In this document: piece by piece, positions 1 through 64,000 of the stretch
Layout of the letters: each line of letters begins with the position of its first letter
How positions within the stretch are numbered: position 1 is the stretch's first letter
Assembly: GCF_032911445.1 (NCBI RefSeq)
Contig: NZ_JAWJEJ010000001.1
Span: 3,100,001 to 3,164,000, forward strand
Length of the DNA: 64,000 nt
Source: Sphingomonas sp. HF-S4
Lineage (GTDB): Bacteria > Pseudomonadota > Alphaproteobacteria > Sphingomonadales > Sphingomonadaceae
Direction of reading: 5' to 3'
Position numbers and translations under genes: made by a program
Notes under the pieces: generated by a model
Told to the model about the DNA's origin: nothing
Seen by the model: the letters and a program-made list of their open reading frames with translations, nothing else
The model's database searches: none

Positions 1-2
1 GG

Positions 3-617
3 GACGATGTCGCCGAAACCTTGCTGATGCGCGCCCGGCGAGGTGCAGGCGTGGGCGGCCTGGCGGCGATGCCCGCGACACGGTCGTTGGGCGGCGCCAC
101 GCTGATCCGGCCCCTGCTCGGCTGGTCGCGTGCCGAGCTGGAAGCGATCGTTGCCGCGGCGGGGATCGTGCCCGTGGAGGACCCATCGAACCGCGACCCG
201 CGCTACGATCGCGCCCGCATGCGGCGGCTGCTTGCCGAATCGCCCGAGCTGCCCGCCGACCGGCTGGCGCTGGCGGCGCGCAACCTGCGCCATGCCGAGG
301 ATGCGCTCGAATGGGCGGCGGAGCGGGAGTGGGTGGCGCGGACGCAGGTCGAAGCGGGCCTAGTGCGGCTCGATCCTGCGGGCTTGCCCTATGAATTGCT
401 GCGACGGTTGGTCGAGCGGGCGATCGATTGCGTCCGCTTGGGGAAGGAAGAGGAAGGGCCGTCTTTCCCTGCGCCCCCTTCCCTTCGTGGAGACAGCCTC
501 GACAGGCTCGTCGCCACGCTGCAATCGGGCGGCACCGGTACGATTGCGGGGGTGAAAGCCGCAGCGAAACGTGCTGAATGGCGTTTCAGCCCAGCTCCGG
601 CGCGTCGATCGCACTGA
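3..617 (+). CDS. tilS: tRNA(Ile)-lysidine synthase TilS, C-terminal part (5' truncated by window edge)
   Basis: TilS converts the wobble cytidine of tRNA-Ile(CAU) to lysidine with ATP in the cytoplasm. The frame is open from the first bases and reads DDVAETLLMR, which corresponds to the conserved (H)xADDxxETxLMR motif of the PP-loop ATPase core, so the true start lies upstream. Further on it has IRPLLGWSRAELEA and EDPSNRD, both typical of the family. The remaining C-terminal part is short, so this is probably a TilS with a reduced C-terminal domain. It ends 81 bp before ftsH, the usual tilS-ftsH order of Proteobacteria. Confidence 0.9.
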   Translation, partial: DDVAETLLMRARRGAGVGGLAAMPATRSLGGATLIRPLLGWSRAELEAIVAAAGIVPVEDPSNRDPRYDRARMRRLLAESPELPADRLALAARNLRHAEDALEWAAEREWVARTQVEAGLVRLDPAGLPYELLRRLVERAIDCVRLGKEEEGPSFPAPPSLRGDSLDRLVATLQSGGTGTIAGVKAAAKRAEWRFSPAPARRSH

Positions 618-698
618 TCGGCCCGCGCGGGTCCGTTGTTCCATTGCCATTAACCTGGGCGTGCCTATCTAGGTTGGGCGAAAGGGTTCGAGCTCGAT

Positions 699-2672
<1,974 letters not shown>

Positions 2673-2702
2673 GTTCAGTTGACGTTAAACGCGTCACGTT
2701 TA

Positions 2703-2734
2703 GCCCTCCCCCGAGTGATCGCGGGAGGGCTTTT
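2703..2734 (+). terminator. Rho-independent terminator of ftsH
   Basis: A perfect 8-bp stem (GCCCTCCC at 2703-2710 with GGGAGGGC at 2723-2730) with a 12-nt loop is followed directly by TTTT. It sits 30 bp after the ftsH stop. It also shows that the next gene starts at 2738 and not at the earlier in-frame ATG at 2669, which would put the hairpin inside its coding region. Confidence 0.85.
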
Positions 2735-2737
2735 CGT

Positions 2738-3109
2738 ATGCGGCGTGTGATGTTGGCGATGGTTGTTGCGGCGCTGGTCCTGCCCGGCACGGCGCAGGCG
2801 ATGAGCGTCGCGCAATTCCTCGCCAAGGCCAAGGCGCTCCAGGCGCAGGGTGCGCTGGCGATCCTCTCGCCCGATGCCGAGTTGCTCAAGCGCGAAGTCG
2901 CGGCGATCCGCGCCTCCTACACGGCCGACCTGCGCGCGGCGCGGGCGGCGGGCAAGACCCCGCACAGCTGCCCGCCCGAGACCGGCAAGCCCAAGCTCAG
3001 CCCGCGCCAGATGCTCGCCGAGCTCGAGAAGATCCCCCCCGCCAAGCGGGGAATGAGCATGAAGGCGGCGGTCTACGCCTATATGAAGCGGACCTATCCC
3101 TGCCGCTGA
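2738..3109 (+). CDS. Small secreted protein of unknown function
   Basis: I do not recognise the family. The 123-residue product begins with a clear Sec signal peptide (RRVMLAMVVAALVLPGTAQA, cleavage after AQA), so it should be periplasmic or exported. The mature part is rich in Ala/Lys, predicted mostly helical, with two widely spaced cysteines (HSCPPE and the penultimate Cys of YPCR) that could form a disulfide. The C-terminal half reads as a short globular unit around LSPRQMLAELEKIP. The ATG at 2738 was chosen because the upstream in-frame ATG would translate through the ftsH terminator. Confidence 0.7.
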   Translation: MRRVMLAMVVAALVLPGTAQAMSVAQFLAKAKALQAQGALAILSPDAELLKREVAAIRASYTADLRAARAAGKTPHSCPPETGKPKLSPRQMLAELEKIPPAKRGMSMKAAVYAYMKRTYPCR

Positions 3110-3113
3110 TATT

Positions 3114-4172
3114 TCAGCCCATCATGCCCATGCTGACGAGGATCAGCAGGAAGATGGTCATTATGATCGCGATCAGATGAGTCAGCACCAACGCGCGCAG
3201 GATCGCCGACCACCAGCGCAGCCGATAGGCTTGTTGCAGCTGCCGGGTGATGTGGACGAACGGGATAAGCATCCCCGCCATACCTAGCATCTTATAGGGT
3301 GCCCCTGCCGCGCGAGCCACGGTGAGGGCAATGAACAGCAGCGACATGAACGCGATCGAATAGGTGATGAAGATGGCGTGATCGTAGAGCTTGTATTGGC
3401 GCTTCCAGAAGAACAGCAGCCACACGAAGGGCAGCGACAACGGGATGAGCAGCCAGGAGAATTTATAGACGCTCGACTGGAGCTTGTAGATCATCAGCGA
3501 CGGGTTCTGCTGCCACTTCTCGATACCGTGATCGAGTGCATACAATCCCGTGTGCGCCACCTTGACCTCGATCGGATCCTCCTTGAGCTGCTTGGCGGCA
3601 AGGTCGAGATCCTTGAGGCGCGCATCCGCTTCGGCGATCTCGCGCTCCTGCCTTGCGCGCCGCTCGCTGCCGATTTCGGACCGGTCGCGCTTCTCGATTG
3701 CGTCCTTGCGATCTTCGGTCACCTGCTTGCGCTCGACTCCGATCGCCGCGAGCGGATAGGCATTGACGCCGCGCATGTCGGTCGGCGGCGCGATCCCCGC
3801 GAACGAGAAGACTGCGAACATCGCGAAGATCGAGAACAGGAAGATCGCCATCGGCGAAACGAAGCGCGCACGCTCGCCCGCGATATAGCGCCGCGTGAGA
3901 TCGCCGGGACGCCAGGCGAGCAGCGGCAATGTCCGCCAGAACTTGCCCTCGAAATGGAACACGCCGTGGACGATCTCGTGTCCGATGGCGTGCAGCGAGC
4001 GGTGGACATGCCCCGCTTGCCCGCATTGATGGCAATGCGAGCCGATCAGTGCGGTGCCGCAATTGAGGCACAGCCCATGTGCCTGATGATGCCCCTCGCC
4101 GGCGCGCGGTTCCACCGCGCGACCCAGCAATCCTCCGGTGACGATCTCGCCGGCTGCTTCGAATTCCCCCAT
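3114..4172 (-). CDS. DUF3667 zinc-ribbon membrane protein
   Basis: An integral membrane protein of unknown function. A four-cysteine zinc ribbon (C35-x2-C38 and C47-x2-C50 in CLNCGTALIGSHCHQCG) is followed by the family signature with GKFWRTLPLLAWRPGDLTRRY, the DUF3667 core. A first membrane segment (about 99-122) leads into a charged coiled-coil region that probably faces one side of the membrane. Four more hydrophobic segments close the protein. Length (352 aa) fits the family. It converges with the preceding small gene, with only 4 bp between the stops, and is divergent from proA. Confidence 0.8.
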   Translation of the reverse strand: MGEFEAAGEIVTGGLLGRAVEPRAGEGHHQAHGLCLNCGTALIGSHCHQCGQAGHVHRSLHAIGHEIVHGVFHFEGKFWRTLPLLAWRPGDLTRRYIAGERARFVSPMAIFLFSIFAMFAVFSFAGIAPPTDMRGVNAYPLAAIGVERKQVTEDRKDAIEKRDRSEIGSERRARQEREIAEADARLKDLDLAAKQLKEDPIEVKVAHTGLYALDHGIEKWQQNPSLMIYKLQSSVYKFSWLLIPLSLPFVWLLFFWKRQYKLYDHAIFITYSIAFMSLLFIALTVARAAGAPYKMLGMAGMLIPFVHITRQLQQAYRLRWWSAILRALVLTHLIAIIMTIFLLILVSMGMMG

Positions 4173-4219
4173 GAGCGACGACCTATCAGCTTGCGTGAAG
4201 CCGTGCTAGCGGGTGCAGC

Positions 4220-5479
4220 ATGGCCGACGCAGACACACAGATGCTGATCGCCGACATGGCCGTGCGGGCTCGCACCGCGGCGCGCCGACTGGCGGCGATG
4301 ACCAGCGAGCAAAAGAGCCGCGCCCTGCTTTCGGCGGCGCAGGCGATCCGCGATGCGAGCGAGGCGATCGTCGCTGCGAATGCGCAGGACATGTCGGCGG
4401 CGGAGGCCTCGGGGCTGTCGGGCGCGCTGCTCGACCGGTTGCGGCTCGATGCCGCGCGAGTCGAAGCGACCGCGGCGGGGGTCGAGGCCGTGGCGAAGCT
4501 CGACGATCCCGTCGGCACGCTGATCGAGCGCGTCGATCGGCCGAACGGCTTGGTGCTGACGCGGGTGCGCATCCCGATCGGAGTGATCGGCATCATCTAT
4601 GAGAGCCGGCCCAACGTCACCGCCGATGCCGGCGCGCTCTGCGCGATGTCGGGCAACGCAGCGATCCTGCGCGGCGGCTCCGAGGCGATCCGCAGCAATC
4701 GCGCGATCCACGCAGCGTTGGCGCTGGGTCTCGAGGCGGGCGGAATGCCCGCCGACGCGATCCAGCTCGTCCCGGTTACCGATCGTGCCGCGGTCGGCGC
4801 GATGCTCACTGCCGAAGGTGCGATCGATATGATCGTCCCGCGCGGGGGCAAGAGCCTCGTCGCGCGCGTCCAGGCCGAGGCGCGCGTCCCGGTGCTCGCG
4901 CATCTCGACGGGCTCAACCACACCTATATCGATCGCGCCGCCGATCCGGCGATGGCGCGCGACCTCGCGCTCAACGCCAAGATGCGCCGCACCGGCATCT
5001 GCGGCGCGACCGAGACGCTGCTGATCGACCGCGGCTTCGCCGATCCCGCGCCGGTGCTGGCGGCGCTGGCCGAGGCCGGGTGCGAGCTGCGCGGCGACGC
5101 CGAGGTCCAGGCGATCGAGCCGCGCGTCGTCGCTGCGAGCAGCGAGGATTGGGATACCGAATATCTCGACGCGATCCTTTCGGTGAAGCTGGTCGACGGC
5201 GTCGACGCGGCGATGGCGCACATCGCCGCGCACGGATCGCATCACACCGACGCGATCGTCACCGAGGACATCGCCACCGCCGAGCGGTTCCTGGGCGAAG
5301 TCGACAGCGCGATCGTGATGTGGAACGCCTCGACTCAATTCGCCGATGGCGGCGAGTTCGGGCTCGGCGCCGAGATCGGCATCTCCACCGGCCGGCTGCA
5401 TGCCCGCGGCCCCGTCGCGCTGGAGGGGCTGACGACCTACAAATGGGTGGTCCGGGGGAGCGGACAGGCGCGGCCTTGA
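4220..5479 (+). CDS. proA: Glutamate-5-semialdehyde dehydrogenase (gamma-glutamyl phosphate reductase)
   Basis: Second step of proline biosynthesis: NADPH-dependent reduction of gamma-glutamyl phosphate to glutamate 5-semialdehyde. The 419 aa cover the complete aldehyde-dehydrogenase-like fold. Diagnostic segments include [24 protein letters not shown] and the catalytic cysteine in [11 protein letters not shown] (Cys261). The C-terminus has [22 protein letters not shown], characteristic of ProA. ProB is not adjacent, as is common in sphingomonads. A toxin-antitoxin pair follows 31 bp downstream, then nadD. Confidence 0.96.
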
Positions 5480-5510
5480 AGCCCGCGCCTCGAAGGCGTA
5501 GGTTGACGCC

Positions 5511-5774
5511 GTGAACAAACCGATGACCATCGTTGCCGATCTTAGCCCCGACACGGCTGCCGAAGTGGCGCGGATTATCGAGTTGCGTGGCTGTAGCTTT
5601 ACCGACTTCGCGATCGAGGCAATCGAGCGTGCGGTTGCAGCGGAAAGCGAGTTCATGGCCTTCATCCAGGAAGGCATAGACGATCTTGAGGCGGGCCGCG
5701 TGGTGGATCACGCCACGGTCATGGCAGAACTAGACCAAAGGATCGCCAAGCACGAGGCGCGATGCGGCCGGTAA
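5511..5774 (+). CDS. Antitoxin of a RelE/ParE-type toxin-antitoxin pair
   Basis: An 87-residue protein whose first half (MTIVADLSPDTAAEVARIIELRG) resembles a ribbon-helix-helix DNA-binding antitoxin of the ParD/DUF1778 kind. The acidic second half would wrap the toxin. Its 3' end overlaps the toxin start by 13 bp, the usual arrangement for translational coupling of antitoxin and toxin. Such antitoxins normally repress their own promoter in complex with the toxin. The exact subfamily cannot be named from sequence inspection. Confidence 0.75.
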   Translation: MNKPMTIVADLSPDTAAEVARIIELRGCSFTDFAIEAIERAVAAESEFMAFIQEGIDDLEAGRVVDHATVMAELDQRIAKHEARCGR

Positions 5775-6037
5775 TCTGGTCGGAGGCATCGCTTCGGGAT
5801 CTTGCGGAAATAGATGCGTTTCTCGACGAACGGGATTCCAGAATCGCATCACAGATGCTTCGAGCTGTTCGAACGGCAGTGGCGCGCTTGCAAGAATATC
5901 CACAAAACGGCTGGCACGTCCGAGGCGAGTTCCGCGTCTTCAAAGTAGCGCAAACCCCCTATCGTGTCGTCTATCGGGTGGCGGCCGAAAATCTGGAAAT
6001 AGCACGCATCCGGCACGTCCGCGAAAATTGGCGCTAG
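5762..6037 (+). CDS. RelE/ParE superfamily toxin
   Basis: A 91-residue basic protein with the RelE/ParE fold pattern: a start VIWSEASLRDLAEIDAFL, a central NGWHVRGEFRVFKVAQTPYRVVYRV and a C-terminal RIRHVRENWR. The family comprises ribosome-dependent mRNA interferases or gyrase poisons; which applies here is unknown. It overlaps the antitoxin gene upstream and the nadD start downstream (10 bp with the TTG at 6028), so the pair is wedged in one transcription unit between proA and nadD. Confidence 0.8.
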   Translation: MRPVIWSEASLRDLAEIDAFLDERDSRIASQMLRAVRTAVARLQEYPQNGWHVRGEFRVFKVAQTPYRVVYRVAAENLEIARIRHVRENWR

Positions 6038-6699
6038 CTTTGGGGAAACGCATCGGCCTCCTTGGCGGCTCGTTCAATCCGGCACATCGCGGCCACCGGA
6101 AACTCTCGCTTCACGCGCTGCGCGCGCTGGGACTCGACGAGGTATGGTGGCTGGTCTCGCCCGGCAATCCGCTCAAGCCCGTCAAGGGCATGGCGCCCTT
6201 CCCCGCCCGGCTCGCCTCGGCTCGCCGGATCGCGCGCCACGCGCCGATCCGCGCAACGGCGATCGAGGCACGGCTCAAGACCCGCTACACCGCCGACACG
6301 CTCGACAAGCTGGTGCGCCTCCACCCCAAACATCGTTTCATCTGGCTGATGGGCGCCGACAATCTCGCCCAGTTCCACCAGTGGCGCGACTGGCGCGGGA
6401 TTGCCCGGCAGGTTCCGATTGCGGTGATTGCGCGTCCGGGCTATGATGCCCGAGCTCACGCAAGTCCTGCGATGAGTTGGCTGCGGCGCGCTGTGCGGCC
6501 CGCAGGCCAGGCGAAGAAATGGACGCGTTGGAGATTGCCGGCCGTCGTGCTGCTGCGCTTTCGCCCCGATCCGACTTCGGCGACTCGCATTCGCGCCGCC
6601 GATCCTGCCTGGCACCGGCAATTCCCGGGCGCGCGCGCGATCCTGTCGCCGCCGCCCGTGCCGTCTCCACCATCGCATGCACAATCGTTGCAACCCTGA
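6028..6699 (+). CDS. nadD: Nicotinate-nucleotide adenylyltransferase NadD
   Basis: Makes deamido-NAD from nicotinate mononucleotide and ATP in NAD biosynthesis. The nucleotidyltransferase motif GGSFNPAHRGH (HxGH) is near the N-terminus, with WLMGADNLAQFHQW in the middle and the second signature SATRIR near the C-terminus. No ATG is available. The start is TTG at 6028 (overlapping the toxin gene) or TTG at 6040, which gives MGKRIGLLGGSF and matches the family N-terminus slightly better. The tail beyond FPGARAIL is proline-rich and unlike the core. rsfS follows after 9 bp. Confidence 0.93.
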   Translation: MALALGKRIGLLGGSFNPAHRGHRKLSLHALRALGLDEVWWLVSPGNPLKPVKGMAPFPARLASARRIARHAPIRATAIEARLKTRYTADTLDKLVRLHPKHRFIWLMGADNLAQFHQWRDWRGIARQVPIAVIARPGYDARAHASPAMSWLRRAVRPAGQAKKWTRWRLPAVVLLRFRPDPTSATRIRAADPAWHRQFPGARAILSPPPVPSPPSHAQSLQP

Positions 6700-6708
6700 G
6701 GAACTAAC

Positions 6709-7089
6709 TTGGCCACTTCTCCCAATGTGCTGCGCGGACCCGGTGCCGATGGCGTCGAGGCACTGCATGCACTCGTGATGGCTTCGCTCGACGACGACCA
6801 GGCGGTGGAAACCGTCTCGATCCCGCTCGCCGGCAAGAGCAGCATCGCCGACTATATGGTCGTCGCCTCGGGCCGCTCGACCCGCCAGGTCGCTTCGATG
6901 GCGGCCAAGCTCGCCGAGAAGATCAAGGCCGAGTTCGGTCGGAGCCCACGCGTCGAGGGCCTGCCCACCGCCGACTGGGTGCTGATCGATGCCGGCGACG
7001 TGATCGTCCACCTGTTCCGCCCCGAAGTGCGCAGCTTCTACAATCTCGAGCGGATGTGGTCGTTCGGGGAAACCGCCGGGCAGGCCTGA
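6709..7089 (+). CDS. rsfS: Ribosomal silencing factor RsfS
   Basis: RsfS (Iojap family) binds ribosomal protein uL14 and blocks subunit joining when nutrients are scarce. The 126 aa contain the family core: SIADYMVVASGRSTRQV, then DWVLIDAGDVIVHLF and RSFYNLERMW. Translation starts at TTG 6709, supported by a GAGGA Shine-Dalgarno sequence at 6698-6702 that overlaps the nadD stop. It sits between nadD and rlmH, the canonical conserved order. Confidence 0.95.
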   Translation: MATSPNVLRGPGADGVEALHALVMASLDDDQAVETVSIPLAGKSSIADYMVVASGRSTRQVASMAAKLAEKIKAEFGRSPRVEGLPTADWVLIDAGDVIVHLFRPEVRSFYNLERMWSFGETAGQA

Positions 7090-7105
7090 GCGGTCGAGGG
7101 CAGCG

Positions 7106-7528
7106 ATGCTGCTCCATATCGTCGCGCGCGGGCGCATCGGGCGCGGGCCCGAGGCCGAGCTGGTCGAGCGCTATGTCAAGCGCGTCGCCTGGCCGACCCG
7201 GATCACCGAACTTCCCGACACCGGCGGCAAGATGCCCGAGCGCGCGCCGGGCACGCGCCTCGTCATGCTGGACGAGACCGGCGAGAACCTGCCCTCGCGC
7301 GTGATCGCCGAGCGGCTGGGACATTGGCGCGACGACGGGGTGCGCGAGGTGCGCTTCCTGATCGGCGCGGCTGACGGCTTCGACGACGCCCAGCGCGCCG
7401 AGGCCGATTTGCTGATCTCGTTCGGCCGCGCGACCTGGCCGCATCTGATGGCGCGCGCGATGCTCGCCGAGCAATTGTGGCGCGCCACCTCGATCCTTGC
7501 CAATCACCCCTATCACCGCGAAGGGTGA
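7106..7528 (+). CDS. rlmH: 23S rRNA (pseudouridine1915-N3)-methyltransferase RlmH
   Basis: A SPOUT-class methyltransferase that N3-methylates pseudouridine 1915 of 23S rRNA with S-adenosylmethionine. The 140 aa are close to the family length. The cofactor knot is visible as FLIGAADGFDD, and the C-terminal family signature reads TWPHLMARAMLAEQLWRA followed by HPYHRE. It starts 16 bp after rsfS and is followed 3 bp later by the envC-like gene, so rsfS-rlmH-envC are probably cotranscribed. Confidence 0.96.
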   Translation: MLLHIVARGRIGRGPEAELVERYVKRVAWPTRITELPDTGGKMPERAPGTRLVMLDETGENLPSRVIAERLGHWRDDGVREVRFLIGAADGFDDAQRAEADLLISFGRATWPHLMARAMLAEQLWRATSILANHPYHREG

Positions 7529-7531
7529 GCC

Positions 7532-8704
7532 ATGGGGCCCAAGCGGAGCATCGCCACTGCCGCGACCTTGCTGGCCATGCTCGCCGCGGGGAGCATGGCG
7601 CCGGCGCAGGAGATGCGCGCGCAGCAGGCCAAGCTCAAATCGGCCACCGCCGCCTCCAATGCCGCCGATGCCCGCGCCCGCCAGCTCGAAGCCGCGGCGG
7701 CCAATGAACGCGATCGCGCGACAAAGGCGCGCGCACAGGAAGCCGCCGCCGCCGAACGGATCAAGGCGGCCGAGGCCGATATCGCTGCCGCCGAGGCGCG
7801 GATCGCGATCGTCGATCGGTTGCTCGCCAGCCAGCGCAGCCAGGTCGCCGAGCGCCAGGGTCCCATCGTCCGGCTGATCGCCGCGCTGCAATCGATGGCA
7901 CGGCGCCCCGCGGTGCTCGGGCTGATCCAGCCGGGATCGACGCAGGACATGGTCCATGTTCGCGCGGTGCTCGGCACGACGCTGCCAGTAGTCGAGCGGC
8001 GCACTACCGAGATCCGCGCCGAGCTCGCTCGCGTCCAGCAGCTCCGCGTCAACGCCGACACCGCGGTGCAGAGCCTGCGCGATGGCCGCACGCGGCTGGA
8101 GGCCGAACGGATCGCGCTCGTCCAGCTCGAGGCGACCCACCGCGCACGATCGCAGGCGCTCGGACGCAGCGCCTTGGTCGAATCGGACCGCGCGCTGGCA
8201 ATGGGCGAGCGCGCGCGCGACATCGTCGACCAGATGCAGAGTCAGGAGGAGGCTAACCAGGTCCAGCGCGCGCTGCTCGACCTGCCGGGCCCGCTGCCGC
8301 GGCCCGATTCGGCATCGCCTTCGCCCCCGGCAGCGCGCCCGGCCGCCTATCGCCTGCCGGTCGCCGGCCAGCTCGTCACCGGGCTCGGCGAGCTTTCCGC
8401 CACCGGGGTGCGAGCGCGCGGACTCACCCTCGCCACCACCGTCAACGCGCGCGTCGTCGCGCCCGCGGGGGGACGCGTGGTCTATGCCGGGCCCTTCCGC
8501 GGCTATGGCGGCGTCGTCATCGTCGATCATGGCGAGGGCTGGACGACGCTCGTTGCCGGGCTGGGCGGGATCGCGGTGCGCGTTGGCAACCAAGTGGCGC
8601 AGGGCGGCGTGCTCGGCCGCGCTTGGCGCGAGGGCGAGCCGCGCGTCACGATCGAGCTGCGCCGCCGCGGCCAGCCTGTCGACCTCGCGCAATTGCTGAA
8701 CTGA
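7532..8704 (+). CDS. EnvC-like murein hydrolase activator (degenerate M23/LytM domain)
   Basis: Periplasmic activator of amidases that split the septal cell wall. A signal peptide (cleaved near APAQ) is followed by a long Ala/Arg/Glu-rich coiled coil (about residues 25-250), a Pro-rich hinge and a C-terminal LytM domain (about 280-390) that begins RLPVAGQLVTGLGE. The zinc ligands of active LytM peptidases are absent: the HxxxD position reads RGLTLAT and the HxH position reads VTIELR. This agrees with EnvC, whose LytM domain is non-catalytic and activates AmiA/AmiB. Placed between rlmH and ctpA as in many alphaproteobacteria. Confidence 0.88.
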   Translation: MGPKRSIATAATLLAMLAAGSMAPAQEMRAQQAKLKSATAASNAADARARQLEAAAANERDRATKARAQEAAAAERIKAAEADIAAAEARIAIVDRLLASQRSQVAERQGPIVRLIAALQSMARRPAVLGLIQPGSTQDMVHVRAVLGTTLPVVERRTTEIRAELARVQQLRVNADTAVQSLRDGRTRLEAERIALVQLEATHRARSQALGRSALVESDRALAMGERARDIVDQMQSQEEANQVQRALLDLPGPLPRPDSASPSPPAARPAAYRLPVAGQLVTGLGELSATGVRARGLTLATTVNARVVAPAGGRVVYAGPFRGYGGVVIVDHGEGWTTLVAGLGGIAVRVGNQVAQGGVLGRAWREGEPRVTIELRRRGQPVDLAQLLN

Positions 8705-8767
8705 CAGGCCGTGGAAAAGCCGTTATCCTGCACTAAATCACCGAAGTCGTATTAGTTCGAAAGTCGC

Positions 8768-10105
8768 ATGATGCTTCGTCCGCTTCTCCAGGTCACCGCC
8801 GCCGTCAGCGCGCTCGCGCTCGTTCCCGTCGCCTCAGGGGCGATGGCCGGGGTCGACACCAACAGCTATCGCGAACTCGACACCTTCATGGAGGTGTTCA
8901 GCCAGGTGAAGGCGAACTATGTCGACAAGGTCGATGACAAGACGCTGATGAAGGGCGCGATCCAGGGCATGCTCGCCGCGCTCGATCCGCATTCGAGCTT
9001 CGCTGACGGCCTCGACTTCGACAATCTCAAGATCCAGACCGAAGGCAATTACGGCGGGCTCGGCCTCACCGTCACGCAGGAAAATGGCGCGGTGAAAGTG
9101 ATTTCGCCGACCGAGGACACGCCCGCAGCGCGCGCGGGAATCAAGTCCGGCGACTATATCACGCATATCGATGGCAAGTTCATCGTCGGCGGCAGCCTGG
9201 ACGAGGCGATCGAGCAGATGCGCGGCCAGCCTGGCACCAAGATCAACCTGACGATCGTCCGCGCCGGCGCCGACAAGCCGCTCCAGATGAGCATGGTTCG
9301 CGAGATCATTGTCCAGAAGCCGGTCAAGTGGGAAGTCAAGGACGGCGTCGGCTATATCAACATCAACACCTTCACCGCGCAGACCGGTGCCGACACGATC
9401 AAGGCGATCCAGGGCATCGAGAAGCAGCTCGGCCACAAGCCGCTCGGCTATGTCGTCGACCTGCGCGAGAATGGCGGCGGGCTGCTGAGCGAGGCGATCG
9501 CCGTCTCCGACGTGTTCCTCAGCCATGGCGAGATCGTCTCGCAGCGCGGCCGCGAGAAGGGCGATATCGAGCGCTACTACGCCGAATCGATGGTGCCGGG
9601 CGATCTCGCCAAGGGACTGCCGGTGATCGTGCTCGTCGATTCGGGCACGGCCTCGGCCTCGGAGATCGTCGCGGGCGCGCTCCAGGACCATCATCGCGGG
9701 CTCGTCATGGGCGTGCGCAGCTTCGGCAAGGGCTCGGTGCAGACGATCCTGCCGATGGGCGCGCGCGCGGCGCTTCGGCTGACCACCGCGCGCTACTACA
9801 CCCCGTCGGGGCATTCGGTGCAGGAAGGCGGGATCAAGCCCGACCTGCTCGTGCCCCAGATTTCCGACCCCGATTACAAGGACCGCACCGTGATCCGCGA
9901 GGCGGATTTGCGGAAGCACCTGATCAATTCGGAGAAGGTCGACGACGCGACGCTCGAGGACGATGCGCGTACCGACCCGCGCTTCGCGGCGACCGCCGAG
10001 GAACTGAAGAAGAAGGGCATCGAGGACTTCCAGCTCCATTACGCGCTGCAGACGATCGTTCGGTCGGGCGGCAAGCCGCAGGTCGCCGTCAAGGGCGGCC
10101 GCTAA
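8768..10105 (+). CDS. ctpA: S41 family carboxy-terminal processing peptidase (CtpA)
   Basis: A periplasmic serine protease that trims proteins at hydrophobic C-termini, often acting on cell-wall hydrolases. It has a signal peptide (about residues 1-27), a PDZ domain around GGLGLTVTQENGAVKVISP and the S41 catalytic core. The Ser-Lys dyad is seen in DSGTASASEIVAGAL (nucleophile Ser) and SFGKGSVQT (Lys). Conserved ARYYTPSGHSVQEGGIKPD follows. Length 445 aa is normal. It lies 63 bp downstream of envC, a frequent pairing. Confidence 0.95.
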   Translation: MMLRPLLQVTAAVSALALVPVASGAMAGVDTNSYRELDTFMEVFSQVKANYVDKVDDKTLMKGAIQGMLAALDPHSSFADGLDFDNLKIQTEGNYGGLGLTVTQENGAVKVISPTEDTPAARAGIKSGDYITHIDGKFIVGGSLDEAIEQMRGQPGTKINLTIVRAGADKPLQMSMVREIIVQKPVKWEVKDGVGYININTFTAQTGADTIKAIQGIEKQLGHKPLGYVVDLRENGGGLLSEAIAVSDVFLSHGEIVSQRGREKGDIERYYAESMVPGDLAKGLPVIVLVDSGTASASEIVAGALQDHHRGLVMGVRSFGKGSVQTILPMGARAALRLTTARYYTPSGHSVQEGGIKPDLLVPQISDPDYKDRTVIREADLRKHLINSEKVDDATLEDDARTDPRFAATAEELKKKGIEDFQLHYALQTIVRSGGKPQVAVKGGR

Positions 10106-10108
10106 GGC

Positions 10109-10591
10109 GTGCGCAGCGACGGGCTTCGCATCGCGCGATGGATCGCGCTCCTGCTTCCGGCGGCGTTGCTCGCTGGCGCCTGGGGATCGCAGCTGTTCGG
10201 GCTAGTGCCGTGCGAGATGTGCCATTGGCAGCGCTGGCCGCATTATGCCGCGATTCCGGTTGCGCTGCTCGCCTTTGCGCCGGTGGCGCGGCCGGTGAAG
10301 ATGCTGTTCGTGCTGTTCGCCGGGGTGCTGATCGCCGTCAGCGGGACGATCGGGGTGTTCCACGCCGGCGTCGAATATCACTGGTGGCAGGGGATCACCG
10401 CGTGCACCGCGCCGATCGGCCATGGCGATCCGATGGAGATGCTCACCCAGGCGTTGCGCCGTCCGATCGTGCGGTGTGACGTACCGCAATGGACGCTTTT
10501 CGGAATCAGCCTGGCGGGCTTCAACGCGATCCTGTCGCTCGGCGGCGCAGTCGCGATCTTCGCCCTGGCGCCGCGAAAGGCCCGCCGATGA
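10109..10591 (+). CDS. dsbB: Disulfide bond formation protein B (DsbB-like)
   Basis: An inner-membrane quinone-linked oxidase that regenerates DsbA-type thiol oxidases. It has four predicted membrane helices, a first redox pair C-E-M-C in LVPCEMCHWQRWPHY, and a second periplasmic cysteine pair (ITACTAPIG and IVRCDVPQW). The W-Q-R-W-P-H signature after the CxxC is typical of the family. It starts with GTG 3 bp after ctpA and its stop overlaps the coq7 start (ATGA), so translation is coupled. Confidence 0.92.
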   Translation: MRSDGLRIARWIALLLPAALLAGAWGSQLFGLVPCEMCHWQRWPHYAAIPVALLAFAPVARPVKMLFVLFAGVLIAVSGTIGVFHAGVEYHWWQGITACTAPIGHGDPMEMLTQALRRPIVRCDVPQWTLFGISLAGFNAILSLGGAVAIFALAPRKARR

Positions 10592-11121
10592 GCTGGAAGC
10601 CCGGTGATCGCCGCGAAGGCACCAAGGCGATGATCCGCGTCGACCAGGCCGGCGAATATGGCGCGACGCGCATCTATGCCGGGCAGCTCGCGGTGATGGG
10701 CGACCGTACACCCGCCGCACGCACGATCAACGGCATGGCCAACCAGGAGGAGCGGCACCGCGTCTTCTTCGATGCGATGATCGCGCGGCGCGGGGTGCGC
10801 CCGACGGCGCTCCAACCCTTCTGGGACGTCGCGGGCTTCGCGCTCGGCGCTGCGACGGCGGCGATCGGCCCGGCGGCGGCGATGGCGTGCACCGCCGCAG
10901 TCGAGACCGAGATCGATCTTCACTACCAGCGCCAGCTCGCCGAGCTGGGCGAGAACGACCCCGAATTGAGCCACGCCGTCGCCGAGTTTCGCGAGGAGGA
11001 GCTCGAGCATCGCGACACCGCGATCGCCCATGGCGCCGAGACTGCGGTGGCCTATCCACTACTCTCGGGAATGATCCGTCTGGGCTGCCGCGCCGCCATT
11101 GCGATCTCGAAACGGATATGA
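10588..11121 (+). CDS. coq7: Demethoxyubiquinone hydroxylase Coq7/UbiF-type
   Basis: A diiron hydroxylase carrying out the C6 hydroxylation of demethoxyubiquinone in ubiquinone synthesis. Ligand motifs: RVDQAGEYGATRIYAGQ (first Glu), NQEERHRVFF (ExxH), ETEIDLHY (Glu) and EEELEHRDTA (ExxH), the two-repeat ferritin-like arrangement. The start at 10588 gives MSWKPGDRREG and an ATGA overlap with dsbB; an earlier in-frame ATG lies inside dsbB. Length 177 aa fits the short bacterial Coq7. Confidence 0.95.
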   Translation: MSWKPGDRREGTKAMIRVDQAGEYGATRIYAGQLAVMGDRTPAARTINGMANQEERHRVFFDAMIARRGVRPTALQPFWDVAGFALGAATAAIGPAAAMACTAAVETEIDLHYQRQLAELGENDPELSHAVAEFREEELEHRDTAIAHGAETAVAYPLLSGMIRLGCRAAIAISKRI

Positions 11122-11171
11122 CAGGCCCGGTTAAGCGTTAGACCGCCAGACCAGGTGCGAGGAGAAGCCGG

Positions 11172-11573
11172 ATGCTCAAGCGGATCGTGATCATGGCGGG
11201 ACTTGCCGCAGCCCCGTTGCTGATGCCGGTAGCGCAGGCGCAGACCGCGCAGAACGGCGTGCTGCTGATCTATGGCGAAGACAAATGCCCGACCAACGAC
11301 AATGGCGAGGAGATCGTCGTCTGCCAGCGGCTCGACGAATCCGAGCGCTTCCGCATCCCGCAGACGTTGCGCGGCTCGACCGGCCGCCCGCAGGCCAATG
11401 AGAGCTGGGCGGTGCGCTCGGAAGACGCGCTCGACGCGGGCCGGATGGGCACGGGGAGCTGCTCGACCGTCGGCGCCAATGGCTCGACCGGCTGCTTCGT
11501 GCGGAATGCGACACGGGCGCGGGCCGAATCGAAGGAGCGCCGCGAGGCACAGACGGATCTGCCGCTGCCCTGA
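11172..11573 (+). CDS. Secreted protein of unknown function
   Basis: Not a family I can name. The 133-aa product has a Sec signal peptide (about residues 1-23, ending AQAQ) and a mature region with four cysteines in two pairs (DKCP and VVCQ; SCST and GCFV), suggesting two disulfides in the periplasm. The segment EDKCPTNDNGEEIVVCQRLDE recalls small exported proteins I associate with sphingomonads. It has a good Shine-Dalgarno sequence (GCGAGGAGAAG) before the ATG. A short GAGCG-AAG-CGCTC hairpin lies just after the stop. Confidence 0.75.
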   Translation: MLKRIVIMAGLAAAPLLMPVAQAQTAQNGVLLIYGEDKCPTNDNGEEIVVCQRLDESERFRIPQTLRGSTGRPQANESWAVRSEDALDAGRMGTGSCSTVGANGSTGCFVRNATRARAESKERREAQTDLPLP

Positions 11574-11627
11574 TTTGCTCCGAGCGAAGCGCTCCTTCCT
11601 CCCCTCGAAACGAACGGTTATGGCTTG

Positions 11628-12848
11628 CTAGGCTGATTTTGCCCTTACCAGCCACGCCGGCGGCGGACGCAGCACGCAGTCGCCGATGATCCACAGCATC
11701 GCCGCCCCGCGCACCCCTGCGGCAATCGCGATATGCCCATGCGTCGTCGCGAGCCAGGCGCCCTCCAACCCGGCGAACCACCAGAATTCGGCGAAGAAGG
11801 CGGCCACGCCACCCAGCACGAACAGCGCGACAGGCCAGAGCCGAGGCGCGGTGAGCAGCAGCAGCGGATAGAGCCACAGGTCGAACTGCGGCGAATAGAC
11901 CTTGTTGGTCAGCATGAACCAGGCGAGCACCGGAGTGAACAGCACCCAGAGATGGCTGCGATGCCGGCGCCAGCCGAGCGCGACGATCAGCGCGAAACCG
12001 AGCAGGAAGGCGAGCGCTGCGTAGCGGTTGCGATCGTCGACCGACGTGAACCACCAGCCCTGGTTCGCCAGCACGTCCCAGCTTGCCGCTACGGTGCCTG
12101 CGCGCTCCTGCGAGAAGCGATAGAATTCGCTCCAATTGTCGAAAGCGAACAGCGCGACCGGCGCGTTGACCAGTGCCCAGGCACCGATCGCCGCTGCCGA
12201 CAGTGCCGTCGCCCGCATCAGCCGCTCGCGCCACGGCCGGGCGTCGTCGGACAAAGCGGATAGCCCGATCAGCGGCAGCGCGAGCACCGGGAACAGCTTG
12301 GCGGCCGCGCCCAGTCCTGCGGCGGCGGCAGCGGGTACCAGCCTGCCCTCGCGCGCAAGCACCATCGCGGCCACCGCGAGCGCGACCGCGCCCATGTCCC
12401 AATTATGCCCGAGATAGAGGAGGAGCGGCGGCGCGAGCACCCAGGCCCATAGCCGCTTCCGCTCCATTCCCGCGTGCAGGAACAGCTTCAGCACCAGTGC
12501 GGCGAGCAGCGCATTGACTAGCACCACGAGCCCGAGGAAATGGAAGTCGCGTGCGCGCGGACCGAACAGCAATCGTGCCGCGCTCCCCTCCGCCCAGATC
12601 TGTGCGCCGGTGAGCACGGGATACTCCATCCGCGTCTCGAAATAGGGGACTTTCCCCTCGGCGACCTGGCGGCCGTGCCAGAAGGGCATCACGTCGTTGT
12701 AGCAGCCGGTGGTGTACTGCTCGAGGTTGGTCCAGCCGCCGGGCACGCAATGCCCCTTGAACAGCCATCCGGCACTACACGTCGCCGCAAGCGCCAGCCA
12801 CAGCGCGGCAATCCGCCAGTTGATCTCGCGCGGAACGGCCCTGCTCAT
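11628..12848 (-). CDS. GT87 (DUF2029)-type polytopic glycosyltransferase-like membrane protein
   Basis: A 406-residue protein with about nine or ten hydrophobic helices. A large first loop contains DVMPFWHGRQVAEGKVPYFETRMEYPVLT, the pattern of the mannosyltransferase-like DUF2029/GT87 family, which uses polyprenyl-phosphate sugars at the membrane. Further family features are the aromatic YLGHNWDMGAVALAV and AWFMLTNKVYSPQFDLWLYPLL. Its substrate cannot be told. It is transcribed toward, and converges with, the secreted-protein gene at 11172, and is divergent from the SOS-controlled radical SAM gene 80 bp away. Confidence 0.75.
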   Translation of the reverse strand: MSRAVPREINWRIAALWLALAATCSAGWLFKGHCVPGGWTNLEQYTTGCYNDVMPFWHGRQVAEGKVPYFETRMEYPVLTGAQIWAEGSAARLLFGPRARDFHFLGLVVLVNALLAALVLKLFLHAGMERKRLWAWVLAPPLLLYLGHNWDMGAVALAVAAMVLAREGRLVPAAAAAGLGAAAKLFPVLALPLIGLSALSDDARPWRERLMRATALSAAAIGAWALVNAPVALFAFDNWSEFYRFSQERAGTVAASWDVLANQGWWFTSVDDRNRYAALAFLLGFALIVALGWRRHRSHLWVLFTPVLAWFMLTNKVYSPQFDLWLYPLLLLTAPRLWPVALFVLGGVAAFFAEFWWFAGLEGAWLATTHGHIAIAAGVRGAAMLWIIGDCVLRPPPAWLVRAKSA

Positions 12849-12911
12849 CGCCGCGTTGCTTATCGCGCAGGTGCGTGGAGGTCCACTCGCCTCTGGACTT
12901 AGTGATTACGA

Positions 12912-12926
12912 GAACATAGTTAGAAC
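12912..12926 (+). promoter_or_regulatory. LexA box (SOS operator) upstream of radical SAM repair gene
   Basis: The sequence GAAC-ATAGTTA-GAAC is an exact match to the direct-repeat LexA site of alphaproteobacteria (GAAC-N7-GAAC, equivalently GTTC-N7-GTTC). It ends 2 bp before the ATG of the radical SAM gene, so bound LexA would block transcription and ribosome access. A second box with the same core and similar flanks occurs at 63847-63861. Confidence 0.85.
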
Positions 12927-12928
12927 AT

Positions 12929-14179
12929 ATGGCTCAGCTCGATCTCCGCGCGAAATTGGCGATTTTGGCCGACGCCGCCAAATATGATGCTTCCTGCTCG
13001 TCGTCGGGATCGGTCAAGCGCACCTCCACCGGCGGCAAGGGCATGGGCTCGACCGATGGCGGGATGGGCATCTGTCACGCCTATGCGCCCGACGGTCGCT
13101 GCATCAGCCTGCTCAAGATCCTGCTGACCAACAGCTGCATCTTCGACTGCCACTACTGCATCAACCGCAAGAGCTCGAATGTTCGCCGCGCGCGCTTCAC
13201 CCCCGAGGAAGTCGTCAAGCTGACACTCAATTTCTACAAGCGCAATTATATCGAAGGGCTGTTCCTCTCCTCCGGCATCATCCGATCGTCGAACTATACG
13301 ATGGAGCAGATCGTCCGCGTCGCGCAGCTGCTGCGCGAGGAGCATGATTTTCGCGGCTATATCCATTTGAAGACGATCCCCGACGCCGATCCCGAGCTGG
13401 TCCACCAGGCCGGGCTCTACGCCGATCGCGTGTCGATCAATGTCGAGCTGCCCACTGTGGCGGGGCTCACTCGGCTGGCACCCGAAAAGTCGGCGACACG
13501 GATCGAAGGCGCGATGCGCGACGTGCGCGGTGCGATCGACGATACCGGCGATGCGAAGAAGCGATTCAAATCGGCGCCCAAATTCGCCCCCGCCGGCCAA
13601 TCGACCCAGATGATCGTCGGCGCCGACGCCGCGACCGACGGCGACATCATCACCCGCGCCGCCGGGCTCTACGACCGTTTCGCGCTGCGCCGCGTCTATT
13701 ACTCGGCGTTTAGCCCGATCCCCGATGCGAGCGCAGTGCTCCCGCTCCAGCGCCCGCCGCTGATGCGCGAACATCGGCTTTACCAGTCCGACTGGCTGAT
13801 GCGCTTCTACGACTATCAGCCGTGCGAAGTCGCCGACGCGGCCGATGCCGCGACGGGCATGCTGCCGCTCGACATCGATCCCAAGCTCGCCTGGGCACTC
13901 AAGTTTCGCGACCGCTTCCCCGTCGACGTCAACCGCGCCCCGCGCGAGGCGTTGCTCCGCGTCCCCGGGCTCGGGGTAAAGGCGGTCGATGCGATCCTCG
14001 CCGCGCGCCGCTGGCGCCGGCTGCACCTCGCCGATATCGCGCGGCTGACCGCGTCGATCAAAAAGGTCCGTCCGTTCCTCGTTGCCGAGGACTGGCGGCC
14101 GGTAGCATTGTCCGACCGCGCCGATTTGCGCACGCTCGTCGCCCCCAAGCGCGAACAGCTCGAGCTGTTCGCGGCGTGA
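12929..14179 (+). CDS. Putative DNA modification/repair radical SAM protein
   Basis: The 416-aa protein has the radical SAM cluster motif in SCIFDCHYCINRKSS (C-x3-C-x2-C), which would bind a 4Fe-4S cluster and S-adenosylmethionine. At the C-terminus a helix-hairpin-helix segment (VNRAPREALLRVPGLGVKAV) suggests DNA binding. This is the family often encoded beside UdgX-type uracil-DNA glycosylases; its chemistry is unknown. Here UdgX lies 3.8 kb downstream on the same strand with unrelated genes between. The LexA box at 12912-12926 points to induction by DNA damage. Confidence 0.9.
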   Translation: MAQLDLRAKLAILADAAKYDASCSSSGSVKRTSTGGKGMGSTDGGMGICHAYAPDGRCISLLKILLTNSCIFDCHYCINRKSSNVRRARFTPEEVVKLTLNFYKRNYIEGLFLSSGIIRSSNYTMEQIVRVAQLLREEHDFRGYIHLKTIPDADPELVHQAGLYADRVSINVELPTVAGLTRLAPEKSATRIEGAMRDVRGAIDDTGDAKKRFKSAPKFAPAGQSTQMIVGADAATDGDIITRAAGLYDRFALRRVYYSAFSPIPDASAVLPLQRPPLMREHRLYQSDWLMRFYDYQPCEVADAADAATGMLPLDIDPKLAWALKFRDRFPVDVNRAPREALLRVPGLGVKAVDAILAARRWRRLHLADIARLTASIKKVRPFLVAEDWRPVALSDRADLRTLVAPKREQLELFAA

Positions 14180-14241
14180 GAATGATTCGCGGGTGAAACC
14201 TCGCCCCCTGGCCGCCGTTGGGCCAGCGAGGAGACATTCCA

Positions 14242-14724
14242 ATGGCCCAATCCCGCATCTTCGCCGACCTGATCGCCGACCATGACCGCCAGCGCGACCT
14301 GCTCGCGCGCGTCGGCGAGACTTCGGGCGACAGCGAGGAACGTCGCGCGCTGTTCGAGGAATTGCGGCTCGAGCTCCAGGCGCATGCCGCGGCCGAGGAG
14401 GAGACGCTCTATGCGACGATGCTCGCCGATCCCGAGCTGCGCGAGGAAGCGCGCCACTCGGTTTCCGAGCACAAGGAAGTCGATGACTTTTTAGGCGAGC
14501 TGATCGAAATGGAGATGTCGTCGTCGGGTTGGTTGGTGAAGTTCAAGGAGATGCGCCACCGCTATCTCCACCATATCGACGAGGAAGAGGAAGAGATGTT
14601 CCCCACCGCCGAGAAGCGGCTCTCGGCAGCCGAGGAGGAACGGCTCGGCAAGATCTTCGAGAAACGCAAGCCCAGGGAACTCGAGCGCGCCGAGGCGCAT
14701 CCGCCGGGCGACGAACGGGAATGA
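14242..14724 (+). CDS. Hemerythrin HHE-domain protein
   Basis: A 160-aa, helical, acidic cytoplasmic protein with the hemerythrin iron ligands visible as DLIADHDRQRD, LQAHAAAEEETLY, HSVSEHKEVDDFL and HRYLHHIDEEEEEMFP. Such proteins bind a diiron centre and are linked to oxygen, NO or iron handling. The start at 14242 is preceded by GAGGAGA with good spacing; an in-frame TTG 24 bp upstream would swallow that ribosome-binding site. Its stop abuts the Lrp gene stop (TGATCA), so the two genes converge. Confidence 0.88.
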   Translation: MAQSRIFADLIADHDRQRDLLARVGETSGDSEERRALFEELRLELQAHAAAEEETLYATMLADPELREEARHSVSEHKEVDDFLGELIEMEMSSSGWLVKFKEMRHRYLHHIDEEEEEMFPTAEKRLSAAEEERLGKIFEKRKPRELERAEAHPPGDERE

Positions 14725-15204
14725 TCAGCCCGCTGGTTGGACTGGCACGAACAGGGTGCGCTTGCCCACGCCGAGCGCGACATTCGTGGTGAAGCGGCGC
14801 ACGTTCGGGTTTTCGGCCATCAGCCGGCTCATCAGCGCGTCATAGGCGCCGACGTCGGGTGCGACGACGACGAGGATGAAGTCGGCGGTGCCGGTGACGT
14901 AGTAGAATTGTTGAATGCCCTCCTCCGCCGCGAGCCATTGGCGCAGTCGCGCGAGCAGTTCGGGGCGCTCGCGCTCGATCTCCAGCGCGGTCAGGAAGAA
15001 GTTGGGCTTGCCGACCTTCATGGGATCGACCACCGCGGTGGTGGCGACGATTACGCCGTCGTCGCGCAACCGCTTGAGCCGGCGCAGCACTGCGGACGGC
15101 GATAGCCCTACGTCTTCGGCCAGCGCGTCCGCGGTTCGATCGGCATCGCGCTGGACGAGCGCGAGCAGCTTGCGGTCGAACGCGTCGAGATCGGATCTGG
15201 CCAT
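14725..15204 (-). CDS. Lrp/AsnC family transcriptional regulator
   Basis: The 159-aa protein has an N-terminal winged helix (LDAFDRKLLALVQRDADRTADALAEDVGLSPSAVLRRLKRLRDDGVI in sequence order, about residues 4-50) and a C-terminal RAM/effector domain (about 70-150, with IQQFYYVTGTADFILVV). Family members bind amino acids and control their metabolism. The start giving MARSDLDAFDRK is preferred; upstream in-frame codons run through the divergent promoter region of the VOC gene, which is a possible target. Confidence 0.9.
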   Translation of the reverse strand: MARSDLDAFDRKLLALVQRDADRTADALAEDVGLSPSAVLRRLKRLRDDGVIVATTAVVDPMKVGKPNFFLTALEIERERPELLARLRQWLAAEEGIQQFYYVTGTADFILVVVAPDVGAYDALMSRLMAENPNVRRFTTNVALGVGKRTLFVPVQPAG

Positions 15205-15310
15205 CGCCGCCACCCTAGCGCCGATCTTCACTGGAATCCGGCATTTTGGCCGGTGCTTTCGCCAAAAATCCGCGTCGCGCGCCCGTATCTCTCCCCGCAA
15301 GGAGAGCCGC

Positions 15311-15673
15311 ATGATCGACCATATCGAAATCCAGACCGAGCGCATGGCCGAAAGCCTGCTTTTCTACGCCAAGGCGCTGGAGCCACTCGGCTATGTCCAG
15401 AAGATCGACGGGATCGCCAAGGGGTTCGGCAACGACGGCGCGCTCGACCTGTTCCTGGTGAAGGGCGAGCCCTCGAAGCTCCACTTCGCCTTTGCCGCAC
15501 CCGATCGGGCCACGGTCGATCGGATCTACGACACCGCGCGCGGCGCTCGGCTGACGCTCGATCGCGCGCCCGGGCTCGCCCCGCATATCCACCCGAACTA
15601 CTATGCCGGCTATCTGCGCGATCCTGACGGGCGGCTGATCGAATTCGTGTGCCACCAGGCCGAACCCGGCTAA
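15311..15673 (+). CDS. VOC (glyoxalase/bleomycin resistance) family protein
   Basis: A 120-aa single-domain vicinal-oxygen-chelate protein. It starts IDHIEIQTERMAESLLFYAKALEPLGY, has a metal-ligand pattern (His3 in IDHIE, then AGYLRDPDGRLIEFV with Glu) and ends after VCHQAEPG. VOC proteins act as dioxygenases, isomerases or resistance proteins; the substrate here is unknown. The ATG at 15311 has an AAGGAGAG Shine-Dalgarno sequence. Divergent from the Lrp regulator, 106 bp apart. Confidence 0.85.
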   Translation: MIDHIEIQTERMAESLLFYAKALEPLGYVQKIDGIAKGFGNDGALDLFLVKGEPSKLHFAFAAPDRATVDRIYDTARGARLTLDRAPGLAPHIHPNYYAGYLRDPDGRLIEFVCHQAEPG

Positions 15674-15735
15674 TTAACAAGGCTGTCAATTCGTCCGCGG
15701 CTGCGTATCATGCCCGAAAAACAGGGGAGAGAGCG

Positions 15736-16923
15736 ATGCTGCGAAGCTGGACGCTTGCCGCGCTGCTTGCCGCCGGACCGGCGGCGGCGCAAACCGTGAC
15801 GGTCGAGGCCGGGCCCGATGCGCAGGAACGGCTCCAGACCGCGCTGATCGAAGCGAAGCCCGGCAGCATAATTTGGATCGGCGCAGGGCGGTTCGAGCTG
15901 ACCGACGGGCTCAGCCTCGATGTCGACCGGGTGACCGTGCGCGGCGCGGGACCGGACCAGACCGTGCTCAGCTTCAAGGGCCAGCTCGGCGCGGGCGAAG
16001 GGCTGCTGGTGACGTCGGACGACGTCGTGCTGCGCGGCTTCGCGGTCGAGGACAGCAAGGGCGACGGGATCAAGTCCAAGGGCGCCGACCGCATCGTCTA
16101 CAAGGACATCCGAGTCGAATGGACCGGCGGGCCCAAGCAGACCAACGGCGCGTACGGCGTCTATCCGGTATCGAGCACGACGATCCTGATCGACGGCGTA
16201 GAAGTGAAGGGTGCGTCGGACGCTGGGATCTATGTCGGACAGTCCGAGCAGATCGTGGTGCGCAATTCGCGCGTATCGGGCAACGTCGCCGGGATCGAGA
16301 TCGAGAACAGCCGCCACGCCGATGTCTTCGGGAATCTCGCCACCGGCAATACCGGCGGCATCCTGGTGTTCGACATGCCGAGCTTGCCCAAGATGGGTGG
16401 CGGCGAGGTGCGCGTGTTCGAGAACCGGGTGATCGACAACAACCAGGCCAATTTCGCGCCCAAGGGCAATATCGTCGCGACCGTGCCGCCGGGGACGGGC
16501 GTGCTGATCATGGCCAACGACAATGTCCATGTGATGCGCAACGAACTGTCAGGCAATGCCACTGCGAACGTGATGATCACCGCCTATCGCCAGAGCTATG
16601 ACGATCCCAAGTTCAAGCCGGTGCCGACACGGATCATGGTTGCCGGGAACAAGCACGGCCGCGCAGGCTATGCGCCGGGCTTTCCGGGCGGCGATCAGGT
16701 TGCCGCTGCTCTGGGGGGCATGATCCCGCCCGTGCTTTGGGACGGCAGCGGTGATCCTGCCACGCTGCGGGTGCGCGACGGAGTGCCGGTGCTGAGCATG
16801 GGATTGCAGCAGGGCGCGCCGATCGAGACCGCCAAGCCCGCCCCGGTCGAGCTCAATGGTGCCGAGGCGCCGATTCCTGCAACAGTGGTGCTCCCCGCGG
16901 CGATGGAGGCGGCGGCCAAGTGA
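15736..16923 (+). CDS. Exported parallel beta-helix protein (TIGR03805-like)
   Basis: A 395-aa exported protein: the signal peptide ends near GPAAAQ, then a right-handed beta-helix built from repeats of the type VVLRGFAVEDSKGDGIKSKG and TTILIDGVEVKGASDAGIY. This is the family that pairs with diheme cytochromes of the SO2930 type (TIGR03806) in other bacteria. It overlaps the next gene by 4 bp (GTGA), so the two are translationally coupled. It may bind or process a polysaccharide or surface component, but no catalytic residues can be named with confidence. Confidence 0.85.
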   Translation: MLRSWTLAALLAAGPAAAQTVTVEAGPDAQERLQTALIEAKPGSIIWIGAGRFELTDGLSLDVDRVTVRGAGPDQTVLSFKGQLGAGEGLLVTSDDVVLRGFAVEDSKGDGIKSKGADRIVYKDIRVEWTGGPKQTNGAYGVYPVSSTTILIDGVEVKGASDAGIYVGQSEQIVVRNSRVSGNVAGIEIENSRHADVFGNLATGNTGGILVFDMPSLPKMGGGEVRVFENRVIDNNQANFAPKGNIVATVPPGTGVLIMANDNVHVMRNELSGNATANVMITAYRQSYDDPKFKPVPTRIMVAGNKHGRAGYAPGFPGGDQVAAALGGMIPPVLWDGSGDPATLRVRDGVPVLSMGLQQGAPIETAKPAPVELNGAEAPIPATVVLPAAMEAAAK

Positions 16924-17939
16924 AGGCGCTCGCCGCGGCGGTGCTGCTGTTCTGTGCGGCGCTCGCCGGGCGGCCGGGTGACGTGAATGACGCGGCAATC
17001 ACTGGCGAAGCATTGCCGGCCAGGCTCTCCGACTATGGCTTCTTCACCGATCTCGCCGGCGAGATCCCCGCGGCGCGGGTGACGCCCTATGATCTCGAGA
17101 CGCAGCTCTTCTCGGATTACGCCGCCAAGCATCGCTATCTTTACGTTCCAGCGGGACAAAAGGCGCGGTACGACGCCGAGGCGGCGCTGGACCTGCCGGT
17201 GGGCAGCGCGATCATCAAGACATTCGGCTATCCGCAGCGCGGCAGGTTCAAGCCACTGGAAACGCGGCTGCTGCTGCGGCGTGCGAGCGGGTGGGTGGCG
17301 CTGCCCTATGTGTGGAACGCCGAAGGGAGCGAGGCGCTGCTCAAGCGCGCGGGGACTCGGATTCCGGTGACCTTCACCGATCCTTCCGGCGCGCCACGCA
17401 GCATCAGCTATGCCGTGCCCAACCAGAACCAGTGCAAGGACTGCCATGCGCTGTCCGGCGCGATCATGCCTATCGGAATGAAGGCGCGCTATCTCCATCA
17501 CGACGGCCAGCTCGAGAAGCTGGTAGCCGCCGGTATGCTCGACCGGTCGCCGGGAGATGCGCCAAGGGTAGCGCGGTGGAACGATGCCAGAGCGCCGATC
17601 GAGGCGCGGGCGCGCGCCTATCTGGAGATCAACTGCGCGCATTGCCACAACCCAGCCGGTGCGGCGTCGAACTCGGGACTGTTCCTGGAACTGTCGCGCG
17701 CCGATCCGGTGGCGCTCGGCATCGGCAAGCGCCCGGTGGCAGCAGGACGCGGCAGCGGCGGGCGCGACTTCGCGATCGCGCCGGGCGATCCGGATGCTTC
17801 GATCCTGATCTATCGGATGGAAAGCACCGATCCGGGGGTCGCGATGCCCGAGCTAGGGCGGGCGACGGTGCACGCCGAGGGGGTGGCGCTGTTGCGCGAA
17901 TGGATTGCTTCGATGCCGAAATCCAATGATGCACGTTAA
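16920..17939 (+). CDS. SO2930-family diheme c-type cytochrome (TIGR03806-like)
   Basis: An exported 339-aa protein with a signal peptide (about 1-17) and two haem-c attachment motifs, QCKDCHAL and NCAHCHNP. The conserved start of the mature region, LSDYGFFTDLAGEIPAARVTPYDLETQLFSDYA, is typical of this family. Start is GTG overlapping the stop of the beta-helix gene. The partner is its usual neighbour, implying that the pair works together in the periplasm; the electron donor or substrate is not known. UdgX begins 3 bp after its stop. Confidence 0.88.
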   Translation: MKALAAAVLLFCAALAGRPGDVNDAAITGEALPARLSDYGFFTDLAGEIPAARVTPYDLETQLFSDYAAKHRYLYVPAGQKARYDAEAALDLPVGSAIIKTFGYPQRGRFKPLETRLLLRRASGWVALPYVWNAEGSEALLKRAGTRIPVTFTDPSGAPRSISYAVPNQNQCKDCHALSGAIMPIGMKARYLHHDGQLEKLVAAGMLDRSPGDAPRVARWNDARAPIEARARAYLEINCAHCHNPAGAASNSGLFLELSRADPVALGIGKRPVAAGRGSGGRDFAIAPGDPDASILIYRMESTDPGVAMPELGRATVHAEGVALLREWIASMPKSNDAR

Positions 17940-17942
17940 CGG

Positions 17943-19331
17943 GTGTCAGGAGAGCGTGTGCGCGTCGTAAGCTTGTCGGCAGAGGATGATTTCGAAGGCT
18001 GGCGCGATGCGGCGCGGGCACTGGCCGGCGCGCGTGTGGCGCCCTCCGACGTGGTCTGGCAGGTCGGCGACCGGCTCGCGGACCTGTTCGGCGACGAGGC
18101 AATGCTGCCCCCTGCCGCCCCCCGCGCGCTCCAGGTGCCCCGCGCGTTCCTGGATCTCGCCCAGACCGTCGTCCTCCATGGCGATCCCGAGCGTTTCGCT
18201 TTGCTCTACACGCTGCTGGCGAGCGGCCCGCGCCGAATAGACGACCGGGCCGATCCGTTGGTCCGCCGGCTCGAAGGGATGGCGCGCGAGGTGCGGCGCG
18301 ACATCCATAAGATGCGGGCGTTCGTTCGCTTTCGCGAAGTGCAAGACGCGGATGGCGTGCGCTTTGTCGCGTGGTTCGAGCCCGAGCATCATATCGTGCG
18401 CGCCAATGCACGCTTCTTCGTCGAGCGCTTCGCGAACATGCGCTGGTCGATCCTGACGCCCGAATTGTCGCTGCACTGGGACGGCGAGGCGCTGGCCGAG
18501 GGGCCGGGCGCTTCGAAGGCCGATGCGCCAGGCGACGATCCGGTCGAAGACGTCTGGAAGACCTATTATGCGTCGATCTTCAATCCTGCGCGACTAAAGA
18601 CCGGGGCGATGCTCAAGGAGATGCCGCGGAAATACTGGAAGAATATGCCCGAGACCGCACTGGTCAAGGAACTGATTGCGGGCGCGCGCCAGCGGGAGAC
18701 GGCGATGGTGGCCAAGGCGCGCAGCGAGATCGGTGGCAATATCGAAGGCGCCTGGGCGGCACTGCGCGACGAGGCCGCGGATTGCACGCGCTGCCATCTC
18801 CGCAAGCATGCGACCCAGACCGTGTTCGGCGAAGGCCCCGTCGACGCGCGCCTGATGTTCGTCGGCGAGCAGCCCGGCGACCAGGAGGATTTGGCCGGGC
18901 GACCGTTCGTCGGGCCGGCGGGGCAGATGTTCGACAGCGCGATCGGCGCGGCCGGGATCGACCGCGATACGGTGTACGTCACGAATGCGGTCAAGCACTT
19001 CAAGTTCGAGCCGCGCGGCAAGCGGCGCATCCATTCCAAGCCCGATGCCGGCGAGATCCAGGCATGCCGCTGGTGGTACGAACAGGAACGGCTGCTGGTG
19101 AAGCCGGCGATGACGGTGGCGCTGGGCGCGACCGCGGCGCGGCAGATGCTGGGTAAGGTGGTGACGATCACCGCCGCGCGCGGGCGGATATTGGAGCTTC
19201 CCGACGGTGGGCGCGGCTGGGTGACGATTCACCCGAGCTTCCTGTTGCGTTTGCCGGACAAGGCGCGCGCGGAGGAGGAATATGCCGCTTTCGTCGAGGA
19301 TCTAAAGGGCGCGATGAAGGCGCTGGGCTAA
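17943..19331 (+). CDS. udgX: UdgX: DUF4130 linker domain fused to family UdgX uracil-DNA glycosylase
   Basis: The N-terminal part (about residues 1-230) is the DUF4130/TIGR03915-type region often linked to the radical SAM partner. The C-terminal part is a uracil-DNA glycosylase domain with CTRCH cysteines, GEQPGDQEDLAGRPFVGPAGQ and the UdgX-specific loop KRRIH at about residues 360-364. In characterised UdgX that His forms a covalent bond to the uracil-derived abasic site. The position where related family-4 enzymes usually have a cluster Cys reads NAVKH. Start GTG 17943 or GTG 17958 (closer to an AGGAGA site). Separated from its usual radical SAM partner by five genes. Confidence 0.93.
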   Translation: MSGERVRVVSLSAEDDFEGWRDAARALAGARVAPSDVVWQVGDRLADLFGDEAMLPPAAPRALQVPRAFLDLAQTVVLHGDPERFALLYTLLASGPRRIDDRADPLVRRLEGMAREVRRDIHKMRAFVRFREVQDADGVRFVAWFEPEHHIVRANARFFVERFANMRWSILTPELSLHWDGEALAEGPGASKADAPGDDPVEDVWKTYYASIFNPARLKTGAMLKEMPRKYWKNMPETALVKELIAGARQRETAMVAKARSEIGGNIEGAWAALRDEAADCTRCHLRKHATQTVFGEGPVDARLMFVGEQPGDQEDLAGRPFVGPAGQMFDSAIGAAGIDRDTVYVTNAVKHFKFEPRGKRRIHSKPDAGEIQACRWWYEQERLLVKPAMTVALGATAARQMLGKVVTITAARGRILELPDGGRGWVTIHPSFLLRLPDKARAEEEYAAFVEDLKGAMKALG

Positions 19332-19341
19332 CCCACCCTGC

Positions 19342-19419
19342 CCGTTCGTTTCGAGCGTAGTCGAGAAGCGGCAAAGTCACGTTCGGCCTCGGCTTCTCGA
19401 CTTCGCTCGAAACGAACGG
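19342..19419. repeat. Paired palindromic repeat, type A (28-bp arms)
   Basis: Two 28-bp arms (19342-19369 and 19392-19419) are inverted copies with one mismatch; each contains TTTCGAGCGAAGTCGAGAA or a one-base variant. The same pair recurs at 48434-48502 and a lone half copy (TCGAAACGAACGG) at 11605-11617. It lies between the convergent udgX and aldo/keto reductase genes and could act as a bidirectional terminator. Confidence 0.85.
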
Positions 19420-19424
19420 CGGTT

Positions 19425-20231
19425 TCAGAGCTTGTCCGGGTCCGGTCCCAGCCGCCCCTCGGGATCATTCAGCGTGTCGATCGTCGCGATGTCCTGATGG
19501 GTGAGCGACACCGCATGCGCCGCAAGGTTCGACGCAAGCCGCTCCCGCGACGAAGCCTTGGGAATCACGGCCAGCCCATGATGGAGGTGCCAGGCCAGGA
19601 TCGCCTGCGCGGGAGTGCAGCCGCGCGCCTGCGCGATGCGGACGATTTCGGGATGCGACAGCAGCGTGCCCTGGCCAAGCGGGCCCCAGCTCTGCGTGAC
19701 GATATCGTGCTCGGCATGGAAGGCACGGGCCTCGCGCTGCTGGAAGCCGGGGTGGAGCTCGATCTGGTTGAGCGCGGGGGCCACCCCAGTCGCGTCGATA
19801 ATCGCGCGGAGATGGCCGGGTGAGAAGTTCGAGACGCCGATCGACTTGGCGCGCCCCTCGTCGCGCAGCCGCACCAGCGCCTTCCAGGTTTCGACATAAG
19901 TGCCGAGCGACGGCATCGGCCAGTGGATCAGATAGAGGTCGACGCTATCGCGCCCGAGCTTTTCGAGGCTCGTATCGAACGCCCGCAGCGTCGAGTCATG
20001 GCCCATGTCGCTGCGCCACAACTTGGTGGTGACGAAGATGTCGTCGCGGTCGCCCAAGCCCGCAGCGACGCCGCGCTCGTTGCCGTAGAAGGCAGCGGTA
20101 TCGACCAGCTTGTAGCCGACCTCGAGCGCCGCGCGGGTGATCCGCCCCGCGTCGGCGTCGGGCACGAGATAGGTGCCAAAGCCGATCGCGGGGATCGTGC
20201 GGCCATCGTTCATCGTCAGCATATCGGGCAT
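19425..20231 (-). CDS. Aldo/keto reductase
   Basis: A 268-aa NADPH-dependent oxidoreductase of the AKR superfamily, related to 2,5-diketo-D-gluconate reductases. Visible elements are GFGTYLVPDADAG at the N-terminus, the catalytic Asp/Tyr segment VDTAAFYGNE, the catalytic Lys in VTTKLWRSD, the His of YLIHWPMP and the NADPH-binding IPKASSRERLASNL. Cytoplasmic, no signal peptide. The stop lies beside a palindromic repeat; the PfpI-like gene ends 9 bp upstream of its start, so the two may be cotranscribed. Substrate unknown. Confidence 0.92.
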   Translation of the reverse strand: MPDMLTMNDGRTIPAIGFGTYLVPDADAGRITRAALEVGYKLVDTAAFYGNERGVAAGLGDRDDIFVTTKLWRSDMGHDSTLRAFDTSLEKLGRDSVDLYLIHWPMPSLGTYVETWKALVRLRDEGRAKSIGVSNFSPGHLRAIIDATGVAPALNQIELHPGFQQREARAFHAEHDIVTQSWGPLGQGTLLSHPEIVRIAQARGCTPAQAILAWHLHHGLAVIPKASSRERLASNLAAHAVSLTHQDIATIDTLNDPEGRLGPDPDKL

Positions 20232-20240
20232 GTGCGCGGC

Positions 20241-20939
20241 TTAGCCGCGCGTCGCGCGCTCGGCAATCGCACGGACCTTTTCGGCACGGCCGGGCGCGAG
20301 CTTCTCGACCATCGCCCGGTAGCGCGCGACGGTCTCCGCGTCCGCACGTTCGGGCGAGCCGCTGTCGAAGGGCGGCGCAGGATCGTATTCTAGGCTCAGT
20401 TGGACGAACTTCGCATGTTCCTCGCCGCGGATCGCAGCGGTGAGCGTGAGGGCGAAGTCGATCCCCGCGGTCACGCCCCCGCCGCTAACCCGGTTGCGAT
20501 CGAACACGACGCGCTCGGCCACCGGCTCAGCGCCGAACCAGGCAAGCTGGTCGCGCGACGCCCAGTGGCAGGCGGCGCGATAGCCGGTGAGCAGCCCGGC
20601 TGCGGCGAGGAGCAGCGCTCCGGTGCACACGCTGGTCACCCATTGCGCCGTCCCGGCGACCTGCCGGAGCCAGGCAAGCGTCGTCTCGTCCTCCATCGCC
20701 GCGACGGTGCCGAAGCCGCCGGGGACGCAGAGGATGTCGGTGCGCGGCACCTGCGCGAAGGCCGCGGTGGGCAGCAGCGCGAACTGCGCGTCGGTGAGAA
20801 CCGGATCGCGCGTCTTGGCGACCAGGTCGAGCTTCACATCGCCCAGCCGCGACAGCACCTGCGCGGGCCCCGTGAGATCGAGCTGGGTGAGATTGGGATA
20901 GAGCAGGAAGGCGATATGGAGCGGCGCGACTTCGGACAA
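20241..20939 (-). CDS. DJ-1/PfpI family protein (isonitrile hydratase-like)
   Basis: A glutamine-amidotransferase-like fold with the nucleophile elbow cysteine in WVTSVCTGALLLAAAG and the Glu/Gly region CVPGGFGTVAAM. The overall pattern with LDLTGPAQVLSRL near the start resembles isonitrile hydratases and related PfpI proteins. The start chosen is TTG at 20939, with a strong GGAGGA site 4 bp before it; an ATG at 20969 would make the protein 10 residues longer and put that site inside the coding region. Cotranscribed with the aldo/keto reductase. Confidence 0.82.
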   Translation of the reverse strand: MSEVAPLHIAFLLYPNLTQLDLTGPAQVLSRLGDVKLDLVAKTRDPVLTDAQFALLPTAAFAQVPRTDILCVPGGFGTVAAMEDETTLAWLRQVAGTAQWVTSVCTGALLLAAAGLLTGYRAACHWASRDQLAWFGAEPVAERVVFDRNRVSGGGVTAGIDFALTLTAAIRGEEHAKFVQLSLEYDPAPPFDSGSPERADAETVARYRAMVEKLAPGRAEKVRAIAERATRG

Positions 20940-21049
20940 GGTTTCCTCCAGCACTGCGCAGCTGCCCAATCCGGCTCCCTCGAAGCTCCATCCCAGCGCT
21001 AGTCACGCGGATGCGGCAAGGTTATGCCGCACCCAGTCGCCGTGCAAGC

Positions 21050-21832
21050 TCAGCCGCCGAGCGCCTGCCGCGTCCTGGCGCCGACGATGCCATCGGCGCC
21101 CAAGCCGTGCTGCTTCTGGAACGCAATCACTGCGTTCTTGGTCGCCGGGCCGAAATCACCATCGGGGGTGACGCCGAGCTTGCCCTGCAGCCATTTCACG
21201 TCCTCGCCCTCGTCGCCCATCTTGAGCGTGCGCTGGGTGCCCTCGGTGCGCGGCGGGGCGATCGAATGCAGCGTATAGGCGGCCGCCAGCTTGGCGTCGT
21301 AGCGGTTCTTGAGATAGGCCGGGCCGTTATAGCCTCGCGCGAAGCCGGCCCAGTCGCGCCGGCACAGCTCGTCGTCGAGCTTGTTGAGCTGGACGAAGCT
21401 CACGAACGCCTTGAGGTGATCGTCCTCCGAATTGCACATGCCGCGGCAGAATGCCTCGACATCCGGCGAGCCGAGCGACGTGGCGTGATACCCCATGATC
21501 TGGAAGGCGCCCCAGCTCGCCGATTCGAGCGCCGCCTTGCGATCGAGCGCGGCAGCGGCGAGCAGCCGGTCATATTCGGCGGCACCGCCTTTGTACCCGC
21601 CGGGATCGCGCGACGAGATGTCGGGGTGCGAGGCGTCGAACCTGCCGCCGGTGCGCTTGCTGAAAACGTGCCGCTCGAACAGGATCTTGGGACGGGTGTC
21701 GGGCAGGAAGCCGCCGCGGCTCTCGACATCGATCACCGCCTTCACGGCGGCAACGTCGCAGCCTATATCGTCGGCGGCCTTCTGGATGGCGCCCTCGCTG
21801 AAACGCGTGGCTGGTCCGGTAAATTCGGTCAT
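21050..21832 (-). CDS. N-acetylmuramidase (DUF3380) with C-terminal peptidoglycan-binding domain
   Basis: A 260-aa lysozyme-like protein of the kind found in phage endolysins. The N-terminal N-acetylmuramidase domain includes AVIDVESRGGFL (catalytic Glu region), KILFERHVFSKRTGG and SWGAFQIMGYHA. The C-terminal PG_binding_1 domain (about 195-260) ends VGARTRQALGG. No signal peptide is seen, so export would need a holin or lysis. No holin, tail or other phage gene lies nearby, so it is either a prophage relic or a domesticated enzyme. A 6-bp hairpin (21013-21030) follows its stop. Confidence 0.88.
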   Translation of the reverse strand: MTEFTGPATRFSEGAIQKAADDIGCDVAAVKAVIDVESRGGFLPDTRPKILFERHVFSKRTGGRFDASHPDISSRDPGGYKGGAAEYDRLLAAAALDRKAALESASWGAFQIMGYHATSLGSPDVEAFCRGMCNSEDDHLKAFVSFVQLNKLDDELCRRDWAGFARGYNGPAYLKNRYDAKLAAAYTLHSIAPPRTEGTQRTLKMGDEGEDVKWLQGKLGVTPDGDFGPATKNAVIAFQKQHGLGADGIVGARTRQALGG

Positions 21833-21928
21833 CGCTCACTCCCCCAAATGCGCTGAAAGCACCGGCAGTTTCCGGAAGGATGCGATTCCCTGCAGCCATC
21901 CTATCCGCGCGGGGCGGCGGGGCAAGAC

Positions 21929-23539
21929 CTATTCTGCGACCAGGGCGGCGAAGGGCGGAAGCAGATCGGCGGTGGCGCCGTTGACTGCCTCGATCACGCG
22001 GCGTCCGCGCAGATGGTCGGGCATCGCCAGCGGCTGTGCGCCGAGGTTGAAGGCGCAGACCAAAGTCTGGCCAGGCGCCTGCCGCTCGAACACCAGCAGC
22101 GCCTCGCCGGCTTCGCGGATGATGATCGTGCCGGCCATCAGCGCGGGGCTCGAATGGCGCAACGCGATCAGGCGGCGAGTGAGGTTGAGCAGCGATTCGG
22201 CATCGGCTTCCTGCCGATCGACGGCGAGCGCGGCATGATCGGCACCGACCGGGAGCCAGGGCTTGCCGGTGGTGAAGCCCAACGCGGGGGCGCCGGACTG
22301 CCAGGGGAGCGGCGTGCGAACGCCATCGCGGCTGAGGGTGAGCGGCCAATTGGCGATCGCCTCGGGATCCTGGAGGTCGGCGAAACCGATCTCGACCTGT
22401 GTCAGCCCCAGCTCCTCGCCCTGGAACAGGATCGCATTGCCGCGCAGCGCGAGCAGAAGCAGCATCTTCATACGCGCGAAGGCAGCGCGATGCGCGGCGC
22501 CGACCCAGCGCGAGACGGCGCGGGGAGCGTCGTGATTCTCGAACGCCCAGCTCGGCCAGCCCATGCCGGGCTCGGCCGGCCAGCCCGCAGCGGCATCGCG
22601 AACCAGCGCGGGAGTCAGCCGATCGGCGTAGAGAAAGGCGAAGCTGTACGCCGAATTGAGCCGGTGCTCGCCGGTGGTGAACGCGTGCATCTCAGCCTCG
22701 GGATTGGGCCCGCCGACCTCGGCCACGGTGAAGCGGCCGCCATAGCTGTCGGTCAGTGCGCGGATCCGTTCGAGGAACGCCGGGATGTCGGCATGGCTCT
22801 GATTGTAGAGGTGCTGTTGGAAATCGAAGCTGCGCGTCCGCGGCTTGCCGGTGTCGGGCGCGGGCGGGTTATCGCGTAGCTGCGGATCGTGCATCGAGAA
22901 GTTGAGCGCGTCCAAGCGGAAGCCGTCGACGCCACGATCGAGCCAGAACTTCGCCGTCGCCAGCGTCGCGTCCTGGACTTGCGGGTTGTGGAAGTTGAGG
23001 TCGGGCTGCTCGCGCAGGAAATTGTGGAGGTAATATTGGCCGCGGCGCGCGTCCCAGGTCCAGGCCGGGCCGCCGAATACCGACTGCCAGTTGGTCGGCG
23101 GCGAGCCATCCGCCTTGGGATCGGCCCAGACATACCAGTCGGCCCTGGGATTGTCGCGCGACGACCGGCTTTCCTTGAACCAGCAATGCTCGTCCGAGCT
23201 GTGCGAATAAACCTGGTCGATCAGCACCTTGAGCCCGAGCGCGTGCGCGCGAGCGACCAGCGCGTCGAAATCGGCAAGCGTGCCGAAGATCGGGTCGACG
23301 TCGCAGAAATCGGCGATGTCGTAGCCGAAGTCGCGCATCGGCGAGGTGAAGAAGGGCGACAGCCAGATCGCATCGACGCCCAAGGAGGCGACATGATCGA
23401 GTCGCGCGGTGATCCCGGCGAGGTCGCCGACGCCGTCGCCGTTCGAATCGGCGAAGCTGCGCGGATAGATCTGGTAGATTACCGCGCCGCGCCACCAATC
23501 GCGGATGTCGACTTCGTGCTTGCGGGCGAGTTTGTTCAT
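21929..23539 (-). CDS. Alpha-glucosidase, GH13 (oligo-1,6-glucosidase type)
   Basis: A 536-aa cytoplasmic glycoside hydrolase that releases glucose from the non-reducing end of malto- or isomalto-oligosaccharides. GH13 regions: GVDAIWLSPFFTSPM, catalytic nucleophile Asp in DGFRLDALNF, acid/base Glu in TVAEVGGPNPEA and the third acid in FENHDAPR. The N-terminus WWRGAVIYQIYPRSFADSNGDGVGD (split in two here: WWRGAVIYQIYPRSF, DSNGDGVGDLAG) is typical. No signal peptide. Overlaps the end of the periplasmic amylase gene by 4 bp, so it is the last gene of the malto-oligosaccharide operon. Confidence 0.93.
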   Translation of the reverse strand: MNKLARKHEVDIRDWWRGAVIYQIYPRSFADSNGDGVGDLAGITARLDHVASLGVDAIWLSPFFTSPMRDFGYDIADFCDVDPIFGTLADFDALVARAHALGLKVLIDQVYSHSSDEHCWFKESRSSRDNPRADWYVWADPKADGSPPTNWQSVFGGPAWTWDARRGQYYLHNFLREQPDLNFHNPQVQDATLATAKFWLDRGVDGFRLDALNFSMHDPQLRDNPPAPDTGKPRTRSFDFQQHLYNQSHADIPAFLERIRALTDSYGGRFTVAEVGGPNPEAEMHAFTTGEHRLNSAYSFAFLYADRLTPALVRDAAAGWPAEPGMGWPSWAFENHDAPRAVSRWVGAAHRAAFARMKMLLLLALRGNAILFQGEELGLTQVEIGFADLQDPEAIANWPLTLSRDGVRTPLPWQSGAPALGFTTGKPWLPVGADHAALAVDRQEADAESLLNLTRRLIALRHSSPALMAGTIIIREAGEALLVFERQAPGQTLVCAFNLGAQPLAMPDHLRGRRVIEAVNGATADLLPPFAALVAE

Positions 23540-25317
23540 TGCGGCTTTCCGGCAGCGCAGACGGCATAGCCGAACGCGGGTACTGACAAGGTAAGGCTCC
23601 CTGGCGCGGCGGGCGCGGCCGGGCAGGTGCCGGTGAGCGCAGTGAAGGCGCCCGAGCGAGGGTCGACTTCGACATTGCCCGACCAGGCGGTGGCGCTCGA
23701 ATTGAACGCGATCAGGATTTCGGCACCAGTGCCGGGATCGAAGCGCGAGACCGCGAACAGCCCGGGCTTGTCGCTGGCAAAGCGGAGCACCTGCCGGCCG
23801 CGGGTCAGCGCAGGGTGCGCGCGGCGGAGCTTCGAGAGCTTGGCGATCTCACGGAACAGCGGATGACCGGTGTCGAAATTGGCGACGGCATTGGTCTTGT
23901 CGGTGCCGAGCAACAGGTTGTCGTTGTAGTCCGCGGTCTTGCTCGCAAACATGCCTTCGCGCGCCGACTGGTCGTCGCCGTCGCCGATGAAGCCCTGCTC
24001 GTCGCCGGAATAGATCGTCGGCACGCCGCGCAGCAGCAGGAGCATTGCATGCGCGAGGCGAGTGCGGGCGAGAAGCTCGGATGGGCTGGCATCGGGGAGC
24101 GCCTTGCGGATGAAGTACGCCGCTCGGCCCTGATCGTGATTGCCGATGAACGTCGGGAGCCGCAGCGCCGTCGCGGCGCCGCCTTCGTAGAGGGGGTCGG
24201 CGGCGAACACCGTGGCGAGCTTGTCGGTCCCCTCCCCTGCGCTGACCGCATTGACCGCGCGGGCGAAGGCGAAGTCTAGGACGGTGGGCAGCTTGTCCAC
24301 CCGCGTGTGGCGTGCGAGTGCGGCGGGATCGGGATCGGCGACTTCGCCGAAGATGTGGAAGTTCGGGATATGATTCGCCCTGGCGCGCGCTTCGATCGCG
24401 GGGACGAAGGCGGTCCAGAATTCGGGGTTCACGTGCCGCGCGGTGTCGATGCGGAAGCCGTCGATGCCGAAGCGATCGATCCAGCCGCCGAAGATCTCGA
24501 TCATCCCCTTGATAACGCGTGGATTCTCGGTCGCGACATCATCGAGCCCGGCGAAATCGCCCATCGTCGAGCTTTCGCCCGCGAAGGTCGAGTTGCCGCG
24601 ATTGTGGTAGTAGATCGGATCGTTGAGCCAGGCGGGGACCTTCACGTCCTTCTCCGCCGCGGGCACGAAGGGTGTGTAGGCGTAGTCGGAACGGGTCAGT
24701 TTTGCGAAGTTTTGAGCCGTTTGGACGCTATCGCCGGCGAATCCGTCGTTGATCGCGTCGCCCGCCACGCCGCCTTTGCGCGCATAGGGATAGTCCGCGC
24801 GAGACCGGTACGCACAATCGCCGCATTCGCGATACTGGATCACGTCCGCCGTGTGATTGACGATGATGTCCATATAGACCTTGATCCCGCGGGCATGCGC
24901 GGCGTCGACCAGGGCCTTGAATTCGGCATCGGTGCCGAGATGCGGATCGACGCGGGTAAAATCGGTCACCCAATAGCCGTGATAGCCCGCCGATTCCTGG
25001 CCCTTGGGGCCCTGGACGGGCTTGTTCCTGAAGATCGGGCCGACCCAGATCGCGGTGGCGCCGAGCGCCTCGACATAATCGAGCCGCCTGGTCAGGCCCT
25101 TCAAGTCGCCGCCGTGGTAGAAGCCCTTGTGCGTGGGGTCGAAGCCGGTGACGAGGCGGTCGCCTTTCAGCCCCCCGCGATCATTGGCCGTGTCGCCATT
25201 CTCGAAGCGATCGGGGAGGAGGAAATAGACGACCTCGTCCTCGGGCAGGCGGTCGCGATAGCTTTGCGCGGCGGCCGGGGTGGCGAGCAACGCGGCGAGG
25301 AGGAGAGCGAGTTTCAT
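23536..25317 (-). CDS. Periplasmic alpha-amylase / cyclomaltodextrinase-like GH13 enzyme
   Basis: A 593-aa GH13 enzyme with a signal peptide (MKLALLLAALLATPAAAQS). Core motifs are LGATAIWVGPIF, the nucleophile in GFRIDTARHV, the acid/base in HIFGEVADPD and FIGNHDQGR. A C-terminal beta-sandwich domain follows. Acting in the periplasm it would shorten maltodextrins brought in by the TonB-dependent receptor. The start at 25317 was chosen for the signal peptide; its ATG overlaps the stop of the halogenase-like gene. Confidence 0.92.
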   Translation of the reverse strand: MKLALLLAALLATPAAAQSYRDRLPEDEVVYFLLPDRFENGDTANDRGGLKGDRLVTGFDPTHKGFYHGGDLKGLTRRLDYVEALGATAIWVGPIFRNKPVQGPKGQESAGYHGYWVTDFTRVDPHLGTDAEFKALVDAAHARGIKVYMDIIVNHTADVIQYRECGDCAYRSRADYPYARKGGVAGDAINDGFAGDSVQTAQNFAKLTRSDYAYTPFVPAAEKDVKVPAWLNDPIYYHNRGNSTFAGESSTMGDFAGLDDVATENPRVIKGMIEIFGGWIDRFGIDGFRIDTARHVNPEFWTAFVPAIEARARANHIPNFHIFGEVADPDPAALARHTRVDKLPTVLDFAFARAVNAVSAGEGTDKLATVFAADPLYEGGAATALRLPTFIGNHDQGRAAYFIRKALPDASPSELLARTRLAHAMLLLLRGVPTIYSGDEQGFIGDGDDQSAREGMFASKTADYNDNLLLGTDKTNAVANFDTGHPLFREIAKLSKLRRAHPALTRGRQVLRFASDKPGLFAVSRFDPGTGAEILIAFNSSATAWSGNVEVDPRSGAFTALTGTCPAAPAAPGSLTLSVPAFGYAVCAAGKPQ

Positions 25318-26822
25318 GCGGCGATTTCCTCGCGGGCGGCGCAGTGCTGGCGGATGAAGGCGGCGTGATCGGGCATCTGCGCGACTTCGCGGGCGATGAG
25401 CTTGGCGAGCAGGTCGAGATATTCGGCGAGGTCGGCGCGCAAGGGCTGGTCGGCGAGCGGGTGATAGCCCTCTGCCACGATCCCCTGCCCGGCGAGCACC
25501 TGGAGCCAGGCGACTTCGCTGAACAGATCGGCTTCCTCGCGAACGATCTGTCCGCACGCGCGCCATAGATCGATCTTTTGCGCGAGGCCTTCGGGCAATG
25601 GCGTCTCACGGCGCGCGCGCCAGAAGGGTTCGTCGCGGTCGTTGGCCCAATAATGGAGGATCAGGAAGTCGCGGATTCGGTCGATTTCCTGGTGGGCCTG
25701 GCGATCGTATTCGGCGCGCTGGGCGTCGGTGATGCGACGGCCGGGGAGCAGCTTGAGGATGCGTTCGATCCCCGACTGGATCAGGTGGATGCTGGTCGAT
25801 TCGAGCGGCTCGAGGAACCCGCTCGACAGCCCGACCGCGATGACATTGGCCTGCCAGAAGGCACGGCGCTTGCCCGTAGTGAAGCGCAGCGGCCGCGGAT
25901 CGGCGAGCGCGGGGCCGTCGAGATTGGCGAGGAGCCGCCCAGCGGCTTCGTCGTCTGACAGGTGCGCGCTGGCATAGACCAAGCCGTTGCCGGTGCGATG
26001 CTGGAGCGGGATGCGCCATTGCCAGCCGGCGGCGTGCGCGGTGGCGCGCGTGTAGGGCGTGAAGTCCTCGGCCCGCGCGCTTGGCACCGCCATCGCGCGG
26101 TCGCAGGGCAGCCAGTGCGACCAATCCGCATAGTCCACACCGAGCGTCTCGCCGATCAGCAGGGCCCGGAAGCCGGTGCAGTCGATGAACAGGTCGCCGG
26201 CGATCTCGCGCTCGCCATCGATACGCAGCGCGGTGAGATCGCCGCTCTCGCCGTCGCGCAGAACCTCGATGATGCGGCCCTCATGCCGCACGACGCCGCG
26301 CGCCACGGCATAGTCGCGCAGGAAGCGGGCATAGAGACCGGCGTCGAAATGGAAGGCATAGGGCATTTCGGGCAGCATCGCCGCCGTACGCGCCAGGCCG
26401 CGCTGCATCCGGTTGGCGAGCGCGGCGGCATTGTTGAGCGCATAGGCGGCGAGCGGCTGCGCGACGCCCTCGCCACGCCCGCGCAGCCAGCTGTGCTGGA
26501 ACGGCACGCCGCCATTGGGGCGCCCGACCTCGCCGAAGGCATGCATATAGCGCGCGCCCTTCGTCCAGCCGACGAACTCGATGCCCAGCTTGAAGCTTGC
26601 CTGAGTCGCGGCGATGAACGCGTCTTCGTCGATGCCCAAACCCGCATTGAACATGCGGATCTGCGGGATCGTCGCCTCGCCGACACCGATCGTGCCGATT
26701 TCGTCGGACTCGACGAGCGTCACGGCAAAGCCGGGGCCGAGGAAGCGGACGAGCGCCGCGGCGGTCATCCACCCCGCGGTGCCGCCCCCGACCACGACGA
26801 TGCGATACGGTTCGGACGCCAT
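25314..26822 (-). CDS. Tryptophan 7-halogenase family flavoprotein
   Basis: A 502-aa flavin-dependent halogenase-like protein. The N-terminal FAD motif GGGTAGW is present, the active-site Lys falls at residue 78 (FKLGIEFVGW; Lys79 in PrnA), and the halogenase signature WxWxIP is intact (GWQWRIP). In sugar-utilisation loci of sphingomonads, Caulobacter and xanthomonads such genes regularly sit beside TonB-dependent receptors, and whether they halogenate anything is unknown. It starts 24 bp downstream of the receptor gene and is translationally coupled to the amylase. Confidence 0.9.
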   Translation of the reverse strand: MASEPYRIVVVGGGTAGWMTAAALVRFLGPGFAVTLVESDEIGTIGVGEATIPQIRMFNAGLGIDEDAFIAATQASFKLGIEFVGWTKGARYMHAFGEVGRPNGGVPFQHSWLRGRGEGVAQPLAAYALNNAAALANRMQRGLARTAAMLPEMPYAFHFDAGLYARFLRDYAVARGVVRHEGRIIEVLRDGESGDLTALRIDGEREIAGDLFIDCTGFRALLIGETLGVDYADWSHWLPCDRAMAVPSARAEDFTPYTRATAHAAGWQWRIPLQHRTGNGLVYASAHLSDDEAAGRLLANLDGPALADPRPLRFTTGKRRAFWQANVIAVGLSSGFLEPLESTSIHLIQSGIERILKLLPGRRITDAQRAEYDRQAHQEIDRIRDFLILHYWANDRDEPFWRARRETPLPEGLAQKIDLWRACGQIVREEADLFSEVAWLQVLAGQGIVAEGYHPLADQPLRADLAEYLDLLAKLIAREVAQMPDHAAFIRQHCAAREEIAA

Positions 26823-26845
26823 GCTACGCCTCCGCGCCCGACCCG

Positions 26846-29647
26846 TCAGAACTTGTACGTGATGCCGAGATAATAGTCGCGACCGTAGCGCTGATATTCG
26901 CGCGCGAGCCGCGGGTCGCCCGCCTCGGTGGTTACGAACGGCGCGTCGGTGATGTTCTTGGCCTGCGCGAGGATCGAGAAGCCCGCCAGCGGGCCGCTGG
27001 TGAACTCGTAGCCGATCTGCGCGTCGAGCACGCCCTCGGCCTTGCCGGTGCGGTATTCGGGGTTGGCCGAAAGGCCGGCCAGCTCGGCGAGGAATTCGTC
27101 GCGCCAGCGATAGGTGGCGCGCGCCTGGAAGCCGTTCTTCTCGAAATAGGCGGTGCCGGTGCCGATCCATTTGGACTGGCCGGGCAAGGTTACGGCCGCA
27201 TTATTGGCATAGACGATCTTGCTGTCGACATAGGAGCCGCTGGCGAAGATCCCGAAGCCGTCGAGCGCCTGGCTGAACACGCTGAAGGGCAGCGATGCGG
27301 TCGCCTCGACGCCGAGAATCTCGCCGCGACCGGTGTTGGCGGGTGCCCTGACCAGCCCAAACTGCGCATTCTGCGCCACCACGATCGCCCGCTGCGGCGC
27401 CGGGAGCACCGAGAGCAGCGGCGTGAAATCGTAGAGTACGCTGTTGTTGGGATCGACGAAGTCGGTGAGGTGCTTGAAGAATCCGGTCAGTGCCAGATAG
27501 CCGCCCCCGGCGAAATATTTCTCGAACGAGACGTCGATATTGGTCGACTTATAGGGCTTCAACGCGAAATTGCCGCCTTCCGAGCTGAACGGGCTGTTCT
27601 GCGGCGCGCTGCCGAGACCGATCTTTGCGAAATCGATATTGACGGCCTGGGTAATGCGTTCCTGATCGAGGCGCGGGCGGACCATCGTCTGCGCGGCGCC
27701 GAGCTTGATGTAGAAGCCGTCCTGAAGCTCGACGCTGAACGTCGCCGAGGGCAGGAAGTTGGTGTAGCTCGTCTCGTCCTCGACCGGCGAAGTGGTGACG
27801 ACGCCGCTGTCGAGCGCCGCGATCGCGCCCGACGAGCCCTGCTTGGTGTGGATCACCTGGAGCCCGAGCGAACCCTTCAGCGCCTTGCCGCCGACGATGC
27901 CGTCGATCGCCAATTTCGCATAGCCCGTCAGCACCTTTTCGGTGATGACGTTGTCGCGGACCAGCGAGCCCGGGCGGCCGTCGAACGCCGAGGCCATGAG
28001 CGCATAGACCTTGAGCGGATCGTAGGTCAGCATCTTGGGCACGCCGAGATAATCGAGCGAGACCTGCTCATCGAGCAGCGCATCGGCGGGCACCGGCATG
28101 CTGGTCGGCGTGCCGCTGGCGATCGTGCAATTGGTGCCGGCGCCCTTGGGGCAGAGGAAATAGGATTTGTAGCGGCTCTGCTTCTCGCGGCGGCTGTAGT
28201 TGGCGCCGATCTCCCATCGGTTGAAGATGCTGCCGTTGATCTCGCCGTTGAAGCCGGCGCGCAGCGACTTCAAGTCATCGGTGAAGTCGGGGCGATTGAG
28301 GAAGCCGGTCTGCGCCACCGTCTGGGTGCCGTTGAAGCCCCAGCCACGCGGATCGGTGAGGCTGATGATGCCGGTGTTGGTGTAATCGAGCGTCGGGACG
28401 ATGTCGTACGTGCCGTCGTCGTTATGGGTGATGCGGATCGTGTCCTTGGCGCCCGACTGGTTGTAGCCGGTGCCCGAATAGGTCTCGAGCAGGAAATCAG
28501 TGCGGGTGGCGCGGCTCCAGCTGGCGTCGACGACGAAGTTGATCGTATCGCTGAGGCGCAGTTCGTTGTTCCAGCCGAGCGAGAGGTTCTCGGCGGTGCG
28601 CTTGTTGTAATCGTTGCGCTGGACCGCGACGACATTGGTCAGCGTCGCTTCGGTGACGAGGCCGTCGACCACGGTGTAGCCCGGCTGGATGACCGCGTTC
28701 GAGCCCCAGGTCGGCGCGATCGGGAATTCGATCCCGCGCAGCCGCTGGACTTCCTCGAAGTTCGAATAGAGCACGTCGAAGGTCGAGTGGAAATTCTCGC
28801 TCGGCTGCCACTCGACCGTCGCGACGCCGCCATAGCGCTTGAGCACGCTCGACTGGACATAGGGCTTGGCGCCGCCGAGGAAGAGATTGCCGCCGGCCAG
28901 CGGCTCGGCGGGGAAGCCCCAGGCGGCATAGCGCTCGTTCTGAGTGGGCGTGCTCTGCGCCGACAGGCCGATCGCGATGCCGAGCGTGTCATTGGCGAAC
29001 TTGTCTACGAAGGTCGCCGAGGCGCGGTAGCCGTAGCGCGAGCCGTCGGGGTTGAGCTTGTCCTTCTCGTTCATCTGGCCGCGCGCGGCGACGACGAAAG
29101 CGCGCTTCGAATCGAGCGGGCGGAGCATGCGCAGGTCGACCGTGCCCGCGATGCCCGCGGCGACCAGCGACGCGTCGGCCGACTTGTAGACATTGACGTT
29201 CTTGAAGAATTCGGACGGGTATTGATCGTATTCGACGCCGCGATTGTCGCCGACGGTGACCTGCTCGCGGCCGTTGAGCAACGTGGTCGAGAAATCGGGA
29301 CCAAGGCCGCGGATCGACAGGCGCTGGTCGCGGCCCTCGAGGCGCTGCGCGGTTACGCCGGGCAGACGCGCGAGCGAGTCCGCGATCGACACGTCGGGAA
29401 GCTTGCCGACATCCTCGGCAGTGATCGAATCGACGATCATCGCCTGGTTGCGCTTGATCGCCGCCGACGAGGCGAGCGAGGCACGGATGCCAGTGACGAC
29501 GATGTCGCCGGCCTCTTCTTCCTGGACGGGTTCGGCGGAGGGCGCATCCTGCGCAAAGGCCGGCGCGGCGAATGCGAATGCGAGCGCCGCGGCAAGTGCC
29601 CGGCTGCTTGCCCCAAGCGCCATGCGGCCACGATAGGTGTCGATCAA
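26846..29647 (-). CDS. TonB-dependent receptor, MalA-like (carbohydrate uptake)
   Basis: A 933-aa outer-membrane receptor. It has a signal peptide ending near AFAQD, a TonB-box-like segment around EAGDIVVTGIRAS, a plug domain with LPDVSIADSLARLPGV and RDQRLSIRGLGPDFSTTLLNGREQV, and a beta-barrel ending in the aromatic YYLGITYKF. Size and context resemble the maltodextrin receptors of Caulobacter and Xanthomonas. First gene of an operon with halogenase-like protein, amylase and alpha-glucosidase, and divergent from the LacI regulator that probably controls it. Confidence 0.92.
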   Translation of the reverse strand: MIDTYRGRMALGASSRALAAALAFAFAAPAFAQDAPSAEPVQEEEAGDIVVTGIRASLASSAAIKRNQAMIVDSITAEDVGKLPDVSIADSLARLPGVTAQRLEGRDQRLSIRGLGPDFSTTLLNGREQVTVGDNRGVEYDQYPSEFFKNVNVYKSADASLVAAGIAGTVDLRMLRPLDSKRAFVVAARGQMNEKDKLNPDGSRYGYRASATFVDKFANDTLGIAIGLSAQSTPTQNERYAAWGFPAEPLAGGNLFLGGAKPYVQSSVLKRYGGVATVEWQPSENFHSTFDVLYSNFEEVQRLRGIEFPIAPTWGSNAVIQPGYTVVDGLVTEATLTNVVAVQRNDYNKRTAENLSLGWNNELRLSDTINFVVDASWSRATRTDFLLETYSGTGYNQSGAKDTIRITHNDDGTYDIVPTLDYTNTGIISLTDPRGWGFNGTQTVAQTGFLNRPDFTDDLKSLRAGFNGEINGSIFNRWEIGANYSRREKQSRYKSYFLCPKGAGTNCTIASGTPTSMPVPADALLDEQVSLDYLGVPKMLTYDPLKVYALMASAFDGRPGSLVRDNVITEKVLTGYAKLAIDGIVGGKALKGSLGLQVIHTKQGSSGAIAALDSGVVTTSPVEDETSYTNFLPSATFSVELQDGFYIKLGAAQTMVRPRLDQERITQAVNIDFAKIGLGSAPQNSPFSSEGGNFALKPYKSTNIDVSFEKYFAGGGYLALTGFFKHLTDFVDPNNSVLYDFTPLLSVLPAPQRAIVVAQNAQFGLVRAPANTGRGEILGVEATASLPFSVFSQALDGFGIFASGSYVDSKIVYANNAAVTLPGQSKWIGTGTAYFEKNGFQARATYRWRDEFLAELAGLSANPEYRTGKAEGVLDAQIGYEFTSGPLAGFSILAQAKNITDAPFVTTEAGDPRLAREYQRYGRDYYLGITYKF

Positions 29648-29786
29648 AGTCCTTCTCCCCTAATCCGCGCGTCCTCCGGGCTCTGGCGGCCGGGTCGGTT
29701 CGAATGCGCATCTGTTACGGGCGAGATTAGTGCCCGCCGTCGCCCCGCACTTCTTCCGAAACACCTGCGCTCGACCAGCGCGCCAC

Positions 29787-29879
29787 ATACGTATTCAATG
29801 GCGAAGCGGACGCGGCGTGGCGCATTTGCATCACCCTTGGCGTTGACGGCGGCGGCGATCTGCGGTCTGCATATTATGC
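29787..29879. promoter_or_regulatory. Divergent promoter region with candidate LacI-family operators
   Basis: The 274-bp gap between the receptor gene and lacI (29648-29921) holds two short palindromes. ATACGTAT at 29787-29794 is perfectly symmetric with the central CpG usual for LacI-family operators. GCATATTATGC at 29869-29879 is symmetric about its middle base, 43 bp before the lacI start. Either could be the operator; assignment rests only on symmetry and position. Confidence 0.4.
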
Positions 29880-29921
29880 GAAGCGGCAGGAGACCGCGCG
29901 CGGGAAGGGATAGCCGGGGCC

Positions 29922-30944
29922 ATGCAGCGCAAACCCACTTCGTTCGACATCGCCCAGCTCGCCGGGGTCTCGCAGCCGACGGTGTCGCGCGCGCTGCGCG
30001 GCGAGATAGGCGTCAATCCGGCGACGCGGATGCGGATCGAATCGATCGCCCGCCAGCTGAACTACCGCGTCGACAAGGCGGCATCGAACCTGCGCACGCG
30101 GCATTCGCAGACGCTGGCGCTGCTGTTCTTCGAGGATCCGACCGCCGACGATTCGCTGATCAACCCGTTCTTCCATTCGATGCTCGGATCGATCATCCGC
30201 GCCTGCGCCGAGCACGATCACGACCTGCTGATCAGCTTCCAGCAGCTGTCGAGCGACTGGCACCATGATTACGAGGATTCGCGCAAGGCCGACGGGATCA
30301 TCCTGCTCGGCTATGGCGATTACGAGCTCTATCGCACGCGGCTGCGCGCGCTGGAGGACGCGGGGACGCATTTCGTACGCTGGGGATCGGTCCAGTCCGA
30401 AGCCTCGGGGCTGACCGTGGGGTGCGACAATCATGGCGGCGGCCGGGACGCGACGGCGCATCTGCTCGGGCTCGGGCGGCGCAACATCGCCTTCCTGGGC
30501 AGCGCGTCGAGCCATTATCCCGAATTCCACGATCGCTATCGCGGGCATGTCGCAGCGCTCAAACAGGCGGGGATCATCCCGCGGCCGCGGCTCCAGTTCG
30601 ACGCGATCACCACCGAGGAGGCGGGTGCCGCCGCGGCGCAGGCGCTGCTGGACAGCGGCGAGACCTTCGACGCGATATTGGCGGCGAGCGACCTGATCGC
30701 GATCGGCGCAATGCGTGCACTCCAGGAGGCCGGGCGGACGATCCCCGGCGATGTCGCGGTGGTCGGGTTCGACGACATTCCCGCCGCGAGCAGCGCGGTG
30801 CCGCCGCTGACCACGGTGATGCAGGACCCGCGGCTCGCCGGACGGAAGCTGGTCGAGACGCTGATCGGGCGGATCCGCGAGGAACCGGTGGGGTCGGCGC
30901 TGCTGCCGACGAAATTGGTCGTGCGCAAGTCCTGCGGGTCTTGA
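29922..30944 (+). CDS. LacI family transcriptional regulator of the alpha-glucan locus
   Basis: A 340-aa regulator with an N-terminal LacI helix-turn-helix (SFDIAQLAGVSQPTVSRALRG, given in two parts: SFDIAQLAGVSQ, PTVSRALRG) and hinge RIESIARQLNY, followed by a periplasmic-binding-protein-like effector domain ending with PAASSAVPPLTTV. In related organisms the regulator of the maltose operon is of this type and senses maltose or a derivative. Located divergently from the receptor operon and overlapping or abutting the permease gene, so it probably regulates both. Confidence 0.93.
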   Translation: MQRKPTSFDIAQLAGVSQPTVSRALRGEIGVNPATRMRIESIARQLNYRVDKAASNLRTRHSQTLALLFFEDPTADDSLINPFFHSMLGSIIRACAEHDHDLLISFQQLSSDWHHDYEDSRKADGIILLGYGDYELYRTRLRALEDAGTHFVRWGSVQSEASGLTVGCDNHGGGRDATAHLLGLGRRNIAFLGSASSHYPEFHDRYRGHVAALKQAGIIPRPRLQFDAITTEEAGAAAAQALLDSGETFDAILAASDLIAIGAMRALQEAGRTIPGDVAVVGFDDIPAASSAVPPLTTVMQDPRLAGRKLVETLIGRIREEPVGSALLPTKLVVRKSCGS

Positions 30945-30946
30945 GC

Positions 30947-32446
30947 GTGCGAACCGAGAAGCCGCGCCAGTCCCTCGCGGGCCTCTGGAACATCAGCTTC
31001 GGCTTTTTCGGCATCCAGATCGGCTTCGCGCTGCAGAACGCCAATATGAGCCGGATCTTCCAGACCTTCGGTGCCAAGATCGACGACCTGCCCTGGCTAT
31101 GGGTGGCGGCGCCGCTGACCGGGCTGCTCGTCCAGCCGGTAATCGGGCATCTGAGCGACCGCACCTGGCTCGGCCGGCTCGGGCGGCGGCGGCCCTATTT
31201 CCTGGCCGGCGCGCTGCTCGCCGCAGCGTCGCTGTTCGCGATGCCGGGGGCCTCGGCGTTGCTGTTCGCGGCGGTGCTCCTCTGGGTCCTCGATGCGTCG
31301 CTCAACGTCTCGATGGAGCCGTTCCGCGCGTTCGTCGGCGACATGCTGCGCAAGGACCAGCACGCCGCGGGCTATGCGATGCAGACCGCGTTCATCGGCG
31401 CGGGGGCGGTGGTGGGGTCGATCTTCCCCTGGGCACTCGAGCATCTCGGCGTCTCGAACGCGGCGCCGCCGGGCGACATCCCCGACACGGTGCGCTTCGC
31501 CTTCTGGTTCGGCGGGGCGGCGCTGTTCCTGTCGGTGCTGTGGACCGTGGTGACGACGCGCGAATACGATCCCGCGGCGATGGCGGCGTTCGACGGGCCG
31601 GCCGATGCGCAGGACGATGCGCCGACCCTGGCGACGCGCAGCTACGCCGCCAGCCTGGTCTGGCTCGCCGCGGGCGCCTTGGTGGTCTGGGCGGTTGGGC
31701 AGGCGGGGCTCGAGAAGGAAGTCTATCTGCTCGGCGCGCTTCTGATCGGCTATGGGCTCGCCAGCGCTGCGGCGATCGGCCTCGCCCGCGCCGGGTCGCC
31801 GGCCAATATGCTGAGCAGCATCGTCGGCGACTTTGCCGGGATGCCGGTGCTGATGAAGCGGCTGGCGGTGGCGCAGTTCTTCAGCTGGTCGGCGCTGTTC
31901 ATCATGTGGATCAACACCACGCCGATCGTGACGCAGGTCTTCTACGCCGCCGCCGACGCGACCGACCCGCGCTACCAGGCCGGGGCCAATTGGGTCGATG
32001 CGCTGTTCGCCACGTATAACGGCGTCGCGGCGGTCGCGGCGCTGACGCTCCTGCCCTTCCTGTCGGCGCGGATCGGCCAGGCGCGGACGCATATCGTCGG
32101 ACTGCTCTGCGGCGCGGCGGGCTATGCCAGCTTCTTCGCGATGCCCGACCGGCACTGGCTGCTGCTGAGCGAAGTCGGGATCGGCGTGGCCTGGGCGTCG
32201 ATCCTGGCGATGCCCTATGCGATCCTGGCGTCGAGCCTGCCGCAGAGGAAGCTCGGCATCTATATGGGGCTGTTCAACGTCTTCGTGGTGGTGCCGCAAC
32301 TGCTCGTCGCGACCGCGATGGGATCGCTGATGAAGGCCTTCTTCCCCGGCGAGCCGATCTGGACGATGGCGTTCGCGGCAGCGACGCTGGTGCTCGCCGC
32401 GATGGCGATGCTCCCGGTCGATCGGATGATGCGCCGTTTGCGCTAG
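30947..32446 (+). CDS. MFS sugar permease, SLC45/sucrose-maltose symporter type
   Basis: A 12-helix major facilitator. The loop after helix 2 reads GHLSDRTWLGRLGRRRPYF, where the RRRP element marks the SLC45-like disaccharide:H+ symporters and distinguishes them from other MFS. LWNISFGFFGIQIGFALQNANMSRIF is the expected first helix. It probably imports maltose or maltodextrin across the inner membrane for the cytoplasmic alpha-glucosidase. Start is GTG 30947 or TTG 30941; the latter would overlap the lacI stop. Confidence 0.9.
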   Translation: MRTEKPRQSLAGLWNISFGFFGIQIGFALQNANMSRIFQTFGAKIDDLPWLWVAAPLTGLLVQPVIGHLSDRTWLGRLGRRRPYFLAGALLAAASLFAMPGASALLFAAVLLWVLDASLNVSMEPFRAFVGDMLRKDQHAAGYAMQTAFIGAGAVVGSIFPWALEHLGVSNAAPPGDIPDTVRFAFWFGGAALFLSVLWTVVTTREYDPAAMAAFDGPADAQDDAPTLATRSYAASLVWLAAGALVVWAVGQAGLEKEVYLLGALLIGYGLASAAAIGLARAGSPANMLSSIVGDFAGMPVLMKRLAVAQFFSWSALFIMWINTTPIVTQVFYAAADATDPRYQAGANWVDALFATYNGVAAVAALTLLPFLSARIGQARTHIVGLLCGAAGYASFFAMPDRHWLLLSEVGIGVAWASILAMPYAILASSLPQRKLGIYMGLFNVFVVVPQLLVATAMGSLMKAFFPGEPIWTMAFAAATLVLAAMAMLPVDRMMRRLR

Positions 32447-32516
32447 GACAATTCGCCTCATGGCGGCGACGGTGCGCGACGCCTACATCACGCCGGGGCA
32501 ATTGAAAGGACAGAAC

Positions 32517-32783
32517 ATGCCCAGTGACCGTGCCAAGGCCTGGAGCGAATTCCGCCGGATGATTTTCTGGATCGCTTTCGCCGGCGTGCTGATGGTGATC
32601 GGTGCGCTGTGGTATCTGTCGCTCTACGACGCGCTCTATCCTTCGGCGATCGCCGCGACGATCGGCGGGGTCTTCCTCTCGACGCTGCTCGGCTGCGGGC
32701 TGTTCGCCGCCGCCTTCTTCAGCGACAAGAGCGGCCACGACGACAATGTCGGCAACGCCGCGCACCATGAGCGCGAAGACTGA
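32517..32783 (+). CDS. Small two-helix membrane protein, unknown function
   Basis: An 88-aa protein with two hydrophobic helices (RMIFWIAFAGVLMVIGALWYL and IGGVFLSTLLGCGLFAAAFF, shown only in part of their length) and a charged C-terminal tail SDKSGHDDN. I recognise no domain. The ATG at 32517 is preceded by AAAGGA; an upstream in-frame ATG at 32460 lacks a good site. Such short proteins are frequent in sphingomonads and may be stress-associated; nothing here shows it. Confidence 0.65.
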   Translation: MPSDRAKAWSEFRRMIFWIAFAGVLMVIGALWYLSLYDALYPSAIAATIGGVFLSTLLGCGLFAAAFFSDKSGHDDNVGNAAHHERED

Positions 32784-32856
32784 GCCGCGCCATACGAAAC
32801 CTTTCGTTTCCTCGGGGCGGCTTGATCCACGCGGCGCCAGACGCCACATGGCATGC

Positions 32857-33432
32857 ATGCTGATCGAGACCGAAGCCACGCCCAACCCGGCCACGCTCAA
32901 ATTCCTTCCCGGCCGCACGGTGATGGATGCGGGCACCCGCGACTTCGCCAGCCCCGAGGAAGCCGAGGCGTCGCCGCTGGCCAGCGCATTGTTCGCGTTC
33001 GGCGACGTGACCGGCGTGTTCTTCGGCCGCGACTTCATCTCGGTGACGATCGCCCCGGGCGTCGACTGGCGCGACCTCAAGCCCGACGTGCTGGCGATCC
33101 TGCTCGATCATTTCTCGGCCAACATGCCGCTGTTCGCCCCCGGCTCGGCCGCGGGCTTCTCGGTCCCGCCCGAGAGCGCCGATTTCGGCGACGACCCCGA
33201 GGATGCCGAGATCGTCGCGCAGATCCGCGAGTTGATCGAGACGCGCATCCGCCCGGCCGTGGCGAACGACGGCGGCGACATCGTCTATCGCGGGTTCGAC
33301 CAGGGCAAGGTCTATCTCCAGATGCAGGGCGCCTGCGCCGGATGCCCCTCGTCGAGCGCGACGCTCAAGAACGGCATCGAGCAACTGCTCAAGCACTACG
33401 TTCCGGAAGTCACCGAAGTCCGCGCGGTCTAG
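32857..33432 (+). CDS. NfuA/NifU-like iron-sulfur cluster carrier
   Basis: A 191-aa Fe-S scaffold/carrier. The N-terminal domain starts MLIETEATPNPATLKFLPG, the alphaproteobacterial Nfu N-domain. The C-terminal NifU domain carries the cluster cysteines in GACAGCPSSSATLKNG. It delivers 4Fe-4S clusters to targets, relevant to the several Fe-S proteins in this window (MiaB, UdgX, radical SAM). Start 32857 matches family N-termini; ATG 32848 is an alternative three codons upstream. Followed by the RutE-like gene after 26 bp. Confidence 0.92.
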   Translation: MLIETEATPNPATLKFLPGRTVMDAGTRDFASPEEAEASPLASALFAFGDVTGVFFGRDFISVTIAPGVDWRDLKPDVLAILLDHFSANMPLFAPGSAAGFSVPPESADFGDDPEDAEIVAQIRELIETRIRPAVANDGGDIVYRGFDQGKVYLQMQGACAGCPSSSATLKNGIEQLLKHYVPEVTEVRAV

Positions 33433-33458
33433 GCCGCGTAACCCCGAAAGGATTGCAC

Positions 33459-34052
33459 ATGGGCCGACCCCTCGACGATGCGGGGCTGGATACGATCTTT
33501 CGTACCGCGCGCACCTATAACGGCTATGACGATACGCCCGTCACCGACGCCGACATTCGCGCTATTTACGATCTGGTGAAGATGGGGCCGACTTCGGTCA
33601 ACCAACAGTCGGCGCGCTTCGTCTGGATCACTAGCCAGGAAGGCAAGGACAAGCTCGCCGACCTCGCGACCGGCAGCAATCCCGACAAGATCCGCAAGGC
33701 ACCCGCCACCGTGATCATCGGCATGGACCTGGGCTTCCACGAGGAACTGCCCTGGCTGTTTCCGCATGCGCCTGAAGCCAAGAACTGGTTCGCGGACGAC
33801 AAGGCGCGCCATGACCACGCCTTCCGCAATTCCTCCCTCCAGGGCGCGTACCTGCTGATCGCGGCGCGCGCGCTCGGCTTCGATACCGGTCCCATGTCGG
33901 GATTCGACAATGCCAAGGTTGACGCGGCGTTCTTCAGCGACCAGCCCAATCTGAAGTCGAACTTCATCTCAACGCTGGGCCATGGCGATCCCTCCACCAT
34001 CTTCGGGCGACTTCCCCGTCCCGAATTCGATCAGTTCAACCGCGTCGTCTGA
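33459..34052 (+). CDS. Malonic semialdehyde reductase / RutE-like nitroreductase
   Basis: A 197-aa FMN-dependent nitroreductase-fold oxidoreductase. Family features: LDTIFRTARTYNGYDDTPV at the start, KMGPTSVNQQSARFVWI, and a C-terminal STLGHGDPSTIFGRLPRPEFD that matches RutE/HadB-type proteins. RutE reduces malonic semialdehyde in pyrimidine catabolism, but no other rut gene is present, so the physiological substrate is open. The start has a GAAAGGA site. Confidence 0.85.
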   Translation: MGRPLDDAGLDTIFRTARTYNGYDDTPVTDADIRAIYDLVKMGPTSVNQQSARFVWITSQEGKDKLADLATGSNPDKIRKAPATVIIGMDLGFHEELPWLFPHAPEAKNWFADDKARHDHAFRNSSLQGAYLLIAARALGFDTGPMSGFDNAKVDAAFFSDQPNLKSNFISTLGHGDPSTIFGRLPRPEFDQFNRVV

Positions 34053-34056
34053 CGCA

Positions 34057-34689
34057 TTGATCACGCTCGTTATCGAGACCGCGACTGCCGCCTGTTCGGT
34101 AGCGCTGCTTCAGGGCGGCGACGTCATCGGCCACGCGCACGACGTGGTCGGGCGCGGCCATGCCGAGCGGCTGGTGCCGATGATCGCGAGCCTGCCGGGC
34201 GAGGGCCGCGCGCCGCGCATCCTCGTCGATGTCGGGCCCGGCAGCTTCACCGGGGTGCGCGTCGGGCTTGCCGCGGCGCTGGGACTGGGCATCGGCTGGC
34301 AGGCCGACGTGGCCGGCTATTCGTCGCTCGCCCTGCTCGCCGCGGCGGGATTCGCTGCGCATCCGGAATGGCCCGTAGTTGCCGTGATACTCGAAGGCGG
34401 CCACGGTGAAGTCTTCATGCAGTCGTTCACGGCATCGCCGCTCACGCCTGAAGGCCCGCTCCAATCGCTGACCCCCGCGGCGGCATTGGCGGCGCTCGGC
34501 CGGCGGCCCGGCATTGGTCGCGGAGTGCGTCACCTCGCCGCGCTCGATCCCGCCGCCACCCTGATCGACACTCTCCCAGATGCCGCCGATGCGCGGCTGC
34601 TCCCCCTCGAGCTAACTGCGCTGCCCGCCCGGCCGATCTATGGGCGGGCGCCCGACGCCAAGACGCTGGCGGAGCGCGGCCTCGCATGA
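34057..34689 (+). CDS. tsaB: tRNA threonylcarbamoyladenosine biosynthesis protein TsaB
   Basis: TsaB partners TsaD in forming t6A37 in ANN-decoding tRNAs. The product has the ASKHA-type start ITLVIETATAACSVALL, the conserved VDVGPGSFTGVRVGLAAALGLG and a C-terminal PIYGRAPDAK. Start is TTG 34057, 4 bp after the nitroreductase stop; an in-frame ATG at 33982 lies within the preceding gene and is unlikely. rimI overlaps its end by 4 bp, the usual tsaB-rimI pair. Confidence 0.92.
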   Translation: MITLVIETATAACSVALLQGGDVIGHAHDVVGRGHAERLVPMIASLPGEGRAPRILVDVGPGSFTGVRVGLAAALGLGIGWQADVAGYSSLALLAAAGFAAHPEWPVVAVILEGGHGEVFMQSFTASPLTPEGPLQSLTPAAALAALGRRPGIGRGVRHLAALDPAATLIDTLPDAADARLLPLELTALPARPIYGRAPDAKTLAERGLA

Positions 34690-35162
34690 GCGGCACGGTC
34701 AACCTCACCGAGCTGCGCGAAGGCGGCCCCCAGGATCTGGCCGACGTCAGCCGGATCATGGCCGACGCTTTCGACCCGCGCTTCGGCGAGGCCTGGACCA
34801 GCGCGCAGTGCATGGGAATGCTCTCGCTCCCCGGCGTGTGGCTGGTGATCGCGAGCCTGGAGAGCAACGACGTGGGCTTCGCGCTGGCACGATCGACCGG
34901 CGAGGAAGCCGAACTGCTGTTGCTGGCGACCCGCCCCGCGGCACGCCGTCGCGGTGTTGCCGGAGCATTGCTGCGCGCCATAGTTGCGGAAGCACAAGCA
35001 CGCGGAGTCAGTCAGTTACATCTCGAGGTTCGCTCGGGAAACGATGCCGTGTGGCTATACCGTCGCGAAGGTTTCGAGAAGGTCGGCGAGCGTAAGAACT
35101 ATTACAGGGGCAAGATGGGCCAAGCGTTCGACGCCCATACCTATGCGCGCGAGCTTCGCTGA
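34686..35162 (+). CDS. rimI: Ribosomal protein bS18-alanine N-acetyltransferase RimI-like
   Basis: A 158-aa GNAT acetyltransferase. The acetyl-CoA binding motif reads LLLLATRPAARRRGVAGALLR, followed by LHLEVRSGNDAVWLYRREGFEKVG and RKNYYRG, the RimI pattern. Overlap with tsaB (ATGA) supports the assignment. It acetylates the N-terminus of ribosomal protein S18 or other proteins in the cytoplasm. Confidence 0.9.
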   Translation: MSGTVNLTELREGGPQDLADVSRIMADAFDPRFGEAWTSAQCMGMLSLPGVWLVIASLESNDVGFALARSTGEEAELLLLATRPAARRRGVAGALLRAIVAEAQARGVSQLHLEVRSGNDAVWLYRREGFEKVGERKNYYRGKMGQAFDAHTYARELR

Positions 35163-35269
35163 TTTTTTCCGTAACTGAGGGTTAACGACTTGCCATTGCC
35201 CTATGATGGTCCGATAGGGTGATCGCAGGCGACGGAAACAGTCGTCGCTAAAATTGGGTCGAAAGGTTT

Positions 35270-35686
35270 ATGATGGAAAGTTCAGCCGACATTCAGGAAA
35301 CTATCGTGACGCTCACCGCGGATATTGTCGCAGCGCACGTCAGCAACAATAGCGTTGCAGTTTCCGATCTTCCCGTTCTCATTCAGAATGTTCATGGTGC
35401 GTTGACTGGCCTTGGCCGCGCAGCTGCCGAGCCTGAAGTGAAGCAGGAGCCGGCTGTTTCGATCCGTTCTTCGGTAAAGCCGGACTATATCGTCTGCCTC
35501 GAGGACGGTAAGAAGCTGAAAATGCTCAAGCGCCACCTGATGACCCATTATCAGATGACGCCGGAACAGTATCGCGCGAAGTGGAACCTTCCCGCCGACT
35601 ATCCGATGGTCGCGCCGAACTATGCCGAGCAGCGCCGCACGCTCGCCAAGAAGATCGGTCTGGGCACCAAGCGCCGCAAGCGCTGA
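35270..35686 (+). CDS. mucR: MucR/Ros family zinc-finger transcriptional regulator
   Basis: A 138-aa global regulator of alphaproteobacteria controlling exopolysaccharide, motility and cell-cycle genes. The single zinc finger is recognisable in [19 protein letters not shown], followed by [28 protein letters not shown], both standard for the family, and a basic C-terminus GTKRRKR. In this finger only the first Cys and His ligands are obvious (VCLEDG in place of CxxC), as in several MucR paralogues. Terminator at 35712-35747. Confidence 0.92.
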
Positions 35687-35711
35687 GCCCGTTCGCCGCA
35701 ACGGACATTTC

Positions 35712-35747
35712 GAAAGCCGGCCGCGAAGAAACTCGCGGCCGGCTTTC
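35712..35747 (+). terminator. Terminator hairpin after mucR
   Basis: A 15-bp perfect stem (35712-35726 with 35733-35747, GAAAGCCGGCCGCGA and its complement) with a 6-nt loop, 25 bp after the mucR stop. The downstream T-tract is broken by C residues (TGCCTCTTTCC), so it is a strong hairpin with a moderate tail. Confidence 0.75.
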
Positions 35748-35788
35748 TGCCTCTTTCCCCTCGCGCGCAATGCCGTTACATCGGCGCC

Positions 35789-36211
35789 ATGCCGCGCAAA
35801 ATTGATCTCGAACAACTCTGCCACGATAAGGGACTGCGGATCACCGAGCAGCGCAAGGTGATCGCTCGCGTCCTCTCCGATGCGGAGGACCATCCCGACG
35901 TCGAAAAGGTCTATGAGCGCGCCTCGGCGATCGACCCGGGCATCTCGATCGCGACGGTGTATCGCACCGTCCGGCTATTCGAGGAAGCCGGTATCCTCGA
36001 CCGCCATGATTTCGGCGACGGCCGCGCGCGCTACGAGCCTGCGCCCGAAGCGCATCACGACCATCTGATCGACGTCGAATCGGGCAACGTGATCGAATTC
36101 GTCGATCCCGAGCTCGAGCTGCTCCAGAAGCAGATCGCCGAACGCCTCGGCTTCCGCCTGGTCGATCACCGCATGGAACTCTACGGCGTCGCACTCGATC
36201 GCAAGGCGTAG
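35789..36211 (+). CDS. fur: Fur family transcriptional regulator (Fur/Mur)
   Basis: A 140-aa metal-responsive repressor. The winged helix includes GLRITEQRKVIARVL and ISIATVYRTVRLFEEAG. The metal-binding hinge reads EAHHDHLIDVESGNVIEF. The CxxC structural zinc sites of classical Fur are missing, as in the manganese- or iron-responsive Mur/Fur proteins of alphaproteobacteria. Which metal it senses cannot be decided from sequence. It sits between mucR and the lysophospholipid acyltransferase. Confidence 0.92.
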   Translation: MPRKIDLEQLCHDKGLRITEQRKVIARVLSDAEDHPDVEKVYERASAIDPGISIATVYRTVRLFEEAGILDRHDFGDGRARYEPAPEAHHDHLIDVESGNVIEFVDPELELLQKQIAERLGFRLVDHRMELYGVALDRKA

Positions 36212-36254
36212 GGCTGTTGCCCGGAGCCTTCTCACAAAGGCGTAAGCGCTCCAA

Positions 36255-36342
36255 CCGTTCGCACTGAGCTTGTCGAAGTGCGCCTAGCCACAAGGGACGA
36301 ACGCCGTGGATAGCCGCCCTTCGACAAGCTCAGGGCGAACGG
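36255..36342. repeat. Paired palindromic repeat, type B, with compensatory changes
   Basis: Two 28-bp arms, 36255-36282 and 36315-36342, are inverted copies. Each arm can itself fold: CGCAC...GTGCG in the left, CGCCC...GGGCG in the right, around the core TGAGCTTGTCGAA. The two base changes between the arms are compensatory within each hairpin. The right arm lies inside the proposed 5' end of the acyltransferase gene. Confidence 0.85.
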
Positions 36343-37214
36343 ATACTGGTGCCGACCGCCGCGCCGAAACCGCCGACGGCATTCCGACCCGGCTGACCGC
36401 AATCGAACAGCTTCGCCTGTGGAGTCGCGTCGCGCTGTTGCTGCTCGCCGTGCTCAGCCATGTACCGATGCACTATCTGTGGCGGCTGCTGCGGCTGCCC
36501 TCGCCCTGGCCGCGCTGGTTCCTCGGGCGCGCGGCGTGGATCGCGGGCGCGCGGGTATCCAAGATCGGCGTGCCACTGCGCCGCGACGTGTTCTACGTTT
36601 CGAACCATCTGAGCTGGATCGACATCCTCGCGCTGGGCGGGGCGAGCGGCACCGCGTTCGTCGCGAAGGCAGAGATCGGCGCCGCACCGGTGGTCGGCTG
36701 GCTCGCCGGGCTCAACCGCACCGTCTATGTCAAGCGCGAGAACCGGCTGGGCGTCGCAGACCAGATCAACCAGTTGCGCGACGCGCTCGCCGACAATTGG
36801 GCGATCACGATCTTTCCCGAAGGCACGACCACCGACGGCAAGTCGCTGCTGCCGTTCAAGACGCCGATGCTGCGCGTGCTCGAGCCGCCGCCGCCTGGCG
36901 TGATGGTCCAGCCGGTGCTGCTCGATTATGGCGCGGCGGCCGAGGAGATCGGCTGGATCGGCCAGGAGCGTGGGCTCAACAACGCCAAGCGCATCCTCGC
37001 GCGCAAGGGCGGTTTCGCGCTGCGGGTACACTTCCTCGAACCCTTCTTTCCGGCGGACTTCCCCGGCCGCAAGGCGATCGCGGCAGAGAGCCGGCGGCGG
37101 ATCGAGGCAGCGCTGGTCGAGGCGCTGGGCCATCCGCTGCGCCCGTTCCGCTATGCCGAGGAAGCGATCGGGTACAAGCCGACGGCCGCCTCCAAATCCC
37201 AACCGTCACGCTGA
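36306..37214 (+). CDS. plsC: 1-acyl-sn-glycerol-3-phosphate acyltransferase (PlsC family)
   Basis: Acylates lysophosphatidic acid at sn-2 in phospholipid synthesis at the inner membrane. Motifs: N-H-L-S-W-I-D in YVSNHLSWIDILAL (the HX4D variant), KRENRLGVADQ, and FPEGTTTDGKSLLPFK (FPEGT). A membrane segment (about 42-60) precedes the catalytic domain. No ATG, GTG or TTG is available in frame between GTG 36306 and the membrane helix, so the first 12-14 residues appear to be encoded by repeat DNA. 302 aa. Confidence 0.88.
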   Translation: MDSRPSTSSGRTDTGADRRAETADGIPTRLTAIEQLRLWSRVALLLLAVLSHVPMHYLWRLLRLPSPWPRWFLGRAAWIAGARVSKIGVPLRRDVFYVSNHLSWIDILALGGASGTAFVAKAEIGAAPVVGWLAGLNRTVYVKRENRLGVADQINQLRDALADNWAITIFPEGTTTDGKSLLPFKTPMLRVLEPPPPGVMVQPVLLDYGAAAEEIGWIGQERGLNNAKRILARKGGFALRVHFLEPFFPADFPGRKAIAAESRRRIEAALVEALGHPLRPFRYAEEAIGYKPTAASKSQPSR

Positions 37215-37382
37215 ACTTGTTTCAGCGTCCAACGCGCCGCTGCTACAAGCGCCCAGCGATCTCCAGCGCAGGCGTAGATCGTGCCCCTCGGCCCGCTCGC
37301 CAGGATGTAGACGCATGGAACGCGCTCCCTCATTGCGGTAGCCTGACGCAGCTTGGATGCTGAAACAAGTTCAGCATGACGG
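37203..37382. repeat. Paired palindromic repeat, type C, flanking a nuclease remnant
   Basis: Two 28-bp arms, 37203-37230 and 37355-37382, are inverted copies with the hairpin core GCTGAACTTGTTTCAGC. The arms differ at two positions that compensate each other (CACGC/GCGT against CATGC/GCAT). The left arm overlaps the plsC 3' end, the right arm ends 26 bp before miaB, and the 124 bp between them hold a GIY-YIG gene remnant. Confidence 0.85.
37231..37333 (-). pseudogene. Remnant of a GIY-YIG endonuclease gene
   Basis: On the minus strand an ATG at 37331-37333 starts MRERVPCVYILASGPRGTIY, which matches the N-terminus of small GIY-YIG nucleases (VYILAS...GTLYIGVT). After GTIY the YIG half and the rest of the domain are missing, replaced by unrelated residues that run into the left repeat arm. 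It is therefore a truncated relic sandwiched between two type C repeats, probably left after a deletion between repeat-associated sequences. Confidence 0.65.
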
Positions 37383-37408
37383 AAGAACGGACTATAGCGC
37401 CGCCGATC

Positions 37409-38737
37409 ATGAAACCGACTCCCAAGACCTTCCACGTCAAGTCGTTCGGCTGCCAGATGAACGTCTATGATGGCGAGCGCATGGGCGAGTTGATGGCCGC
37501 GCAGGGCATGACGCCAACCGACGATGCCAACGCCGCCGACCTCGTCGTGCTCAACACCTGCCACATCCGCGAACGCGCGACCGACAAGGTCTATTCGGAC
37601 ATCGGCCGCCTGCGGAAACAGGCTCGCGCGGCGGATCGGCCGGCACCGATGATCGCGGTCGCCGGCTGCGTCGCGCAGGCCGAGGGCGCCGAGATCGTCG
37701 CGCGCGCCAAGGTCGACGTCGTTGTCGGCCCGCAGGCCTATCACAATCTGCCCGAGCTGGTCGCGCAGGCGGCCACGGGCACCGCCGCGCTCGATACCGA
37801 CATGCCCGCCACCGCCAAGTTCGGCGCGCTGCCCGCGCGGCGGAAGGTGAGCTCGTCGGCATTCCTCACCGTGCAGGAAGGCTGCGACAAGTTCTGCACC
37901 TATTGCGTGGTGCCCTACACCCGCGGCGCCGAGATCAGCCGCCCGTTCGACGCGATCGTCGACGAGGCCAAGGCGCTGGTCGATGCCGGCGCGCGCGAGA
38001 TCACGCTGCTCGGCCAGAACGTCAATGCCTGGGACGACGAAGCGGGCAGCGGGCTGCACGGCCTGATCCGCGCGCTCGATCGGATCGAGGGGCTCCACCG
38101 CATCCGCTATACCACCAGCCACCCCAACGATATGCGCGAAGGGCTTATCCGCGCGCATGCCGAGGTCGAAAAGCTGATGCCGTATCTGCATTTGCCCGTG
38201 CAGGCCGGCAGCGACCGTATCCTCAAGGCGATGAACCGCTCGCATAGCCGCGATTCATACCTCAAGCTGCTCGAGCGCGTCCGCGCCGCGCGGCCCGACA
38301 TCGCGCTGTCGGGCGACTTCATCGTCGGCTTCCCCGGCGAGACCGAGGCGGATTTCGCCGACACGCTCAGCCTGATCGACGAAGTCCGCTACGCCGCGAG
38401 CTTCAGCTTCAAGTACAGCCCGCGCCCCGGCACGCCGGCGGCGGAAATGACGGACGGCTTCGTGCCAGAGGACGTGATGGTCGAGCGGCTCGCCCGGCTG
38501 CAGGCAAGCATCGCCCGCGATCAGGCAGCGTTCAACGCTGCAACCTTCGGCAAAAGCTGCACGGTACTGATCGAACGCAAGGGCAAGATGCCGGGCCAGA
38601 TGCTCGGCAAGTCGCCCTGGCTGCAATCGGTCCACCTGATGACCGACGCTCGGATCGGCGACCTGGTCGACGTCGACATCGTCCGCGCCGATCCCAATTC
38701 GCTCGCCGGAGTCGAGCGGGTGAAGGCGGCAGCGTAA
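37409..38737 (+). CDS. miaB: tRNA-2-methylthio-N6-dimethylallyladenosine synthase MiaB
   Basis: A radical SAM methylthiotransferase for A37 of tRNAs reading UNN codons. The N-terminal UPF0004 domain carries three cluster cysteines (SFGCQMN, NTCHIRE, AGCVAQ). The radical SAM motif is CDKFCTYC, and a C-terminal TRAM domain follows (about residues 375-440). The start at 37409 (MKPTPKTFHVKSFGCQ) was chosen because the earlier in-frame ATG at 37376 lies inside a palindromic repeat. Position between plsC and phoH is conserved in alphaproteobacteria. Confidence 0.96.
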   Translation: MKPTPKTFHVKSFGCQMNVYDGERMGELMAAQGMTPTDDANAADLVVLNTCHIRERATDKVYSDIGRLRKQARAADRPAPMIAVAGCVAQAEGAEIVARAKVDVVVGPQAYHNLPELVAQAATGTAALDTDMPATAKFGALPARRKVSSSAFLTVQEGCDKFCTYCVVPYTRGAEISRPFDAIVDEAKALVDAGAREITLLGQNVNAWDDEAGSGLHGLIRALDRIEGLHRIRYTTSHPNDMREGLIRAHAEVEKLMPYLHLPVQAGSDRILKAMNRSHSRDSYLKLLERVRAARPDIALSGDFIVGFPGETEADFADTLSLIDEVRYAASFSFKYSPRPGTPAAEMTDGFVPEDVMVERLARLQASIARDQAAFNAATFGKSCTVLIERKGKMPGQMLGKSPWLQSVHLMTDARIGDLVDVDIVRADPNSLAGVERVKAAA

Positions 38738-38755
38738 CCACCGCCTTCGGCACGC

Positions 38756-39499
38756 TCAGCGCGCCAGATAGCCGCCCTCGACCGGATAATAGGCGCCGGT
38801 CATGAAGCTGGCTTTGTCGGAGAGCAGGAAGTTGGTCAGCGCCGCGACTTCCTCGGGCGTGCCCAGCCGGTTGAGCAGGTGTTTCTCGGCCAGCCCCGCG
38901 CGCGCCTCGTCGGTCATGCTGCTCTCGACCAGCGGCGTGGCGATGAAGCCCGGGCCGACGGCGTTCACGCGGATGCCCTGGGCCGCATAGTCGATCGCCG
39001 CGGTCTTGGTGAGGCCGAGCAGCGCGTGCTTGGCGGTGACATAGGGCGAGGAGCCCGCCCAGCCGACCGCGCCGAGGATCGACGCCATGTTGACGATCGC
39101 TCCGCCGCCCGATTTGAGCATCGCGGGGATCTGGTATTTGAGGCAGTAGAACACGCTATTGAGATCGACGTCGATCAGCCGGCGCCAATCGTCGAGCGCG
39201 ATCTCCGCGAGCGGCGCCGAAGGGCCGCCGACGCCGGCATTGTTGACTGCGAGGTGGAGCGCGCCGAACTGTTCGACCGTGAAGTCGACCAGCGCTTCCA
39301 CTGCTTGGGCATCGGCGACGTCGAGCTGGAACGGCCGTGCCGCCTCGCCGAGTTCCTGCGCGAGCGCCGTCGCATGATCGCCCGCGAAATCGGCGATGAC
39401 GACCTTCGCGCCCCGCGCCACGAGATCGCGCACCACTGCCGCGCCGATCCCCGAAGCGCCGCCGGTGACGATCGCTGTCTTGCCTTCGAAATCCTGCAT
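38756..39499 (-). CDS. SDR family oxidoreductase
   Basis: A 247-aa short-chain dehydrogenase/reductase of the classical type. The cofactor motif TGGASGIG, NNAGVGG, catalytic Ser (NMASILGAVGW) and the YxxxK active site (SPYVTAKHALLGLTK) are all present. The acid after the second strand (VIADF) suggests NAD(H) preference. Substrate unknown. It lies on the opposite strand inside the conserved miaB-phoH interval, suggesting local insertion. Confidence 0.9.
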   Translation of the reverse strand: MQDFEGKTAIVTGGASGIGAAVVRDLVARGAKVVIADFAGDHATALAQELGEAARPFQLDVADAQAVEALVDFTVEQFGALHLAVNNAGVGGPSAPLAEIALDDWRRLIDVDLNSVFYCLKYQIPAMLKSGGGAIVNMASILGAVGWAGSSPYVTAKHALLGLTKTAAIDYAAQGIRVNAVGPGFIATPLVESSMTDEARAGLAEKHLLNRLGTPEEVAALTNFLLSDKASFMTGAYYPVEGGYLAR

Positions 39500-39780
39500 T
39501 GAATCTGTCCTCGCTTGTCTGCGCCGGCGAGCCTTGGCTCGCGCCGCGCCTCCCAAGGACTACGCATAAGGCGGCGTCCGGGATGCTTCCGGGGCGACGA
39601 AACACAGCGTTTCCTATCATGCCGAGCGGTACGATTCCCCCTGTCCAGCGCGCCACGCACCTGTCACACTTGCCGGGCAATGCTCCGTGGAACCTCCGCA
39701 CGCCGTTCCGGTTTCGCCCTTGATGGCCGCCAGCATTCCACGCCCGTGAAACAACGCCCCTTCCCGATCGAAAGGACCGC

Positions 39781-40794
39781 ATGAGCCGCAAGCCTGTCCA
39801 AGCCCAGTCCGGGGAACGCTCGCGCACCGAGGTCAATTTCGACAAGCCCCAGCTTCTGCCGCAGCTTTTCGGCGAGTATGACAGCAACATCCTCGCATTG
39901 GAGGAGCGGCTGGGGGTCTATATCCATGCCCGCGGACAGCGCGTCGTCATCGAAGGCTCGGCCGAAGCGGTCGCACACGCGCGTGAAGTGCTGCAGGAGC
40001 TGCACAGCCGTGTGATCCGCGGCGAGGACATCGATACCGGGCTGATCGAAGCGGTGATCGCGATGTCGAGCGAGCCGCCGCTCACTGGTATCCTCCGCTC
40101 CGAAGTTCCCGAGGGGAGCGGGGCCGGCAATCCGCCGATCATGATCCGTACGCGCAAGAAGACGATCGTGCCGCGCTCGGTCGCGCAGACGCATTATATG
40201 CGCGAGCTGGTGTCGAACGACATGATCTTCGCGCTGGGGCCGGCGGGCACGGGCAAGACCTATCTCGCGGTGGCGCAGGCCGTCGCGCAGCTGATCACCG
40301 GCAGCGTCCAGCGGCTGATCCTGTCGCGCCCCGCGGTCGAAGCCGGCGAGCGGCTGGGCTTCCTGCCGGGCGACATGAAAGAGAAGGTCGATCCCTATCT
40401 CCGCCCGATCTACGACGCGCTCTACGACTGCCTGCCCGCCGAGCAGGTCGAGCGGCGAATCGCCAGCGGCGAGATCGAGATCGCGCCGATCGCGTTCATG
40501 CGCGGCCGGACGCTGGCGGATGCATTCGTCATTCTCGACGAGGCGCAGAACACCACCCCGGCGCAGATGAAGATGTTCCTCACCCGCTTCGGCGCCAACA
40601 GCCGGATGGTGATCTGCGGCGATCCCAACCAGGTCGACCTGCCCGGCGGCCCGGCCGCCTCGGGGCTCAACGATGCAGTCCGCCGGCTCGAGGGCGTCGA
40701 GGGCATTGCCTTCTCGTGGTTCACTGCCGCCGACGTGGTGCGCCATCCGATCGTCGGGCGGATCGTGCAGGCCTATGAGGGTCCCAATGCTTGA
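39781..40794 (+). CDS. PhoH family protein (PhoL/YbeZ-type ATPase)
   Basis: A cytoplasmic ATPase associated with ribosome maturation together with YbeY. The 337 aa include a KH-like N-terminal part (ERLGVYIHARGQRVVIEGSA), Walker A GPAGTGKTYLA and Walker B AFVILDEAQNTTP, and the family segment FGANSRMVICGDPNQVDLP. It overlaps ybeY by 8 bp, the usual phoH-ybeY-corC-lnt arrangement. The upstream 281-bp gap (39500-39780) shows no gene beyond an AAAGGA site. Confidence 0.95.
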   Translation: MSRKPVQAQSGERSRTEVNFDKPQLLPQLFGEYDSNILALEERLGVYIHARGQRVVIEGSAEAVAHAREVLQELHSRVIRGEDIDTGLIEAVIAMSSEPPLTGILRSEVPEGSGAGNPPIMIRTRKKTIVPRSVAQTHYMRELVSNDMIFALGPAGTGKTYLAVAQAVAQLITGSVQRLILSRPAVEAGERLGFLPGDMKEKVDPYLRPIYDALYDCLPAEQVERRIASGEIEIAPIAFMRGRTLADAFVILDEAQNTTPAQMKMFLTRFGANSRMVICGDPNQVDLPGGPAASGLNDAVRRLEGVEGIAFSWFTAADVVRHPIVGRIVQAYEGPNA

Positions 40795-41296
40795 CGTCGC
40801 CGCGCTTTGCGAAGCGCCCTGGCCCGAAGCCGACTGGGATGCGCTGGCGACCCGCGCCGCCGAGGCAGCGCTTGCCGAAACGCCGTTTGCCGAGTGGCGC
40901 GGCTCGCCGGCCGCGATCGAGATCGCCGTCCGGCTGGCCGACGACGAGGAAGTCCGGACGCTCAACCGCGACTATCGCCAGAAGGACAAGCCGACCAACG
41001 TGCTGTCCTTCCCGATGGTCCAGCCCGATTTGCTCGAATCGGTCACCCAGAACAGCGACGATGGCGAAGTCATCCTGGGCGACATCATCCTGGCGCACGG
41101 CGTTTGCGCGGCCGAGGCCGAGGAGCGCGGCATTTCGGTCGAGGATCATGCCACCCACCTGATTGTCCACGGCGTGCTCCATCTGCTAGGCTATGATCAC
41201 ATGGGAGATGCAGAGGCCGAGGCGATGGAGGCGATGGAACGCGCCGCGCTCGCCAATCTCGGCCTGCACGATCCCTATCTTGTTCGCGAGGACTGA
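40787..41296 (+). CDS. ybeY: rRNA maturation endoribonuclease YbeY
   Basis: A single-strand-specific metallo-RNase for 16S rRNA 3' maturation and ribosome quality control. The zinc-binding signature is intact as HLIVHGVLHLLGYDH (H-x3-H-x5-H). Other typical segments are LNRDYRQKDKPTNVLSFP and LGDIILAH. Start at 40787 overlaps phoH; 169 aa is the normal size. Confidence 0.96.
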   Translation: MLDVAALCEAPWPEADWDALATRAAEAALAETPFAEWRGSPAAIEIAVRLADDEEVRTLNRDYRQKDKPTNVLSFPMVQPDLLESVTQNSDDGEVILGDIILAHGVCAAEAEERGISVEDHATHLIVHGVLHLLGYDHMGDAEAEAMEAMERAALANLGLHDPYLVRED

Positions 41297-41306
41297 AACA
41301 CACACC

Positions 41307-42233
<927 letters not shown>

Positions 42234-42235
42234 CC

Positions 42236-43606
42236 ATGCGTAAGCGCATCCTGATCGTCCTCGGCGTGCTGGTCGTGCTCGCGATCGGTGCCTGGCTGTG
42301 GATCAGCCAGCCCGACAAGGCGCGGCTGCCCGAACAGGCGGTCACCGGCCGCGCACCGCAACTGACCGCGACGCGATCGCAGAGCTTCCCGACCGTCGGC
42401 ATCGCCAAGCCGATCGGCTGGGCGGGCGGCGCCAAGCCGACGGTGCCGGCCGGGCTCCAGGTCGCGGCGTTCGCCGACAAGCTCGATCACCCGCGCTGGC
42501 TCTATCGCCTCCCCAATGGCGACGTGCTGGTCGCCGAGACCAATTCGCCACCGCGCGAAGGCGGCGGGATCACCGGCTGGGTGATGGGCAAGCTGCTGGG
42601 AAGCGCCGGCGCCGGCGTGCCTTCGGCCAACCGCATCACCTTGCTGCGCGACACCAACAATGACGGCGTCGCCGACCAGCGCTCGGCGCTGCTAACGGAC
42701 TTGAACTCGCCGACCGGCATCGCGCTGGTGGGCAGCTGGCTCTACGTCGCCAATACCGACGCACTGGTCCGCTTTCCGTTCAAGCCGGGCGAGACGCGGA
42801 TCACCGCCAAGCCCGAGAAGATCATCGACCTTCCTGGCGGCGCCAATCACTGGGCACGCAACGTGATCGCCGCGCCCGACGGCAAGACGCTCTATGTCAG
42901 CGTCGGATCGGCATCGAACATCGCCGAGAACGGCCTGGAGGCCGAAGGCGCGCTCTATGCCGGCGGCCCGCGCGCCAATTTCGCCAAGGACGGCCGCGCG
43001 CTGATCCTCCAGGTCTGGCCCGACACCAAATATGCCCGCGTCTATGCCTGGGGCCTGCGCAATCCCAACGGCATGGCGTTCGAGCCCAAGAGCGGCGCGC
43101 TGTGGACCGTGGTCAACGAGCGCGACATGCTCGGTTCGGACATGCCGCCCGACTATCTGACCAAGGTCGATTTCGGCGCCTTCTACGGCTGGCCGTGGAA
43201 TTATTGGGGCGGCTATGTCGACAAGCGCGTCACCCCAGAGCGCCCCGATTTGCGCGAATATACCCGCCGCCCGGACTTCGCGCTCGGTGCGCATACCGCG
43301 CCGCTCGGACTTGCCTTTGCCAGCGATGCCAAGCTCGGCGGCAATTGGGCGAACGGCGCGTTCGTCGGGCTGCACGGGTCGTGGAACCGCGAGCCCAAGT
43401 CGGGCTACAAGGTCGTCTATGTGCCCTTCGGCGACAACGGCTTCCCGGTGCGGGACGCCAAGCCGGTGGATCTGCTCACCGGTTTCCTCTCGCCCGACGG
43501 CAAGACGACGCGCGGCCGCCCGGTGGGGGTGATCACCGATGCAGGCGGCGCGCTGCTGGTGGCGGACGATGTCGGCAACGTTATCTGGCGAGTCAGCGCC
43601 AAATAG
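42236..43606 (+). CDS. PQQ-dependent sugar dehydrogenase (sorbosone dehydrogenase family)
   Basis: A 456-aa membrane-anchored or exported protein. The N-terminal hydrophobic segment (about residues 4-24) is a signal anchor. A six-bladed beta-propeller follows, with QVAAFADKLDHPRWLYRLPNGDVLVAET, ANHWARNVIAAPDGKTLYVSVGS, YAWGLRNPNGMAFEP and HGSWNREPKSGYKVVYVPF (partial quotes), typical of soluble aldose/sorbosone dehydrogenases that use PQQ. No pqq genes are in the window. Follows corC after 2 bp, so it may ride on the same transcript. Confidence 0.87.
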   Translation: MRKRILIVLGVLVVLAIGAWLWISQPDKARLPEQAVTGRAPQLTATRSQSFPTVGIAKPIGWAGGAKPTVPAGLQVAAFADKLDHPRWLYRLPNGDVLVAETNSPPREGGGITGWVMGKLLGSAGAGVPSANRITLLRDTNNDGVADQRSALLTDLNSPTGIALVGSWLYVANTDALVRFPFKPGETRITAKPEKIIDLPGGANHWARNVIAAPDGKTLYVSVGSASNIAENGLEAEGALYAGGPRANFAKDGRALILQVWPDTKYARVYAWGLRNPNGMAFEPKSGALWTVVNERDMLGSDMPPDYLTKVDFGAFYGWPWNYWGGYVDKRVTPERPDLREYTRRPDFALGAHTAPLGLAFASDAKLGGNWANGAFVGLHGSWNREPKSGYKVVYVPFGDNGFPVRDAKPVDLLTGFLSPDGKTTRGRPVGVITDAGGALLVADDVGNVIWRVSAK

Positions 43607-43623
43607 GCAGCCTGATCGCTTAA

Positions 43624-43669
43624 CTTCGCACTTTGCGCACTTTTTGTTTTCAAAAGTTGCGCAGCGAAG
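43624..43669. terminator. AT-rich hairpin between convergent genes
   Basis: The region 43624-43644 pairs imperfectly with 43651-43669 (CTTCGC...TGCGCA.CTTTT against CAAAAGTTGCGCAGCGAAG), followed by AAATTTT. It is unusually AT-rich for this genome and lies between the dehydrogenase gene and the convergent small gene, so it probably serves as a bidirectional terminator. The rest of the gap up to 43776 shows nothing I can identify. Confidence 0.5.
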
Positions 43670-43776
43670 AAATTTTGCTGTGCTGGCGACCAAGCGGAAT
43701 GCACGCGTCAAAGAGCGGCCGGCATTGCCGACCGCCCGAGGCAAGCATGCGAAATCCTACATTGCAAGCAGTGCGC

Positions 43777-44079
43777 TCAGCGCAGCAGCGTCGCGCCCTT
43801 CTCGAACAGCTTGTCGCGGACCTTGCCCGCGAATAGCGCGAGCATCGGCGGCAGATCGACCTCGGCATGGACGCTCGCGTCGAACACCTGGAGCCGGCTC
43901 ACCACCTGTTGCCCCATCGCGCTCACCGTGAAGTGGAGCGTGTCGCCCTCCCACTGCTGCGAGACGTGCCCGCCGCCGGGGACGATCTCGGCAATCTTGG
44001 CGACTCCCCCCGCGATGCGCGCACGGGCGGCGTCGCGGCCCAGCTTGTGCGGGATATCGACGACGACCGGGTCAGCCAT
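43777..44079 (-). CDS. Polyhydroxyalkanoic acid system family protein
   Basis: A 100-aa cytoplasmic protein of the PHA-granule-associated/START-like small family: VVVDIPHKLGRDAARARIAGGVAKI, WEGDTLHFTVSAMGQQV and a C-terminal KVRDKLFEKGATLL (partial quotes). Function is not established; family members are found near PHA genes, none of which is here. Its ATG overlaps the stop of the upstream VOC gene by 1 bp on the minus strand, so the two form an operon. Confidence 0.8.
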   Translation of the reverse strand: MADPVVVDIPHKLGRDAARARIAGGVAKIAEIVPGGGHVSQQWEGDTLHFTVSAMGQQVVSRLQVFDASVHAEVDLPPMLALFAGKVRDKLFEKGATLLR

Positions 44080-44498
44080 CAGCGTGCAAACAATTGATCA
44101 TCGTCACCAAACGCCTTGAATTCGAGTGCGTTGCCGCTCGGATCGCGGAAAAACATCGTCGCCTGTTCGCCGACCTGTCCCTGGAAGCGGACATGCGGCG
44201 CAATGCCGAACGGCACGCCCGCCGCCTCGACCCGTGCGGCGAGCGCCTGCCAGTCGGGCAGCGCAAGTACCACCCCGAAATGGGGGACGGGCACGCCGTG
44301 GCCGTCGACCTGGTTGATCACTGCCACCGGCTTGGCGGCGGGGTCGAGGTGCGCGACGATCTGGTGGCCGAACAGGTCGAAGTCGATCCAGTGATCCGAC
44401 GAGCGGCCCTGCGGACAGCCCAGCACGCCGCCGTAGAAGCCGCGTGCGGCTTCGAGGTCATGGACCGGGAAGGCGAGGTGGAAGGGACGGAGGGGCAT
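44079..44498 (-). CDS. VOC family protein (glyoxalase-like)
   Basis: A 139-aa vicinal-oxygen-chelate protein: [23 protein letters not shown] at the N-terminus, [10 protein letters not shown] in the middle and [15 protein letters not shown] at the C-terminus, with His, His and Glu in metal-ligand positions. It resembles glyoxalase/dioxygenase-like proteins of unassigned substrate. The start at 44498 is preceded on its strand by the large type D repeat. Confidence 0.85.
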
Positions 44499-44514
44499 GA
44501 AACTGCCATACTCG

Positions 44515-44640
44515 ATCCTCCCCCGGAGGGGGAGGGGGACCAAGCGCAGCTTGGTGGAGGGGTACTCTCCGCGGGCGACACCGCTTGTGGAGACTACCCC
44601 TCCACCGCTTCGCGGTCCCCCTCCCCCTCCGGGGGAGGAT
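44515..44640. repeat. Large inverted repeat, type D (46-50-bp arms)
   Basis: Left arm 44515-44564 and right arm 44595-44640 are inverted copies rich in CCTCCCCC/GGGGGAGG, with short inner hairpins (CAAGCGCAGCTTG in the left arm, CCGCTTCGCGG in the right). The 30-bp centre is unrelated. It separates the divergent VOC and lnt genes; the lnt start lies 18 bp beyond the right arm, so the element overlaps the presumed promoter region of both. Confidence 0.85.
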
Positions 44641-44657
44641 TTGATACGACGCATTCG

Positions 44658-46217
44658 ATGCGCCTCCACCCCTTGCCCACCGCCCTGATCGCCGGCCTCG
44701 TCTCCGCGACCGGCTTCGCACCGCTCAACCTTTGGCCGGTGACGCTGATCGCCTTCGCGACGTTGCTCTGGCTGACCTGGTCGGCGCCGAGCCTCAAGTC
44801 GGCGCTGCTGCGCGGCTGGGTGTTCGGCGTCGGGCACTTCACCGTCGGCAACAACTGGATCCAGCACGCCTTCGATTTCCAGGACAAGATGCCGCCGGTG
44901 CTCGGCTATTTCGCGGTGGTGCTGCTCGCGCTGTACCTGGCGGTGTATCCCGCCTTCGCGATGGGGCTGGCCTGGCGGTTCGGCCGCAGCTTCAGGCAGC
45001 AAGCGCTCAACCATGTGCCCGACACCGCCTTCGTGCTTGCCGCCGCGGCTTCGTGGATCGTCACCGAATATCTGCGCGGCGTGCTGTTCACCGGCTATCC
45101 GTGGAACCCGCTCGGCATTATCTGGCTGCCGACCCCGCTGGTCCAGATCGCCGCCTGGATCGGCACCTATGCGCTGTCGGGCGTCGCCATCCTCGCCGCG
45201 GGCCTGCTGTTCCTCGCGGGCCGGCGCAATTATCGCCCGCTGCTGATCGGCGCGCCGCTGCTCGTCGCGCTGGCGCTCGTCCGGATGGACTTCGCGCCGC
45301 CGCCCGGAACGCCCGATCCGACCGCCCCACGCGTGCGCGTCGTCCAGCCCAATATCGGGCAGGAGGGCGTGGGCGAGCCCGGTTATCCCGAGCGCGTGCT
45401 GGCCAAGATGCTCGACTGGAGCGGCACGCCGGGCGCGGCGCCGCGGCTGCTCGTCTGGCCCGAGGGGACGGTCAATTATTATGTCGAAGACGGCTATCCC
45501 GATCCGCGCTTCTATGGCCGCGCCGATCCGCGCTGGGTGCGCAGCCGGATCGCCCTGCGGCTCGGCGCGCGCGACGCGGCGCTGATCGGCGGCACCGCCT
45601 TGTTCTTCGGGCAGGACGGCACGCTGAGCGGTGCCGGCAATTCGGTCTGGTCGCTCGATTCGAGCGCGACGCTCGGCCCCCGCTACGACAAGGCGCACCT
45701 CGTCCCCTATGGCGAATATCTGCCGATGCGCACCCTGCTTGCCCCGCTGGGCCTCGCGCGGCTGGTGATGGGCGACGTCGATTTCGTCCCCGGCCCCGGC
45801 CCGCGCGCGATCGAAGTCCCCGGCTTCGGCAAGGCGGGGATCCAGATCTGCTACGAGATCATCTTCTCGGGGCAAGTGGTCGATCGCGCCGAGCGCCCGG
45901 CCTTCCTGTTCAATCCCTCGAACGACGCCTGGTTCGGCCAATGGGGTCCGCCCCAGCATCTGGCGCAAGCGCGGCTGCGCGCGATCGAGGAGGGGCTGCC
46001 GATCCTGCGCTCGACGCCCACGGGCATCTCGGCGGTGATCGATGCACGCGGCCGCGTGCTCGAATCGATCCCCCACGGTCAGGAAGGTGCGGTCGAGCTC
46101 GCGCTGCCGCGGCCGCTACCAGCGACCTTATTCGCGCGCGTCGGAAACTGGTTAGCGCTTCTTGTCGCGGGCGCACTGTACTTGTTCGCGATTGCGTTGC
46201 GGCGGCGGGCCCGCTAG
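44658..46217 (+). CDS. lnt: Apolipoprotein N-acyltransferase Lnt
   Basis: Transfers the third acyl chain to the N-terminal cysteine of lipoproteins in the inner membrane. About six N-terminal helices (residues 1-210) precede a periplasmic nitrilase-like domain whose triad is visible: Glu in LVWPEGT, Lys in [14 protein letters not shown], Cys in [32 protein letters not shown] matches the family in two adjacent segments. The ATG at 44658 fits the first helix; upstream in-frame DNA is the type D repeat. 519 aa. Confidence 0.95.
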
Positions 46218-46224
46218 GGGCATG

Positions 46225-46244
46225 ATATAAGGAAAGCTTTATAT
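46225..46244. promoter_or_regulatory. Candidate operator palindrome upstream of metK
   Basis: ATATAA at 46225-46230 and TTATAT at 46239-46244 form an inverted repeat, with a nested AAAGCTTT palindrome (46233-46240), 48 bp before metK in an otherwise GC-rich region. Position and symmetry fit a repressor site for methionine/SAH metabolism (for example a SahR-type ArsR regulator), but this is inference. It may also contain the -10 element. Confidence 0.45.
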
Positions 46245-46291
46245 GGGCATGGCAACGGCCCGGCGATCCTTCCCACGACTCGAGGAAAACC

Positions 46292-47503
46292 ATGCGTTCC
46301 AATTATCTCTTCACGTCCGAATCGGTTTCGGAAGGCCATCCGGACAAGGTCGCCGACCAGATCTCCGACGCCATCGTCGACCTGTTCCTGTCGAAGGATC
46401 CCGAAGCGCGCATCGCATGCGAGACGCTCACCACCACCCAGCTCGTGGTTCTCGCCGGCGAGATCCGCGGCGAGGGGATCATGGACACGCAGGGCAATTG
46501 GGCGCCGGGCGTGCAGGACGAAGTCGAGAAGGCCGTCCGCGATACCGTCAAGCGCATCGGCTATGAGCAGGACGGCTTCCACTGGGAGACGCTGCGCTTC
46601 GAGAACAACCTGCACCCGCAATCGGCGCATATCGCGCAGGGCGTGGACGCTTCGGGCAACAAGGACGAAGGCGCCGGCGACCAAGGCATCATGTTCGGCT
46701 ATGCGGCCGACGACACGCCCGACCTGATGCCGGCGACGCTGTATTACAGCCACAAGATCCTCGAGCAGATGGCGGCCGACCGCCATTCGGGCAAGGCGCC
46801 GTTCCTCGAGCCGGATACCAAAAGCCAGGTCACGCTGCGCTACGAGGGCAGCAAGCCCGTCGCCGCCACCGCGATCGTCGTCTCGACCCAGCACGGCAAG
46901 GGCTATGACGAGGGCGACAAGGAAGCCGAGCTCCACGCTTATGTGAAGTCGGTCATCGCCGACGTCATTCCGGCCGAGCTGCTCAGCGACGAAACCGTCT
47001 ATCACATCAACCCGACCGGCAGCTTCGAGATCGGCGGCCCCGACGGCGACGCCGGCGTCACCGGGCGCAAGATCATCGTCGATACGTACGGCGGCGCGGC
47101 CCCGCACGGCGGCGGCGCGTTCTCGGGCAAGGATCCGACCAAGGTCGATCGTTCGGCGGCGTACATCACCCGCTATCTGGCCAAGAACATCGTCGCAGCC
47201 GGGCTCGCCCAGCGCGTGACGATCCAGCTCGCCTATGCGATCGGCGTGTCGAAGCCGCTGTCGCTCTATGTCGACACCCACGGCACCGGCACCGTCGGCG
47301 ACGACAAGATCGAGGAAGCGATCATGGGGATCGGAAAGCTCGGCGGCCTCACCCCGCGCGGCATTCGCACGCACCTGGGCCTCAACAAGCCGATCTACCA
47401 GAAGACTGCGGCTTATGGCCATTTCGGCCGCAAGGCCGAGGGCGACTTCTTCCCTTGGGAGAAGACCGATCTGGTCGAGGATCTCAAGGCCGCTTTGGCC
47501 TGA
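46292..47503 (+). CDS. metK: S-adenosylmethionine synthase MetK
   Basis: Makes S-adenosylmethionine from methionine and ATP. The 403 aa are complete, with [17 protein letters not shown], the [12 protein letters not shown] loop and [19 protein letters not shown], the three PROSITE-like signatures of the family. A GAGGAAAA site precedes the ATG. It supplies the methyl donor for RlmH and TrmB and the radical SAM cofactor for MiaB and the SOS radical SAM protein. Terminator at 47526-47556. Confidence 0.97.
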
Positions 47504-47525
47504 TCCTTCGCAAGATGCGCAGAAC

Positions 47526-47556
47526 AGGGCCGGGGGAGCGATCCCCCGGCCCTTTG
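47526..47556 (+). terminator. Rho-independent terminator of metK
   Basis: A perfect 12-bp stem (47526-47537 with 47542-47553, AGGGCCGGGGGA and its complement) and a 4-nt loop, then TTGCGTT. It begins 22 bp after the metK stop. Confidence 0.85.
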
Positions 47557-47647
47557 CGTTGTGGAGCATCCGCAGTATTGCGGAGCGCACGTTAACCGCC
47601 GGGTAACCGCATCTGTTCACTAGCTACGGTGCAAAGGAGCGGGATCG

Positions 47648-48409
47648 TTGGAGTCGCAAGCAGTGACATCGGAATTGGAAACCAAGCCCATGACCGACTC
47701 AGGCCTTACCGTCGCCTTCCAGCCGATTGCCGACCTCGCGGCCAGCCGAGTCTATGCCTATGAGGCGCTCGTCCGCGGCCGCAACGGCGAAAGCGCGGCC
47801 GAAATCTACGAATCGCTGGAGCCCGAGGCGCGCGCCAAGTTCGACCAGCGCTGCGCCGCCGGCGCGATCCGCTGGGCGATGGCCGCGGGACTCGCGAGCA
47901 GCGGTGCGCGCCTGATGATCCCCACCCAGGCCCGGTCGATCGGCGCGCCGGCCGACTATCTCGATCCGATCCTGCGCGTCGCGCGCCAGACCGGGCTGAT
48001 CCCGGAGCGGCTGATCTTCGGCCTCGAAGGCTATCAGCAATTGGCCGGCCGCGACCTTGCCGAGATCATCGACGTCCACCGCAAGGCCGGGCCGTTGACC
48101 GCGTTCGTCGGGATCGGCGCGGACCAGGCGGGGCTCGCCTTGTGCGGCCGCTATCTGCCCGACCTGGTCAAGCTCGAATCCGACCTGGTCAGCGCGATCG
48201 CCAGCAGCTGGTCGCGCCGGCTGGTGCTTGAGGACCTGATCCCGCGCATTCGCCAGCTTGGGCTCAAGGTCATCGCGATGGGCGTCGACAATGAACCGGT
48301 GCTTCAGAAACTGCGCGGCTTCGGCCTTACCCTCGTCCAGGGCGAGGAGATTGCCAGCCCCGCGGTGCGCACGCTGCCCGTGCCTACGCTGCGCCGCGCC
48401 GCCGCCTGA
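47648..48409 (+). CDS. EAL-domain protein, probably catalytically degenerate
   Basis: A 253-aa single EAL domain without sensor or membrane segments. The first motif is kept (YEALVRG), but residues needed for cyclic-di-GMP hydrolysis diverge: the Asn motif reads RLMIPT, the DDFG motif reads GADQAG, KLD reads KLESDL and AEGVE reads AMGVDNE. It may bind cyclic-di-GMP or a protein partner rather than hydrolyse the nucleotide. Start TTG 47648 after AAAGGAGCGGG; GTG 47663 is an alternative. A second degenerate EAL gene lies at 49261. Confidence 0.8.
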   Translation: MESQAVTSELETKPMTDSGLTVAFQPIADLAASRVYAYEALVRGRNGESAAEIYESLEPEARAKFDQRCAAGAIRWAMAAGLASSGARLMIPTQARSIGAPADYLDPILRVARQTGLIPERLIFGLEGYQQLAGRDLAEIIDVHRKAGPLTAFVGIGADQAGLALCGRYLPDLVKLESDLVSAIASSWSRRLVLEDLIPRIRQLGLKVIAMGVDNEPVLQKLRGFGLTLVQGEEIASPAVRTLPVPTLRRAAA

Positions 48410-48433
48410 ACTTCTGACGCGAGGATAAGCGCT

Positions 48434-48502
48434 CCGTTCGTTTCGAGCGAAGTCGAGAAACGCCGCGCTACTCAGTTTCTCGACTTCGCTCGAAACGAAC
48501 GG
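48434..48502. repeat. Paired palindromic repeat, type A, perfect copy
   Basis: Two 28-bp arms, 48434-48461 and 48475-48502, are perfect inverted copies separated by 13 bp, the same element as at 19342-19419. The right arm lies within the 3' end of the PAP2 gene and encodes its last residues (VRFERSRE). Confidence 0.88.
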
Positions 48503-49097
48503 AAAGTGCGCGCGCCGCCGCATTGACCAACGCTTCCGAAGCCCAGCCGATGACGGCGCCGGCGACGACATCGCTGGCGAAATGCTTGCCCAGCGGCAAC
48601 TGGATCGCCGCGACCAGCCCCGAGGCAAGATGGGCCGCGGGGAGTCCCTGGGGATATTCGCGCGCCGCCGCCCGCGAAACCGCCACGGCACCGGCGGTAT
48701 GTCCCGATGGGAAGCTGTTCCAGGGCCCTTCGTTCTTGCTGCCCTTGCTGTCGGCATGGAGCGAATAGCGCCCATCCTTGCGCATCTTGTGCGGGCGAGT
48801 CCGGTTGACGTGGCGCTTGACCGCGGCCTTGATCCCGGTCGCGACCAGCTCACTTGCCAGCATCCGCAGCCCGGCACGCAACAGCCGCGGCTGGCGTAGC
48901 AGCGCGCCGGCGCCGATCGTGACCATGCTCAGCCCGATCAGCGGTGGCTGGTCGGCAGCCTCGCCGGCAAGTCCCAGCACGCGAATCGCCCGATTCTCGC
49001 GATTCGCCATCAGCGCAGTCGACAGCGCGGCATCGATTCGCTCGGGCTTGCTCGCCTGGCGCGCAGCCTTGGGCGCCTTCAGCTTTTTCCTTGCCAT
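48468..49097 (-). CDS. PAP2 family phosphatase
   Basis: A 209-aa membrane-associated acid phosphatase of the PAP2 superfamily. The three motifs are readable: KRHVNRTRP (KX6RP), PSGHT, and GKHFASDVVAG (HX3D). Such enzymes dephosphorylate phosphatidic acid or undecaprenyl pyrophosphate. The start at 49097 gives a basic N-terminus MARKKLKAPKAARQ. The C-terminal tail is encoded by an inserted palindromic repeat, so the original terminus has been replaced. Set between two EAL genes. Confidence 0.85.
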   Translation of the reverse strand: MARKKLKAPKAARQASKPERIDAALSTALMANRENRAIRVLGLAGEAADQPPLIGLSMVTIGAGALLRQPRLLRAGLRMLASELVATGIKAAVKRHVNRTRPHKMRKDGRYSLHADSKGSKNEGPWNSFPSGHTAGAVAVSRAAAREYPQGLPAAHLASGLVAAIQLPLGKHFASDVVAGAVIGWASEALVNAAARALSVRFERSRETE

Positions 49098-49260
49098 ACC
49101 GCAACAACCCGCCAGCCGCCGCGGAGTTCGATCGCCAATCCCCCAGCAACACTTCGACACCCCTGTGGAATCCCTATGGGGGGGAATCCAATGCGGCAAC
49201 GCACGGAATGGGCAGGGCCCCGGTTAACCAATATTTCACGGTTCGAACGAGGAGCCGAGC

Positions 49261-50121
49261 ATGACCCAGACCCAGCCTGCCACCCAGTCGATCGCGCCCC
49301 TGAACCGCGCCGATCCGCGCCTCGATCTCACGATCGGCTTCCACGCCGTGATCGCCAAGGGCAGCGGCCGGCCGCTGGCCTGGCAGGCAGTCGCAACCGG
49401 CGCGGACGGCCGCAGCTTCGCCGCGATCTCGGCCTCGCTGCTTCCCGAGCAGCGCCCGGCGCTCGAAGCCCGCCGCATCACGCTGGCGCTCGAGCGCGTC
49501 GTCGAACTCGGCCTCCATGAAGGCGAGGCGCGGGTCGCCCTCCCGCTCGGCGCCGCCGCCGGGCTTGCCGAGCCGCTCCTCTCGCACCTGTTCCGCGCCG
49601 CGCTCGCCGCCGGTGTCGCCACCGACAAGCTCGTCGTCGAGATCAGCGCCGACGAGCGCGGCGATCTCGACCATGCCGTCGCGCTGGCCGAAGCCTGCAC
49701 CCGCCGCGGCCTCTCGCTCACCCTCGACGCCTTCGCCGCCGGCCCGGTCGCGCTCAAGCTACTCAGCCGCTTCACGCCGCGCTTCGTCAAGCTCGACGCG
49801 TCGCTGGTCCGCGGCATCGACGCCAGCGCCTCGCGCAAGCTGATGGCCGAAGGCGTGATGCGCCTCGCCCGTAGCATGGGGGTCACCGTGATCGCCCGCG
49901 GCGTCGAGCGGCGCGGCGAGCATGACGTGCTCGACGCGATGGGCGTCCGCCACTTCCAGATCGAGACCGCCGCGATTGCGCAGCCCGATCTCGCCCGCCG
50001 GGAACTGCGCCACCCGATCAGCGCCCCGGCGCACCGCCGCCTCGCCGCGCACAACCGCGCCGCCTTCCCGCTGCGCGCCGTCCGCCCCGCCGAAGTCGCG
50101 CTCGCCGCCGCGGTTGCGTAA
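49261..50121 (+). CDS. Second EAL-domain protein, catalytically degenerate
   Basis: A 286-aa EAL-fold protein related in pattern to the one at 47648. The signature Glu is lost (WQAVATG at the EAL position) and the Asn motif reads RVALPLG. KLD (FVKLDASLVRG) and a GVE (IARGVERRG) remain. The C-terminal tail is Ala/Arg-rich. No diguanylate cyclase partner domain. Likely a cyclic-di-GMP binder or a protein-interaction module. trmB starts 26 bp downstream. Confidence 0.8.
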   Translation: MTQTQPATQSIAPLNRADPRLDLTIGFHAVIAKGSGRPLAWQAVATGADGRSFAAISASLLPEQRPALEARRITLALERVVELGLHEGEARVALPLGAAAGLAEPLLSHLFRAALAAGVATDKLVVEISADERGDLDHAVALAEACTRRGLSLTLDAFAAGPVALKLLSRFTPRFVKLDASLVRGIDASASRKLMAEGVMRLARSMGVTVIARGVERRGEHDVLDAMGVRHFQIETAAIAQPDLARRELRHPISAPAHRRLAAHNRAAFPLRAVRPAEVALAAAVA

Positions 50122-50147
50122 CCGCTCTACGACGCTAACAGGCGCGC

Positions 50148-50828
50148 ATGCCTGATCCGATTTCCATTCGCCGCCTCTACGGCCGCGCCAAGGGCCACAA
50201 ATTGCGCCAGGGCCAGGCCGCCCTGGTCGAGGAACTGCTCCCCCAGGTCAGCGTCCCCGAGACCGGCCTGATCAATTCCCAGACCCTTTTCGGCGATGAA
50301 CGCCCCTTAGAATTCGAGATCGGGTTCGGCGCGGGGGAGCATCTTGCCGGCCAGGCGAAGATGCGTCCCGATCACGGCTTCATCGGCTGCGAGCCCTTCC
50401 TCAACGGGGTGGTCGGCGCGCTCAACCATATCCGCGACGACAAGCTCGCCAATGTCCGCCTCCATATGGGCGATGCGCTCGACATACTTGAGCGGCTCCC
50501 CGATGCGAGCCTCGACCGGCTCTACCTGCTCCATCCCGATCCCTGGCGAAAGGTGCGCCACGCCAAGCGCCGCATGGTCAATCACGGCCCGCTCGACATG
50601 ATCGCGGCGAAATTGAAACCCGGCGCCGAGTTCCGCCTGGGCACCGACGACCCGACCTATTGCCGCTGGTCGATGATGGTGATGCACCAGCGCCGCGACT
50701 TCGCCTGGCAGGCGGAAAGCGCCGCCGACTTCCTCACTCGTCCCGCCGACTGGCCCGAGACGCGCTACGAGCGCAAGGCGCGGCGGCAGGGGCACGAAGT
50801 GTGGTACTTCATTTTCCGTCGTATATAA
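50148..50828 (+). CDS. trmB: tRNA (guanine46-N7)-methyltransferase TrmB
   Basis: Methylates G46 in the variable loop of tRNAs with S-adenosylmethionine. The 226 aa show EFEIGFGAGEHLAGQA (motif I), FIGCEPFLNGV, and the family signature LYLLHPDPWRKVRHAKRRMV (partial), plus GTDDPTYC. It is the last core gene before the integrase and the copper island. Confidence 0.95.
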   Translation: MPDPISIRRLYGRAKGHKLRQGQAALVEELLPQVSVPETGLINSQTLFGDERPLEFEIGFGAGEHLAGQAKMRPDHGFIGCEPFLNGVVGALNHIRDDKLANVRLHMGDALDILERLPDASLDRLYLLHPDPWRKVRHAKRRMVNHGPLDMIAAKLKPGAEFRLGTDDPTYCRWSMMVMHQRRDFAWQAESAADFLTRPADWPETRYERKARRQGHEVWYFIFRRI

Positions 50829-50883
50829 CTAATACACTTAGAATTTTTGTTCTGTTAAAATCAGTAGCTTAACCCGCCGATCG

Positions 50884-50908
50884 CCGCCGATAGTATCCGG
50901 CGGTTTCC
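50884..50908 (+). terminator. Hairpin terminator between trmB and integrase
   Basis: CCGCCGATA (50884-50892) pairs with TATCCGGCGG (50894-50903) apart from one bulged base, followed by TTTCCGTT. It may end the trmB transcript. The adjoining AT-rich stretch (50829-50870) and two copies of GGTGCTTA (50914-50921, 50925-50932) suggest the integrase attachment region, but no matching partner repeat was found in the window. Confidence 0.55.
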
Positions 50909-50957
50909 GTTCTGGTGCTTACCCGGTGCTTATTTTCGTGGTACATAAGGTATCGCA

Positions 50958-52169
50958 ATGGCAACCGGCAGGATCACCAAGCGGACCATCGATGCGCTCT
51001 TGGCGAACAGCGTCGCGGGCTTCCTTTGGGACGAGGATCTGAAGGGGTTCGGGGTCAAGACGACGGCCCATGGGTCCGCGTCTTACGTCGTCCAATACCG
51101 GTTGGGCGGCCGGGAGGCGAAAAGCCGGCGCTACACGATCGGGGGCCACGGCTCACCGTGGACACCAGCGATGGCCCGCGACGAAGCTGTGCGGATGCTG
51201 ATATTAGTGGCGCAGGGCGTCGACCCTGTGGAGTCCGACAAGCAGCGCCGCCGGGAAGCCGTCGATCTCGCCTTCTCCAATTATGCGGATCGCTTCGCCA
51301 GCTCCTGCAAGGGAAAGGGCTGGAAGCTGCTCGTGAAACGCTCGCTGGCGCTCCACGTCAGACCCGTGCTGCGCGACAAGCCCCTTCCGACAATCACGCG
51401 GGTGGACATCGTGGCCGTGCTCGATCGCATGCCTGAAGAGCAGGTCGGGAACCGGCGGAACGTGTTCGCGGTCATGCGGCGGCTGTTCAAATGGGCGATG
51501 AGCCGCGGCGACATCGCGTCCAGCCCCATGGAGGGGATGGAGACCCCGCCGCCTGTCAAGCCGCGCGAGCGGTGGCTGAGCGATCAGGAACTCGGCCGTG
51601 TGTGGACGCAAGCGCCTAAGACGCATCGCTGCTTCGGTCCTATCGTCCGGCTTCTGATCGCCACCGGGCAGCGGCGGGAGGAAATTGCCGGATTGCATTG
51701 GGAAGAGCTGAACCGCGACCAGCGCGAGATGCGTCTCTCCGGCAGTCGTACCAAGAATGGCGAGCCAACCACGGTCCCGCTCAACGATCTGACGGTCACT
51801 GAGCTTGATCAAGTCGCGCGAGGCGAGACCTGGCCAAAGCGCGGCCGGGTCTTCCCCACATCGGCGGGAGCCGCATTCACCGCTTACCACAAGGGCAAGA
51901 CCAAGCTCGACAAACTGATCGCGGCGGACGGCGGCGATCCAGTGGCGCCGTGGCGCCTGCACGACCTGCGCAGGACGCTGGCAACCGGCTTTCAGCGGCT
52001 GGGCGTCCGCTTCGAGGTCACCGAGGCCGTCCTCAATCATGTTGGCGCCTCACGTTCCGGGGTGGCCGCGATCTACCAGCGGCACGACTGGAAGCCGGAG
52101 AAGCGAGCGGCCCTGGATGCCTGGAACGACCACATTGTAAATATATTGGGCGGCCTGGAGACCCGGTGA
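50958..52169 (+). CDS. Tyrosine-type site-specific integrase (P4-like, DUF4102)
   Basis: A 403-aa phage/island integrase. The N-terminal DUF4102-type arm-binding domain reads TKRTIDALLANSVAGFLWDEDLKGFGVK in sequence (partial). The catalytic residues are present: Arg in ATGQRREEIAGL, HxxR in LHDLRRT, His in LNHVG and Tyr in AIYQRHDWKPEK. It begins 130 bp after trmB and is followed convergently by the copper genes, so it probably mobilised the island. No tRNA gene lies next to it. Confidence 0.93.
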   Translation: MATGRITKRTIDALLANSVAGFLWDEDLKGFGVKTTAHGSASYVVQYRLGGREAKSRRYTIGGHGSPWTPAMARDEAVRMLILVAQGVDPVESDKQRRREAVDLAFSNYADRFASSCKGKGWKLLVKRSLALHVRPVLRDKPLPTITRVDIVAVLDRMPEEQVGNRRNVFAVMRRLFKWAMSRGDIASSPMEGMETPPPVKPRERWLSDQELGRVWTQAPKTHRCFGPIVRLLIATGQRREEIAGLHWEELNRDQREMRLSGSRTKNGEPTTVPLNDLTVTELDQVARGETWPKRGRVFPTSAGAAFTAYHKGKTKLDKLIAADGGDPVAPWRLHDLRRTLATGFQRLGVRFEVTEAVLNHVGASRSGVAAIYQRHDWKPEKRAALDAWNDHIVNILGGLETR

Positions 52170-52209
52170 CAAAGGGCCGCGCTCACCGGGTGTTCCTCGA
52201 CATCAAGGA

Positions 52210-52596
52210 TCAGGTGGCCAGCCGCTCGATGATCGGACATTCGGGCCGCTCGTCTCCGTGGCATCGCTTCGCTAGGTCCAGCAGCGTTGCCCGCATCTCC
52301 TCCAGCGCCTGAGCCTTGCGGCCAAGCTCCTCGGCACGTGCGGTCGCCAATGCCTTCACGTCCGCGCTCGAGCGACCTTTGTCCGCCCATAGCCCGAGCA
52401 GCGCACGAATCTCTTCGATCGGAAACCCCAGGTCGCGGGCATGAGCCACAAAGCGCAGGCGGGAAACATCCGCGTCTGAATAGTCGCGATAGCCGCTGTC
52501 CCGACGCGGCGGCGCCGGGATCACGCCGATCTTCTCATAGTGCCGGATCATCCGCTGGGAGACCCCGCTCGCGTCCGAAGCCTGGCCGATATTCAT
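52210..52596 (-). CDS. cueR: CueR-type MerR family copper-responsive activator
   Basis: A 128-aa MerR regulator. Helix-turn-helix: [23 protein letters not shown]. The metal loop CHGDERPEC places cysteines at residues 112 and 120, and Ser at 77, the same numbers as in Escherichia coli CueR, which senses Cu(I)/Ag(I). It would activate the promoters with CTGACA-N3-TGTCAG boxes at 55237-55257 and 58054-58074. Its ATG overlaps the stop of the ATPase gene, so it is the last gene of that operon. Confidence 0.92.
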
Positions 52597-55205
52597 AGGC
52601 GCACCGCGTTCAACCTCAGCGCGTTCGTCACCACGGCGAACGAGGAGAGAGCCATAGCTGCTCCGGCCAGCATCGGCGACAGCAGGATGCCGGCGACGGG
52701 ATAGAGCACACCCGCTGCGATCGGCACGCCAATACCGTTGAACAGGAAGGAGAAGAGCAGGTTCTGGCGGATGTTCCGCATGGTCGCTCTGGCGAGCCGG
52801 CGCGCACGAACCATCGCGGCAAGGTCCCCCTTGGTGAGCGTCATGCCCGCACTCTCGATCGCCACATCTGTCCCGGTGCCCATGGCGATGCCCACGTCCG
52901 CGGCGGCGAGGGCAGGTGCATCGTTGATGCCGTCGCCCGCCATCGCCACGCGCGCACCCTTCGCCTTGAGCTCAGCGACGATGCGCGCCTTGTCCTCCGG
53001 CTTCAGGTCAGCCCGCACCTCATCGATGCCGCCGATCTGCCGCGCCACTGCCTCGGCAGTGCCCTGCCCGTCGCCGGTGAGCATCACGATCCGCAAACCC
53101 TCACGCTTCAGGTTCGCAATGGCTTCGGCGGCTGAAGACTTCACAGGATCGGCCACCACCAGCATGCCGGCGGGATGACCGTCGATCGCCACGAGCATGA
53201 CACCTGCGCCCGCCGTGCGATGCCGCTTCGCCAGCATCTCCAATGGACCTGAATCAGCACCGGCGTTCTGCATCATCGACGCATTGCCGACTGCTACCCT
53301 CCTCCCGGCTACCATCGCGGACACGCCAGCGCCCGTAATGGAGTCGAAACCTTCAGGAGAGACGAGCGCAAGGCCGCGCTCTTCCGCCGCTGCTACGATC
53401 GCATGCGCAAGCGGGTGCTCCGAACGGGATTCCACTGCGGCAACGAGCGCGAGCAGTTCATTTTCGGCAAAGCTGCCGGCCGTTTCGATGCCGACTAGCT
53501 TCGGCTTACCTTCTGTCAGAGTGCCGGTCTTATCGATCACGAGCGTATCGACCTTCTCCAGCCCCTGAAGCGCCTCGGCGTTCTTGATGAGAATGCCCGC
53601 ATGCGCACCGCTCCCGGTGCCGACCATGATCGACATTGGCGTCGCGAGCCCCAGCGCACAGGGACATGCGATGATCAGGACGGCGATGGCGTTGAGAAGC
53701 GCGTGGCCGAAGCGTGGCTCCGGGCCGACCAGGTTCCAGACCACGAACGTCGCCACCGCGACGGCGACAACCAGGGGCACGAACCAGCCCGAGATTCTGT
53801 CCGCCACCGCCTGGATCGGCGCCCGGCTCCGCTGTGCCTCTGCCACCATCTTGACGATGCGTGCGAGCACCGTGTCCGATCCGACCGCACGCGCGGTCAT
53901 CACCAGACTGCCCGTGCCGTTCACGGTGCCGCCGGTGAGCGCGGCCCCTGTCTCCTTCAGAACGGGAGCGGGTTCGCCGGTGAGCATCGACTCGTCCACC
54001 GACGAACGGCCCTCCGCGACTTCCCCGTCGACCGGGATCGCCTCGCCGGGACGAACCCGCAGGTTGTCGCCTGCGCGGACATCGGCGAGATCAACCTCCT
54101 CTTCGCGTCCATCGGCGAGGATGCGTCGCGCAGTCTTGGGCGCGAGATTCATCAGCGCGCGGATCGCCTGCCCGGTCGCGGCGCGGGCGCGGAGCTCCAG
54201 AACCTGGCCGAGCAGCACGAGCGTGACGACGACGCCCGCCGCCTCATAGTAGACCGGCACCGTGCCGTGCATGCGGAACGTCGGCGGAAACAGGCCAGGC
54301 GCGACCGTCGCGACCAGGCTGTAGAGAAAGGCTGCGCCGACACCGATCGACACCAGCGTGAACATGTTGAGGTGGCGCGTCCGCAGCGACATCCAACCGC
54401 GTTCAAAGAAGGGCCACCCTGCCCATAGAACGATGGGCGCGGTCAGGGCCAGCTGCGCCCATGGGTTCCAGGCGGGCGGCACGAAGTGCACGCCGATCAT
54501 CTCGGCGACCATCGATATCGCGAGCAGCGGGACAGTCAGCGCGCCCGCGACCCAGGTACGACGAGTGAAGTCCACCAGTTCGGGATTGGGGCCATCGTCG
54601 AGGCTCGGCTCCTCCGGCTCGAGCGCCATGCCGCAGATCGGGCAGGTACCCGGGCCTTCCTGCCGAATCTCTGGATGCATCGGACAGATCCAGATCGCGC
54701 CGGGCGAGGCCTTGGGCTCGGGTCGAGCCTTCTCCCCGGTGTAGATGCCGGGATCGGCGACGAACTTCGTGCGGCAGCCGGCCGAGCAGAAGTGGTATTC
54801 CTGACCGCCATGCTCCGCGTGGTGCGCCGTCGTCACTGGATCGACCGTCATGCCGCAGACCGGGTCGATCACCGTGCCCGCGCCGCCGGCATGGTGATGG
54901 TGATTATGTTCATGGGCACCGGCTGAAGTGCCTGAATCCTTCGAACGGCTGCCGCAGCATCCGCCCGACCCGGACGTGTCCGCGGCAGGAGCGAGGTAGC
55001 GATCGGGATCGTTCAGGAACTTGGCCCGACAGCCAGCGCTGCAGAAATGATGCTCCTCACCGAAGTGATGCGCGTGGTGCGGCGTGCTCGTCGGATCGAC
55101 ACGCATGCCGCAGACCGGATCGGTTACAAGGGCGCCCGTGGCTTCTCGGGCAGCGCCGCCCTCGCAGCAGCCGTGATTCCCGCCGTGTTCGTGCTGATTC
55201 GTCAT
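52593..55205 (-). CDS. copA: Copper-translocating P1B-type ATPase with tandem YHS domains
   Basis: An 870-aa inner-membrane Cu(+) export ATPase. In place of N-terminal HMA domains it has two YHS metal-binding domains (each with DPVCGMxVDP and [11 protein letters not shown]), His-rich spacers (HEHNHHHH), and a heavy-metal-binding domain [23 protein letters not shown]. Membrane motif CPC is in [13 protein letters not shown], phosphorylation site DKTGT, hinge [11 protein letters not shown]. Start at 55205 follows GGAGG. Its promoter contains a CueR-type operator. Tandem YHS plus HMBD is a less common combination. Confidence 0.94.
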
Positions 55206-55236
55206 CGCATTCCTCCAACGGACCATCATCTGGGGT

Positions 55237-55257
55237 CTGACACCATGTCAGGGTCAA
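55237..55257 (-). promoter_or_regulatory. CueR-type operator/promoter of the copper ATPase operon
   Basis: On the minus strand TTGACC (-35 element, 55252-55257) is followed by the perfect dyad CTGACA-TGG-TGTCAG (55237-55251). A MerR-family activator binds such a dyad in an overlong spacer. A near copy lies at 58054-58074 before the multicopper oxidase. The ATPase start is 31 bp from the dyad. Confidence 0.8.
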
Positions 55258-55277
55258 GAGGCGATTTGCGGCGCGAG

Positions 55278-56186
55278 TCAGCCGCCGGTCGGCTCAAGTG
55301 TGCCGAGCCAGGCGACCAGCGCGAGGATCGCGACCGCGCACCCGGTCTCGACCGCGAGACTGCGGCGGAGCGCAGCCATGGCGCGCCGGTGGTCGCCGTC
55401 GGCCATCGCGACCGACAGCGTAGGCGTCAGCCGGAAGCGGTTGGCGGCAGCGAGCGCGAGCATGACGACGAACAACGCCAGCTTGGCCAGGAGCAACTGA
55501 CCATAGAGCGTGAACGGAAGCGGCGGAAAAGCGGCGGGCCCCACCACAAGCAAGATGTTCGCCAGCCCGCTCACCACGATCACCGCGACGATGATCGTCC
55601 CCATGGTCGCGAACCCATGCAGCGCACCATGGGTGAGCTCGAGATGGGCGGCGTCCACATGCTGGACAGGACGGGCGACGAGCAGCACGAGCGCGAACAG
55701 CGTGCCGGTCCACACTGCCGCCGCCAGCAAGTGCGCGATGTCGGCAACGAGGTGCAGCCAGCCGGCGGTCCCCTCGTTCATCGCGCCGTGCCCGCTCCAG
55801 GCGAGCGTCGCCACCGCAATCGCCAGGGCTGATGCGCATACCGGCAGTGCACCGGACGCGCGTCCGATCAGGAACGCAGCCCCTGTCGCGACGACCAGTG
55901 CAGCCATCCGCATGGTCCATGCCGCCCCGACAGAGGTGCCGGAAAGCACCATCTGCAGCGTCTCGACATCGACTTCGGCCACAGACAGTCCGAGCATGCC
56001 GGCGGCGAGGAGGAGAAAGCCGCACACCGACAGCAGCAATCCGAGCAGGCCCAGCACGACAATCAATGTGCGGACCGTCGGCCCCGCGGCTGCGCGTGAA
56101 TTGGCGATCGCGAAGACAGCAAGGCCGGTCGCCAGCATCAGGTCCAGATAGAGCGCGAACCGGATGCCGATGCCGGCCCAGTCCAT
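55278..56186 (-). CDS. copD: Copper homeostasis membrane protein CopD
   Basis: A 302-aa inner-membrane protein with eight predicted helices, of the CopD/YcnJ family thought to pass copper across the inner membrane with CopC. His/Met residues in membrane segments (WSGHGAMNEG, ELTHGALHGFATMG) fit metal binding. The gene starts 1 bp after the copC stop, so copC-copD are coupled; the downstream ATPase has its own CueR operator in the gap after copD. Confidence 0.92.
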   Translation of the reverse strand: MDWAGIGIRFALYLDLMLATGLAVFAIANSRAAAGPTVRTLIVVLGLLGLLLSVCGFLLLAAGMLGLSVAEVDVETLQMVLSGTSVGAAWTMRMAALVVATGAAFLIGRASGALPVCASALAIAVATLAWSGHGAMNEGTAGWLHLVADIAHLLAAAVWTGTLFALVLLVARPVQHVDAAHLELTHGALHGFATMGTIIVAVIVVSGLANILLVVGPAAFPPLPFTLYGQLLLAKLALFVVMLALAAANRFRLTPTLSVAMADGDHRRAMAALRRSLAVETGCAVAILALVAWLGTLEPTGG

Positions 56187-56187
56187 G

Positions 56188-56565
56188 TCAGGCCACCTTG
56201 AAGGCGTAGCCGCCCTTCACGCGGTGCGTGTCCGACGAGACTACATGCCAGTCGAGCCGATAAGTGCCTTTGGCCAAGGGCTTGGCGAAGGCGACGACCA
56301 TCGTCTTGCCGTCAGCGGCAATCTTGACCGTGGCGGTCACCTTCATCGGCGGATGCGACGCCATGCCGGGCATGCCGGTCATCGTCACCTCGGCCCCGGA
56401 AAACTTCGGCAGCAGCCTTTCGGAGAAGTTCAGCTGCACCTTGGCAGGCGAAGACACGGTGGCGTTCGGGCCGGGCGTGGCTGAGACGAGCTTCGGGTGA
56501 GCCAACGCCGGCGACGCGACGAGCGCGGTGGCTGCCGCGGCGATCAGGAACTTCCCCATATGCAT
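56188..56565 (-). CDS. copC: Periplasmic copper-binding protein CopC
   Basis: A 125-aa CopC-type beta-barrel. A signal peptide ends at ALAHPK, so the mature protein begins with the His ligand (H-P-K-L-V) that binds Cu(II). Further ligands are seen in the conserved LDWHVVSSDTHRVKGGY at the C-terminus, and a Met-rich stretch MTGMPGMASHPPM could bind Cu(I). Start at 56565 (GGAGA site 6 bp before) rather than the ATG at 56559. First gene of a leftward operon divergent from the sigma-factor module. Confidence 0.93.
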   Translation of the reverse strand: MHMGKFLIAAAATALVASPALAHPKLVSATPGPNATVSSPAKVQLNFSERLLPKFSGAEVTMTGMPGMASHPPMKVTATVKIAADGKTMVVAFAKPLAKGTYRLDWHVVSSDTHRVKGGYAFKVA

Positions 56566-56730
56566 TCGGATTCTCCATCGGCCGCACCATGCGGCTGTTC
56601 CGGAGATACGCACCGCTGCAGGGCAACCCTCGCCAACCCACCGACCCCGCATCCGTTCCCCACGTCTTGCGCCGGTGCGAGGGGCGGAGGAACATCGTGC
56701 GTAATGAACAAGGGCAGACGGAGTACCAGC

Positions 56731-57009
56731 ATGAACACCGACCTGGATCAGGCGCTCGCGCGCTTGGCGGACATCGACGAACATCCCGGCCTCGCGACCA
56801 TCGACGCCTCCGTGCTTAACGGCATCCGTGCCAATCGCACCAGCGTCGGCACGGGCCTCGGCGCGACCGCGCTGGCGGCGGTGGGCGCGATTGCGCTGGG
56901 GACGGCATCCGCCGGGCCGCTGTCGACCCCGGCGGCCGCCGCTCCGCTGGACCCGTTCGGCATCGCCAATCCATTGGCGCCTTCCACGCTCCTGCTGGCC
57001 GACCGATGA
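56731..57009 (+). CDS. CnrY-like anti-sigma factor (putative)
   Basis: A 92-aa protein with a conserved cytoplasmic N-terminal part (LDQALARLADIDEHPGLATIDASVL), one membrane helix (GLGATALAAVGAIALGTAS, about 43-61) and a short periplasmic tail. Size, topology and position directly before a CnrX-like sensor and an ECF sigma factor match CnrY of the cnrYXH module, the membrane anchor that holds the sigma factor inactive. Sequence resemblance alone would not prove it. The stop overlaps the next start by 4 bp. Confidence 0.65.
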   Translation: MNTDLDQALARLADIDEHPGLATIDASVLNGIRANRTSVGTGLGATALAAVGAIALGTASAGPLSTPAAAAPLDPFGIANPLAPSTLLLADR

Positions 57010-57446
57010 CGCGCGCGCGCTGGACCGCGCTGGTCGCCTTCATCGCCTTCCTGGCCGCCATCGCCGGGGTGTTCGTCGGGCGCGTCCTCATCCCGTCGCA
57101 TGCGCCGCAACAATCCGAACTGCACGCCCTGCTCCATCACGAGCTGAACCTGGACAACGGACAGGAAGCGCGTCTCGAACAGCTCGAGCAGCAGTTCGCC
57201 GGGCGGCGGCGAGCGCTCGAAGCGGAACTTCGCGCGGACAATGCCCGCCTCGCCGAGGCGATCGAGGCAGAGCACGGGAATGGACCGCGCGTCGCCGCAG
57301 CGGTGGACGCCTCGCACCGCGCGATGGGCGAGTTGCAGAAGGAGACGCTCGCCCACGTCTTCGCGATGCGGCAGATCCTTCGGCCCGAGCAGCGGGCGGC
57401 CTTCGACCGCGCGGTGACGAAGTCGCTTACCGCCGACGCGCGGTGA
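57006..57446 (+). CDS. CnrX-like periplasmic metal sensor
   Basis: A 146-aa membrane-anchored helical protein (helix at residues 7-28) with a periplasmic four-helix hairpin domain. The five residues that bind Ni/Co in CnrX (H42, H46, E63, H119, M123) have counterparts with a constant shift of two: H40, H44, E61, H117 and M121. It thus belongs to the CnrX/heavy-metal-sensor branch of the CpxP/Spy-like proteins. In a copper island its natural ligand might be copper or another metal. Overlaps both neighbours by 4 bp. Confidence 0.82.
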   Translation: MTRARWTALVAFIAFLAAIAGVFVGRVLIPSHAPQQSELHALLHHELNLDNGQEARLEQLEQQFAGRRRALEAELRADNARLAEAIEAEHGNGPRVAAAVDASHRAMGELQKETLAHVFAMRQILRPEQRAAFDRAVTKSLTADAR

Positions 57447-58006
57447 AGCCGGACCTAAGTCTGCTTAGCGACGGCGACCTTGCCGGCCGATCGGTCGCGG
57501 GGGACGACGACGCGTTCGCCGAAATCATGCGCCGACATCGCCAGCGGCTCTACCGGCTGATCCGCGCCAGCGTGGCCGATGGAGACGAGGCGCTAGACCT
57601 TGTGCAGGAGACCTTCATCTCGGCGCACGCGGCGCTCAAGCGCTTCGATCGCAACCGACCCATGGCCGCTTGGCTGGCCCGCATCGCGATCAACAAGTGC
57701 CGCGACTGGGGACGCCGACGCGCCGTGAGGCGGCTGTTCGGGCTGCACACGCCCGTCGAGGACATCGCCGACCTTCATGCCGACGATCGCCCGCTGCAGG
57801 ATGCCGAGGTGGCCGACCGGGCCGAACTGACCCGCCTCAGCCGGGCAATTGCCGCGCTGCCCGCATCGCAGCGAGAGCCGTTGGTTCTCTGCTCGATCGA
57901 CGGCCTCAGTCAGGCCGAAGCGGCGGGCATACTCTCGATCAGCGAGAAGGCGGTCGAGACGCGCATCCGCCGTGCCCGCATCCGACTTGCCGAACTTCTT
58001 GGCTGA
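57443..58006 (+). CDS. ECF sigma-70 factor (CnrH-like)
   Basis: A 187-aa extracytoplasmic-function sigma factor. Region 2 spans AFAEIMRRHRQRLYRLIRASVADGDEALDLVQETFISAHAAL (in order, residues about 26-65) with the DLVQETF core. Region 4 has LPASQREPLVLCSIDGLSQAEAAGIL followed by the recognition helix SEKAVETRIRRARIRL. Starts with GTG overlapping the sensor gene. With the two preceding genes it forms a complete anti-sigma/sensor/sigma cassette. Confidence 0.93.
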   Translation: MKPDLSLLSDGDLAGRSVAGDDDAFAEIMRRHRQRLYRLIRASVADGDEALDLVQETFISAHAALKRFDRNRPMAAWLARIAINKCRDWGRRRAVRRLFGLHTPVEDIADLHADDRPLQDAEVADRAELTRLSRAIAALPASQREPLVLCSIDGLSQAEAAGILSISEKAVETRIRRARIRLAELLG

Positions 58007-58053
58007 ACGAACGGCGCGGCTGCCGCTCGTTCGGAATTACGTCCGCCCAGGGG

Positions 58054-58074
58054 TTGACCCTGACACCGTGTCAA
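58054..58074 (+). promoter_or_regulatory. CueR-type operator/promoter of the multicopper oxidase operon
   Basis: TTGACC (58054-58059) followed by CTGACA-CCG-TGTCAA (58060-58074), with 5 of 6 base pairs of the dyad matching. The layout TTGACC-dyad-ACCCCA repeats that of the ATPase promoter at 55237-55257. It lies 89 bp before the oxidase ATG and just after the sigma-factor gene. Confidence 0.78.
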
Positions 58075-58162
58075 ACCCCATCTGCTCTCGTGCGGCGAGG
58101 GGTACCCTGCGTCGCGGCGTATAACCGGGGACAAGCTCCTCCAATCTGGAAGACGAATACAC

Positions 58163-60028
58163 ATGACCGCTCCCATCGACCGTCGCAGCCTTCTGCGCGG
58201 CGCAGCGCTCACCGGCGGCGGCCTCGCGATCACCGCCTGGATGCCCGCCTGGGCGCAGCAGACATCGGCCGGCATCCTGAAGCCGCTGCCGAGCGTGTCG
58301 GGTGAGGACATCACCCTGCGCATCGCGCATCAGATGATGACCATCGATGGGCGGGAGAGCCACGCCATCGGCATCAACGGTACCGTCCCCGCACCGCTAA
58401 TCCGTCTGCGTGAAGGCCAGAACGTTCGCCTCCATGTCGAGAACGCCCTCGACGAGGACAGCTCGATCCACTGGCACGGTCTGATCTTGCCGTTCCACAT
58501 GGACGGCGTGCCCGGCATCAGCTTCCCCGGCATCAAGCCGCGCACCACGTTCACCTACGAGTTCCCGATCGTGCAGTCCGGCACCTATTGGTATCACAGC
58601 CATTCGGGGCTGCAGGAGCAGCTCGGACACTACGGCCCGATCGTCATCGACCCGAAGGGCGTCGATCCGATCCAATCCGACCGCGAGCATGTGATCGTGC
58701 TGTCCGACCACAGTCAGATGCACCCCCACATCATCTTCAAGAAGCTCAAGCAACAGGGCGGCTACTTCAACTACCAGAAGCAGACGCTGGCCGGCCTGCT
58801 CGCCGGTAAGGACCAGTCCGCCAAGCAACGGCTGGAATGGGGCGCCATGCGGATGGACCCCACCGACGTTTCCGATGTGACCGGCAGCACCTACACCTAC
58901 CTCGTCAACGGCCATGGCCCGCGTGACAACTGGACCGGCCTGTTCCGCCCGGGCGAGCGCCTGCGTCTGCGGATCATCAATGCCTCGGCCATGACGACGT
59001 TCAACTTCCGCATCCCCGGCCTCAAGATGACCGTCGTCCAGGCGGATGGCCTGCCGGTTCGGCCGATCGCCGTCGACGAGATGCAGATCGCGGTCGCCGA
59101 GACATACGACGTGATCGTCCAGCCGTCAGACGAGCGTGCCTACACGATCGTAGGCGAGAGCGTCGACAGGTCGGGCATGGCGCGCGCGACCCTCGCGCCG
59201 CGCGAGGGGATGGCGGCCGCCGTCCCGCCGCTTCGCCGTCGTCCGCTCGCCGACATGAAGGACATGGGCATGGGCGGCATGGATCACGGTTCCGGCGGGT
59301 CGATGGCGGGCATGGACCACGCCGCCATGGGCGATGCCAAGCCGGCCGCGTCGGCACCGGCCGCCTGTCCACCAGAACACGCCGCCATGGGTCACTGCAC
59401 GCCGGCTGCGAGCGATGGTGCAGCCGACGGCCAGCAGGCGGGCATGGACCATGGGTCGGGCAGCATGAACCATTCCATGCGGGACTTCTCGGTGGCGCCC
59501 GAAGTCAAGAAGACGCCCACCGTGCAGACGATCTCGCCGATGCCCGTCGACCGGATGGGCGAACCGGGCCAAGGCCTTGATGACGTCGGCCACAAGCTGC
59601 TGGTCTACACCGATCTCATGGCGGTCGACCGCAACCCCGACGTGCGTGCACCGGATCGCGCGATGCGCATCCATCTCACCGGCAACATGGAACGCTACAT
59701 GTGGGCGTTCGATGGCGAAAAACTGAGCGAGGTGAACAAGCCCATCCCGTTCCTCAAGGACGAGCGGGTGCGCATCACCCTGGTGAACGACACCATGATG
59801 GGTCACCCCATTCACCTGCACGGGCATTTCTTCGAGCTCGTCACGGGCCATGGCGAGTTCGCGCCGCGCAAGCACACGATCCAGGTGCAACCCGGGGGGA
59901 CCGCGACGTTCGATGTCACCACCGACGCGGTCGGTGACTGGGCGTTTCACTGCCACATGCTCTACCACATGCACGCGGGAATGATGCAGGTCGTCTCGGT
60001 GCGGCCGCGCGAGGGAGACACGAAATGA
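58163..60028 (+). CDS. Multicopper oxidase, CopA-type copper resistance protein
   Basis: A 621-aa periplasmic cuproxidase exported by Tat (DRRSLLRGAALTGGG). Copper ligands: HWHGLILPFHMDGVPG, YWYHSHSGLQEQLGHYG, HPIHLHGHFFELV and DWAFHCHMLYHMHAGMM, covering T1, T2 and T3 sites. A Met/His-rich insertion (MGMGGMDHGSGGSM onward, about residues 370-440) contains one CPPEHAAMGHC element at 59366-59398, also found three times in CopB. It oxidises Cu(I) or sequesters copper. Gene overlaps copB by 4 bp. Confidence 0.94.
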   Translation: MTAPIDRRSLLRGAALTGGGLAITAWMPAWAQQTSAGILKPLPSVSGEDITLRIAHQMMTIDGRESHAIGINGTVPAPLIRLREGQNVRLHVENALDEDSSIHWHGLILPFHMDGVPGISFPGIKPRTTFTYEFPIVQSGTYWYHSHSGLQEQLGHYGPIVIDPKGVDPIQSDREHVIVLSDHSQMHPHIIFKKLKQQGGYFNYQKQTLAGLLAGKDQSAKQRLEWGAMRMDPTDVSDVTGSTYTYLVNGHGPRDNWTGLFRPGERLRLRIINASAMTTFNFRIPGLKMTVVQADGLPVRPIAVDEMQIAVAETYDVIVQPSDERAYTIVGESVDRSGMARATLAPREGMAAAVPPLRRRPLADMKDMGMGGMDHGSGGSMAGMDHAAMGDAKPAASAPAACPPEHAAMGHCTPAASDGAADGQQAGMDHGSGSMNHSMRDFSVAPEVKKTPTVQTISPMPVDRMGEPGQGLDDVGHKLLVYTDLMAVDRNPDVRAPDRAMRIHLTGNMERYMWAFDGEKLSEVNKPIPFLKDERVRITLVNDTMMGHPIHLHGHFFELVTGHGEFAPRKHTIQVQPGGTATFDVTTDAVGDWAFHCHMLYHMHAGMMQVVSVRPREGDTK

Positions 60029-61239
60029 GCCTCTTCCTCGGCGCCCTCCTCCTCGCTTCCTCCAGCCAGTGCGCACCGGAGCACGCGGCGATGGGCCACT
60101 GCACGATGCCCGCAGCCGACAAGCCGAAGGCGGCGACGCCCAAGGCAGCGCCGAAGCCGAAGGCGGCAAAGCCCAGGCCTGCGGCCAAGCCGAAGCCGAA
60201 GCCTGCGGCGAAGACGTCGACGCGTTCGGCACCGGCGCCAAGCCCGACTGCGGCACCGATAGCCGCACCCGTCGACCCGTCGTGCCCACCCGAACATGCG
60301 GCTATGGGGCACTGTGCGCCCAAAACCTCGGCTCCTGCCGCGCAGTCCGTCGTGCCCCCGCCGGCTGCTACTTCCGCAGCGGCAGCCGTGAACGATCCGG
60401 ACTGTCCACCCGAGCATGCCGCCATGGGTCACTGCACGCCAAAGGCATCCCCGCCGGCCGGCGCCCCGGCGTCGATGGCCACGGGGGGTACAGCGCTGCC
60501 CGCCGGGAACGCACCTGCGCCCGCGGCGCCCGCGGCGAACTACGCTGACCGGGTCTGGGGCCGCGAGGCGATGACCCCCGCGCGCACGGCGATGCATCGG
60601 GAGCATGGCGGCATGTCCTTCTCCCAGCTCATGCTGAACCTCGCGGAGGTACAGCTCCGAAACGGGCGTGACGGCTACAGGTGGGACGGCGAGTTCTGGT
60701 ATGGCGGCGACATCAACCGGCTGACCATCAAGAGCGAGGGCGAGGGCACGTTCCGCGAGGATGCGGAAGGCGAGGTCCAGGCGCTCTATAGCCGCGCCAT
60801 CGGACCCTATTTCAACCTGCAGGCCGGTGTGCGCCAGGACTTCGCGCCCGGCCCGGACCGCACCTATGCCACGATCGGGTTCGAAGGCCTCGCGCCATAT
60901 TGGTTCGACGTCGAGGGTGCGCTGTTCCTGTCCGACAAGGGCGACGTGTTCGGGCGGCTCGAAGGCTATTACGATCAGCGCATCACCCAGCGGCTGGTGC
61001 TGCAGCCGCGCGTCGAGTTCAACCTGTCGGCGCAGGACGTGCCACTCAGCGGGTTGGGCTCGGGACTGAGCGACGCGGAGGCCGGGCTGCGCCTGCGCTA
61101 CGAGATCAAGCGCGAGTTCGCGCCCTATGTCGGTGTGTCATGGGAACGCCAGTTCGGCGACACGGCGCGGTTCAGCCGGGCACGTGGCGAGGGCACCGGC
61201 GGGTTCAGCTTCGTGGCGGGCGTCAGGACGTGGTTTTGA
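60025..61239 (+). CDS. copB: Copper resistance outer-membrane protein CopB
   Basis: A 404-aa exported protein. After a signal peptide come three copies of C[PA]PEHAAMGHC (60070-60102, 60283-60315, 60403-60435) set in a Lys/Pro/Ala-rich low-complexity linker (about residues 32-70). The C-terminal half (about 175-404) is the CopB beta-barrel with LMLNLAEVQLRNGRDGYRWDGEFWYGG (partial) and SFVAGVRTWF at the end. Usual CopB proteins carry Met/His repeats in this region; the Cys-bracketed repeats are distinctive. Coupled to the oxidase gene. Confidence 0.9.
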   Translation: MSLFLGALLLASSSQCAPEHAAMGHCTMPAADKPKAATPKAAPKPKAAKPRPAAKPKPKPAAKTSTRSAPAPSPTAAPIAAPVDPSCPPEHAAMGHCAPKTSAPAAQSVVPPPAATSAAAAVNDPDCPPEHAAMGHCTPKASPPAGAPASMATGGTALPAGNAPAPAAPAANYADRVWGREAMTPARTAMHREHGGMSFSQLMLNLAEVQLRNGRDGYRWDGEFWYGGDINRLTIKSEGEGTFREDAEGEVQALYSRAIGPYFNLQAGVRQDFAPGPDRTYATIGFEGLAPYWFDVEGALFLSDKGDVFGRLEGYYDQRITQRLVLQPRVEFNLSAQDVPLSGLGSGLSDAEAGLRLRYEIKREFAPYVGVSWERQFGDTARFSRARGEGTGGFSFVAGVRTWF

Positions 61240-61313
61240 CGACCGCGGCGAGGGATAGCGGCAACGACTGCGTATCAAGACCGTGGCGGGGGCGATCACC
61301 AAGGAGCTTGACC

Positions 61314-61676
61314 ATGAACAAGGTTCTCACCGCCGCCGTCGCCATCGGCGTCATGGCGACCGCCGCAACGGCCCAGCAGCAGGACCATTCGGCCCACGCA
61401 AAGATGATGAAGCCCACGGCTTCCAATCCATACGGGCCCGCCGAGATGAAGATGCATGAGCGCATGATGGGCGCGGCGGGTGCGGATGCGACCGAGACCT
61501 GGGTGCGCAAGATGATTGAGCACCACCGCGGCGGCGTCGAGACGTCCCAGATCGTCCTTCGAGAATCTCGCGATCCCAAGGTGCGCCAGATGGCGTCGAA
61601 GACCATCACCGACCAGAACCACGAGATCGGCGAGCTTCAGGCGTGGCTGCGCAGCCACGGCAAGCGCGCCCAATGA
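61314..61676 (+). CDS. DUF305 family exported protein
   Basis: A 120-aa periplasmic protein with signal peptide ending TAQQQ, a Met/His start (HSAHAKMMKP), and the DUF305 core with VRKMIEHHRGGVETSQIVL and DQNHEIGELQAWL. Ferritin-like helical DUF305 proteins (CopM) bind copper or silver and are frequent in copper clusters. AAGGAG precedes the ATG by 8 bp. 74 bp after copB. Confidence 0.9.
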   Translation: MNKVLTAAVAIGVMATAATAQQQDHSAHAKMMKPTASNPYGPAEMKMHERMMGAAGADATETWVRKMIEHHRGGVETSQIVLRESRDPKVRQMASKTITDQNHEIGELQAWLRSHGKRAQ

Positions 61677-61734
61677 CCCTCAATGCCTCTCCTTCCGGCT
61701 TGCGGGCGGAGGGGCGAACCGTCAGGACATGCCC

Positions 61735-62175
61735 ATGAACCGTCTTCGCTTGATCGCCGCCGCCTTCGCTTTCGCCGTGCCCGCTGCGGCGATCGCTGCC
61801 GACCCGGTGCTGATGCACCGCGATCCAGGCTGCCCGTGCTGCGAGAAATGGGCGCAGCAGGTGAAGGCGCAGTTCGGCCGAGCGGTGCGCATCGTCGATG
61901 ACGCGGAGCGCCAGGCATTCATGAAGCAGCGACGCGTGCCTGCGGATCTCGCCTCCTGCCATACCGCGATCATCGACGGCATGACCTTCGAGGGACATGT
62001 GCCGATCGCGGACATGAAGCGCGCCCTGGCAACCCGGCCGAAAGGCGTGAGCGGCCTCGCGGTCCCAGGGATGCCGATGGGTTCGCCGGGGATGGAGATG
62101 CCCGGAATGAAGGCCGACCATTTCGAAGTGGTGGCGTTCGGGCCGGGTCGCCGACGCGTCTTCGCGCGTCATTGA
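61735..62175 (+). CDS. DUF411 metal-binding exported protein
   Basis: A 146-aa periplasmic protein with a signal peptide (ending AIAADP) and the DUF411 thioredoxin-like motif DPGCPCCEKWAQQV, followed by PADLASCHTAIIDGMTFEGHVP and a Met-rich loop (VPGMPMGSPGMEMPGM). Such proteins accompany copper and silver resistance genes. Start at 61735; an in-frame ATG lies two codons upstream. Ends at a bidirectional hairpin. Confidence 0.92.
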   Translation: MNRLRLIAAAFAFAVPAAAIAADPVLMHRDPGCPCCEKWAQQVKAQFGRAVRIVDDAERQAFMKQRRVPADLASCHTAIIDGMTFEGHVPIADMKRALATRPKGVSGLAVPGMPMGSPGMEMPGMKADHFEVVAFGPGRRRVFARH

Positions 62176-62181
62176 AACAAG

Positions 62182-62206
62182 AAGGGGAGCGCCTCGCGCT
62201 CCCCTT
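62182..62206. terminator. Bidirectional terminator between convergent copper genes
   Basis: A 10-bp perfect stem AAGGGGAGCG (62182-62191) with CGCTCCCCTT (62197-62206), 5-nt loop, placed in the 38-bp gap between the DUF411 gene and the oppositely directed Cys-rich gene. On the minus strand it is followed by CTTGTTTC. Confidence 0.75.
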
Positions 62207-62213
62207 CCCGTCC

Positions 62214-62429
62214 TTACTTCTTCGGCGCGCCCGACATGTCGTGGCCGGCGTGATCGCCGCCCTTCTTCATATCGTCGCAGCAGCAGGACTTCTTCCCGTC
62301 CTTCTCCTTGCAGCAGTCCTTCCCTTCCTTGCAGCATTCCGCGCCGGCCTTGCAGCAGTCGGCCGCAGCGAACGCGGATGTGGAGAGGGTGAGCGCGAAC
62401 GCCGCGGCAACGAACTTGAACGTCTTCAT
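62214..62429 (-). CDS. Small Cys-rich exported protein (putative copper chaperone/buffer)
   Basis: A 71-aa protein with a signal peptide (MKTFKFVAAAFALTLSTSAFA) and a mature part dominated by cysteine pairs: DCC, ECC, DCC and SCCC, then HAGHDM. Nine cysteines in about 50 residues, together with His/Met, point to metal binding. It is preceded by GAGGATATAAT. No family name comes to mind; metallothionein-like function is inferred from composition and its copper context. Last gene of a leftward pair. Confidence 0.75.
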   Translation of the reverse strand: MKTFKFVAAAFALTLSTSAFAAADCCKAGAECCKEGKDCCKEKDGKKSCCCDDMKKGGDHAGHDMSGAPKK

Positions 62430-62462
62430 GTGATTATATCCTCTTGATTGAGCTTGGTCGTT

Positions 62463-62819
62463 TCAGGCGACCGGCTCTCGAGGCGGAGGCGGTGCCGGGC
62501 GCCCCTCCCAGCCGACAAGCCGCTTGGCTCCGGCCTCGTGCGTGCTTTCTCGATCAGGCGCGCGGGATGCGCATGGCGTGGCCGCTGACGGCACTACGAC
62601 GCAGCCGGTGGCGCAGACGGCCTGGTGATTCTGATGCGGTGCCCTGTCGTCTGCCGGCCTTGCTGGCGGCGCGTCATGGCAGTCCATCGAAGCTGCCGCT
62701 TGCACGCCCTGCATCGGGGCGGGGGCTGCGGCAACACCGCATGCCGACATGATCTGAGCCAAGGCGAACAGGCCGGCCAGAAGCGGCACCAATGCTGGCT
62801 TGGAACGGAGGAGCGGCAT
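62463..62819 (-). CDS. CopL-like small exported metal-binding protein
   Basis: A 118-aa protein with a hydrophobic signal region (SKPALVPLLAGLFALAQIMS), then MDCHDAPP and HQNHQAVCATGCVVVPS: a Cys/His arrangement like that of CopL and DUF2946 proteins, which are needed for copper-responsive expression in xanthomonads. Start ATG 62819; a TTG at 62855 would extend the N-terminus by 12 residues. It lies 33 bp upstream of the Cys-rich gene, same strand. Family membership is tentative. Confidence 0.6.
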   Translation of the reverse strand: MPLLRSKPALVPLLAGLFALAQIMSACGVAAAPAPMQGVQAAASMDCHDAPPARPADDRAPHQNHQAVCATGCVVVPSAATPCASRAPDRESTHEAGAKRLVGWEGRPAPPPPREPVA

Positions 62820-62901
62820 TGCCGCTGCGATACGCCACAGATGGCGGATAAACAATGGAGCCTATCAAGCCCGGGCTATGCTCGCGGCGAGGGCGCGGCG
62901 C

Positions 62902-63306
62902 TCACCAAGGCAGTTCCTCGATAAACCGGATCATCTCCTGGAAGCCGCCGGGCTCGAATATCACCCCGTCATCGCTCTCGCTGAGGGGAAAGCGCGAGGC
63001 CGCCTCGATCACGGCTTCTGCATCGGACTGGCGGTGGGGATCGTGGGCGGCCGTCCACCTGGCGAGCGCCACGATACGGGCATGCAGCGCAGCCGCGGCG
63101 TCATTCTCGGCGGAAGCCTCCTCTGCGGCGAACGCCTGAAGCGCCAGTGCCTGGGCTACCGGCTTGTCATGGAAATCACCGCGGAGCAACGCCAAGCGCT
63201 CCAGCGCGCCTTGAAGCTGCGCAGCACTGATCGTCACGGCGTTGAGGCGCGCCATCGGGCTAGCGATCAGCATGACCGTAGCGATCTGCGCTTGAAACGG
63301 GATCAT
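62902..63306 (-). CDS. Unknown protein in the SOS-controlled SRAP operon
   Basis: I do not recognise this 134-aa protein. It is mostly helical, Ala/Glu-rich, with no cysteine, signal peptide or membrane helix; the C-terminal GVIFEPGGFQEMIRFIEELPW looks structured. Its ATG lies 10 bp after the stop of the degenerate SRAP gene, so they should be cotranscribed from the promoter with the LexA box at 63847-63861. A DNA-damage-related role is an inference from that context only. Confidence 0.6.
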   Translation of the reverse strand: MIPFQAQIATVMLIASPMARLNAVTISAAQLQGALERLALLRGDFHDKPVAQALALQAFAAEEASAENDAAAALHARIVALARWTAAHDPHRQSDAEAVIEAASRFPLSESDDGVIFEPGGFQEMIRFIEELPW

Positions 63307-63316
63307 GCCGGATCCT

Positions 63317-63841
63317 TCAGAATGCCAGCTCTGCCTGCCGGAGCTCAGGCTGACGCGGGGGGATCTCCTCGATCGCGAAGCTGCGCGAAGGCAGCGCCAC
63401 GAGCAGCTCTTCCTGGGGTACGGTAAGGTCGAGCCACGCCATGTTCTGGCGACGCAGCAGCACCGCGCCCTGCCGCTCCTGGTAGAAGAACACGTCCGGA
63501 TTGGCCTCGATCGTGACGATCGCGAAGCTCGTCGGCCGGTCGCCTACCGGCGGCTGCCACATGCCGGCGAGATAGAAGAAGTTGCCGTCCTCGAGCGTGA
63601 CGCGGAACCGCCGGTCGCCATTCTTGATCTGGAACTCGCTCGCGGGGACCAGACAACGATGGGTCCGGAACTGCTTGCCCTCGGCGCGGAGGAACTTGAA
63701 CGGCTTGGCTGCGTCGTCGCCCAGCTGCATGCCCCACGCCGCCTCGATCATCTCGACCGCTTGCATGTTATCCGGGTTGCGCCGGATGATGGCGCGACGG
63801 GTGCCGAGAGGCGCTTCCGACTCGAAGGGACTCGCTTTCAT
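63317..63841 (-). CDS. SRAP (SOS response-associated peptidase) family paralogue, degenerate
   Basis: A 174-aa protein with the SRAP core: TRRAIIRRNPDN, THRCLVPASEFQI (the catalytic Glu of the EFY/W motif is kept) and FAIVTIEANPDV. It lacks the N-terminal MCN whose Cys2 forms the thiazolidine crosslink to abasic DNA. The catalytic His region reads YQERQGAVLL where HDRMP is normal. It may still bind DNA but should not crosslink. The start at 63841 lies 6 bp from a LexA box; divergent from the canonical SRAP gene. Confidence 0.8.
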   Translation of the reverse strand: MKASPFESEAPLGTRRAIIRRNPDNMQAVEMIEAAWGMQLGDDAAKPFKFLRAEGKQFRTHRCLVPASEFQIKNGDRRFRVTLEDGNFFYLAGMWQPPVGDRPTSFAIVTIEANPDVFFYQERQGAVLLRRQNMAWLDLTVPQEELLVALPSRSFAIEEIPPRQPELRQAELAF

Positions 63842-63846
63842 GGTGA

Positions 63847-63861
63847 GAACATAATGCGAAC
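63847..63861. promoter_or_regulatory. LexA box between divergent SRAP genes
   Basis: GAAC-ATAATGC-GAAC, an exact GAAC-N7-GAAC match to the alphaproteobacterial SOS operator. It lies 5 bp from the minus-strand SRAP paralogue start and 29 bp from the plus-strand SRAP start (63891), so one LexA dimer could control both directions. Confidence 0.85.
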
Positions 63862-63890
63862 AATCGCGCGGTGCAAATCGGAGGACGTGG

Positions 63891-64000
63891 ATGTGCAATG
63901 ACTACCGGCTGGAGGTCGATATCGCCTCGATCATGGAGGACTTCGACGACCTCGAGATCAAGATTGACCTCCCCGAGGGCACACCTAACGTCGCGGCGCG
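63891..64000 (+). CDS. SRAP (SOS response-associated peptidase, YedK/HMCES family), 3' truncated
   Basis: Only the first 36 codons are inside the window. The protein starts MCNDYRLEVDIASIMEDFDD, and after removal of Met the exposed Cys2 is the residue that traps abasic sites in single-stranded DNA as a thiazolidine crosslink. A GGAGG site lies 7-8 bp before the ATG, and the LexA box at 63847-63861 is upstream. The C-terminal active-site Glu and His are outside the window. Confidence 0.85.
   Translation, partial: MCNDYRLEVDIASIMEDFDDLEIKIDLPEGTPNVAA

Follow-up and report, generated by a model that had tools for sequence, protein, structure and literature searches.

A SRAP paralogue without crosslinking residues shares an SOS box with an active SRAP gene in Sphingomonas and may serve translesion synthesis

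What would a bacterium gain from a SRAP protein that lacks its catalytic residues and stands, behind a common SOS box, back to back with an active one? How bacteria choose between a protein crosslink at an abasic (AP) site and mutagenic bypass is, to our knowledge, still an open question. The locus studied here lies at the right-hand end of the window, by which we mean the whole analysed stretch of 64,000 nucleotides from Sphingomonas sp. HF-S4. The comparative genomics of this live/dead SRAP locus is strong; its biochemical role is something that we infer. The answer we favour, at about even confidence and from sequence comparison, is that the dead paralogue acts as an SOS-controlled, non-covalent guard or adaptor that would serve translesion synthesis within a two-way SOS switch.

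On the plus strand, an active MCNDY-type SRAP gene of 202 aa (PF02586, E 2.5e-21) occupies 63891..64000 of the window and runs on to about 64499 outside it (L005:4892-5500 in the extended stretch). On the minus strand lies a SRAP paralogue of 174 aa, also a PF02586 match (63317..63841, ATG at 63841), which we call the dead SRAP. It is followed 10 bp later, on the same strand, by a small ORF of 134 aa that ends in EELPW (62902..63306). A single SOS (LexA) box of the pattern GAACN7GAAC, GAACATAATGCGAAC on the plus strand, is located at 63847..63861 between the two divergent SRAP genes and is common to both. Except in annotated plasmids, genes were called by ORF and profile. Our analysis confirmed the divergent layout, the single box and the 10-bp gap as an earlier note on this DNA had described them.

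Elsewhere in this genome, at C1:523.4-525.0 kb and adjoining dnaE2, the entire locus occurs once more in diverged form. The box of this second copy is identical in sequence to that of the window, and the two copies share 79% identity in the active SRAP, 65% in the dead SRAP and 51% in the small ORF. Both cassettes hold additional genes. An island lies just beyond the right end of the window (L005:5940-9753, C1 ~3164939-3168752), where a SIR2-like gene (PF13289, with a weak PADLOC SIR2 match), a DUF4062 gene and one further gene without a match separate DUF1810 from imuA; placed within a mutagenesis operon, the island may be anti-phage. In the second cassette, an unmatched ORF with its own SOS box at the start sits between imuB and dnaE2 (L006:10400-10897).

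The dead SRAP scores 45.1 bits against PF02586 (cut-off 27.1), has a predicted SRAP fold and resembles the YedK/HMCES family in fold, sequence and SOS neighbourhoods, but it lacks the residues on which the chemistry depends. According to passages of PMC9436759, Glu105 of YedK is the residue most needed, followed by His160; mutation of either slows crosslinking, Cys2 is required for the crosslink, and Asn75 matters little. In the dead SRAP of the window these positions are held by Ile72 (Glu105), Gln121 (His160), Lys2 (Cys2) and Phe50 (Asn75). Among 92 dead sequences, many of them close relatives, Cys2 and the catalytic Glu were never found, Asn was kept in 1 and His in 6; two loci with a broken dead gene (L053 and L072) had been dropped from this set. 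The active partners, in contrast, retain Cys, Asn and His in 90 of 90 and Glu in 89, and that of the window carries Cys2, Asn75, Glu97 and His152. This second set left out two genes whose start our script did not find, one with a start that reads GTG-TGC (L060) and one split over two frames (L068).

The earlier note had rightly seen the loss of Cys2 and of the catalytic His, but it also held that the catalytic Glu was kept, and this part did not stand. In the profile alignment the Phe of the SEF motif in the dead protein is matched to the Phe of GFYEF in the active protein, which puts the position of the catalytic Glu two residues further on. The supposedly retained Glu precedes this Phe; this Glu69 is a different residue, conserved in 90/92. 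Without Cys2, Asn, Glu and mostly His, the dead SRAP should form no thiazolidine crosslink. It is worth adding that several dead SRAPs (L145, L147, L148, L193-L195 and L197) are annotated with "protein-DNA covalent cross-linking", a term at odds with a family devoid of Cys2 and of the catalytic Glu.

Other parts of the protein are preserved almost without exception, namely the Arg of NxR (91/92), the Arg of HxR (92/92) and a Trp-Gly pair (92/92). We mapped the NxR Arg onto R86 of 1zn6, which is named as a predicted DNA contact in PMC3765255. Because both arginines are kept, one of them at a predicted DNA contact, the conserved residues suggest that the dead SRAP still binds single-stranded DNA. 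Its N-terminus is shorter than that of YedK, to which it aligns from YedK residue 12 on, and the absent stretch may contribute to DNA binding.

In the window as a whole, the number of boxes carries little weight: 3 were found against a mean of 1.36, and at least 3 occurred in 15 of 100 shuffles, which is not significant alone. The meaning of the box comes instead from its position, before the dead gene as well as before lexA and recA. In this genome the motif occurs 13 nt upstream of the lexA start and about 80 nt upstream of the recA start (as chosen by us), and a further box lies 20 nt upstream of imuA in the cassette of the window. Genome-wide, GTTCN7GTTC was counted 114 times, compared with 59 for a reversed-pattern control. 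Another exact SOS box, at 12912-12926 of the window, is found just upstream of a plus-strand gene (12929-14179) whose product looks like a radical-SAM DNA repair protein.

A box no more than 80 nt upstream of the dead SRAP gene was present in all 80 fetched loci, which places a LexA box in the promoter region of this gene. We measured the spacing in 80 genes, that is, in 78 fetched loci (L053 and L072 being dropped as broken) and the two loci of this genome. From the end of the box to the start codon there are 5 nt in 54 genes, including that of the window, 6 in 18, 7 in 3, 8 in 4 and 11 in 1, and the last seven box bases read TATGTTC in every one of them. At 16-18 nt upstream, the hexamer closest to TTGACA agrees with it at 4/6 positions in 70 genes and at 3/6 in 10, figures that stand without a background count; a consensus scan returned no sigma-70-type promoter above its cut-off. 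The conserved spacing and the weak -35-like hexamer suggest a leaderless promoter in which the box would cover the -10 element.

The 80 loci were drawn from 168 relatives found in genomes with a dead-SRAP profile; they are related to each other, and counts among them are not independent. An active-type SRAP lies on the opposite strand in all 80, once at a distance of 1,295 bp from the dead gene (L051). The earlier note had named joint occurrence of the three genes in other genomes as a check: the SRAP pair and its box do so in 80/80 loci, while the small ORF proved to be optional (13/80). At least one of imuA, imuB and dnaE2 is present in 65/80, which puts these loci in a mutasome neighbourhood, and absent from the fetched stretch in 15/80. 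On the active side and strand, imuA was found in 49/80 and DUF1810 in 46/80. SRAP neighbourhoods of the SOS type, including ImuA-ImuB-DnaE2 and DinB, are described by Aravind et al. 2013 (PMC3765255).

As a control for the pairing, we searched 397 Sphingomonadaceae genomes with the active protein. Matches were obtained in 74 genomes at 81 places, of which 70 were examined, the others being the 10 weakest and the copy in the window itself. Within stretches of 2-3 kb, a divergent dead SRAP lies beside 27/35 SRAPs of the MCNDY type (7 of these 35 genes were read with GTG or another start) and beside 0/35 of those with other start types. Eight of the 35 MCNDY SRAPs have no dead neighbour, one of them at a contig end (L215). 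The distribution is patchy, with a dead SRAP in 7/196 genomes of the order; class-wide, the dead profile at E 1e-6 matched 123/385 genomes, mostly through ordinary SRAPs, and strongly in 3/385. Given the unpaired MCNDY SRAPs and the rarity of strong matches, the dead-SRAP module is dispensable.

Dead SRAPs are also carried by plasmids, with matches in 94 of 72,556 records, among them pSymA of Sinorhizobium meliloti 1021. We opened 11 of the 94 loci, chosen for their spread over genera. Every one of the 11 has an uninterrupted dead SRAP frame (with an unsure start in L193). Beside it, 8 loci have an intact active SRAP and 1 a fragmented one; the remaining 2 have none. The box is present in 10 and missing from L193. 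In some rhizobia the dead gene has thus survived the loss or breakdown of its active neighbour, and regulation of the adjacent active SRAP is therefore probably not its sole role. In 6/11 loci dinB adjoins the dead SRAP, whole in 5. In the pSymA locus (L144:6489-7590) it lies in three pieces in different frames and looks broken; L192 and L194 have intact relatives of it.

Is the dead SRAP, then, a functional gene at all? In a tree of 97 rows, the 33 dead rows form one clade with support of 98/89, or 100/99 when ungrouped rows are set aside. The clade spans sphingomonads and rhizobia and shows near-invariant residues. A protein of 152 aa with the motif CLILANEF also groups with it, at 99/92 and on a long branch; this dead-looking SRAP is overlapped by a co-directional MCNQ SRAP in L014 (G080) and L021 (G167). 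An open frame of 164-179 aa is preserved in 78/80 loci, the exceptions being a frameshifted copy (L053) and one cut at its N-terminal end (L072); in addition, one stop interrupts the match in G171. For dN/dS we chose 37 SRAP loci out of 82 and 13 small-ORF genes, excluded L053 and L072 as broken, and used only pairs with dS of 0.1-1.2. The medians were 0.35 for the dead SRAP (450 pairs), 0.21 for the active SRAP (522 pairs) and 0.32 for the small ORF (23 pairs).

The occasional broken copies and the faster evolution of the dead protein are what a functionless, decaying duplicate would show. However, a single clade that extends from sphingomonads to rhizobia, its near-invariant residues, dN/dS values well below 1 and an almost always open frame speak against decay, which we regard as very improbable. 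The frameshifts in relatives by which the earlier note would have recognised decay are few, and we rejected the pseudogene reading on the data on selection, clade and conservation. By these measures the dead SRAP is a conserved gene under purifying selection and not a decaying copy. One might still suppose that the old pocket has gained a different enzymatic activity, for instance through Glu69 and Gln121, both of which are strongly conserved (Gln121 in 82/92). Gln121 is nevertheless replaced in 10/92, by His in 6, Cys2 is absent, and passages of PMC9436759 report severely reduced lyase activity for YedK without Cys2 and Glu105 function, so a new activity seems improbable as well.

Two rivals to the guard reading stand out: the dead SRAP may work directly against its active partner, or it may be no more than a scaffold. 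As a dedicated antagonist, the dead SRAP would set the level of crosslinking by forming heteromers with the divergent active SRAP or by competing with it for AP sites. Such a role would explain why it pairs only with MCNDY-type SRAPs (27/35 against 0/35) and why it shares one box with an active gene that stands opposite in all loci; it fits less well with the 3/11 plasmid loci in which the dead gene is open and its active neighbour missing or broken, although those strains may carry an active copy elsewhere. We consider it a minority possibility. A comparable, rather low probability goes to the idea that the dead SRAP serves the mutasome as a scaffold for other proteins, much as ImuB and ImuA are inactive relatives of a Y-family polymerase and of RecA, and that it has lost its own DNA binding. 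The frequent presence of imuA-imuB-dnaE2 or dinB nearby agrees with this, as does the naming of SRAP-like proteins as putative PolY-binding regulatory subunits in passages of PMC12926913. A pure scaffold, however, would not obviously need the NxR and HxR arginines that practically all dead SRAPs keep.

The small ORF had been put forward in the earlier note as a protein of no known family and a new SOS gene, and both statements gained ground. At the E-values asked, it has no match in Pfam, NCBIfam, PHROGs or PADLOC; its own family comprises 37 homologues at E 0.001. It follows the dead SRAP in 13/80 loci and is broken in two of these (frameshifted in L027, short in L030), so it is dispensable. 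An AlkB-like gene lies near on the same strand in 25/80 loci, 3 of which also have the small ORF (PF13532 was checked in two examples). A different small protein fills the slot in 3/80, 2 of them with AlkB, and none of these genes is present in 44/80.

A wider profile of the small ORF hit 9/397 genomes, of which 7 were accepted; the candidates in G173 and G487 were rejected as frames without the C-terminal end. The gene follows a dead SRAP in G000 (twice) and G047, forms a dead SRAP-small ORF-alkB series in G416 (seen outside this set in G185 as well), and precedes alkB without an adjacent dead SRAP in G412, G468, G361 and G485. A box is located near its start in G412, G361 and G485, with none in the fetched stretch of G468, and in L065 a member lies between imuB and dnaE2. 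In two of these loci (L188 of G485 and L189 of G361), DUF1810 and small ORF-alkB diverge from a common SOS box, with no SRAP match within the 3.2 kb fetched. A family without a database match that recurs after dead SRAPs, before alkB and between imuB and dnaE2 supports the idea of a new SOS gene family. A phage origin was dismissed, only one distant phage match having been found (27% identity, E 1e-9).

The C-terminus of the family is [DE][DE][LI]P[WF] in 43/46 aligned members; distant ones end in MPF, LPF or LPW. The SSB of this genome ends in DDLDDDVPF, and the tail of E. coli SSB is DDDIPF, the likeness being an acidic-hydrophobic-Pro-aromatic end. Among the 8,059 distinct frames of at least 80 codons in the 80 loci, 22 end in [LIVM]P[FW], and 15 of these stand directly after a dead SRAP: 12 from the EELPW family (one a fragment) and 3 from a DIPW family. 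The others are 2 EELPW relatives elsewhere (L050, L065) and 5 unrelated frames. One frame in this survey (L067) has no early ATG.

Unlike SSB, the small ORF has no SSB domain (no Pfam match), and what precedes its end is a helix, where SSB has a long disordered linker. Its AF2 model (pLDDT 87) shows a confident helix at 119-130 and then a looser end; comparison of the fold with solved structures gave no convincing match. Mimicry of the SSB tail is a reasonable guess but nothing firmer; the protein would presumably dock on SSB partners through this end. A possible beta-clamp motif, FQEMILF, was dropped, as five distant members replace its Gln (by Thr, Ala, Gly, Val and Gly); unlike this Gln, the Pro-aromatic end is kept in distant members.

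The second family of small proteins found after the dead SRAP (L057:2764-3075, L071:9533-9793 and L073:9535-9858) ends in DIPW or EIPW and has no Pfam match. An hhalign probability of 0.5% gave us no detectable homology to the EELPW family, and the common end therefore looks convergent. One may tentatively go further, to a paired live/dead module whose dead subunit would hold AP-site single strands reversibly and pass them on to translesion polymerases. Small proteins of no common origin, EELPW and DIPW, would then have entered the slot after the dead gene on two or more occasions, converging on an SSB-like end by which SSB partners are drawn to the damaged strand or excluded from it. We hold this extended version to be doubtful.

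The guard reading itself can be set out as follows. Upon presumed SOS induction, LexA cleavage would free the one box and switch on both directions. Rightward, this would yield the active SRAP, a covalent trap for AP sites, often leading into DUF1810 and imuA-imuB-dnaE2; leftward, the dead SRAP, sometimes followed by the small tail-bearing protein, AlkB or both. With its SRAP arginines the dead SRAP would most likely grip single-stranded DNA, AP sites included, without crosslinking. Crosslinks made by the active SRAP would block bypass, and in PMC9436759 HMCES is described as inhibiting mutagenic translesion synthesis. The dead SRAP may instead cover damaged single strands reversibly, as a lid or an adaptor, and so leave them accessible to DnaE2-ImuB and DinB, and the small protein may bring in SSB partners through its end. 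The common box and the presence of DnaE2, ImuB or DinB in the loci fit such a reversible guard.

Known systems offer parallels. ImuB and ImuA are likewise paralogues without catalytic activity that SOS mutagenesis loci retain (passages of PMC3765255, PMC6511836 and PMC12926913), but the dead SRAP differs from them in fold and parent enzyme, and its link to the mutasome is known here from gene neighbourhood. The SRAP-like proteins suggested as translesion polymerase partners in PMC12926913 go with UmuC-like PolY without DnaE2; the available passages of that source do not state whether they belong to the same clade or are dead. The polymerase-subunit proposal made there also fits the role of the dead SRAP. 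In titles and abstract openings we found no description of a catalytically dead bacterial SRAP paralogue, though one may exist.

An SOS-controlled dead SRAP beside an active one and error-prone polymerases would make the choice between crosslink and bypass accessible to genetics, and its occurrence on pSymA puts it in a tractable organism, S. meliloti 1021. For several dead SRAPs, database annotation as a crosslinker is contradicted by the sequence. The small ORF would bring a new gene family into the SOS response. In some Sphingomonas and rhizobia relatives, the dead SRAP and the small protein that at times follows it look like conserved components of error-prone repair, and not like genes in decay.
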